Source of the DNA: Spirochaetales bacterium
Lineage (GTDB): Bacteria; Spirochaetota; Spirochaetia; Treponematales; UBA12059
Direction of reading: 5' to 3'
NCBI GenBank assembly: GCA_016928955.1
Contig: JAFGJV010000024.1
Span: 1-33,889, forward strand
Length of the DNA stretch: 33,889 nucleotides
Positions 1 through 33,889 of this stretch are shown here, piece after piece. Below the pieces are notes generated by a model. That model did not search any database and was not told the origin of the DNA. It saw only the letters and a program-made list of their open reading frames with translations. How positions within the stretch are numbered: position 1 is the stretch's first letter; each line of letters begins with the position of its first letter. The position numbers were made by a program, and so were the translations under genes.

Positions 1-22
1 CGGACCAAGAGAATTCTACACT

Positions 23-57
23 AAAAAAGGCAGGGGTGCCTCGTTGGCCCCCCTGCC
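23..57 (-). terminator. Rho-independent terminator of the alpha-glucoside operon
   Basis: The arms GGCAGGGG (29-36) and CCCCTGCC (50-57) form an 8-bp GC-rich stem with a 13-nt loop. Read on the minus strand the stem is followed directly by a run of six T (positions 28-23). It lies about 50 nt past the stop codon of the GH65 fusion gene and fits as the end of the whole minus-strand operon. Confidence 0.8.
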
Positions 58-81
58 TCCCTTAAGTCGGCTTTTTCAGTG

Positions 82-109
82 GCCCCCGCTGGCCCGGGGG
101 CTATTTTTT
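82..109 (+). terminator. Plus-oriented terminator-like hairpin
   Basis: GCCCCCG (82-88) and CGGGGGC (95-101) form a 7-bp stem with a 6-nt loop, followed on the plus strand by TATTTTTT. It overlaps the stop codon of the minus-strand GH65 gene. It would stop transcription coming from the left, so together with the hairpin at 23-57 it makes a two-way barrier. No plus-strand gene is visible to its left in the window. Confidence 0.5.
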
Positions 110-3100
110 ACCTGAACAGTTTTTCCAGGTCCTCCACGCGGAGTTCTGAGAGGGAGCGCACGCGCTTGTGCGCACCCTGGGGCTTCCCGCCCACGGCCAC
201 GGCCTTCATGTCGGCGGCCAGGATGGCGTCTATGCCTGCCTGGGCGTCCTCTATGGCCACGCAGTCCAGGCGGCGGGCGCCTAAGCGTTGTGCTGCGTCC
301 AGGAAGAGCTCCGGGTCCGGCTTGGGCCGCGCGCTGGCAGGGTCGCCCATGGCGGCAAAGGATCCGGCAAGGCCCAGGCGCTCGAGCACGTCAGGAGCGT
401 TCCTGGAAGCGGATGCCAGCCCCACGCGTATGCCCCGGGAACGGAGGGCGTCCAGGAGCTCGCGCGCGCCGGGCAGGACGTCTGCCGGCGTGAGCGAAGC
501 CACCAGGTCGCGGTAGTAGCCGTTCTTGCGGTCTGCCAGCTCCAGCTTTTGGCCCTGGCTGTAGCCGCCGGCCTTGTCGCCCAGGATCAGGTCCAGCGAC
601 TCCATGCGCGAGCGTCCCTTGAGGGCCTCATTGGCCCGCCGGCCAAACGGCAGTTTTTCCTCGTCGGCCAGGCGCTTCCACGCCAGGAAGTGGAGCTCGG
701 CCGTGTCCGCTATGACGCCGTCCAGGTCAAAGATTACGGCTTTGAGCCGTGGTTTCTGGCCGGCGACCACATCCACGCCGGGCTGCAGGACCAGGGTGTC
801 CGCATGGTGGCCTATTTCAAGGGGCCGGTCGCCTGTCCAGCGGTAACGGGTTTCCTGATGGGTGACGCGGACGCTGAGGGTACCGCCGGCCAGCCTGAGG
901 GCAAAACCAAGGCGCTTGATCTTGGGCGGCAACAGGGGGCTGAAACGGTAGCGGCCGCCGTCGTCGCGGAAGCCCGCAAAGCCGTACACCAGGGACAGCC
1001 AGCTTCCGCCCATGGCTGCTATGTGCACGCCGTGCGACGCGTTTCCGTGCAGGTCGTCCAAATCCATGCGGACGGTGCGCGTAAAATAGTCCCATGCCTT
1101 GCCGGCGTCGCCAGTTTCCGCCGCCAGCACGCTCATGATGCAGTGTGACAGGGACGAGTCGCCCGTGGTCAGGGGTTCGTAGAATTTGAAATTGCGCTTT
1201 TTGTCGGCCAGGCTGAATTCCGACGATAAAAGCAACATGGCCAGGAGCAGGTCCGGCTGTTTGAGCACGCGCCTGCGGTAGATGGCCAGCGGGTGGTAGT
1301 GCAGGAGGAGCGGAAACTTGTCCTTGGGCGTGGCCGCAAGGTCCCAGGGCGCCCGGTCCATAAAGGAATCATCCTGGGGTATGACGCCGCTTTCATCGTC
1401 ATAGGGCAGGTACATGGAAGCGGCGGCGGACAGCCAGGCGCCGTCCTCTCCGGGTTGCAGGTCCAGGCGCGCGGCCGCGTTGTCCCAGGCTCCGCCCCCC
1501 GACTCGCGCAGCGCGGATACGGCTTGAGCGGCGGCCCGCAGGTTGAAGCGGGCCATGGCGTTTGTGTACGCGTTGTTGTTCACCAGGGCGCTGTATTCGT
1601 CTGGGCCGGTCACCTCGTCGATGCGGAAGCGGCCGTCGCGGCCATAGTGGCCGGTGTCCATCCACAGCCGGGCCGTCTCCACCAGCAGGTCCAGGCCCGC
1701 GCCTTCCAGCAAGGCGCCGTCGCCTGAGGCCTTGATATAGCGCCAGGCGGCATAGGCTATGTCCGCGTTGATATGGTACTGGGCCGTGCCTGCCGGAAAA
1801 TACGCGCTGGTCTCCATGCCGGATATGGTGCGCCAGGCAAACAGGGCGCCCTGTTTGTGGGCCAGTTCCCTGGCGCGTTGCCGTGCGGCGTCCAGGGTGG
1901 CCGCCCGGTAGCGCACAAGGTTTTTGGCGATATCGGGGGCGGTGTAGGTCAAAAGGGGCATGAGGTAGATTTCCGTGTCCCAGAAGGCGTGACCCTCGTA
2001 GCCCTCTCCGGATAGGCCCTTGGCCGGTACATTGGTCACGCCGTCGCGGCCTGCCGCCTGGAAGACGTGAAAGAGGTTCAGCCTGACGGATGCTGCCAGG
2101 CCGGCCGGCCCGTCCAGCTCTATGTCGGCAGCTTTCCAGAATTCATCCAGGGCGTGGATGTGCTCGGTGAGCAGGGCGTCAAACCCAATGCCCGCCCCCG
2201 AGTCGGCGTCCAGCCTGGCCTGCCTGAGGAGTTCTTCCGGAAGCGATATGCCGCCGTTGCGCCCGCGTCCGGCCGCCCCGCAGGCTGCGTCGCGCCGGTA
2301 GGACAGGTATTTTATGAGGACCAGTTCGTCGCCCTCTTCCAGCGTTGCCGCGTAGTCCGCGTACAGGCCGGCCTGGCCGAGCTCGGGAGCCTGGCCGCTC
2401 ACGGGGTACGAGCGCGACACGCGGCCGTCGGCGGCCGGGTGCACGATACGCGCCTCGTTGATCACCACCGCCGCCAGGGACAGTCCGGAAGCCACGGTGC
2501 GGGCAACGCAATGGAGGCAGTCGCCCTCCGTGCCCGAGCTTGCCAGCTCGTAGGGCGCGCCGGCGAATTTTGCGCCGAGCCGGGGATCGTCGCCCTGGCT
2601 GGCGTTGCTTGGCGACGCGTCCAGCACGGACGATACCCTGACGGTGCCACCGCCGCGCACCTTGATCCGGAGCCGGATGGCGGCGAGTCCCTGGCGGGCG
2701 AGCGACACAAAGCGCTCGCTCGTTATCTCCAAAACCTTGGAGCCCGCAAGCGCGTACAGCGCTCGCCGGCAGAGCACGCCTTTCCGTAAATCGAGCCACC
2801 GGCCCGTTTCCAGCGGACGCCATGGCTTGGGTACGTGGCCGTCCACGAACACGCGCACGCCCGAGCCGTCCGGGGCCGCGACTATCGTCTCGTGCCAGCG
2901 CGGATATCCGAAAGCTCCCTCGCCGTAGCTTATGGGAGAGCGTTCGAACCATCCGTTTATGAACGTGCCCCGGCCGGCTCCCAGCTGCCCGATCACTTCC
3001 TCGGGCGCCGCCCTGATGCCCAGGTAGCCGTTGGATAGGGCAAACACGCTCTCCGGAGCCGGATATTGTTCCGCCCATGCCCCGCACTCCGCGAGCCCTG

Positions 3101-3158
3101 CCGGATCCAGGCCGGGAATACTACCTTCATAAATATGCCAATCGTCGATGCGTTCCAT
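108..3158 (-). CDS. GH65 alpha-glucoside phosphorylase fused to beta-phosphoglucomutase
   Basis: This bifunctional cytoplasmic enzyme has about 1016 residues. Residues 1 to about 795 are a family GH65 phosphorylase (trehalose, maltose or kojibiose type). They include ESVFALSNGYLGIR near the N-terminus, the QYHINADIAYA segment, and VTGPDEY with Glu521 as the expected general acid. From residue about 805 a HAD beta-phosphoglucomutase follows, with DLDGVIAD (nucleophile Asp), the cap motif GRSRMESL, ASASRNA and KPDPELFLD. Family knowledge gives the reaction: a disaccharide plus phosphate yields beta-glucose 1-phosphate, which the second domain isomerises to glucose 6-phosphate. The exact sugar cannot be read from the sequence. 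The gene is last in the transporter-lacI operon. ATG at 3158 fits GH65 N-termini. A GTG at 3221, 4 nt after the lacI stop, is an in-frame alternative. Neither start has a clear Shine-Dalgarno sequence. Confidence 0.9.
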   Translation of the reverse strand: MERIDDWHIYEGSIPGLDPAGLAECGAWAEQYPAPESVFALSNGYLGIRAAPEEVIGQLGAGRGTFINGWFERSPISYGEGAFGYPRWHETIVAAPDGSGVRVFVDGHVPKPWRPLETGRWLDLRKGVLCRRALYALAGSKVLEITSERFVSLARQGLAAIRLRIKVRGGGTVRVSSVLDASPSNASQGDDPRLGAKFAGAPYELASSGTEGDCLHCVARTVASGLSLAAVVINEARIVHPAADGRVSRSYPVSGQAPELGQAGLYADYAATLEEGDELVLIKYLSYRRDAACGAAGRGRNGGISLPEELLRQARLDADSGAGIGFDALLTEHIHALDEFWKAADIELDGPAGLAASVRLNLFHVFQAAGRDGVTNVPAKGLSGEGYEGHAFWDTEIYLMPLLTYTAPDIAKNLVRYRAATLDAARQRARELAHKQGALFAWRTISGMETSAYFPAGTAQYHINADIAYAAWRYIKASGDGALLEGAGLDLLVETARLWMDTGHYGRDGRFRIDEVTGPDEYSALVNNNAYTNAMARFNLRAAAQAVSALRESGGGAWDNAAARLDLQPGEDGAWLSAAASMYLPYDDESGVIPQDDSFMDRAPWDLAATPKDKFPLLLHYHPLAIYRRRVLKQPDLLLAMLLLSSEFSLADKKRNFKFYEPLTTGDSSLSHCIMSVLAAETGDAGKAWDYFTRTVRMDLDDLHGNASHGVHIAAMGGSWLSLVYGFAGFRDDGGRYRFSPLLPPKIKRLGFALRLAGGTLSVRVTHQETRYRWTGDRPLEIGHHADTLVLQPGVDVVAGQKPRLKAVIFDLDGVIADTAELHFLAWKRLADEEKLPFGRRANEALKGRSRMESLDLILGDKAGGYSQGQKLELADRKNGYYRDLVASLTPADVLPGARELLDALRSRGIRVGLASASRNAPDVLERLGLAGSFAAMGDPASARPKPDPELFLDAAQRLGARRLDCVAIEDAQAGIDAILAADMKAVAVGGKPQGAHKRVRSLSELRVEDLEKLFR

Positions 3159-3171
3159 ATGCTGTACCAGT

Positions 3172-3188
3172 GGAGGGCTGTACCCTCC
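3172..3188 (-). other. Hairpin masking a GGAGGG before the GH65 start
   Basis: On the minus strand GGAGGG (3188-3183) is followed by a 5-nt loop and CCCTCC (3177-3172). The only strong ribosome-binding-like sequence ahead of the gene is thereby paired, and it sits 24 nt from the ATG at 3158. A role in limiting translation of the fusion enzyme is inference. Confidence 0.35.
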
Positions 3189-3225
3189 GGGCTGTGCCGG
3201 AAACCACCTGGGTCCCGGCACCGTG

Positions 3226-4251
3226 TTAATCGTGACTCGGCTCCGCGCAGGAACTCCTGACGGAAAGCTGAGTGGGCATAAGCGTGAGTTTTTCCGGTGG
3301 GTTCTTGCCCCGGATAAGGTCGATAATCATTTCCGCTGCGCGTTCGCCCAGGGGAGAAGCGGGCAAGGTCATGGTGGTCAAGGGCGGGAACACAAAGCGG
3401 CTCGGAAAGTCGTCGTCAAAGCCCGCTATCGATATGTCTTCCGGTATGGACAGGCCGGCGTCGCGTATGGCCTGCATGGCGCCGTAGGCGATGGCGTCGT
3501 TGCCCGCGAACACGGCCGTGGGCCTGGGTTTGAGTTCCAGGATCTCGGCCATGGCGTGCCTGCCCGAGGCTTCCGTAAAATCCGCCCAGCGCACCGGGCA
3601 CGACGCTTCAGGCACGCCGGCCTCGGACATGGCCCGCCTGAAGCCGGCCAGGCGCTCGGCCGCGGCGTGGTAGCTGGCCGGCGCGTGCACGATCATGGCC
3701 ACGCGCCTGTGCCCGAGCGACGCCAGGTGGGCGGCCGTGTCGTGCGCGGCCGCCTCGTTGTCTATGTCTATCTGCCAGGCGTCGGCCTTGACCGTGCCTA
3801 TGACCACGGCCGGGATGCCCGCGGCCGCCAGCGACGGTACGCCGGCGTCGTCCTCAAGCGTGTTCGTGATGACCACGCCGTCAGCCTTGGTCATCCGCAC
3901 CAGCTCCACGATGTCTTTGCATGACTGGCCGCAGGGCACCAGCACAAAGCCGCAGCGGCGGCGGTTGAGCACCGGCGCCATGCCCTCAATGAGCCTGAGT
4001 ATGTACGCGTCGGAGTAAATTGACGTGGAATGCCTGACCGCCAGCGCCACCAGGTACTTGGTGCTCTTTGCGAGCTGGGCCGCCTCGCGGTCGGGCACGT
4101 AGCCGAGCGAGGCGGCGGCGTCCATTACCCTGCGGCGGGTATCCTCCGGTATGGCTTTACCCGGCGTGGCGTTGAGCACAAAGGAAACGGTTGTGCGGGA
4201 TACGCCGGCCATGTTGGCCACATCCCTGGAAGACACCTCGCGTTTCTTCAT
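3226..4251 (-). CDS. LacI-family transcriptional regulator
   Basis: This is a 341-residue repressor of the LacI/GalR family. The N-terminal helix-turn-helix is at about residues 6-27 (SSRDVANMAGVSRTTVSFVL), followed by the hinge region ending near YVPD. A periplasmic-binding-protein-like effector domain fills the rest. The start is well set: GGAG lies 6 nt before the ATG, and the stop codon of the upstream permease is 3 nt away. Because it sits inside the alpha-glucoside operon, its effector is probably the imported sugar or a phosphorylated product (inference). Candidate operators with the central CG or spaced half-sites typical of the family are at 8932-8943 and 7735-7748. Confidence 0.92.
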   Translation of the reverse strand: MKKREVSSRDVANMAGVSRTTVSFVLNATPGKAIPEDTRRRVMDAAASLGYVPDREAAQLAKSTKYLVALAVRHSTSIYSDAYILRLIEGMAPVLNRRRCGFVLVPCGQSCKDIVELVRMTKADGVVITNTLEDDAGVPSLAAAGIPAVVIGTVKADAWQIDIDNEAAAHDTAAHLASLGHRRVAMIVHAPASYHAAAERLAGFRRAMSEAGVPEASCPVRWADFTEASGRHAMAEILELKPRPTAVFAGNDAIAYGAMQAIRDAGLSIPEDISIAGFDDDFPSRFVFPPLTTMTLPASPLGERAAEMIIDLIRGKNPPEKLTLMPTQLSVRSSCAEPSHD

Positions 4252-4254
4252 GTA

Positions 4255-5133
4255 TCACTCCTTGACCGACCCGGCAAGCACGCCGCGCACGAAATATTTC
4301 TGCAGGGCAAAGAATACCACCAGGGGCAGGGCCATGGATATGAAGGCGGCCGCGGTCAGGTATTCCCAGCCGCCGCCGTAGGAGTTCACCATGTTGGCTA
4401 TGGTCACGGTCATGGGGGCCACGTCCGGAGTGCCTCCCAGGAAGATCAGCGAGACCAGGAGGTCGTTCCACACCCACATGAACTGGAAAATGCCGAGCGA
4501 CGCGATGGCCGGCAGGGACGTGGGCAGGACCAGCCTGAAGAACACCACGGGATGCGACGCCCCGTCTATGAACGCCGATTCCAGCATGGAGCGCGGTAGC
4601 TGGCCTATGAAATTCCTGAGCAGGTAGATGGAGAACGGCAAGCCGTATGCCGCGTGCGCAAGCCATACGGCCATGAAGCTGCCGGTGATGCCCAGCGTGT
4701 TGAACAGCCTGAGCACCGGTATCAGGGTCATCTGGATGGGCACCGCGATCAGGGCTATGACGACCAGGTACATCCATTCCTTGCCCTTGAATTCCATCCA
4801 GGCAAACGCGTACGCGGCGTACGCGGCTATGCACATGGGTATGAGCGTGCCGGGTATGGCCACCATGAGGCTGTTCAAAAAGCTGGTGCCCATGTTTGCG
4901 CGCGACAGCACGTTCACGTAATTTTCCAGGGTCAGGCGCAGGGGCGACGCCAAAGCCTCCCACCAGCCGGACACCGCTATCAATTCCTTGGGCCTGAGCG
5001 AGCTCACAAGGAGCCCCACGGTGGGTACCAGCCATATGGCGCACACGGCGATAAGCGTCAGATTGAGGAGTACCCGGCCGGAAAGCCTCCTGACCTTGCC
5101 GCGGGCGCCAAAGGTTCTTGTAGCGTCACGCAT
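4255..5133 (-). CDS. Sugar ABC transporter permease, AglG-like
   Basis: This inner-membrane permease of 292 residues belongs to the MalG/AglG type (binding-protein-dependent transport, CUT1 family). It has an N-terminal membrane segment near residues 25-47, then the stretch VGLLVSSLRPKELIAVSGWW, which closely resembles AglG of rhizobial alpha-glucoside transporters. The cytoplasmic coupling motif appears as ESAFIDGAS, with the conserved G and the downstream LP. About six transmembrane helices are expected. It pairs with the preceding permease, overlapping it by 8 nt, and is followed 3 nt later by lacI. No ATPase gene is present nearby. Known CUT1 systems often share a common MsmX/UgpC-type ATPase encoded elsewhere. 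Confidence 0.9.
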   Translation of the reverse strand: MRDATRTFGARGKVRRLSGRVLLNLTLIAVCAIWLVPTVGLLVSSLRPKELIAVSGWWEALASPLRLTLENYVNVLSRANMGTSFLNSLMVAIPGTLIPMCIAAYAAYAFAWMEFKGKEWMYLVVIALIAVPIQMTLIPVLRLFNTLGITGSFMAVWLAHAAYGLPFSIYLLRNFIGQLPRSMLESAFIDGASHPVVFFRLVLPTSLPAIASLGIFQFMWVWNDLLVSLIFLGGTPDVAPMTVTIANMVNSYGGGWEYLTAAAFISMALPLVVFFALQKYFVRGVLAGSVKE

Positions 5134-6103
5134 TGGCTTTCCTGCTTTCCTTGAAGCGCTTTATGTTGATGACCATGACGGGAGCCACGGCCACAAGGAG
5201 GATCACGGCTATGGCGCCGGCCCTCCCGAAATTCCTGTAGTTGAAGAGTTCCTTGTACATGCGGTTGGCAATGACCTCCGTGCCCAGCGCTCCGTTGGTC
5301 ATGACGTAGACTATGTCAAAGATCTTGAGCACGTTCACCATGAGCGTGGTTGCCACCACGGCTATGGTAGGCGCGGCCAGTGGTAGGATGACGCGCATGA
5401 ATATCTGCAGTTCGCCGGCGCCGTCTATGCGGGCGGCTTCTATGAGTTCCACGGGAATGGCCTTGAGGCCAGCGGACAGGATGACCATGGCAAAACCTGT
5501 CCACATCCAGATGCCCACGGCGATCAGGGCAACGTTGTTGCTGGACGTGTCAAACAGCCAGGCCTTGGGTTCGAACGCGGGCACAATGGCGCTCAGTACG
5601 GCGTTTACGGTGCCTATCTGGGCCTCTCCCGCCGGCCTGAACTCGAACATGAAGCGCCAAATTATGCCGGCGGCCACAAAGGATATGGCCATGGGTATGA
5701 ACACGGCCGCCTTGGCCACGGGTTCCCATTTGACCCTGTCGGACAACACGGCCATCAGAAGCCCGAAACCCAGCGTGCCGAGCGTGAAGAAAATCAGCCA
5801 TGCGGCGTTGTTTCGCAGGACCACCAGCATGCCGGGGTCGGTAAAGACGTGGGCGTAATTGGCAAGACCCACAAAGCCGTCCGCCTTGGCGTCCTTCAGG
5901 GAGATCAGGAAGGTGTTGACGATGGGGTAGGCCAGAAAGACGATCAGCAGGATGAAGCTCGGGGCCAGCCAGAGCCAGGGCCGGGCGCCGGACACCTTGC
6001 CGGTACCCCGCTTGCCGGCTATCACACGCTCGGCGGCAAAAACGTACACCGCGAGCAGGGCCGGCACCGAGACCACGGCAGCTATCAGGGATAGAAATTT
6101 CAC
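5126..6103 (-). CDS. Sugar ABC transporter permease, AglF-like
   Basis: This membrane permease of 325 residues is of the MalF/AglF type. The chosen start is GTG at 6103, because GGAGG stands 6 nt before it and the protein then begins KFLSLIAAVVSVPALL, like AglF. A longer open frame to 6220 has no such support. The first membrane helix (residues 2-22) is followed by a cytoplasmic linker and RPWLWLAPSFILLIVFLAYP, the usual beginning of the permease core. The coupling motif reads EAARIDGAGELQIF...LP. It forms the channel together with the AglG-like protein. A 282-nt gap with four hairpins separates it from the upstream binding-protein gene, probably giving lower expression than the binding protein. 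Confidence 0.9.
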   Translation of the reverse strand: MKFLSLIAAVVSVPALLAVYVFAAERVIAGKRGTGKVSGARPWLWLAPSFILLIVFLAYPIVNTFLISLKDAKADGFVGLANYAHVFTDPGMLVVLRNNAAWLIFFTLGTLGFGLLMAVLSDRVKWEPVAKAAVFIPMAISFVAAGIIWRFMFEFRPAGEAQIGTVNAVLSAIVPAFEPKAWLFDTSSNNVALIAVGIWMWTGFAMVILSAGLKAIPVELIEAARIDGAGELQIFMRVILPLAAPTIAVVATTLMVNVLKIFDIVYVMTNGALGTEVIANRMYKELFNYRNFGRAGAIAVILLVAVAPVMVINIKRFKESRKANA

Positions 6104-6135
6104 GGGTTGCCTCCGAGCCGGAACGGAATCAGAAC

Positions 6136-6162
6136 GGCGGCCGGTTGAGGGAACCGGCCGCC
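6136..6162. repeat. 11-bp-stem hairpin in the aglE-aglF gap
   Basis: GGCGGCCGGTT (6136-6146) and AACCGGCCGCC (6152-6162) are perfect inverted arms around a 5-nt loop. The hairpin is 33 nt upstream of the AglF-like start and has no T tract. It is most likely an RNA-stabilising or attenuating element. Confidence 0.7.
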
Positions 6163-6213
6163 TTGAACAGTATGCCGAAAACCGCTCTTTTGGTCTTTCG
6201 ACATGGTGCACGG

Positions 6214-6241
6214 ATTTCAAAACCGCTAGGGGTTTTGAAAT
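6214..6241. repeat. Palindromic element, ATTTCAAAACC arms
   Basis: ATTTCAAAACC (6214-6224) and GGTTTTGAAAT (6231-6241) are perfect 11-bp inverted arms around GCTAGG. The AT-rich arms stand out from the GC-rich surroundings and resemble those at 11699-11735, 11800-11833 and 19311-19327. Confidence 0.75.
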
Positions 6242-6298
6242 GGATTTTTACATGGCGCTCCCGCGCGGCCCGTAGCCCGGCCGCTGGGGAGGGCGCCT

Positions 6299-6335
6299 GG
6301 GCCGTTGAGGCGACATGTCAGCACCTCAACGGCCC
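6299..6335. repeat. 12-bp-stem hairpin in the aglE-aglF gap
   Basis: GGGCCGTTGAGG (6299-6310) and CCTCAACGGCCC (6324-6335) are perfect inverted arms with a 13-nt loop containing the small palindrome GACATGTC. There is no T tract on either side. Confidence 0.7.
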
Positions 6336-6339
6336 CAGC

Positions 6340-6367
6340 AAAAGGGCGCGGCCCGCACGCCGCGCCC
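6340..6367 (-). terminator. Terminator/attenuator after the binding-protein gene
   Basis: GGGCGCGGC (6344-6352) and GCCGCGCCC (6359-6367) form a 9-bp stem with a 6-nt loop. On the minus strand it is followed by TTTT and lies 18 nt past the stop of the binding-protein gene. The short T tract suggests partial read-through into the permease genes, as is common after binding-protein genes. Confidence 0.6.
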
Positions 6368-6385
6368 ACGGTATCAAGATACTGG

Positions 6386-7663
6386 TCAGTACGCCTCGCC
6401 CTGGACCCTGTCCAGATCGGCAAGGATGGTGTCGAGCTTGCTGGGGTCGTTCACAAAGGCGATGATCGCGCCCCAGAAGGCCTCGTTCATGGCGCCCGGC
6501 ATCATGTCGGAAGCGTCAAACACCACGATCTCGGCGTCGTTCAGGATGCCAGCGGCGTCCTGGGTGAGCTTGTCGCCATAGGCGGACAGCGGCACGTTGC
6601 GGTTGGTGGACAGGGCTCCGGTGGCGGCCCAGAAAGTCTGGCCTTCCGCGGATGCCAGGAACTTCATGAACTCGGCCGCGGCCTTGGATTCCTTCAGCAC
6701 GACCACGCAGTCGCCGGCGCCCTCAACGGCCTTGGAGTAGCTCGCGTTGATGCTCGGGAAACCGATGAACGCAAAGTCGGTGCCTGCGGCCAGGGACGGG
6801 AACTGTTCTTTTATGAAGCCCTGGATGAAGCTGGCCTGCTGGTGGAACAGGGCCCGGGGCGGATCCTGGAACACCGGCGCGTGGGCCGCGCCAAAGTTGG
6901 TGGACAGGATGTAGTTCTTCCCGCCGTAGGCCATGCCCGGGGTGCCGGCAACCTGGCCAAAATACTCGAACGCTTCTTTGACCTCGGGGCTGGTCCAGGC
7001 CAGGCGGCCTTCATACCAGTCTTTGTACAGCTCGGGACCGTGCAGGCGCAGGAAGATGTTCTCTATCCAGTCCGTGCCTACCCAGCCGGAGGCGGCGCCG
7101 CTCTCCACGCCGAGCGCCCAGGGGGCGATACCGGCGGCCAGGGCCTTCTTGGAAACCTCGGCCAGGTCGTCCCAGGTCTTGGGCAGGGTCAGGTCCAAAG
7201 CCTGAATGGTGGACGGATCGTACCAGACCAGGCCCTTGATGGCGGCTTTGAGGTACAAGCCGTACAGCTTGCCGTCCACCGTGCCAAGGTCAATCCAGCC
7301 CTGGGAAAAGTCGTTGCGGAACGAGGCCATGTCAAAGACGGTGCCCAGGTCCACGAGCTTGCCGTCCCTTGCCAGCTCTACCATGGCGCCAGGATTGGGC
7401 AGTATGGCTATGTCTGGCGGGTTGCCGGCCTGGACGCGCGTAGTCAGGACGGCGTTGATGTCGCGGGTGCCTTCGAACTGGACCGTGATGCCGGTCCGTT
7501 CCTGGAAGGTGGCCGCTATCTGACCGGTGAAGACTTCAGCTTCCTGGTCGCCCCAAACCGAGATGACTGATATAGTCTGAGGCTCGGTTTCCTTCTCCTG
7601 CTTGGCGCAGGACAGGCTCATCATGACGGCTGCCACCGCGATGAGCGCGAGTAAACGTTTCAT
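6386..7663 (-). CDS. Sugar-binding lipoprotein of ABC transporter, AglE-like
   Basis: This is an extracytoplasmic solute-binding protein of 425 residues (bacterial family 1). The start at 7663 is chosen because AGGAGG ends 6 nt before it. Another ATG 6 nt upstream directly abuts the AGGAGG and a longer frame reaches 7690. The N-terminus is a lipoprotein signal: KR, a hydrophobic stretch, then MSLSC with Cys19 as the lipidated residue, a relaxed lipobox of the kind seen in spirochaetes. The mature part begins ISVISVWGDQEAEVF and has PDIAILPNPGAMVELA, typical of the family. It captures the sugar for the AglF/AglG-like permeases. It is the first gene of the alpha-glucoside operon. The substrate (trehalose, maltose, sucrose or similar) is inferred from the downstream GH65 enzyme. 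Confidence 0.9.
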   Translation of the reverse strand: MKRLLALIAVAAVMMSLSCAKQEKETEPQTISVISVWGDQEAEVFTGQIAATFQERTGITVQFEGTRDINAVLTTRVQAGNPPDIAILPNPGAMVELARDGKLVDLGTVFDMASFRNDFSQGWIDLGTVDGKLYGLYLKAAIKGLVWYDPSTIQALDLTLPKTWDDLAEVSKKALAAGIAPWALGVESGAASGWVGTDWIENIFLRLHGPELYKDWYEGRLAWTSPEVKEAFEYFGQVAGTPGMAYGGKNYILSTNFGAAHAPVFQDPPRALFHQQASFIQGFIKEQFPSLAAGTDFAFIGFPSINASYSKAVEGAGDCVVVLKESKAAAEFMKFLASAEGQTFWAATGALSTNRNVPLSAYGDKLTQDAAGILNDAEIVVFDASDMMPGAMNEAFWGAIIAFVNDPSKLDTILADLDRVQGEAY

Positions 7664-7716
7664 TCCCATCCTCCTTAGGATCGTGGTCATTGAAGCACTG
7701 TGAATTGACTTGAAGT

Positions 7717-7803
7717 GTTACTAACTCGTGCCACTAAACGGAAGTTTACTCCCGTTTTATTGATTGCGCAAGTGGAATTCTGCGAGTTATTAACGAATTC
7801 TGC
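7717..7803. repeat. Inverted GTTA-n-TAACTCG sites and 20-nt-spaced direct repeat
   Basis: GTTACTAACTCG (7717-7728) recurs in inverse orientation as CGAGTTATTAAC (7783-7794), one mismatch in 12. The second copy is flanked by two copies of GAATTCTGC (7775-7783 and 7795-7803) 20 nt apart, about two helical turns. This looks like binding sites for a regulator upstream of the operon. No protein can be assigned. Confidence 0.4.
7735..7748. promoter_or_regulatory. Candidate LacI-type operator of the alpha-glucoside operon
   Basis: TAAAC-GGAA-GTTTA is an inverted repeat with 5-bp arms identical to those of the palindrome at 8932-8943, but with a 4-bp instead of 2-bp centre. On the minus strand TAAACT here also serves as a possible -10 box, 17 nt after TTGCGC (7771-7766), so a bound repressor would cover the promoter. 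The site is 72 nt upstream of the binding-protein start. The promoter match is modest. Confidence 0.4.
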
Positions 7804-7865
7804 TGTTGTTTGGATTGGCGGGAGACGCGGCAGGGTAGCCGCAGGCTCAGTGTCCGCCCGGCCCC

Positions 7866-8777
7866 TCAGAATACGCCGGGCAGAGCCAGTTCCAGCAGGT
7901 ATCCCAAGACCCATGCAGCGTCCATCAGGATGAAAATCCTGGATATTCCACCCATGGTGGGACCTTTGGTAAGGTGCGAGTAGCCGCGTTCGCGCATGGC
8001 CGCCAGCGTAAGAAACGCGGGAAGGGCAGCCACGGGCAGGGTAAGGGCAAGCGCGCGCGGGGCAATGCCGGCCGCCGCGAGGCCCAGGCCGGCGCACCAC
8101 GCGGCGGCTAGCTGGACGTAGATGGCCAGGGGCGCCAGGGCTGGCCCCAACTTGATGGCCAGGGTGCGCCTGCCGGATGCCGCGTCGCCTTCAATGTCGC
8201 AGGCGTTGTTGGCCGACAGGATGGCGCCTATGCAGAAACATTGGGGAAGTGACGCGAGAAGCGCCCGCCAGTCCGCAGCGCCGCCGAGTATGCGGACGGC
8301 TATCAGGAAAAACACGGTGCCAAGGAAGCCCCCGGCAAAGAGCTCGCCCAGGGCCGTGGACGACAGGGGCCTGGGTCCCGCGCTGTACAGAAAGCCAACC
8401 AGTAGCGACGCTCCCCCGGCCACGAGCACCGCAAAACCGGCCCGGAAGGCCAGGGCGGTCCCCAGCGCCATGGCCAGGGCAAAGCAGGCGGCGCTCACTC
8501 CCAGGGCTGCTCCCGGGCTGACTCCCTCGTGGACAAGTACCTTGCCCTCTTCGCGGTTGAAGCGCGCGTCGTCCACGTTGCGGTACCAATCAAAGTAGCT
8601 GTTAAAGCCCGTGGTGCCCATGTCCACCGCCAGGGCCGCCGCAAGGAGCATGGCTGCGTCTAGCAGGTTGATGGACGACCGCGTCCACAGGACGTACAGC
8701 GCGGCAAGGGTATAGGTACCCAGGCTGACTATCTTGGTCCTGAGTTCCACAATGCCCGCGAACTGCCTGAATGTCAT
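7866..8777 (-). CDS. UbiA-family prenyltransferase, MenA-like
   Basis: This integral membrane protein of about 303 residues resembles 1,4-dihydroxy-2-naphthoate prenyltransferase (MenA) and other UbiA-superfamily enzymes, which join a polyprenyl diphosphate to an aromatic or sugar acceptor. The first Asp-rich motif is around NSYFDWYRNVDD (Asn59, Asp63). The second reads NNACDIEGDAASGRRTLA and is close to the MenA form NNxRDxxxDxxxGKRTLA. Eight or nine membrane helices are evident. The start at 8777 follows homology and a weak GGTGG. The frame stays open to 8930 without support. No other quinone-synthesis gene is nearby, so the acceptor is unknown. It is transcribed in the same direction as the sugar operon, 202 nt ahead of it, with no convincing terminator in between. 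Confidence 0.8.
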   Translation of the reverse strand: MTFRQFAGIVELRTKIVSLGTYTLAALYVLWTRSSINLLDAAMLLAAALAVDMGTTGFNSYFDWYRNVDDARFNREEGKVLVHEGVSPGAALGVSAACFALAMALGTALAFRAGFAVLVAGGASLLVGFLYSAGPRPLSSTALGELFAGGFLGTVFFLIAVRILGGAADWRALLASLPQCFCIGAILSANNACDIEGDAASGRRTLAIKLGPALAPLAIYVQLAAAWCAGLGLAAAGIAPRALALTLPVAALPAFLTLAAMRERGYSHLTKGPTMGGISRIFILMDAAWVLGYLLELALPGVF

Positions 8778-9080
8778 GCCCGCCACCATACGACTCATGA
8801 GCCGCCGGGCGCAAGAGAGTACCCATGCTTGGCGGGATTTTGGGCAAGGCGACTCCCGCGTGTCCGGGCTCTCTACTGACCTTCCCTTGCTGGCTCGGGT
8901 GCGTAGGTCGTGATAGAGGCTTCTTGACAACTAAACCGGTTTAATATACGGTTGCTCGTATGGCGTCTGCGCTGGCAGACGGTCAAGAATGTTTGCATGA
9001 AGCGGCATATAGTCCTATCGTTATGCCGTGCGCACGCTTCCGTAGCGGAGCGTCATCCTCCTGCCTCCAGGCGGTGACCC
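8778..9080. other. Divergent intergenic region (303 nt)
   Basis: This gap separates the minus-strand UbiA-family gene from the plus-strand alpha-glucan phosphorylase. It carries the palindrome and promoter-like boxes at 8924-8950. The part next to the UbiA-family gene keeps an open frame but shows no start signal. No RNA gene or repeat is recognisable in the remainder. Confidence 0.6.
8924..8950 (+). promoter_or_regulatory. Promoter with embedded LacI-type palindrome before glgP
   Basis: The perfect 12-bp palindrome TAAACCGGTTTA (8932-8943) has the central CG characteristic of LacI-family operators. It sits immediately after a consensus -35 TTGACA (8924-8929) and before TATACG (8945-8950). 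The 15-nt spacing is shorter than the optimum of 17. Binding here would block RNA polymerase. Its arms match the candidate operator at 7735-7748. That the LacI protein encoded at 3226-4251 binds it is inference. Confidence 0.5.
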
Positions 9081-11618
9081 ATGAAAATACTTACGCATAC
9101 CGTAAAACCCAAGATTCCGGAAGCGCTGGCTCCGCTTGAGGAAATGGCGCACAATCTGTGGATTTCGTGGAATTTCGACGCGATCATGCTTTTTATCCGG
9201 CTGGATTACGACGTGTGGGCCCAGTCCAGCCAGAACCCGGCCAAGATGCTCGGCATGGTTTCCCAGGAGCGCTACGACGCGGTGGCCGCGGACGATTCCT
9301 TCCTGGCGGCCCTGAAGGAAACCTACGCCAAATTCCTGGCGTACAAAAACCGGCCCACGTGGTACAAGGGCGACTACACGGACTCCGTTGCCTATTTTTC
9401 CATGGAGTACGGCATGGATCCCTCCCTGCCGACCTATTCCGGCGGGCTCGGCATTCTGTCCGGCGACCATCTGAAAACCAGCTCGGACCTGGGCCTTCCC
9501 CTGGTAGCCGTTGGCTTGCTGTACAGGCAGGGCTATTTCCGGCAGTATCTGAACGCCGACGGCTTCCAGCAGGAAGAGTATCCGGAGAATGACTGGTACA
9601 ACATGCCGGTCCGCCGCTGCGAGAGTGTGAACGGCGAACCCACCAAGATAGCCGTGGAGATAGCCGGGGAGCACATCGTGGCCCAGGTGTGGGAAGTCAG
9701 CGTGGGGCGCACCGCGCTGTACCTTCTGGACACCAACATAGACGAGAACACGCCGGCCAACCGCCTGATTACCGCCACCCTGTACGGCGGCGACAAGGAC
9801 ATGCGCATACGGCAGGAAATCCTCCTGGGCATAGGCGGCATCCGCGCGCTCAGGGCCGTGGGCGTCAATCCGGCGGTCACGCACATGAACGAGGGGCACG
9901 CGGCCTTCCTGGCCCTGGAGCGCATCCGGGAACTGATGAGTTCCAAGGCCATGAGCTTTGCCGAGGCCGTGCAGGCCCTCTGGGCCACCAATATCTTCAC
10001 CACCCACACGCCCGTGCCCGCCGGCAACGAGCGTTTCGGCGTCGACCTTCTGGAAAAATACTTCAAGGGCTGGGCCCACGAGCTCGGCATCGAGTGGAAG
10101 GCTTTCCTGGGACTCGGGCGCGAGAACCCCGCTGACGACGCCGAGCCGTTCTGCATGACGGTGCTCGCCCTGCGGATGTCCGCGTACGCCAACGGCGTGG
10201 CCGAGCTTCACGGCGTGGTGTCGCGCGACATGTGGCGGAAGCTATGGCCGGGGCTGGACGCCGCCGAGATACCCATAGGCCACGTCACCAACGGCGTCCA
10301 CCCGCGCACCTGGATATCGTCGCCCATGCTAGAGCTCCTTGACCGGTATTTCGGGCCGCGCTTCGAGGAAGACCCGACCAACCTGGCCACCTGGGACCGC
10401 ATAGACCGGGTAAGCGACGAGGAACTGTGGCGCACGCACGAGCGGCGCCGCGAGCGGCTGGTGGTGTTCGCCCGGGACCGCCTGCGCAGGCAGATGCGCC
10501 GCGTCGGCATCACCGAGAAGGGGCTCGTGCGGGCCGACGACGCCTTGTCGCCTTCCATACTCACCCTGAGTTTTGCCAGGCGCTTTGCCACCTACAAGCG
10601 CGGCAACCTGCTCCTCTCCGACCCGGACCGCCTCCTAAGGCTCCTCTCCGACAGGGACAGGCCCGTGCAGATCATCTTTGCAGGCAAGGCCCACCCGCAC
10701 GACCTGCCGGGCAAGGAGATCATCAAGGAACTGGTGCATTTCTCCCGCAGGGACGACGTGTTCGGCCGTATCGTATTCCTGGAAGACTACGACATGACCA
10801 TGGCGCGTTACATGACCAGCGGTTCCGACGTATGGCTCAATACGCCCCGCCGGCCCCTTGAGGCGTCCGGCACGTCGGGCATGAAGGCGGGCATGAACGG
10901 GGTCCTGAACTGCTCCATACTGGACGGCTGGTGGGCTGAGGGCTACGACCCCGAGCTCGGCTGGGCCATAGGCAAGGGTGAGGAGTACGGAGACACGGAC
11001 ATGCAGGACGAGGTGGAGTCCAAGGACCTGTACGACCTTCTGGAGCGCGAAATCGTCCCCACGTTCTATGACAGGGGCAGGGACGGCTTGCCGCGAGACT
11101 GGATACGCATGATGAAGAATTCCATCCGCGACACGGGCAAGCGCTTCTGCACCCACCGCATGCTGATGGAATACACGGACCAGTACTACCTCCCGGCCCT
11201 GGACAACGCGCGCCGGCTCAGGGAGGGCGACTATCAGGCCGCCAAGGACGTATCCGCCTACATGGACCGCGCCCGCAAAGACTGGCACAGCGTGGCCGTT
11301 GAGGATATCCGGACCACAGCCAAGCCGGTGATGGAACGGGGCGACACCGTGACGATAGAAGCCAGGGTCCGGACGGGCGGCCTGGAGCCAGAAGCGCTCC
11401 GCGTGGAATTGTTCCACGGACCCGTATCCAGCACCGGCGAGATCTACGATGCCACCAGGGTGGAGATGAAAGCCGGAAACGCCCAGGGCGGGGCCTACGA
11501 GTATGTGGTGACCGTGGAATGCCAGACTACGGGCAAGCACGGCTATGCGGTCAGGGTTTTGCCCAGGCACGCTGACCTGGTTCACCCCTTCATACCCGGC
11601 ATGGTCAAATGGGCATGA
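9081..11618 (+). CDS. glgP: Alpha-glucan (glycogen/maltodextrin) phosphorylase
   Basis: This cytoplasmic GT35 phosphorylase has 845 residues and removes glucose units from alpha-1,4-glucans as glucose 1-phosphate, using pyridoxal phosphate. The N-terminal LEEMAHNLWISWN region is the DUF3417 domain found in the Thermotoga/archaeal-type subfamily. The core has VAYFSMEYGMDPSLPTYSGG, THMNEGHAAF and the cofactor-binding segment EASGTSGMKAGMNG with Lys602. The length is normal for this subfamily. AGGCGG lies 6 nt before the ATG. It stands alone, with its own promoter/operator region upstream and a strong terminator downstream at 11650. The palindrome at 8932-8943 suggests control by the LacI regulator of the sugar operon. 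Confidence 0.95.
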   Translation: MKILTHTVKPKIPEALAPLEEMAHNLWISWNFDAIMLFIRLDYDVWAQSSQNPAKMLGMVSQERYDAVAADDSFLAALKETYAKFLAYKNRPTWYKGDYTDSVAYFSMEYGMDPSLPTYSGGLGILSGDHLKTSSDLGLPLVAVGLLYRQGYFRQYLNADGFQQEEYPENDWYNMPVRRCESVNGEPTKIAVEIAGEHIVAQVWEVSVGRTALYLLDTNIDENTPANRLITATLYGGDKDMRIRQEILLGIGGIRALRAVGVNPAVTHMNEGHAAFLALERIRELMSSKAMSFAEAVQALWATNIFTTHTPVPAGNERFGVDLLEKYFKGWAHELGIEWKAFLGLGRENPADDAEPFCMTVLALRMSAYANGVAELHGVVSRDMWRKLWPGLDAAEIPIGHVTNGVHPRTWISSPMLELLDRYFGPRFEEDPTNLATWDRIDRVSDEELWRTHERRRERLVVFARDRLRRQMRRVGITEKGLVRADDALSPSILTLSFARRFATYKRGNLLLSDPDRLLRLLSDRDRPVQIIFAGKAHPHDLPGKEIIKELVHFSRRDDVFGRIVFLEDYDMTMARYMTSGSDVWLNTPRRPLEASGTSGMKAGMNGVLNCSILDGWWAEGYDPELGWAIGKGEEYGDTDMQDEVESKDLYDLLEREIVPTFYDRGRDGLPRDWIRMMKNSIRDTGKRFCTHRMLMEYTDQYYLPALDNARRLREGDYQAAKDVSAYMDRARKDWHSVAVEDIRTTAKPVMERGDTVTIEARVRTGGLEPEALRVELFHGPVSSTGEIYDATRVEMKAGNAQGGAYEYVVTVECQTTGKHGYAVRVLPRHADLVHPFIPGMVKWA

Positions 11619-11649
11619 CGCGGGCATGAAGAACGCGTGATTGGCATCA

Positions 11650-11679
11650 GGGCGGCTCCGTTTGGGGCCGCCCTTTTTG
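11650..11679 (+). terminator. Rho-independent terminator of glgP
   Basis: GGGCGGCTCC (11650-11659), loop GTTT, GGGGCCGCCC (11664-11673) and then TTTTTG form a classic 10-bp-stem terminator 32 nt after the glgP stop. Confidence 0.9.
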
Positions 11680-11698
11680 TCATGGTGCCGTGGTGATG

Positions 11699-11735
11699 AG
11701 CCAATTTCAAAAGTCTGTTACTTCTGAAATTGGCT
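11699..11735. repeat. Palindromic element, AGCCAATTTCAAAAG arms
   Basis: AGCCAATTTCAAAAG (11699-11713) pairs with CTTCTGAAATTGGCT (11721-11735), 14 of 15 positions, around TCTGTTA. It is followed by TTTGCG on the plus strand, so it could act as a weak second terminator. It shares the TTTCAAAA core with the repeats at 6214 and 11800. Confidence 0.7.
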
Positions 11736-11799
11736 TTGCGATTGCTCGTGGCTGTCTGCATGTTTCGCAGCCGCTACGCAAATCACGTCTCAATGTGTA

Positions 11800-11839
11800 G
11801 CTCTTTCAAAACTCGTCCGACTTTTGAAAGAGCCTTTTA
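11800..11839 (+). repeat. Palindromic element, GCTCTTTCAAAA arms
   Basis: GCTCTTTCAAAACTCG (11800-11815) and CGACTTTTGAAAGAGC (11818-11833) are 16-nt arms with one mismatch, separated by 2 nt. CTTTTAT follows, which gives a terminator-like look on the plus strand. It is the longest member of the TTTCAAAA palindrome family in the window. Confidence 0.7.
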
Positions 11840-11987
11840 TGTGAAAATTTTACACAATTTCCCGTTTCGCCGGTCCTGTGGCTTGGACTCATGGAGCCTG
11901 GCCAGTACTATGAATAGATACTGTTCGGGCATCCGGAGCGCACGCGCTTCCCGGCTTTCCCGAGCATCCCTACAACCGGAGGAGCCC

Positions 11988-13376
11988 ATGTCATCATTCG
12001 CCGCAATAGCCAACCCGCAGAGGAAGCACGACGCTGAACGCATGCTTGCCAAACTTGCCCACAGGGGAGGTACAGATAAACGGGTTTTTGAAGGCGGCGG
12101 GGCGTATGTATGCGCGTCTGAGCACGTATGGCCGCGCTGGTCGCCCTCCCTGCCCGCGGCATCGGCCTGGGTGGATACGCCGCCGCCCGATCTGACCCCC
12201 GATACCCTGGCGTCCTGGCCGCTGCCCTTTGCCCTGGCAGCGGCAACCGAGGGCGGCTTGTTGCTGGCGCGTGACAGGATGGGAGCCCGTCCGCTGTATT
12301 TCGGCTATTCGGACGGGGACCTGTGCGCGGCGACCGAGGTTAAGGCTTTGGCCGAGATCACCACGGACGTGCGCGAATTCCCGCCCGGTCACTATTACAC
12401 CAGCTCCGGAGGGTTTTGCCGTTTTGCCGAGGTCCGGGGCGTAGATATAGAAGAAAAAGACCCGGACTCCATTGCCAAGCGCTTGCGCTCGATTCTTGAG
12501 GAGGCCATAGGGCGCGTTACCCTGGCCGACGGCCTGGGCGTGTGGCTGTCGGGCGGCGTCGACTCGTCCGTCATCGCCTCCCTGGCCAGCTTGTCTGTGC
12601 CGTCGCTCCGGTCCTTTGTCATAGGTCTGCCCGGTTCCACGGACGTTGAATACGGCGGCATCATGGCCAGGCATCTGGGCATACGGCACCAGGCCGTAAC
12701 CGTCAGCCCGCAGGAACTTATTGCCGCGTTGCCTGATGCCATAGCTGCCCTGGAGTCCTTTGACGCCCTCCTGGTACGGTCCAGCGTGACCAACTGGCTG
12801 GTGTCGCGCATAGTGGCCGACCATGTGCCCGCGGTGCTGTCCGGGGAGGGCGGCGACGAGCTGTTCGCGGGCTACGAGTACATGAAGGCCATACCGGAGG
12901 AGAACCTGGCGGCCGAGCTCGGGTCCGCGGTTGCCAGCCTGTCCAACACGGCGTTCCAGCGGGTGGACCGCAGCGCCCACGCGCATGGCCTTGTGCCCCT
13001 GCTGCCCTTTGCCGACGCCGCCGTTACGGAGTACGCCCTGGGCATTCCCGTGTCTCTGAAACTCAAGGAGTGGAACGGCCGCCGGGTGGAAAAATGGATA
13101 CTCCGCAAGGCCGTGGAAGGCCTGGTCCCGGAGAACGTGCTGTGGAGGCCAAAAACCAAATTCTGGCAGGGCACCGGAGTGCAGGACATTTTGTCGGAAC
13201 ACGCCGAACGGAACGTGAGCGACGCGGATTTCCGGCGCGAGCGCGTGCTGCCCAACGGCTGGAGCCTGAACACCAAGGAAGAGCTCTGGTATTACCGCCT
13301 GTTTGCCGAGCGGCTTGGCGGGCTGGCTTCCTTGGACTGGATGGGCAGGACCAAGGGCGCGCCGGTTTCCAGCTGA
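11988..13376 (+). CDS. Asparagine synthetase-like protein lacking the glutaminase cysteine
   Basis: This 462-residue protein is related to AsnB-type asparagine synthetases. The C-terminal amidation domain looks intact: the PP-loop SGGVDS at 188-193 binds ATP, SGEGGDELFAGY starts at 285, and WRPKTKFWQGTG is near the end. The N-terminal class II glutaminase domain is degenerate. The protein begins MSSF where the family needs MCGI with Cys2 as nucleophile, the domain is short, and HRGGTD replaces HRGPD, though DRMGARPLYFG and EVKAL remain. The start is firm because GGAGG precedes the ATG by 5 nt. It probably uses free ammonia, or amidates or condenses another substrate (inference). It is a single gene, convergent with the next. 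Confidence 0.85.
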   Translation: MSSFAAIANPQRKHDAERMLAKLAHRGGTDKRVFEGGGAYVCASEHVWPRWSPSLPAASAWVDTPPPDLTPDTLASWPLPFALAAATEGGLLLARDRMGARPLYFGYSDGDLCAATEVKALAEITTDVREFPPGHYYTSSGGFCRFAEVRGVDIEEKDPDSIAKRLRSILEEAIGRVTLADGLGVWLSGGVDSSVIASLASLSVPSLRSFVIGLPGSTDVEYGGIMARHLGIRHQAVTVSPQELIAALPDAIAALESFDALLVRSSVTNWLVSRIVADHVPAVLSGEGGDELFAGYEYMKAIPEENLAAELGSAVASLSNTAFQRVDRSAHAHGLVPLLPFADAAVTEYALGIPVSLKLKEWNGRRVEKWILRKAVEGLVPENVLWRPKTKFWQGTGVQDILSEHAERNVSDADFRRERVLPNGWSLNTKEELWYYRLFAERLGGLASLDWMGRTKGAPVSS

Positions 13377-13405
13377 GCGCTGGCGGTGGGCGGGAAGCGT
13401 TGTGT

Positions 13406-14533
13406 CTACAGCGCGGCGACGCGGTCCAGGAACTCGACGACGCCGACCTCCATGAAGCCCCTGGTCAGGGCTTTTCCCCGGCTATTCGGGGTGACGACGA
13501 ATCGTTGCTGCACCCCCAGCGCGTCCGCGGCGTTGCCGGCTCCCCGGGGCGTCGCGTAAGCCGGCCGTAGGCGCCCTATGGCGCCTAGTACCGGCCGGCC
13601 GCTGTCGGCCACCAGGATGTCCAGGCCGGCTCCGTCCGCGCTGGCAAAGCAGTACGGCGACAGGCCGGTTCGGAGAACCCTGGCCGCCTGCTCAACGACA
13701 TAGGCCTGCCAACTTTGTTGGGTCGACCATTCACCCGCGTCAGGCAGGGCGCTTAAGGCAGCGGCCGCCAGGCCTTGGTCCCTCCACAGCCACGCGGCCG
13801 ACGTCCTGTACCTGCCGCCAGGAAACTGCGGCCGGTACGCGGGCAGGGCCCTGAGCAAGCCCAGGTCCGACAGCCTGGTCATAAGCCGGCATACGGTCGG
13901 GCGGGCAACGCCGGAACGGGCGGCCAGGCACAGTTCGTTAACCGCCTGCCCTTGGCTCGCGGCTATCATGGCCATGATGGTTGGCGTGGCTTCCACCGAC
14001 GGAGAACGCCCTCCCTGTCCGCGCACGGCCCGAGCAACGGATACCAGCCGTTCCCGGCACGCGGAGAGGGCCTGCCTGGCATCCCGGGCGCGCCACGCCT
14101 CCGGGAGGCCTCCCCGCTGCCAGTGTTCCCTCCAGGCTGCGTGGCCGACTTCAAACAGAGAAAAATACGGTAGCTCAAGCAACGGCCAGCCTTGGCTGGC
14201 AGGGAAGGGGCCGCCCACCAGGGCATACCTGGTCGTCCTCCCGCGGTTCTCCTCCAAGGCGGTCCGGGCTAACGCATCCAGCGCGAACTCCACGGTTTGC
14301 CCGCCCGCTCCGTCAATAATGCACACGCCACCGGCGGGAGCGGGGGATACAGCCAGCGCTTGAACCAAGCATGGATATTTGCCGTCCACCAGCGTCGCCC
14401 TGGACCCAAAACGGTCCGCAAGCTGGCGGCAAAAGGTCGTGGCTCCGCTCCCGGGCGCCGCCCGAATCAGGACGCAGGCATGGTTTCTGAGGGCAAACAG
14501 GGTGTCCGATAGGATGGAGCGTTGTATCAGCAC
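13406..14533 (-). CDS. Degenerate AAA_14/DUF4143-type ATPase-like protein
   Basis: This 375-residue protein has the layout of the AAA_14-DUF4143 family: an N-terminal P-loop domain, a winged-helix part and a C-terminal nuclease-fold-like part. Matching segments are LELPYFSLFEVGHAAWREHW followed by RGGLPEAW, and SGVARPTVCRLMTRLSDLGL then WLWRDQGLA. Key residues are lost. The Walker A region reads AAPGSGATT, with Ala31 where Lys is needed and Ala for the first Gly. Walker B ends IIDG rather than DE, and the late E-x-K position reads GAIGR. It therefore probably does not hydrolyse ATP in the usual way. The start is GTG at 14533 with no Shine-Dalgarno. TATACT lies just upstream, so a leaderless message is possible. 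Family functions are poorly known, and its partner is unknown. Confidence 0.6.
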   Translation of the reverse strand: MLIQRSILSDTLFALRNHACVLIRAAPGSGATTFCRQLADRFGSRATLVDGKYPCLVQALAVSPAPAGGVCIIDGAGGQTVEFALDALARTALEENRGRTTRYALVGGPFPASQGWPLLELPYFSLFEVGHAAWREHWQRGGLPEAWRARDARQALSACRERLVSVARAVRGQGGRSPSVEATPTIMAMIAASQGQAVNELCLAARSGVARPTVCRLMTRLSDLGLLRALPAYRPQFPGGRYRTSAAWLWRDQGLAAAALSALPDAGEWSTQQSWQAYVVEQAARVLRTGLSPYCFASADGAGLDILVADSGRPVLGAIGRLRPAYATPRGAGNAADALGVQQRFVVTPNSRGKALTRGFMEVGVVEFLDRVAAL

Positions 14534-14649
14534 GACATGAGCATAGTATAAAATTCAAAATACGGGGTTAAAATCTCAAAACCGGGAGTTTCAGCCTTAC
14601 AGTGGAGCATCTGGGAAGCTACACTTGTGGTGTTCCGGGAGGCCAAACA
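14534..14649. promoter_or_regulatory. Divergent promoter region (AT-rich)
   Basis: The 116-nt gap between the DUF4143-like gene (minus) and the GlpA-like gene (plus) is much more AT-rich than its neighbours. On the minus strand TATACT lies about 10 nt before the GTG start. On the plus side TACACT (14621-14626) follows TTACAG by 17 nt, a poor -35 match. GGGAGG precedes the GlpA-like ATG by about 6 nt. Confidence 0.35.
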
Positions 14650-16089
14650 ATGAAAACTGGATCGGGCCGCTATGATGTGTGCATCGTGGGGGCAGGGGTG
14701 TGCGGGGCCAACATAGCCCGGCGCCTGTCGGCTTACGAGCTGGATGTGGTGCTTGTGGACAAGTACGCGGACGTGTCGTTCGGGGTGTCCAAGGGCAACT
14801 CAGGCATCATTCACGGCGGTTTCCACCACGGCAGGCAGCATCTCAAGGCCCGGCTGGAGATTCAGGGCGCCATGATGTTCGACCGGCTCAGGCAGGAACT
14901 GGATTTTCCCTTCAAGCGCTGCGGGATCGTGGTGGCCGCTTTCCATGAGGACGAGATGCGCGCCATAGAGCAATTGTACATGCAGGGCGTGGACAACGGC
15001 GTGATAGGCATAGAAATGTGCTCGCGGGAACGCATGCTGGAGCTGGAGCCCAAACTGAACCCGGACGTGCTCGGCGGCCTGTGGGTGCCCGGGGGCGGCA
15101 TCGTGGAGCCGTACCGCTTCGTGTTCTCGCTGGTTGAGAGCGCGCGTAAAAACGGGGTGGAGCTGCTCACCGATTTCAAGGTGTCGGCGGCGGCTCGCTC
15201 GGGCGACGAGTGGACCGTGCGAGCCGAGGACGGCCGGTCCATCAAGGCCCGCTACGTGGTCAACGCGGCCGGCCTGTTCGCGGACGAGGTTTCAGCCGTG
15301 TTCGGCGCCGAGGAGTTTGCCATCAAGGCGCGGAAAGGCGAGTACTACCTCCTGGACCGCCTGTCCAAGGCCCGGACCGAACGCGTGGTTTTCCCCGTGC
15401 CCACCAGCGTGTCCAAGGGCATGCTGGTCATTCCCACGGTTGAGGGCACCGTGCTGATAGGACCCACGGCGGACATGGTCGACGACAAGGGCGACGCGGC
15501 CACCACGCGCGAGCATCTGGAGAAAATCCTGTCCTCGGCGCGCGCCATGATCCCCGCTATATCCGAAAACGACGTGATCACCAGCTTTGCCGGGCTCCGT
15601 CCTACCCTGGGCGACGATTTCTACATCGAGATGAGCAAGAAAGTTCCGGCCTTTGCGCAGGTGGCGGGCATACAGTCGCCGGGCCTGACGGCCAGCCCCG
15701 CCATCGGGGAATACGTCAAGGACCTACTCAAGAAAGCCGGCCTCAAGCTTAAAGAAAAGGTCGACTACGACCCGTTCGTAGGCAAGAGGCCGCACGTCAA
15801 GGACCTGTCGCCCTACGAGGTAGACCAGCTGGCCGCGGCGGACCCGGCGTACGCCAACATGGTGTGCCGCTGCGAGAAGGTGTCAGAGGCGGAGATCGTG
15901 GAAGCCGTGCGGGCGGGGCACACCACCCTGGACGGCATCAAGTATTTCACGCGTGCCCAGATGGGACGCTGCCAGGGCGGCTTCTGCACGTACAAGATCA
16001 TGAAGATCATCATGCGCGAGACTGGGCTGTCCTACAGTGACATCACCAAGAACGGCGGCGAGAGCCGCATGCTCAAGGACGAACTATGA
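14650..16089 (+). CDS. GlpA-like FAD-dependent glycerol-3-phosphate dehydrogenase with BFD Fe-S domain
   Basis: This flavoprotein of 479 residues has an N-terminal FAD Rossmann motif (VGAGVCGANIARRL), the DAO fold with SKGNSGIIHGGFHHG, and a C-terminal BFD-like [2Fe-2S] domain. The likely cluster ligands are Cys406, Cys408 (CRC), Cys441 and Cys446 (CQGGFC). This architecture is that of anaerobic glycerol-3-phosphate dehydrogenase relatives; L-2-hydroxyglutarate oxidase-like activity is an alternative. The start at 14650 is supported by GGGAGG. It overlaps the next gene by 4 nt (ATGA), and a DUF1667 gene follows. The same three-gene order is known next to glycerol genes in Thermotoga, so glycerol-3-phosphate oxidation with electron transfer through the partner is the best guess. 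No glpK or glpF is present here. Confidence 0.82.
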   Translation: MKTGSGRYDVCIVGAGVCGANIARRLSAYELDVVLVDKYADVSFGVSKGNSGIIHGGFHHGRQHLKARLEIQGAMMFDRLRQELDFPFKRCGIVVAAFHEDEMRAIEQLYMQGVDNGVIGIEMCSRERMLELEPKLNPDVLGGLWVPGGGIVEPYRFVFSLVESARKNGVELLTDFKVSAAARSGDEWTVRAEDGRSIKARYVVNAAGLFADEVSAVFGAEEFAIKARKGEYYLLDRLSKARTERVVFPVPTSVSKGMLVIPTVEGTVLIGPTADMVDDKGDAATTREHLEKILSSARAMIPAISENDVITSFAGLRPTLGDDFYIEMSKKVPAFAQVAGIQSPGLTASPAIGEYVKDLLKKAGLKLKEKVDYDPFVGKRPHVKDLSPYEVDQLAAADPAYANMVCRCEKVSEAEIVEAVRAGHTTLDGIKYFTRAQMGRCQGGFCTYKIMKIIMRETGLSYSDITKNGGESRMLKDEL

Positions 16090-17342
16090 AGGAACTGACG
16101 TACGACGCGGTAGTGATCGGCGGCGGGGCGGCCGGCATGGCTGCGGCCAGGGAGCTGGACGCGGCCGGCTGTTCCTGCGCCATAGTCGAGCGCGAGGAGC
16201 GCCTTGGCGGCATCCTGGGACAGTGCATACACAACGGTTTTGGCCTCATAGAGTTCAACGAGGAGCTGACAGGGCCCGAGTTTGCCGAGCGCATGGAGGA
16301 ACGCGTGCGCGGCACCGGGGTGGCCGTATACACGGGAGCCACGGTCATGGAGGTGGACGCGGCGCCGGAGATCAAGTCGCTGTTCTGCTATTCGGCGTCC
16401 TTTGGCGTCATCCGCCTGAACGCCCGCGCCATAGTGCTGGCCATGGGCTGCAGGGAACGCAACCGGGGCAACATACGGATACCCGGCGACCGCCCAGCGG
16501 GCGTGTACACGGCCGGCCTGGCCCAGCGGCTGGTCAACATAGAGGGTTTTGTGCCGGGCAGGAACGTGGTGGTCATAGGCTCCGGCGACATTGGCCTGAT
16601 CATGGCCAGGCGCATGAGCTGGATAGGCTGCAAGGTGCACGCGGTGGTTGAGATCCTGCCGTATCCGTCCGGCCTGACGCGCAACATAGTCCAGTGCCTG
16701 CACGATTTCGGCATTCCGCTGTACCTGTCGCACCTGACCACGCGCATCATCGGGCGGGAGCGGGTGGAGGGCGTGGAAATAACGCCTATAGAGAACGGCG
16801 CGCTCATGCACGAAAAATCCTTCGTTATTCCCTGCGACACGGTCCTGTTGTCGGTGGGCTTGGTACCGGAAAACGAGCTGTCCAAGGACGCGGGGGTGGA
16901 GCTGAATCCCATGACCAACGGCCCCGTGGTGGACTCCATGCTGATGACCAGCGTGCCCGGCGTGTTCGCCTGCGGGAACGTCCTGCATGTCCATGACCTG
17001 GTCGACTATGTGGTGGAGGAGGCCAAACGGGCAGGCGCCAATGTGGCCCGCTGGCTGAAGGGAGAGCGGCCCCAGGCGGAGGCCAGGATCAAGGCAGGGC
17101 CGAACGTGCGCTACGTCGCGCCGTCCAGGGCGGACCCATCCAGGGACAACAAGATTTACCTGCGCTCACTGGTGGTGAAGAACGAGGCCAGCCTGGAAAT
17201 CCGGGTCAACAACCGGGTGGTCAGAACCGTCAAAAAGGCACACATTCAGCCATCCGAAATGCTGTCAGTGGATTTGTCCAGGGCGGACCTGGCTACCTGC
17301 TCGGGGTCGCCTGATCCCACGGTCGAGATCGCGCTTGCGTGA
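16086..17342 (+). CDS. FAD/NAD(P)-dependent oxidoreductase, partner of the GlpA-like protein
   Basis: This 418-residue pyridine-nucleotide-disulfide-type oxidoreductase has an N-terminal FAD motif (VIGGGAAGMAAARELDAAG). A second dinucleotide motif, VVVIGSGDIGLIMARRM, lies around residues 160-175 and should bind NAD(P). The segment RLGGILGQCIHNGFGL is typical of the group that accompanies GlpA-like proteins (HcnB/SoxA-alpha-like). It lacks the CxxxxC disulfide of classical reductases. Its start codon overlaps the upstream stop, so the two proteins are probably made in equal amounts and form a complex. It likely passes electrons from the GlpA-like subunit to NAD(P) or another carrier (inference). 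Confidence 0.82.
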   Translation: MKELTYDAVVIGGGAAGMAAARELDAAGCSCAIVEREERLGGILGQCIHNGFGLIEFNEELTGPEFAERMEERVRGTGVAVYTGATVMEVDAAPEIKSLFCYSASFGVIRLNARAIVLAMGCRERNRGNIRIPGDRPAGVYTAGLAQRLVNIEGFVPGRNVVVIGSGDIGLIMARRMSWIGCKVHAVVEILPYPSGLTRNIVQCLHDFGIPLYLSHLTTRIIGRERVEGVEITPIENGALMHEKSFVIPCDTVLLSVGLVPENELSKDAGVELNPMTNGPVVDSMLMTSVPGVFACGNVLHVHDLVDYVVEEAKRAGANVARWLKGERPQAEARIKAGPNVRYVAPSRADPSRDNKIYLRSLVVKNEASLEIRVNNRVVRTVKKAHIQPSEMLSVDLSRADLATCSGSPDPTVEIALA

Positions 17343-17352
17343 GGGGGAAGGC

Positions 17353-17724
17353 ATGAGCGAGGAACTGATTTGCATAACCTGCCCCATGGGGTGCAGGCTG
17401 AAGGTGGACAGGCGCGACGACGGTACCCTTTCCGTAACCGGCAACCGTTGCGCGCGCGGCATTAAGTACGCGGAAGAGGAGCTTCTGGACCCCAAACGCA
17501 TGGTCAGCGCCACGGCCAAGGTGTCAAAACCGGGGGCCGGGCTGGATGCCGTCAGCCGCGTCCCTGTCCGGACCAGCGTGCCCTGCCGCAAGGAAGCCAT
17601 CGGGGACCTGCTTGCTGACATATACGCGCTGACCGTGGACCTGCCCGTGGCCCGCGGCCAGACACTCATACAGAACTGGAAGGGAAGCGGGGTGGACGTA
17701 CTGGCCACCCGGACCTTACCATAG
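17353..17724 (+). CDS. DUF1667 cysteine-motif protein
   Basis: This small protein of 123 residues has four spaced cysteines: Cys7, Cys10 and Cys14 in CITCPMGC and Cys33 in GNRCARG. The pattern resembles the Fe-S-binding N-terminus of molybdopterin oxidoreductases and defines DUF1667. It contains no membrane segment. The ATG at 17353 has AGGGGGAAG just upstream and lies 10 nt after the preceding stop. Third in the operon, it is thought to be the iron-sulfur or assembly subunit of the GlpA-like complex. That role is from gene context, not from demonstrated biochemistry. Confidence 0.8.
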   Translation: MSEELICITCPMGCRLKVDRRDDGTLSVTGNRCARGIKYAEEELLDPKRMVSATAKVSKPGAGLDAVSRVPVRTSVPCRKEAIGDLLADIYALTVDLPVARGQTLIQNWKGSGVDVLATRTLP

Positions 17725-17732
17725 CGGGGCTG

Positions 17733-17755
17733 GCCGTTCCGCGTACCGGAACGGC
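17733..17755 (+). terminator. Hairpin after the DUF1667 gene
   Basis: GCCGTTCCG (17733-17741) and CGGAACGGC (17747-17755) form a perfect 9-bp stem with a 5-nt loop, 8 nt after the stop. No T run follows, so it may stabilise the message end or need Rho rather than act as a full intrinsic terminator. Confidence 0.45.
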
Positions 17756-17821
17756 GTGCTTGCCCGCCGAGCCGCCACAGGACGCTTTCCCGGTTTCTGG
17801 TGAAACGCTGCCGGAGCGCGC

Positions 17822-17845
17822 AACCAATCCCGGGTGGCGTTGTCT
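17822..17845 (+). promoter_or_regulatory. Candidate ECF-type promoter of the sigma operon
   Basis: AACC (17822-17825) and GTCT (17842-17845) are 16 nt apart, the layout of ECF sigma promoters (AAC-containing -35, GTCT-type -10). It lies about 50 nt before the first gene of an operon encoding an ECF sigma factor, so autoregulation would be expected. Both boxes are short and chance matches are common. Confidence 0.35.
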
Positions 17846-17895
17846 GTACTAGGGAGAGCCCGCGTGGGCGACAATTTTTTTTTGCTGGAGCCGAC

Positions 17896-18234
17896 ATGCG
17901 CGAGTTGTCAGTAGCGTCCCAGGTCATCGTGTCCGTCATACCCATTGTTGGCATCGTGATGGGCAGCGTCGTCATCTTTTTCTACATCCTGTGGGGTCAT
18001 CGCGAACGCACGCTGATGATCAACCGCGACCTCTACCACCCCACGCCGCTGGATCTGGACACCTTCAGCCTTCTGGCGGGCATCCTGCTGTCCGCCGTGG
18101 GCCTGACCCTGAGTGTCGTCTTTGTGGCCATTGGCGGCTTCAGTTACAGTCTGCTCGGGGGGCTGATCCCGCTGTCCATAGGCATCGGGCTCCTGTCGTT
18201 CTTTGGCATCCGGTCGCGTAGCCGTGGAGCATGA
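17896..18234 (+). CDS. Small membrane protein, first gene of the ECF operon
   Basis: This 112-residue protein has three or four hydrophobic segments: about residues 8-32 (IVSVIPIVGIVMGSVVIFFY), then after a charged stretch HRERTLMINRDLYHP two further helices at about 50-75 and 78-100. The layout of one helix, an RHRER-type basic patch and more helices recalls DUF6249 proteins found beside sigma factors, but I cannot confirm the family. The ATG at 17896 is preceded by GGAG at 5 nt, itself just after a run of nine T. The stop overlaps the sigma-factor start by 4 nt, so translation is coupled. It may take part in envelope sensing with the anti-sigma factor (inference). Confidence 0.75.
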   Translation: MRELSVASQVIVSVIPIVGIVMGSVVIFFYILWGHRERTLMINRDLYHPTPLDLDTFSLLAGILLSAVGLTLSVVFVAIGGFSYSLLGGLIPLSIGIGLLSFFGIRSRSRGA

Positions 18235-18785
18235 GCGGGTCACTCGATGAGGCGACCGACGAGGAAGTGATATCCCGGGTCCTGGAAGGGGACCGGGACG
18301 CGTTTGGCATCCTGGTTGGCCGCTACCAGCGCAGGCTCTTGAGACTGGGCTACGGCTTCTTCAAGGATGCCGACGCGGCGGAGGATTTTGCCCAGGACGT
18401 GCTGGTAAAGGCGTACGTGGGCTTGTCCGGCTTCAGGGGAAAGTCCCGATTTTCCACCTGGCTGACCCGCATAGCCTATAACGCCGGCATAAACGCAAAG
18501 CGTCGGTCGGGGCGCTACGAGCCCCTGGAATCGGAGCCCGAGGACCTGAAAAACCTGTCTCCTGAGGACGAGCACCTGCGCAACGAGACGGCCGCCGCCC
18601 TGAAGACGGCCATGGCGGCGTTGCCTGAAAAATACGCCGTGTGTCTGGATCTGTACTTCAAGGAGGGCATGAAGTACCAGGATATTAGCGAAGCGACGGG
18701 CTTTCCCGTGAACACGATCAAATCCCACGTGTTCAGGGCCAAGCGCGACCTGCGTAGGGCCATAGGCCTGGAGGACGAAGCATGA
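18231..18785 (+). CDS. ECF-type RNA polymerase sigma factor
   Basis: This 184-residue sigma-70 family protein has only regions 2 and 4. Region 2 spans about residues 20-90, including DAFGILVGRYQRRLLRLGYG, AEDFAQDVLVKAY and FRGKSRFSTWLTRIAYN. Region 4 spans about 125-180, with LPEKYAVCLDLYFKEGMKYQ, an NTIKSHVFRAKRDLR recognition helix and a typical short acidic linker between the two. It directs RNA polymerase to a stress or envelope regulon. The start overlaps the upstream membrane-protein gene and the stop overlaps the anti-sigma gene, both as ATGA, so the three are made together. Confidence 0.92.
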   Translation: MSGSLDEATDEEVISRVLEGDRDAFGILVGRYQRRLLRLGYGFFKDADAAEDFAQDVLVKAYVGLSGFRGKSRFSTWLTRIAYNAGINAKRRSGRYEPLESEPEDLKNLSPEDEHLRNETAAALKTAMAALPEKYAVCLDLYFKEGMKYQDISEATGFPVNTIKSHVFRAKRDLRRAIGLEDEA

Positions 18786-19231
18786 CCTGCGACAGATTCA
18801 AGCGTTTGCTGGACGCGCTCGAGGGAGCCGAACTCTCCGGGGACATGGCCGAGCACGCAGACGTGTGTCCCGAGTGCGCCCGGGCAGCCGCCGCTCTCAA
18901 GGCAGCCCTGTTGCTGTACCGCCTGCCCGAGCTTGCGTCGTCCGTGGACCTGACCCCGCGTGTATTGGCCCTTATCCCCTTTATCCCTGCGCCCCGGCGC
19001 ATCGTGTCGCTGCGCGACTGGATTGTGTCCGGCTTTGTGATACTCGGAGGCATGGTGCTCCTGCCGCTCATGGCCACGTTCGGCGCCCTGCGCGACGCGT
19101 ATGGAACCCGTTTCACCCTGCCGCTGGCCATCGTGCTCGGCCTGGTGATCACCACCTACGCAGGCGTGTTCGTATCCAGCCACCAGGACGAGCTTGCGCG
19201 GCTCGTGAAGAGCAGGCCGGGGCACGCCTGA
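18782..19231 (+). CDS. Zinc-finger membrane anti-sigma factor
   Basis: This 149-residue protein has an N-terminal zinc-binding anti-sigma (ZAS/zf-HC2-like) motif: Cys3 and then His25-x3-Cys29-x2-Cys32 in HADVCPEC. Two membrane helices follow, at about residues 79-102 and 112-135, leaving a short tail of about 14 residues. It presumably holds the sigma factor encoded immediately upstream at the membrane and releases it on a signal. The stop is 22 nt before a strong terminator. Confidence 0.85.
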   Translation: MTCDRFKRLLDALEGAELSGDMAEHADVCPECARAAAALKAALLLYRLPELASSVDLTPRVLALIPFIPAPRRIVSLRDWIVSGFVILGGMVLLPLMATFGALRDAYGTRFTLPLAIVLGLVITTYAGVFVSSHQDELARLVKSRPGHA

Positions 19232-19253
19232 CGCGCTCGCTTGTCAGAGATAA

Positions 19254-19287
19254 AAAGAGCGGGACCGCATAGGCCCCGCTCTTTCAT
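19254..19287 (+). terminator. Rho-independent terminator of the ECF operon
   Basis: AAAGAGCGGG (19254-19263) and CCCGCTCTTT (19275-19284) form a 10-bp stem with an 11-nt loop. The TTT of the arm and the following CATT give a modest U tract on plus, and AAAAAGAG on the other side gives TTTTT on minus. It therefore works in both directions between the ECF operon and hsp20. Confidence 0.8.
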
Positions 19288-19310
19288 TGCTTGTTTGAGA
19301 CAGGGAGGTC

Positions 19311-19327
19311 CAAAACCTTAGGTTTTG
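19311..19327. repeat. Short palindrome CAAAACCT-T-AGGTTTTG
   Basis: The 8-bp arms CAAAACCT and AGGTTTTG meet around one T, 26 nt past the stop of hsp20 on the minus strand. The CAAAACC/GGTTTTG arms are the same as in the element at 6214-6241. Confidence 0.55.
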
Positions 19328-19352
19328 TAACTCACCCGGTCTCCGGAAAAAT

Positions 19353-19874
19353 CTAGTCGCCTTCCTTGACAATCTCGATTTTGACGCCTTCAGGCGCGTC
19401 CTGTTCGGCCTTGGGCGGGATGGTCACGCGCAGAATGCCGTTCTTGAAGGACGCTTTGACCTCGGACTGGCTGAACTTGTCGGCAGGCACGTAATACTTC
19501 TGGCGCTCGATATCCTTCAGCTTGAGCCTGCGCTTGAAGTACCGCACGCCTTCTTCCGACACGTTTTCAAAGTCTATCCGGGCCGCGAACACCATGTAAT
19601 CGCCCTGGAAGGTCAGGCTGATATCCTTTTCGTCGAATCCCGCCAGGGCGAACTCGAACACCATGGACCGATCCGCCGTCATGAAGATGTTCATGGGAGG
19701 GTAGGAATAGGTCGGGTACCAGTCGGCGTTGTCGTCCTGCTCCGGGTGGAACCAGGGGCCGTGCGGCCGCCCAGGCCCAAAGCTGTCCCTGACCTGGTCG
19801 CCAATTTCCTTGGCCGCGTCGAAAATCTCGTCCAGCATGGATCCTATGTCCACGTACATGCGGTTGCCTTTCAT
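19353..19874 (-). CDS. Small heat-shock protein, Hsp20/alpha-crystallin family
   Basis: This 173-residue ATP-independent holdase chaperone is cytoplasmic. Residues 1-55 are a variable N-terminal arm rich in Asp, Pro and aromatic residues. From about residue 58 to 155 the alpha-crystallin domain is recognisable: MVFEFALAGFDEKDISLTF, YFKRRLKL, the YYVPADKFSQSEVKASFKNG segment, then ILRVTIPPK. A short C-terminal tail, VKIEIVKEGD, contains the I-x-I/V motif. The start at 19874 has AGGGGG a few nt upstream. It is transcribed alone from a promoter near 19983 with a leader of about 100 nt that can fold and pair with the ribosome-binding region. Confidence 0.92.
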   Translation of the reverse strand: MKGNRMYVDIGSMLDEIFDAAKEIGDQVRDSFGPGRPHGPWFHPEQDDNADWYPTYSYPPMNIFMTADRSMVFEFALAGFDEKDISLTFQGDYMVFAARIDFENVSEEGVRYFKRRLKLKDIERQKYYVPADKFSQSEVKASFKNGILRVTIPPKAEQDAPEGVKIEIVKEGD

Positions 19875-19976
19875 GGTTTCCCCCTTGAAAAGGCGTTTTG
19901 TTGTCCCTCCATACGGAGCGGACGCCGGCGGATCGATATGGCATCCGCCTTTTTTCGGCTTCCAATATCGGAAACC
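19875..19976 (-). promoter_or_regulatory. Structured hsp20 leader, possible RNA thermometer
   Basis: From the predicted start near 19976 the minus-strand RNA begins with GGTTTCC (19976-19970). It is exactly complementary to GGAAACC (19881-19875), which covers the end of the ribosome-binding site and the spacer before the ATG. GGTTTCC can instead pair locally with GGAAGCC, and two more hairpins follow (19949-19927 and around 19920-19900). Alternative folds that hide or free the start are plausible for a heat-shock gene. This is inference from base pairing only. Confidence 0.35.
19927..19955 (+). terminator. Plus-strand terminator inside the hsp20 leader
   Basis: GGCGGAT (19927-19933) and ATCCGCC (19943-19949), 7-bp stem with 9-nt loop, are followed by six T (19950-19955) on the plus strand. 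It points against hsp20, and no plus-strand gene ends here. On the minus strand the same hairpin is a leader structure. Confidence 0.6.
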
Positions 19977-19982
19977 GTTAAT

Positions 19983-19988
19983 ATTATA
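19983..19988 (-). promoter_or_regulatory. -10 box of the hsp20 promoter
   Basis: The minus strand reads TATAAT, a perfect sigma-70 -10 box, in an AT-rich patch. The best -35 is TTTTGT with a 16-nt spacer, a weak match. No CIRCE element is visible. Confidence 0.55.
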
Positions 19989-20070
19989 GTACGCACATTC
20001 AGCTACAAAAGCAAGGACAGTCCGGGTCCATTGATGAGTCTGCGCCCCAGCCTGACATGGTCTCTACGAT

Positions 20071-20097
20071 AAAAAAAGCCGCCCCGTTCGGGGCGGC
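20071..20097 (-). terminator. Rho-independent terminator of the 5'-nucleotidase gene
   Basis: GCCGCCCC (20078-20085), loop GTTC, and GGGGCGGC (20090-20097) form an 8-bp stem followed on the minus strand by seven T. It lies 20 nt past the stop. Confidence 0.93.
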
Positions 20098-20117
20098 AAA
20101 ACTGCGGGAAGCCAGGT

Positions 20118-21995
20118 TTACTTGGACACCCCGTAGATCATGGGGTAGTCCTTGACGCGGCCCTTAGCGGCCCAGTCCTCGGGAACCACCTTCCAGTTGT
20201 CGTCGCGGACCGGCGTAATGACGCCGGTCTGCTTCTCGAACCACTTGAGCATGTAATAGCGGAGGTCCTTGGTGGTGCTGGACGTGACCAGCTCCAGGTT
20301 CTTCAGGGCATCGGCATCCAGGCCCACGCCGCGGGTCAGGTGATAGCCGCCGCCGGAGCCGCGGTACGAGTTGATGGCCACCGAGTACGTCTTGGCCATG
20401 TCAAAGGGCGTGCCGTCGGCCATGGACAGGATGGTCACGCGGGAACCGGCGGGCTTGGACACGTCCACGATGTACTTGATGCCGGCCACACTGTCGTAGT
20501 TGTAGGGGCGCACGGTGGTGTCGTAGCTGTTGTAGCGGGCGTTGAATACCGGCTTGCCGTCTTTGTCCTTGGCGAAGGATATCAGGTTGTCGTCCGGCCC
20601 CTTCATCTGGTTGAACTGGTTGCCGTAGTTGTATTCCATGAATTTCTTGATCTGCTCGCCGGTCAGGTCCATGGTGTACAGGAAGTTTTCGTACTTGTAC
20701 AGGCTGAACATGTCGCGGACCTTGATGGTGCCGTCCGTGGTGGTGGGCAGGTACGCGTTCTGGTCCAGGGGCGCGGCAAAGGATATCTGGGCGGGTTTCA
20801 GGCCCATGGCCGGATCGTTGGTGATCTCCAGCTGTATCCTGTGGATTAGGTCGACAAAGGCGCTGTCGCCGAACAACGCGTCGTCCGAATGCATCTTGCC
20901 TTCCATCTTGCCAAGGGGTCGTTCCACCCAGGCCAGGAGTTCGGCTTTGTACGGCTCGAATTTCGCCATGAAGGTGGGATCTTCAGGGACGCCCTTCATG
21001 GGGACGAGCTCGCCGCTTATGTCCTTGTCCCAGGACTTGGTTTCCGTGTTCCAGCGCAGGGTCACGTCAACCACGGCTATGTTCTGGGCCCCGGCGTTGG
21101 CGCCGTATATCGGAACGATCTTGCCGTTCGGGTCCTTGACGTCCACGGTCTTGGTCTTGGCCACTGCGTCCCAGCCCGGACCGGACCAGCCCTGGTGGTC
21201 ATGACCCACAAAGATCATGTCAAAGCCGGCCACGCGCTCGGCCACCAGCTGGCTGGCGCTCTCGTTGCCGGGTGTGTCGGCGGTGGCGCCGCCGTAGGTC
21301 CAGTCCACGCCGGCGTGGAAGAGGCCTACCAGGAGATCGGGCTTCTCTTTGCTCTGGATGATCGGCACCCACTTTTTGGCTGTCTCGATCATGTCCAGCA
21401 CGTCCATGCCGGACCAGAACGCGTAGGGCAGCTGGTGGGTTATGCCGGGTTCGGTCAGGCCCAGGATGGCGATCTTGACACCCTGGCGGGTGATGATGGC
21501 GTAGGGCGGGAAGTAGGGCTCGCCCGTGTCCTCACGCACCACGTTGGCGCAGATGAAGGGCATGTTCAGCTCTTTGACCAGCTTGTCGTACACGGGATGG
21601 CCGGCCTCTATGTCGTGGTTGCCCACGGTGGCCACGTCGTAGTCCAGGAAGTTCAGCACCTCGGACCAGATGTGCGGAACATCGGTCTTCTCAAAGTTGT
21701 AGTAGTAGACGGTCGGCTGGCCCTGGAGGACGTCGCCGTCATCCATCAGTATGACCTCGCCCTCGGCCCGCTTCTGGGCCACAACGGTGGCAACCTGGGC
21801 CATGGATGTTGTCAACGGTTTCCCGGTAATGAAATCATACGGGAAAATGGCGCCGTGGATGTCCGTGGTCTCTATGAAGGTGAGCTTGAGCGGCGTTTCC
21901 GCGAATTTTTCAAATGGATGGGCGCAGGAGGCGAAGGCGACAATAATGAGCGCCGACGCCAGGATGGCATACGCCCCGCGAATAAACTTTCGCAT
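20118..21995 (-). CDS. Secreted 5'-nucleotidase/cyclic phosphodiesterase lipoprotein, UshA/CpdB-like
   Basis: This 625-residue enzyme is anchored outside the inner membrane. It has a lipoprotein signal with the lipobox FASC and Cys24 as the lipid site. The metallophosphatase domain shows the metal-binding motifs TDIHG (Asp45, His47), DDGD (Asp88), GNHD (125-128), His227 and GHDH (264-267). The C-terminal substrate-binding domain begins around residue 390 (AAPLDQNAYLP, FSLYKYENFLYTMDLTG). It hydrolyses extracellular nucleotides or 2',3'-cyclic nucleotides to nucleosides and phosphate. The family is broad and the exact substrate is unknown. GGAGG lies 5 nt before the ATG. It is a single gene with its own terminator, and the kinase operon upstream ends with a terminator at 22105-22140. 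Confidence 0.9.
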   Translation of the reverse strand: MRKFIRGAYAILASALIIVAFASCAHPFEKFAETPLKLTFIETTDIHGAIFPYDFITGKPLTTSMAQVATVVAQKRAEGEVILMDDGDVLQGQPTVYYYNFEKTDVPHIWSEVLNFLDYDVATVGNHDIEAGHPVYDKLVKELNMPFICANVVREDTGEPYFPPYAIITRQGVKIAILGLTEPGITHQLPYAFWSGMDVLDMIETAKKWVPIIQSKEKPDLLVGLFHAGVDWTYGGATADTPGNESASQLVAERVAGFDMIFVGHDHQGWSGPGWDAVAKTKTVDVKDPNGKIVPIYGANAGAQNIAVVDVTLRWNTETKSWDKDISGELVPMKGVPEDPTFMAKFEPYKAELLAWVERPLGKMEGKMHSDDALFGDSAFVDLIHRIQLEITNDPAMGLKPAQISFAAPLDQNAYLPTTTDGTIKVRDMFSLYKYENFLYTMDLTGEQIKKFMEYNYGNQFNQMKGPDDNLISFAKDKDGKPVFNARYNSYDTTVRPYNYDSVAGIKYIVDVSKPAGSRVTILSMADGTPFDMAKTYSVAINSYRGSGGGYHLTRGVGLDADALKNLELVTSSTTKDLRYYMLKWFEKQTGVITPVRDDNWKVVPEDWAAKGRVKDYPMIYGVSK

Positions 21996-22035
21996 GGGAT
22001 CCTCCAGATACGTGATGTGGATCGGCCAAGGCCGG

Positions 22036-22070
22036 CCCTTCCGTGGTAGCGGAAGGGAACTAAGTATATA
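22036..22070 (-). promoter_or_regulatory. Leader hairpin and possible -10 of the 5'-nucleotidase gene
   Basis: On the minus strand TATATA (22070-22065) could be a -10 box. Downstream in the leader CCCTTCCG/CGGAAGGG (22036-22043 and 22050-22057) forms an 8-bp hairpin about 40 nt before the ATG. No convincing -35 is seen. Confidence 0.3.
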
Positions 22071-22104
22071 TCATCCGTGGGCCGGGGGGAAGGAAAAAAA
22101 GCGT

Positions 22105-22140
22105 AAAAGGAGCCCGAACTCAGGTTTGTCGGGAGGCTCC
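22105..22140 (-). terminator. Terminator of the kinase operon
   Basis: On the minus strand GGAG-CCT-CCCGA pairs with TCGGG-CTCC (a 9-bp stem with a 3-nt bulge) and is followed by TTTT, with a further T7 slightly downstream. The stem overlaps the last codons of the kinase gene. Confidence 0.6.
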
Positions 22141-23544
22141 TACCCAAGCGTTGATGGCGTCGGCCACGGCCTGCCGCTCGCGCGTGGACAGGGATCGGCC
22201 AAAGGTGACGGGCGACGATCCAAGGTCCACGGATAGCACTGAGTCAGTTTGCGGCTGCCTGCCCGCCCTGCCCGACGCCAGGTGGCAGGTCCCCAGGTCG
22301 GATAGTTCGCCCGAGCGGACTTTGACGACCACGTTGAACAGGTGTTCCTTGTACATATACCCGTTGGAGCGGTCCAGGACGAGTTCCACGGACCCGAGCT
22401 GGTCCTTGAGGGATTTCATGATTGTGGTTACGCCGGTTACCCAGAAGGGTATGGAAAACAGCGGGAAGAAGAACGGGGCCCTCATGCGCAGGGCCATGAA
22501 GGTCCAAAACGCGGTGAATGCCGTGAAGAAGAGCCCGAATCCCAGCCCTGCCAGGAGCTGGGGATTGAGCGGCGAGCCGGGCGGTATCCTCAGCGAAAAC
22601 GAGTCTCTGTCGCTCAGCATGGCCACGCGACTGGAGGACGGAAGGGTGGTTTTTGGTCTAGGCTCCCAGGCTACCTGCTGGTCCCGGCCTGACGCGGCGG
22701 CCGCCGGTATGCCATGGTCTGTCCGGGGTACCGGTAGGCCATGCCTCAGTATGGCTGCGGCCTCCTCCGGTGGCAGGGTGCGCAGGTCTTCATCCGGCTC
22801 CAGGTAGATACCAAGTACATGGGCAAGCCGCGGGGACAGCTCGACCAGGGCTCCTGGATCGGGTTTGAGGCCCTTCCGTGGCAGGTCGGAGGGGTGTACG
22901 CGGGTGAGGAGCTGGGCTGCCGTGGCCGCGGCGGCGTACAGGTCCGAGCGGACGCTGGCCCGTCCCGAAACCTGCTCCAGGGGCGCGTAGCCGGCCGAGC
23001 CGACCATGGTGGTCGTGTCGCGGTAGGCCAGCCGAACCGCGTCCTGGACGCCTGAAAAGTCCACCAGGGCTATGGAGCCGTCCGGCCTCAGGATGATGTT
23101 CTTGGGATTTATGTCCCGGTGGATCAGGGGCGGACGCAGGGAGTGAAGGTAGGCCAGGATGTCCAGGAGTTCGGCCAGCATGCGCTCTATGTCCGCTTCA
23201 GTCCAGCGCCGGCCAGCTTCCAGTTCCCTGGCCAGGCTGGTGCCAGGCACGCGTTCCATGACCAGGACCAGATACTGGCGCCTGTCGTCCTGCCAGCGGA
23301 ACGAGTCGACATAGCGCGGTATGGCCGGGTGTCTGACGGCCTTGAGGGCGGCAACCTCGCGCTCGAACAGGTCAAAGCTTTTCCAGTCGGGAAGGTCCCC
23401 GAGCGAAAGGGCCTTGACCACCAGCTCTGCTTGCCCGGTCGCCTGCGCGGACCCGTCCCTGGCAGTCCAGGTTTCCGCCCAGGGGCCCTGGCCCAGGCGT
23501 TCCAGCAGCTCATATCGACCGTTGAGAACCAGGGCGGCTTCCAT
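22120..23544 (-). CDS. Membrane-anchored Ser/Thr protein kinase
   Basis: This 474-residue Hanks-type kinase has residues 11-270 as the catalytic domain. The glycine loop is modified (GQGPWAETW), with Lys44 in VVKAL, Glu62 in FEREV, the catalytic loop HRDINPKN with Asp144 and Asn149, the metal site DFSG (Asp162, DFG variant), and AGYAPLEQ. All three essential residues are present, so activity is likely. After a linker of about 55 residues two membrane helices lie at about 329-351 and 357-376, followed by a cytoplasmic-looking C-terminal domain of about 95 residues without a recognised fold. The stop codon of the TPR gene directly abuts the ATG, and AGGA is upstream. As last gene of the six-gene operon it may phosphorylate products of its neighbours (inference). 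Confidence 0.85.
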
Positions 23545-24096
23545 TCAGTGTCCTTTACCGGGTCCTAGCTTGTGTGCACGTTCCGCGGCCCGGTCCCTGG
23601 ACGCCAGGGTACCGGCATCCGTGTCTCCTACGGCCATCAGCTCTTCGTACGTGTCACGGAGATTGAACCACGCGTCATAGTAGTCGTCTTTTGCCGAGAC
23701 GGCAGCCTCGAACAGTTCCCTGGCGCGGGCATAGCGCGCGGCCTGGAACATGAGCACGCCCAGGTTGTTCAGCGCCTCGGCGTGGGCGGGGTCTAGCTCA
23801 AGCGCCCGTTCGTATGAGCGGCGGGCCTGGTCGCTCTTGCCCAGCTCGAACCAGGCCAGGCCCAGGTTGCACAGCAGGTCTGGGGCCTCGGTTCCCAGCC
23901 GTAGGGCTTCCAGGAACAGGTTCTTGGCGTCCAGCGGCCTGCCGTCTTTCAGGCAGGCCAGGCCCTGGTTGAAAGCCAGGTCGGGCGACGCGGGATCCAG
24001 CTGGCGGGCGTTCTTGAAGTTTTCCTCCGCCTCATCCCACCGGCCTTCCGCCGCCAAGGCCTCACCCCGGCGCGCGTACTCCTCCGCGGTGGGCAT
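23545..24096 (-). CDS. TPR-repeat protein
   Basis: This 183-residue protein is made almost wholly of tetratricopeptide repeats, about four between residues 1 and 145. Typical positions are GRWDEAEENFKNARQLDP, LGLAWFELGKSDQARRSYER and LNNLGVLMFQAARYARAREL. There is no signal peptide, so it is cytoplasmic and probably a scaffold for protein contacts. The start is 3 nt after the stop of the membrane-protein gene and it ends immediately at the kinase start, so tight translational coupling to the kinase suggests a joint function. The C-terminal 35 residues are outside the repeats. Confidence 0.85.
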   Translation of the reverse strand: MPTAEEYARRGEALAAEGRWDEAEENFKNARQLDPASPDLAFNQGLACLKDGRPLDAKNLFLEALRLGTEAPDLLCNLGLAWFELGKSDQARRSYERALELDPAHAEALNNLGVLMFQAARYARARELFEAAVSAKDDYYDAWFNLRDTYEELMAVGDTDAGTLASRDRAAERAHKLGPGKGH

Positions 24097-24099
24097 TTC

Positions 24100-24636
24100 T
24101 CAGCTTAGGCCAAGAAGGCCGGGCAGATAGGTACCCGCCAAAATCAGGGCAACGGCGGGCAAAAGCACCAGGACCAGCACGTCCACCGGCCACCTGGCTT
24201 TTTTGGCACCTGACAGGGCATTGGCCAGGAAAATGACCACAACGCCTGTCACAAAGCTGATGACGGGATAGGACAGGAAGCTGACGCTCATGGCCGGCTC
24301 CCTGAGCCAGGCCATGAAGCCTATGTCGAGAGACAGCGAAAAATACACAAAACTCACCAGGTAGCCCAAGAGGATGGGCGTGTAGCGCTGGTCGCTGCCG
24401 AAAAACACCCGCAGGAACAGCAAGGCGTAAAAATACACCACCAAGGCCACGGGCGACCCGAACGAACCCAGCGACTGGCTCAGAAAGTCCTGCAGCTGGG
24501 GCAGGCCGAGCATTTTGAGGACGGGCGGCGCCAGCAGAATGAAGGCCAGCCAGCCTATAACGTTGAAAATTTTCTGACGGATCCCGCCGGCCTGGCGCGC
24601 CGCCGGGAGGTCCCGCCCCTGGATTTGGTCGCTCAT
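24100..24636 (-). CDS. Multi-pass membrane protein of unknown function
   Basis: I do not recognise the family. The 178-residue protein has a short polar N-terminus of about 22 residues and four or five hydrophobic helices (about 25-45, 60-80, 86-105, 117-140 and 150-172). The loops are short, and one carries the charged patch FFGSDQRY. The start at 24636 has GAGGAG 6 nt upstream. In the operon it lies between the phosphodiesterase gene (55 nt upstream) and the TPR gene (3 nt downstream). A Yip1-like or other small membrane protein is possible but not supported by a motif I can see. Confidence 0.65.
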   Translation of the reverse strand: MSDQIQGRDLPAARQAGGIRQKIFNVIGWLAFILLAPPVLKMLGLPQLQDFLSQSLGSFGSPVALVVYFYALLFLRVFFGSDQRYTPILLGYLVSFVYFSLSLDIGFMAWLREPAMSVSFLSYPVISFVTGVVVIFLANALSGAKKARWPVDVLVLVLLPAVALILAGTYLPGLLGLS

Positions 24637-24691
24637 CAACTTCTCCTCATGGGAACACGTGAATGCGCGTAGGGATAGCCTGGCTAGGACC

Positions 24692-25465
24692 CTACGAATT
24701 TCCTTGTATCATATGCGGCCGGTTTGAAATAACCCCGTCGCAGCCAAGCGCCAGAACCCTGCCGGCTTCGTCCGCGTCGTCCACGGTCCAGGTCAGGACG
24801 GGACGCCCGCCAAACGCGCGCTTGAGGGACATGCCAGCCCGGCGTACCATGACATGCTCCGGTTTGAGAAAGTCCGACGACGACAGCCAGCGGCCCTCTC
24901 CCTTGCGCAGATACCAGGGCAGTTCCGGCGACGAGCAGTACAAGGTGCCCGTTGGTATGGCCGGCGCCAGGCTTTTGAGGCGCTTAAGCGCTATGGGGTT
25001 GAACGACGATACCGCCACGCAGTCGGCGCCCAGGCCCATGCTGGCAAGCAATGTGGCCAGGGCGGCCTCCAGTCCTATGTCGGCTGCCTTTGGAGCCTTT
25101 ATTTCTATATCAACATACATGGCCGGGGTAAATTCCTCCAGCACGTCTGACAAAAGAGGCGGGCGTTCCCCCGCGTAGCGCTTGTCCTTCCAGGAGCCCA
25201 CGTCCACGGCGGCAATGTCTTTCCATTGACTGGCCTCTATATGGACGTTGGTACCCGGCGCTACCCGGGCCGTGTTCCCGTCGTGGATGACGACGATCTT
25301 GCCGTCCGCGCTCAGGTGGATGTCCAGCTCTATGCCCGGTATGCCGTGGTCGCGCGCCAGGCGGAAGGCAGCCATGGTGTTCTCGGGAGCCTCTGACGAC
25401 AGGCCCCGGTGGGCAAACCACAGGGGCCGCGGCCGGTCCGGATAGAGAGGCAGTCGCTTTGCCAC
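24692..25465 (-). CDS. ugpQ: Glycerophosphodiester phosphodiesterase
   Basis: This cytoplasmic GDPD-family enzyme of 257 residues hydrolyses glycerophosphodiesters to glycerol 3-phosphate and an alcohol. The motifs are clear: FAHRG with His19, EAPENT, the metal-binding GIELDIHLSADG (Glu46, Asp48), HDG with His61, and VDIEIK. There is no signal peptide. The start is GTG at 25465, 2 nt after the stop of the coiled-coil gene, with GGAGG 7 nt upstream. An open frame reaches 25810, but that part overlaps the coiled-coil gene and is Arg/Gly-rich shadow sequence. Glycerol 3-phosphate made here could feed the GlpA-like enzyme at 14650, though that link is inference. Confidence 0.9.
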   Translation of the reverse strand: MAKRLPLYPDRPRPLWFAHRGLSSEAPENTMAAFRLARDHGIPGIELDIHLSADGKIVVIHDGNTARVAPGTNVHIEASQWKDIAAVDVGSWKDKRYAGERPPLLSDVLEEFTPAMYVDIEIKAPKAADIGLEAALATLLASMGLGADCVAVSSFNPIALKRLKSLAPAIPTGTLYCSSPELPWYLRKGEGRWLSSSDFLKPEHVMVRRAGMSLKRAFGGRPVLTWTVDDADEAGRVLALGCDGVISNRPHMIQGNS

Positions 25466-25467
25466 GG

Positions 25468-25935
25468 TCAGGCCTCCGGGTTGCCGCCGCCCAGCTTGCG
25501 CTTGAGGGCGGCCAGTTCGTCGTCGGCTCCAAGAGACGCCAGGCCCTGGTTGACCGAGGCCGACGTGTCGCCAAGCGCCTCGCCCGTGGCTACCTGGAGC
25601 TCGGCCAGGAGGAGGTCCACGTCGACCGAGCGCTCCTGGGCTCTCAGGATGGGCAATTGCTCCTTCATGCGGGCGATTTTGGCGATCAGGCTGTCCTTTT
25701 CTCCCGACAGTGCTGTCCTTCGCGCGGCCAGTTCGGCCACCTTGGCGCGGGCGCCTGCTTCCAGGTCGCTTGCTCCCTTGCTGGCGGCCAGCTCGACGCG
25801 CTTGTTCCACAGGGCCAGTTCCTCGTCCAGCGCGGCCAGGTCACGCTCGGTGGTCTTGAGCGTGGTCAGGAATTCCAGCACGTAGGCGCGCGCGTCGGAT
25901 ACGGATAGTCCCCGGAGGTCGGTATCGTCGCTCAT
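25468..25935 (-). CDS. Coiled-coil protein, weakly PspA-like
   Basis: This 155-residue acidic cytoplasmic protein is mostly helical. Residues about 15-110 form a long coiled coil rich in Ala, Leu, Glu and Arg. Near the C-terminus DELAALKRKLGGG resembles the end of PspA/IM30 proteins, but the full PspA domain is not recognisable, so I give no family. The start is uncertain: ATG at 25935 is preferred, and GTG at 25944 would overlap the upstream stop. Neither has a strong ribosome-binding site. It lies 5 nt after the CsgG-like gene and 2 nt before the phosphodiesterase gene. Confidence 0.7.
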   Translation of the reverse strand: MSDDTDLRGLSVSDARAYVLEFLTTLKTTERDLAALDEELALWNKRVELAASKGASDLEAGARAKVAELAARRTALSGEKDSLIAKIARMKEQLPILRAQERSVDVDLLLAELQVATGEALGDTSASVNQGLASLGADDELAALKRKLGGGNPEA

Positions 25936-25940
25936 GGCCG

Positions 25941-27251
25941 TCACATCTTAAAGGTAACGCCGGCGCCCAGCTGCCAGCCGCCATAGCTGGGGAACAGCCC
26001 GGTCCAGCCAAAGAGGTAGTCTGCCTGGACTTCCGCGAACAGCTTCATGTCCCGCGTGACCAGGTAGGACACAAAGGCCCCGGCGGAAACGCCGATATGG
26101 GTGAACCAGGGATCGTCGTCCGTGGAGAAGGACTCCTCCAGAATGCGCACCAGGGCGTTGGAGCCCATGGCTATGCCGCCGCGCACGCCTATCTCCAGCC
26201 TGCGCATGTACGTGACGTACTCGGCTCCGATCACGGCGTTGAGCGGGAGGTAAAGGTCCAAGTCCGTGAGCATCTGGGCGGCCAGGTAGGGCTTGACGTT
26301 GTAGAATCCGCGGGTGGCCTCAAAGCGGGCGCCAATAACAAAGCTGGAACCCATGGATGATTCAAAATACTGGTAGCTATGGCCGTACAGGGCCAGGTCG
26401 GCGCCGGCGCGGGGCAGTTCCCGTAGCTGGGTGTCCTTGGCCGGCTGTATGCCGCTGTACAGGATGATGGCCGTGGACACCTCTGTGCCTACTTCCTTGA
26501 TGAGGAGCAGGCCGACTTCCTTCTCGTCCTTGTAGCCTTCATACTCTGATTTTTCTATGACCAGGTATTCGTCGCCCTTCTGGATGCCCATGTTCGAGCC
26601 CAGCTCGATCTTGACCTCTCCGCCGGTCATGCCGAGCACGCGCGTGTGGAGCGTGAACGCGGGAATGCTGCGGATTTCGTACTGCAGCTGCATGGGTATG
26701 GAGTCTATGGCAGACTGTATGGCCTTGAAGTCCGTCTCCCTGCTGGAACCGAAGGTCTCCACGTCAGCTATGCCGATGAGGGTGCCGTCGGCCACGTCTA
26801 TGAAGCTGACGGTGGTCTTTATGTCCGCCTGCCACTCCTTGCCGTCCACGAAGGCCAGGTTGTACGAGGTGACCACGGGCACGGCCACGATGAACGCCCC
26901 GATCAGCCGGTTGAAGTCCGCCTCGGTAAGGAGCGCCTCGCCGAACTGGTATTCTTCCGGCAGTACGAAGTTTTCCTCGTTCATCTGGCGCAGGATGCTG
27001 ATGAACTGGTCCACGCTGGAACTGGAGAAGCGCTGCTGCATACCGATGATGTTGAAGCGTCCCAGATCCAGGAAAACTTTCTGGATCTCTATGTCGATGG
27101 TGCCCAGGGTTTCAAGCGGGATGTCCCAGCCGTAATACCCGAGGGAGAAAATGGCCACGTCCTTGCGCTCGCTGACCGTTGGCTGGCCAAAGGCGGCGAC
27201 TGAAGCGACAAGTACGAGGGCGACGAGGGCAAAAGCCTTCCTGGATTTCAT
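25941..27251 (-). CDS. CsgG/FlgT-like exported protein with C-terminal outer-membrane barrel
   Basis: This 436-residue protein has a Sec signal peptide (KSRKAFALVALVLVASVAAFG, cleavage likely near residue 22). Residues about 30-280 look like a CsgG/FlgT-type domain, with DVAIFSLGYYG, LGRFNIIG, TTVSFIDVADGTLIG and then GIQKGDEYLVIEKSEYEG. From about 290 the sequence alternates in barrel-like strands and ends in LGAGVTFKM, a plausible outer-membrane insertion signal. It is probably an outer-membrane protein with a periplasmic domain, but its role is unknown and the domain call is by pattern only. GGAGG is 5 nt before the ATG. It is first of the six-gene operon that ends with the Ser/Thr kinase. 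Confidence 0.7.
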   Translation of the reverse strand: MKSRKAFALVALVLVASVAAFGQPTVSERKDVAIFSLGYYGWDIPLETLGTIDIEIQKVFLDLGRFNIIGMQQRFSSSSVDQFISILRQMNEENFVLPEEYQFGEALLTEADFNRLIGAFIVAVPVVTSYNLAFVDGKEWQADIKTTVSFIDVADGTLIGIADVETFGSSRETDFKAIQSAIDSIPMQLQYEIRSIPAFTLHTRVLGMTGGEVKIELGSNMGIQKGDEYLVIEKSEYEGYKDEKEVGLLLIKEVGTEVSTAIILYSGIQPAKDTQLRELPRAGADLALYGHSYQYFESSMGSSFVIGARFEATRGFYNVKPYLAAQMLTDLDLYLPLNAVIGAEYVTYMRRLEIGVRGGIAMGSNALVRILEESFSTDDDPWFTHIGVSAGAFVSYLVTRDMKLFAEVQADYLFGWTGLFPSYGGWQLGAGVTFKM

Positions 27252-27492
27252 GGGTCCTCCCTGTGGGCGCTAGAAACCTCAGCGGGTTTTCTGCGCGCTA
27301 CTCGTTCCGGTCAAAAATCATCTCAGGCGCGCACGTTTTTAGCTACGTGATGATGCCTGGTGACAGGCAAGCCCAGCTAAATCTTGTCCGAATCATAGCA
27401 CGCTGTCAATGAATATGCAGGGGGTGGGCGGCTCTTTGCCATAGGAGAGCCGGGCCTTGCGCGGTTCGTGCCGGGCGGTCTATCGTTCGGTC
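27252..27492. promoter_or_regulatory. Divergent region between the CsgG-like gene and mnmE
   Basis: Three inverted repeats lie in the leader of the minus-strand gene: an imperfect AGAAACC/GGTTTTCT pair flanked by GCGC (27267-27297), CACGT/ACGTG (27332-27349), and TGCCTG/CAGGCA (27354-27369). On the minus strand TTGACA (27409-27404) is a possible -35 without a good -10. No strong promoter for mnmE was found. Confidence 0.4.
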
Positions 27493-28845
27493 ATGGGAAC
27501 GGGCTATCTGGACAGCGACGACGACATAGCGGCTCTGGCGACGCCTCAGGGAACGGGCGCCCTGGCCGTGACGCGGATTGCGGGACCGGGCTGCGTGGAG
27601 CGGCTGGCCCGGGTTTTTTCCCGGCCGGACGTGCTCCGCTCGGCCGCCGGCTATGCCGCCGTGTACGGCAAGGTCCTGGACTCCGCCTTAGTACCCGTGG
27701 ACGAGGTCGTGGCCGTTGTGTTCCGCTCGCCCCGCAGCTACACGGGCCAGGACGGGGTGGACATCATGGGCCACGGCGGCATGGCAAGTCCTGCCCGCGT
27801 CATGGACGCTCTTATGGCCGCGGGTTTCAGGCTGGCCCTGCCCGGGGAATTCACCTTCAGGGCTTTTGCCTCCGGCCGGATAGACCTGGCCCGGGCAGAG
27901 GCCGTAGACGAACTGGTGCGGGCCCGCACGGCGGAAGCCCAGGCGGACGCCCTGGAGCGCCTGGGTGGAGGCCTGTCCAGGCAGCTGGACGAACTCATAG
28001 GGGAGCTGGTCCGCCTGGCCGCGGCCTGCGAGCTGCGCTTGGATTACGGCGAGGACGAGCATCCCGAGGATTTTGCGGAGGCGCTCCCGGCTCTCGGAGC
28101 CGTGCGGGAGCGCTGCGCCGAACTGGCTGACAGTTACGCCGTCGGGCGCCTGCGCGACCGAGGCGCAAGGGTCGCCTTGGCAGGCAAGACCAACGCGGGC
28201 AAGTCGTCGCTCTTTAACCGGCTCTTAAAAGAAGAACGGGCCCTGGTGTCCGCTCACCCGGGCACCACCCGCGACTATCTGGAGGCGGAGCTGGACCTGG
28301 GCGGCGTGCCCGTGGTGCTGGTGGATACCGCCGGCCTCAGGGTCACCAGCGATCCGGTGGAAGAGGAAGGGGTCAGGCGCACCAGGCTCATGGCCGAAGG
28401 CGCGGATTTGGTCGTGTACGTGGCCGACGGCAGGCACGCGCTCGATGAAGACGACTATGCGGTACTGGCCGCCCACCCGGGCGCCGTACTTGTGTGGAAC
28501 AAGATTGACGATCCGGAGGCGCTCTCGGCTCCCGCGGACTGGCTTCCGGTATCAGCGCGGGACGGCACGGGCGAGCGTCAGCTGGGAGCCGCGATCGCCC
28601 GGGCGCTGGGAGCGTCGGCCGGAGAGGCGCGGCTCCGCGTGGCCAGCAAGCGGCAGCACGACGCCCTGGCCCGGGCCCGGGACGCCCTGACCGACGCCGA
28701 GCGGGCCTTCCTGGACGGCGAGCCTTTGGACGCCGTGGCCGTTGATCTGGCAGTGGCCCTGGACGCTTTGCGCGGAATCGGGGGCAAAACCGGCTCCGAG
28801 GACGTGTTGGAAGCCTTGTTCAGCAATTTTTGCGTGGGAAAGTGA
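27493..28845 (+). CDS. mnmE: tRNA modification GTPase MnmE
   Basis: This 450-residue GTPase works with MnmG to place a carboxymethylaminomethyl group on the wobble uridine of certain tRNAs. The N-terminal folate-binding domain begins [20 protein letters not shown]. The G domain has the P-loop GKTNAGKSS (231-239), the switch region GTTRDY, and DTAGLR with an NKID base motif. The protein ends FCVGK, with Cys447 in the family's C-x-G-K motif. The start at 27493 fits the family although no Shine-Dalgarno is visible. TTG at 27457, behind AGGAG, is an alternative that would add 12 residues. It is followed 1 nt later by mnmG. Confidence 0.95.
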
Positions 28846-28846
28846 T

Positions 28847-30691
28847 ATGTCTGACTTTGACGTGGTGGTAGTTGGCGGAGGGCATGCCGGCATTGAGGCC
28901 GCCCTGGCCCCGGCCAGGCTTGGCAAGAGCGTGCTTCTCATCACCCAGAACCCGGACGCCATAGGCAGGATGTCCTGCAACCCGTCCATAGGCGGCCTGT
29001 CCAAGGGCAACCTGGTGCGCGAGGTGGATGCCCTGGGCGGCCAGATGGGCCTTTTGATAGACCGGACCTCGATACAGTGGCGGCTGCTCAACCGGTCCCG
29101 TGGGCCCGCCGTGCAGGCTCCCCGCGCCCAGGCCGACAAAGCCGCCTATTCGGAGGCCGCGCGTCGGGCCCTGGAGGGCCAGAGCGGCCTCCGCATATTC
29201 ATGGACACGGTGACCGATATCATGGTGTCGGCTGACGGGTCGCGGGTCCAGGGCGTGGTCACCGAGCGCGGGCACCATATTAGCGCCCGGGCCGTTATCG
29301 TCGCCGCGGGCACTTTTATGGAAGGAACCATCTTTATCGGCGAATGGAGGTCCAGGTCCGGCCGCCTGGGCGAACAGGCAGCGCTTGGCCTTGGCACGGC
29401 CCTCAGGAAGCGCGGTTTTCCCCTGGGGCGCATGAAAACTGGCACGCCGGCGCGCGTCAAGGCGTCCACCGTGGATTTTGACGCTCTGGAAATCCAGCAT
29501 GGCGACGCGGACAGTTTTCCCTTCAGCTTCATGAACGACGCCATCCAGGTGAAGGACAGGACCTGCGCCATCGCATACACCAATGAGCGCACCAACGCGA
29601 TCATACGGGCCAACATCCACCGTTCACCCCTGTTCTCCGGCGACATCGTGGGCAAGGGTCCCCGCTACTGTCCAAGCATAGAGGACAAGGTGGTGAAGTT
29701 CCCCGACCGCGAGCGTCACCAGATTTTCATAGAGCCCGAGGGCGACTATACCGACGAGCTGTATCTCAACGGACTGTCGTCGTCCTTGCCGGAGGATGTC
29801 CAACTCCAGCTGGTCCGTACCCTGGACGGCTGCTCAAAAGCCGAGATCGTACGGCCCGGATACGCCGTGGAGTACGACTATGTGGATCCCCGCGACCTTT
29901 TTCCCACGCTGGAGTCTAAGCGCCTTGCCGGCCTGTATTTTGCCGGGCAGACCAACGGCACCTCGGGCTACGAGGAGGCGGCGGCCCAGGGCATACTGGC
30001 CGGCATCAACGCGTCGCTTGGCCTGGACGGCCGCCCCGGGCTTGTGCTGTCTCGCTCGGAATCGTATGTAGGCGTCATGGTCGACGACCTGGTAACCCTG
30101 GGCGCCAAAGAACCGTATCGCATGTTCACGAGCCGCGCGGAAAGGCGGCTGGCCCTCAGGCACGACACGGCCGACCGCAGGCTGACCCCGATAGCAGAGC
30201 GGGTTGGCCTGGCGTCCGCCGAGAGGCTGGAGCGCCTGCGCGCCAAGCTGTCAGGCATGGACGAGATACTGGAGCTGTTGAGGAAGCGCCGCCTGCAGAA
30301 AACCGACGCGGACACGCCAGCCCTTGCCGGCCATGTTGGAGAAAGCCTTGCTGATGCGCTCAGGGACCACAAGGTCGCCGAGTTGGACCTTGCGGGCATA
30401 GAGCCCTCCCTGTGCGCCTATCCCCGCCTCTGGGTGGACGGCGTCGTTCTGGACCTGCGCTACGAAGGGTATATTGAAAAGGAAGCCAGGCTGTCCGCCA
30501 GGCTGGGCCGGCTGGACGCCGCCAGGATACCGCCGGACTTTGACTACGCGAGCGTGGACGGCCTGTCGGCGGAAGCCAGGGAGAAGCTCGCGGAAGCCAG
30601 GCCGCTGACCCTGGGGCAGGCGTCACGGGTGCCGGGCGTCAGGCAGTCCGACGCAGCCCTGTTGGCCATCCGTCTATCGGCCAGAAGCTAA
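28847..30691 (+). CDS. mnmG: tRNA uridine-5-carboxymethylaminomethyl(34) synthesis enzyme MnmG
   Basis: This FAD-dependent enzyme of 614 residues is the partner of MnmE in wobble-uridine modification (also called GidA). It has the FAD motif [21 protein letters not shown], the signature [22 protein letters not shown] split over 45-66, KTGTPARV and [11 protein letters not shown]-terminal helical domain for MnmE and tRNA contact follows. The length is normal. It begins 1 nt after mnmE, so the two are co-translated. The often adjacent rsmG gene is absent, and a convergent hypothetical gene starts 9 nt downstream. Confidence 0.96.
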
Positions 30692-30700
30692 AAGCCCGCG

Positions 30701-31318
30701 TCAGTCGGCCTTGGGCTTGATGCCGCACAGCGATTGCAGGTCATGTTTGGCCCGGTCCAGGGCGTCCTGGTACTGGGCTTTCATCTGTCCTACGTTCTGT
30801 TTGTAAAAGGCGGCGAATTCCGGATCGGACATGGGATCCACGCGGACGGCCCTGCCCATGCGCGCGGACATTTCCTGCTCCTTGGCCTTGAGCCGGGGGG
30901 CGTATTGTTTCCGTATGGCTTCGTCGACCTTTTTGGCGTCGTCCAGATACTGGGACAGAAAGCCGTTCAGCTGGCCAAAGAGCTCGCCCACGGACGTGGC
31001 TGCGCCTGGCGCCTGGCACAAGGCCTTGAGACCCGCTTCCACGGGGCCCATGTCTGCTTCCGGGTCAGCTACCGCCGACAGGGGGAGCTGGAGCCTGGAT
31101 GTGAAGATTTCAAAGCAGCCTTCCCGGAACGCGTCGGCCCTGTCCCGCGGCACCGCTTTGAGCTTGGCCGGAAAATCTATGTCCGAGGGCGAGGCCAGGA
31201 ATTCGCCGGCAAGGCGCTTGCCGTCCTGCCTGGCTTCTGTTTCCGCAAGGGCGCGCGGGTCAACCTTGAGGTCCTTGGTCCGTTCCATAGCGAGTTCGAG
31301 GGCGCTTTTTATGGGCAT
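30701..31318 (-). CDS. Hypothetical protein, possibly spirochaete-specific
   Basis: This is a 205-residue soluble, largely helical protein without signal peptide or membrane segment. It begins PIKSALELAMERTKDLKVDP and has a charged C-terminal half (KAKEQEMSARMGRAVRVDP, then YKQNVGQMKAQYQDALDRAK). I recall similar small proteins in treponemes (perhaps the DUF6657 group) but cannot verify this. AGGGAG lies 7 nt before the ATG at 31318; the open frame continues to 31420 without support. It sits 98 nt downstream of a CDP-alcohol phosphatidyltransferase gene. A CCAGCC/GGCTGG hairpin lies in between (31388-31408). Confidence 0.7.
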   Translation of the reverse strand: MPIKSALELAMERTKDLKVDPRALAETEARQDGKRLAGEFLASPSDIDFPAKLKAVPRDRADAFREGCFEIFTSRLQLPLSAVADPEADMGPVEAGLKALCQAPGAATSVGELFGQLNGFLSQYLDDAKKVDEAIRKQYAPRLKAKEQEMSARMGRAVRVDPMSDPEFAAFYKQNVGQMKAQYQDALDRAKHDLQSLCGIKPKAD

Positions 31319-31416
31319 GTCGTTCTCCCTTGAGGTTTCCCCAGACGGGATGCCGAAAGCAATCGGGCCTTCAACATCCCGGTTCAACCAGCCGGGTTTC
31401 AGGGCTGGCCTTGTCG

Positions 31417-32220
31417 TCAAGAATTGGCTATGCGGCCGCCCGAGCCATCCGGGGCCGCGGGTTCCCTGAGATCGCGGGCCATCATGACCACCTTGTCAAT
31501 GATGGACACGACGACGATGGAGCCGACGACCGCCTCCATGGCCGTGAAGACCCAATACGGTATGTTGGCCACGAAGCGCAAAAGCTCGGCCGCGTACAGA
31601 ACCATGGTCGCCGCCACGGTGATCTTCCCGAGCAGGGTGGTGCGCGGCGTTATCTTCTTTTTAACGCCGATCACCACCAGCACCATGATGGTCTGACCGG
31701 CGAGCCTGGCCACCAGAAGCCCCAAAAACCATACGGGTATGAGATGAAAATAGTAATAGACGAGCGATATGACAAACAGAAGGCTGTAGTCGCTCGCCGA
31801 ATCCATCATCCTGCCGACCCGCGTCACCTCGTTGCCTCGGCGGGACACGTAGCCGTCCAGGAAGTCGGTCAGGAACACGATGACCACCAGGGCTATGAGG
31901 GGATAGCGCATGGGGTAGTCTTTGCTGGCCAGGATGACAAAAAGCACGGTTGGCAGGGTGCTGACCCTGAACAGGGTTATCCTGTTTGCCAGGTTGACGC
32001 GTTCCAGCTTCTGGCCATCAGGTTCTTTGACAAAATCGTTCTTGAATAGCAGGAGCATGAACAGAAGCAGCCCGTGGAAGGCTATTGCGCTGAGGGCAAA
32101 GGGCAGGATGTAGCGCCCCGTGAACCCGAAGGGCAGCGCGTAGCCAAGGAATATGGCAAACTGTCCGGCCAGGTAAACCGCCACCGTGGTGACGATGCTG
32201 GATGTCAGCCTATCGCGCAT
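31417..32220 (-). CDS. CDP-alcohol phosphatidyltransferase family membrane protein
   Basis: This 267-residue integral membrane enzyme makes a phospholipid head-group linkage from CDP-diacylglycerol and an alcohol. The diagnostic motif is complete: Asp119, Asp122-Gly123, Ser126-Arg127 (Ser for the usual Ala), Gly136, Asp140 and Asp144. Two extra N-terminal helices (residues 10-60) precede the catalytic core, which is longer than in PgsA. The alcohol is not predictable. It lies 3 nt downstream of pgsA, and the pair form an operon. The ribosome-binding site (GAGAAAG) is weak, so coupling to pgsA translation is likely. Confidence 0.85.
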   Translation of the reverse strand: MRDRLTSSIVTTVAVYLAGQFAIFLGYALPFGFTGRYILPFALSAIAFHGLLLFMLLLFKNDFVKEPDGQKLERVNLANRITLFRVSTLPTVLFVILASKDYPMRYPLIALVVIVFLTDFLDGYVSRRGNEVTRVGRMMDSASDYSLLFVISLVYYYFHLIPVWFLGLLVARLAGQTIMVLVVIGVKKKITPRTTLLGKITVAATMVLYAAELLRFVANIPYWVFTAMEAVVGSIVVVSIIDKVVMMARDLREPAAPDGSGGRIANS

Positions 32221-32223
32221 GTA

Positions 32224-32802
32224 TCAGTCTTTCTCCGCCAGCCGGCGATAGGCTAGGGCGTAATCGATCATGGTCCACACGGCCGTGGCCGCGCACGCGT
32301 AGAACGTGATCTGGGCAAGCGTTTCGGCTATTGACTGGAAATTCAAAGGCAGGAAACCCCGAGCCAGCACCACCGCTATGCCGGCCCCGCCCGCCACCGC
32401 GTATACCCAGGCCTTGATCTTGCCGGACAGCTGGGCTGCCATGGCCACGCCCTTGCGCATGGCAAGAATGCGGACAAAAGACACGCCCAGGTCTCGGTAG
32501 AGCACCAGGATGAACACCCAGCCGGGCATGAGGCCGCTCATCACAAAGCTGAAGAAATACGTCAGGCGGGCCAGGGAGTCCGCAAAGGGATCAAAGAGCT
32601 TGCCGAAATCGGACACGGTCCCCGTTTTTCTGGCAACCGCCCCGTCCAGCGCGTCCGTGATTTCCATGATGAGGAAGAGGACGACGATGCAGACTGCGGG
32701 CACTATCCCGATTGTTGAAGAAGCGGCCGTTGTGGTAAAAAGCAGGTAGAAAGCCGGCGCCAAGGCTATTCGTAGCCCGGTTACGATTGTTGCTGGAGTC
32801 AT
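32224..32802 (-). CDS. pgsA: CDP-diacylglycerol-glycerol-3-phosphate 3-phosphatidyltransferase
   Basis: This 192-residue membrane enzyme joins glycerol 3-phosphate to CDP-diacylglycerol, the committed step to phosphatidylglycerol. The motif is intact: Asp50, Asp53-Gly54, Ala57-Arg58, Gly67, Asp71 and Asp75 in TDALDGAVARKTG and FGKLFDPFADSL. The FGKLFDPFAD form is typical of PgsA. Five or six membrane helices are seen. The ATG at 32802 begins MTPATIVTGLRI, matching the family. The frame stays open to 33015 but that part overlaps the HAD gene's control region. There is no Shine-Dalgarno. A strong promoter places the transcript start at or near the ATG, so the mRNA is probably leaderless. Confidence 0.88.
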   Translation of the reverse strand: MTPATIVTGLRIALAPAFYLLFTTTAASSTIGIVPAVCIVVLFLIMEITDALDGAVARKTGTVSDFGKLFDPFADSLARLTYFFSFVMSGLMPGWVFILVLYRDLGVSFVRILAMRKGVAMAAQLSGKIKAWVYAVAGGAGIAVVLARGFLPLNFQSIAETLAQITFYACAATAVWTMIDYALAYRRLAEKD

Positions 32803-32808
32803 GAGGCG

Positions 32809-32837
32809 ACTATAGCGACCGTATGGCGCTTGGTCAA
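32809..32837 (-). promoter_or_regulatory. Promoter of pgsA, probably leaderless
   Basis: On the minus strand TTGACC (32837-32832), a 17-nt spacer and TATAGT (32814-32809) make a good sigma-70 promoter. The -10 ends 6 nt before the pgsA ATG, so transcription would start at the start codon. Confidence 0.65.
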
Positions 32838-32932
32838 TCTTTACTATTATGAGGCGGATCCCGAGCGCTTCCGCGGTCCTCCCAGCGCGACTCTCGGGCG
32901 CGGGGCGGCAACCTGCTCGGTTTGGAGGAAAC

Positions 32933-33730
32933 ATGCTTCCTATACGCGACCTCTGTGCCGCTTCCGCGAGCAGGGTCCGCTTTGTCCTATTCGACATAGA
33001 CGACACGATTACCAAGGACGGCTACCTTTTACGTGAGTCGTATGAAGCTATCTGGGCGCTCAGGGAGGCCGGCCTTCAGGCAGTGCCCGTGACGGGACGT
33101 CCCGCGGGTTGGTGCGACCTCATAGCGCGGCAGTGGCCCGTGGCCGGTGTGGTGGGAGAGAACGGCGCCTTTGCCATGTTCCAGAAAAACGGGTCGCTGG
33201 AGCGTATGTACCATCCCCTGGCGCCAGAACCTAGGGCAAACGCGGAGCGCTTGGCCGCCCTGGGTGGCAGGGCAATGTCTGCTTTCCCGGGACTCCGTGT
33301 GGCAAAAGACCAGCCCTTCCGCCTGTTTGACCTTGCTCTGGATTTTGCGGAAGAGGAACCGAACCTGGGGCTAGACACGGCGCGGCGGGTCAGGGAATTC
33401 TGCGTGAACGATGGCGCCGTTGCCAAGGTCAGTTCCATCCACGTGAACGCGTGGTACGGAGCCTACGATAAATTGTCCATGGCCGAACGTTTTCTGGAGC
33501 TTGAATTCGGCTACGATCCAGCCCGAGATGAGGATTCCGTCGTCTATTTTGGCGACTCTCCCAACGATGAGCCTATGTTCAGGCGCTACTCCCTGTCCTG
33601 TGGCGTAGGAAATGTGCAGAGTTTTGCTGAATTTATGGAGCATCCTCCGAAGTACGTGACTTCTCTTTCCTATGGATACGGTTTTGCCGAAGGCGTCGGG
33701 CTGATTTTGAAAATGATTGAAAAACGATGA
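32933..33730 (+). CDS. HAD-IIB family sugar phosphatase-like hydrolase
   Basis: This 265-residue cytoplasmic HAD hydrolase has motif I DIDDT (Asp21 nucleophile, Asp23), motif II TGRPAGW, and motif IV GDSPNDEPMF near residue 215. The large cap between motifs II and III is of the IIB type seen in Cof-like, sucrose-phosphate and mannosyl-3-phosphoglycerate phosphatases. GENGAF is also typical. The substrate is unknown. The start at 32933 follows GGAGG by 4 nt; the open frame back to 32849 lacks a ribosome-binding site. It is divergent from pgsA. No clear terminator follows. Confidence 0.85.
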   Translation: MLPIRDLCAASASRVRFVLFDIDDTITKDGYLLRESYEAIWALREAGLQAVPVTGRPAGWCDLIARQWPVAGVVGENGAFAMFQKNGSLERMYHPLAPEPRANAERLAALGGRAMSAFPGLRVAKDQPFRLFDLALDFAEEEPNLGLDTARRVREFCVNDGAVAKVSSIHVNAWYGAYDKLSMAERFLELEFGYDPARDEDSVVYFGDSPNDEPMFRRYSLSCGVGNVQSFAEFMEHPPKYVTSLSYGYGFAEGVGLILKMIEKR

Positions 33731-33759
33731 ATTTGGCATCGAATTTTGCAAAAAAGCAA

Positions 33760-33789
33760 TTGACACTGGAGAGGCAGGTGGGATAGCTT
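33760..33789 (+). promoter_or_regulatory. Candidate upstream promoter at the right edge
   Basis: TTGACA (33760-33765) is followed at 17-18 nt by ATAGCT/TAGCTT. The -35 is perfect and the -10 weak. It lies about 100 nt before a second, stronger promoter in the same direction. Confidence 0.4.
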
Positions 33790-33861
33790 AAGCGTCGCGC
33801 CACGCGATGGCGGCGCCGAGTGGTTTTCAGTCGTGTCGGACGAGCGTTTTAACAAATCCGC

Positions 33862-33889
33862 TTGACAGAACTTTGAACCTGCGCTATAA
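33862..33889 (+). promoter_or_regulatory. Near-consensus sigma-70 promoter leaving the window
   Basis: TTGACA (33862-33867), exactly 17 nt, then TATAA at the last five bases. It is the strongest promoter match in the window. The gene it drives lies beyond the edge. Strength and tandem arrangement would fit a stable-RNA operon (inference). Confidence 0.7.

Follow-up and report, generated by a model that had tools for sequence, protein, structure and literature searches.

Gene order in relatives indicates that a run of six minus-strand genes, found at positions 22120-27251 of the 33,889-nucleotide stretch of spirochaete DNA analyzed here (the window), is very probably a composite of two older gene sets, brought side by side within a single family. 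Its second gene encodes what is, by its sequence, a short and divergent relative of PspA/Vipp1 (bacterial ESCRT-III). This short relative, undescribed and paired with a glycerophosphodiesterase (GDPD), is what is new here. The features concerned are the following:

25941-27251, minus strand: outer-membrane protein gene (ORF call)
25468-25935, minus strand: short PspA/Vipp1-like gene, 155 aa, the "coiled-coil" gene of the preliminary description (ORF call)
24692-25465, minus strand: GDPD gene with a GTG start (ORF call; Pfam/NCBIfam profiles)
24100-24636, minus strand: membrane protein gene (ORF call)
23545-24096, minus strand: TPR protein gene (ORF call)
22120-23544, minus strand: Hanks-type Ser/Thr kinase gene (ORF call; Pfam)
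20118-21995, minus strand: gene for an exported protein of the 2',3'-cyclic nucleotidase / 5'-nucleotidase type (profile matches)
19353-19874, minus strand: small-heat-shock-like gene (named by eye from sequence)
27252-27456, no strand: divergent intergenic region, common to the run and mnmE
27457-28845, plus strand: mnmE

All six open reading frames of the run are intact, and the longer GDPD frame that reaches 25810 results from mechanical extension. The gaps calculated from the coordinates, starting at the outer-membrane gene and ending at the kinase, are 5, 2, 55, 3, and 0 nt, in agreement with the preliminary description, which had reported six packed genes with gaps of 0-55 nt. Since relatives keep parts of the run in the same order and with similarly close spacing, this packing is not due to chance. 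No consensus promoter was detected in a scan of the region, including the divergent intergenic stretch, and no terminator was detected in the scan 3' of the kinase (fold z-score 0.06).

Adjacency of the PspA-like and GDPD genes was observed in 44 of the 54 genomes checked, from five families (f1 21/21, f2 1/1, f4 13/15, f5 8/12, and f12 1/2), with a gap between -4 and 17 nt at the 24 loci measured and of 2 nt in the window. This pair is the oldest and most conserved part of the run. The outer-membrane gene joins it in 25 genomes and adjoins the PspA-like gene in 18/18 genomes of f1, 1/1 of f2, and 6/16 of f4. The TPR and kinase genes are adjacent in 8/16 genomes of f1 and 10/10 of f4; in f4 they adjoin hydrogenase-type genes and are separated from the outer-membrane and PspA-like genes, and in eight f1 genomes the TPR gene is present and the kinase does not adjoin it. 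The membrane protein gene was found only in f1, between GDPD and TPR, and was next to the TPR gene in 15/15 cases. The PspA-like-GDPD and TPR-kinase pairs are the strongly linked parts, and the kinase is an often-absent passenger of the run.

Accordingly arranged, one set (set A) comprises the outer-membrane protein, the short PspA-like protein and the cytosolic GDPD, divergent from mnmE-mnmG and with a putative role in envelope upkeep. The other (set B) comprises the TPR protein and the kinase, often followed by the exported nucleotidase and the small-heat-shock-like protein, and very probably joined set A in a single family of spirochaetes, where a membrane protein specific to that family lies between the two. 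The nucleotidase-type gene follows TPR-kinase in several genomes and is for this reason probably a member of the second set. The small-heat-shock-like gene comes after the nucleotidase gene in relatives, and the order TPR-kinase-nucleotidase-small-heat-shock was also found away from set A in one genome (G038).

The preliminary description had read the run as a single module joining the outer-membrane protein to the kinase. Gene order in relatives breaks the run and does not support the six genes as one module. The scattering that it had named as evidence against such a module was found in part: TPR-kinase lies elsewhere in f4 and the kinase is often absent in f1, yet the PspA-like-GDPD and TPR-kinase pairs hold. 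This reading, a single sensing path formed by the outer-membrane protein and the kinase with the TPR and coiled-coil proteins as adaptors, must be considered quite improbable. Seven f1 genomes, the window's included, do end the run with the kinase, its catalytic motifs are intact and the gaps are small, but the kinase and the outer-membrane gene share a locus only in f1. Moreover, 13 of 23 f1 genomes gave no kinase match at E <= 1e-30 and most of these retain set A, TPR-kinase occupies other loci in f4, and in f3 (Treponemataceae-type) the outer-membrane gene is present without the kinase and without the PspA-like gene. It is likewise improbable, to a slightly lesser degree, that the main role of set A lies at the outer membrane, where the FlgT/OmpA-like protein would work with LPP20-like and DUF6175-like lipoproteins, the PspA-like-GDPD pair being a bystander. 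In genus g12 of f3 the outer-membrane gene heads a run of three lipoprotein-type genes, and the same three are found nearby in f4 and in some f1 genomes; against this, the PspA-like gene is directly downstream of the outer-membrane gene in all 18 f1 genomes, and even in f12 the two lie about 5 kb apart.

The relationship of the short protein to PspA/Vipp1 was apparent in several comparisons. An alpha1-alpha2 hairpin is present at residues ~12-103 (model helices 12-53 and 56-103), aligned to PspA 44-126 and carrying the W...LA.KG..DL.. pattern, and the C-terminus holds a LAALKRK motif (alpha5 LxxLK). A motif of the LAALKR / LEELKR type was found in 26/26 members and aligned to Vipp1 DDELAALK. 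PspA was the commonest NCBIfam match (18/22 short members) and PspA_IM30 the commonest Pfam match (11/22), and the eight best matches of the PDB sequence search were all PspA/Vipp1 (best E 3.6e-5), the best two aligning both the hairpin and the LK motif. In whole-genome scans the short-family profile matched genes that Pfam scores as PspA (G316 and G327). The top Foldseek matches were also Vipp1/PspA, with E-values > 0.01. In contrast to PspA/Vipp1 of ~235 aa, the short protein has 155 aa and lacks an equivalent of the N-terminal amphipathic membrane helix alpha0: no short member contains a counterpart of the full-length PspA start MGIFDRLKTVI, and the first residues of the members align close to PspA residue 30-40. 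The alpha3-alpha4 linker region is missing or shortened, a gap of ~35 residues being needed in the alignment to PspA/Vipp1. The label "coiled-coil protein" has thus been replaced by short PspA/Vipp1-like protein.

It is unlikely that this gene encodes an ordinary coiled coil without PspA descent, beside a housekeeping GDPD and held to its neighbours only by operon structure next to mnmE. No Pfam family is reached over its cut-off: that of PspA/IM30 (PF04012) is 33.9 bits, the short genes of relatives score ~19-29 bits and the window's protein is absent from the PF04012 matches. Helical hairpins are common, and VIA-align listed many unrelated ones without discriminating the PspA-like hairpin; when the short family was compared by hhalign with six local PspA sequences, few as these are, the probability was a weak 26%. 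However, PspA/Vipp1 lead in three libraries and in Foldseek, the match takes in the C-terminal LK motif, and the 20.3 bits of the short-family profile against spirochaete PspA fell to 3.2 or less in 60 column shuffles that preserved the heptads. The pair also stays joined away from mnmE in f5 and part of f4.

The short gene was found only in genomes with full-length PspA, in 65/65 relatives and 14/14 of a phylum sample. These figures count genomes and do not represent independent events; the co-absences that may be independent number about three (family f3, G066, and G081). In contrast to the Psp operon, the short gene sits with GDPD, none of pspB, pspC, and pspF was found among its identified neighbours, and full-length PspA is a separate gene that does not adjoin it, the two being ~12 kb apart in many f4 genomes.

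The GDPD resembles cytosolic UgpQ-type enzymes, with no signal peptide, 130.7 bits for PF03009 (cut-off 23.6) and E 1.2e-37 for the PRK09454 model; it differs in a bit score under the NCBIfam equivalog cut-off and in its neighbours. Its HRG, ELD, and HD motifs are present, and across 24 loci HRG and HD were conserved in 24/24 and ELD in 23/24. The membrane protein is an inner-membrane protein with several TM stretches and no Pfam family, and the TPR protein is cytosolic. The kinase (PF00069, 86.8 bits, cut-off 31.7) retains the VAIK-type lysine, HRDxNPKN, and DFSG in all five aligned sequences. The best match to its kinase domain was the corresponding part of a PASTA-kinase model, as in PknB / PASTA-type kinases, but no PASTA repeats were found in it; it has a TM stretch near 334-352 followed by a soluble C-terminal part without a Pfam match.

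The outer-membrane protein had been described as CsgG-like. No CsgG (PF03783) profile match was obtained in the whole genome, while control genomes do match, and CsgG membership was rejected on this ground. Instead, a signal peptide is followed by a FlgT-like periplasmic part (~28-280) and a C-terminal OmpA-like barrel (~285-436), an addition relative to both FlgT (flagellar H-ring) and CsgG. FlgT was the best Foldseek match (E 1.3e-9) and CsgG a weak one (E 1.6e-3). The FlgT match by VIA had Z 10.3-10.7 at an rmsd of ~9, with part of the region at pLDDT < 50; the OmpA match had Z 13.9 and rmsd 2.7 over 135 residues, with eight strands within 285-435. No match was returned by a PDB sequence search with the alignment of this protein, and no flagellar genes were found among the identified neighbours.

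PspA/Vipp1 polymerises to repair membranes. Because the short protein retains the hairpin and alpha5, which make the ESCRT-III filament contact, but has neither the membrane helix nor the alpha3-alpha4 linker, it is proposed to attach to polymers of full-length PspA and to cap or tune these without itself coating the membrane. In ESCRT-III contacts the hairpin tip binds the alpha5 of a neighbour (PMC11919738). The analysis establishes where the genes begin and end, their families, how the pairs are conserved and that the short gene accompanies PspA. What we infer is the binding to PspA, the capping and whatever regulation the kinase may exert; capping in particular is a tentative proposal, and rather doubtful. 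The GDPD is probably made from the same transcript as the short protein and would recycle glycerophosphodiesters freed from damaged or remodelled phospholipid, and the membrane protein and TPR-kinase, where present, may add control. The explanation as a whole, a composite run with a modulator of PspA polymers coupled to phospholipid head-group recycling, is given roughly even chances. Its strictest form is unlikely, namely that a dedicated PspA paralogue free of the membrane helix controls ESCRT-III-like PspA polymers, is co-produced with a lipid head-group hydrolase and, in one family, stands under a TPR-Ser/Thr-kinase switch.

The preliminary description knew of no named system of this composition, and the literature search found no described one, nor, among the papers covered, any joining PspA, GDPD and spirochaetes. 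What is upheld of its picture is a packed cluster, conserved in parts, that extends from the outer membrane into the cytoplasm and has a lipid head-group enzyme among its products. Two surveys of PspA gene neighbourhoods do not mention glycerophosphodiesterases in their main text (PMC11237479, PMC9239133), possibly because the short form falls under the Pfam cut-off. A precedent comes from enterococci, where mutations in gdpD and in liaF have a joint effect in envelope stress, an envelope-stress system and a GDPD sharing one membrane phenotype; there, however, the mutations lie in separate pathways with no gene pair (PMC12641126), and LiaFSR includes a two-component system, of which there is none at the window's run.

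A conserved short form with the contact parts alone, always alongside PspA and paired with a lipid enzyme, would offer a ready test case for how bacteria halt or tune the polymers of PspA/Vipp1.

The preliminary description had six genes packed with gaps of 0–55 nt, and this was borne out: all six are intact on the minus strand, separated by 5, 2, 55, 3, and 0 nt, with mnmE and mnmG divergent from the cluster. An exported cyclic-nucleotidase/5′-nucleotidase-type gene lies 124 nt downstream of the kinase gene and is followed by a small-heat-shock-like gene. The source is a spirochaete assembly of 2.9 Mb (99% complete), whose named relatives are uncultured Spirochaetes.

22120–27251, minus strand: outer-membrane protein, PspA-like protein, glycerophosphodiesterase (GDPD), membrane protein, TPR protein, and Ser/Thr kinase
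25468–25935, minus strand: the short PspA-like protein (155 aa)
25465, minus strand: GTG, most likely the GDPD start
22123–22662, minus strand: C-terminal 180 residues of the kinase
19353–21995: nucleotidase and small-heat-shock-like genes

The GTG was preferred because homology starts at this codon and because the extended reading frame, to 25810, overlaps the preceding gene.

The protein first described as a coiled-coil protein was predicted to form a helical hairpin, and its label was changed to PspA-like on several lines of evidence. PspA was the most frequent match in NCBIfam (18 of 22 relatives), as was PspA_IM30 in Pfam (11 of 22), the PspA match in the window's protein spanning residues 16–98. 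When the short-family profile was compared with the whole PDB, places 1–8 were all PspA/Vipp1 (best E 3.6e-5), the best alignments covering hairpin and C-terminal LK motif alike, and in genome scans it matched genes scored by Pfam as PspA in two genomes (G316 and G327). The PspA match was abolished by column shuffles that keep the heptad class (20.3 bits for the real alignment versus ≤3.2 in 60 shuffles). Vipp1 and PspA headed the Foldseek list, followed by ESCRT-III proteins, with E-values >0.01. The hhalign comparison of the family with six local PspA sequences was weak, VIA-align did not discriminate, and no short-family member tested reached the Pfam cut-off for PspA. We read the protein as PspA-like by descent but not a PF04012 member under the curated rule; it lacks helix α0 and the α3–α4 region.

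Gene order was compared in the window and 40 loci at the outer-membrane gene, 40 further loci at the PspA-like or kinase gene, and seven from other parts of the class, using the search tool's own family and genus labels (the window is in f1). The PspA-like gene lay next to the GDPD gene in 44 of the 54 genomes where adjacency could be judged (f1, 21/21; f2, 1/1; f4, 13/15; f5, 8/12; f12, 1/2), with gaps of −4 to 17 nt across 24 measured loci; f13, where the matches are full-length PspA itself, was left out of this count. The other three of the 54, two from f8 and one from f15, had no adjacent pair. A MurJ-type gene, named by eye, often follows the pair in f5. In f1 (18/18), f2 (1/1), and f4 (6/16) the outer-membrane gene lies ahead of the pair. 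The neighbor of mnmE is the outer-membrane gene in f1, f4, and f5, or else the PspA-like gene, in f12 and part of f4.

The membrane protein gene occurs only in f1, always ahead of the TPR gene (15/15). TPR and kinase genes were adjacent in 10/10 f4 and 8/16 f1 genomes, and a kinase match at E ≤ 1e-30 was absent from 13 of 23 f1 genomes, some of them incomplete assemblies. Most TPR–kinase pairs of f4 adjoin hydrogenase-type genes; hydrogenase/NADH-dehydrogenase-type genes, named by eye, were seen at loci L127, L128, L130–L135, and L140. Neighborhood conservation, proposed as a check on the six-gene unit, held for parts of the run but not for the whole: in G038 (f4) the order TPR–kinase–nucleotidase–small-heat-shock lies away from the outer-membrane–PspA-like–GDPD set, as do TPR–kinase and nucleotidase in G006 (f1). 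From this patchwork, the six-gene run looks like two older sets joined in f1, and the larger claim describes a lineage-specific arrangement. Because the nucleotidase and small-heat-shock-like genes also follow the kinase in several other genomes, the second set probably extends beyond the boundary first drawn, into these two genes.

The product of the first gene is exported and 436 aa long; its last 150 residues form eight strands matching an OmpA-type barrel (OmpA Z 13.9, rmsd 2.7 over 135 residues). The label "CsgG-like" was dropped, as the CsgG Pfam profile found no match in the whole genome. The region ahead of the barrel best matched FlgT (Foldseek E 1.3e-9); given pLDDT <50 over much of residues 35–119 and a VIA rmsd to FlgT of ~9, a FlgT fold is likely, not proven, in the predicted model. 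At loci L080, L081, and L082 and at f4 loci including L062:7271-10758, the outer-membrane gene has three genes of lipoprotein type beside it: an LPP20-like gene, a DUF6175-like gene (with a homologue in the window's genome at G000:C52:97215-98261), and one without assignment. In some g5 genomes (L045, L046, L047, and L049) what was identified by eye as a Rex-like redox-repressor gene lies between mnmE and the outer-membrane gene, immediately upstream of the latter. The GDPD is cytosolic with its motifs present, the membrane protein had no family match, and the kinase is Hanks-type, keeps its motifs intact, and contains a membrane stretch. The 180 residues at its C terminus, which comprise this stretch and a soluble part, are conserved in relatives and had no Pfam match. 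A second, better-scoring Ser/Thr kinase gene of the window's genome lies at G000:C58:23885-24631 (PF00069 E 2.3e-56).

Full-length PspA is encoded separately, at G000:C47:57346-58005 in the window's genome. Counting genomes, which are not independent events, the short gene was found in 65 of 99 relatives, all 65 with full-length PspA, which 72 of the 99 carry; in a phylum sample of 296, 47 genomes have PspA, among them all 14 true short-gene genomes. Among the 99, family f3 (Treponemataceae-type) had neither gene, with one weak sub-threshold match (G091); perhaps about three joint absences are independent. Some 12 kb separates PspA from the short gene in many f4 genomes, and the two were seen ~11–12 kb apart on one contig in G036, G033, G077, G050, G086, G095, G053, G044, and G030.

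Glycerophosphodiesterases do not appear in the main text of two surveys of PspA gene neighborhoods (PMC11237479; PMC9239133), and among papers mentioning GDPD together with phage shock protein our literature search returned no description of such a pair. We therefore regard the short PspA paralogue, steadily partnered by GDPD, as a new form of a known type. Vipp1 filaments are built by stacking of hairpins and by binding of each α5 over the hairpin tip of a different subunit, and α0 binds the membrane (PMC11919738). With a hairpin and α5 and without α0 and linker, the short protein would be suited to binding and tuning polymer ends or sides. In enterococci, gdpD mutations and liaF envelope-stress mutations act together (PMC12641126). 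The GDPD, probably on the same transcript as the short protein, would fit recycling of lipid head groups. In the mechanism we infer as a whole, the kinase may regulate the PspA-like/GDPD pair in those genomes that have it.
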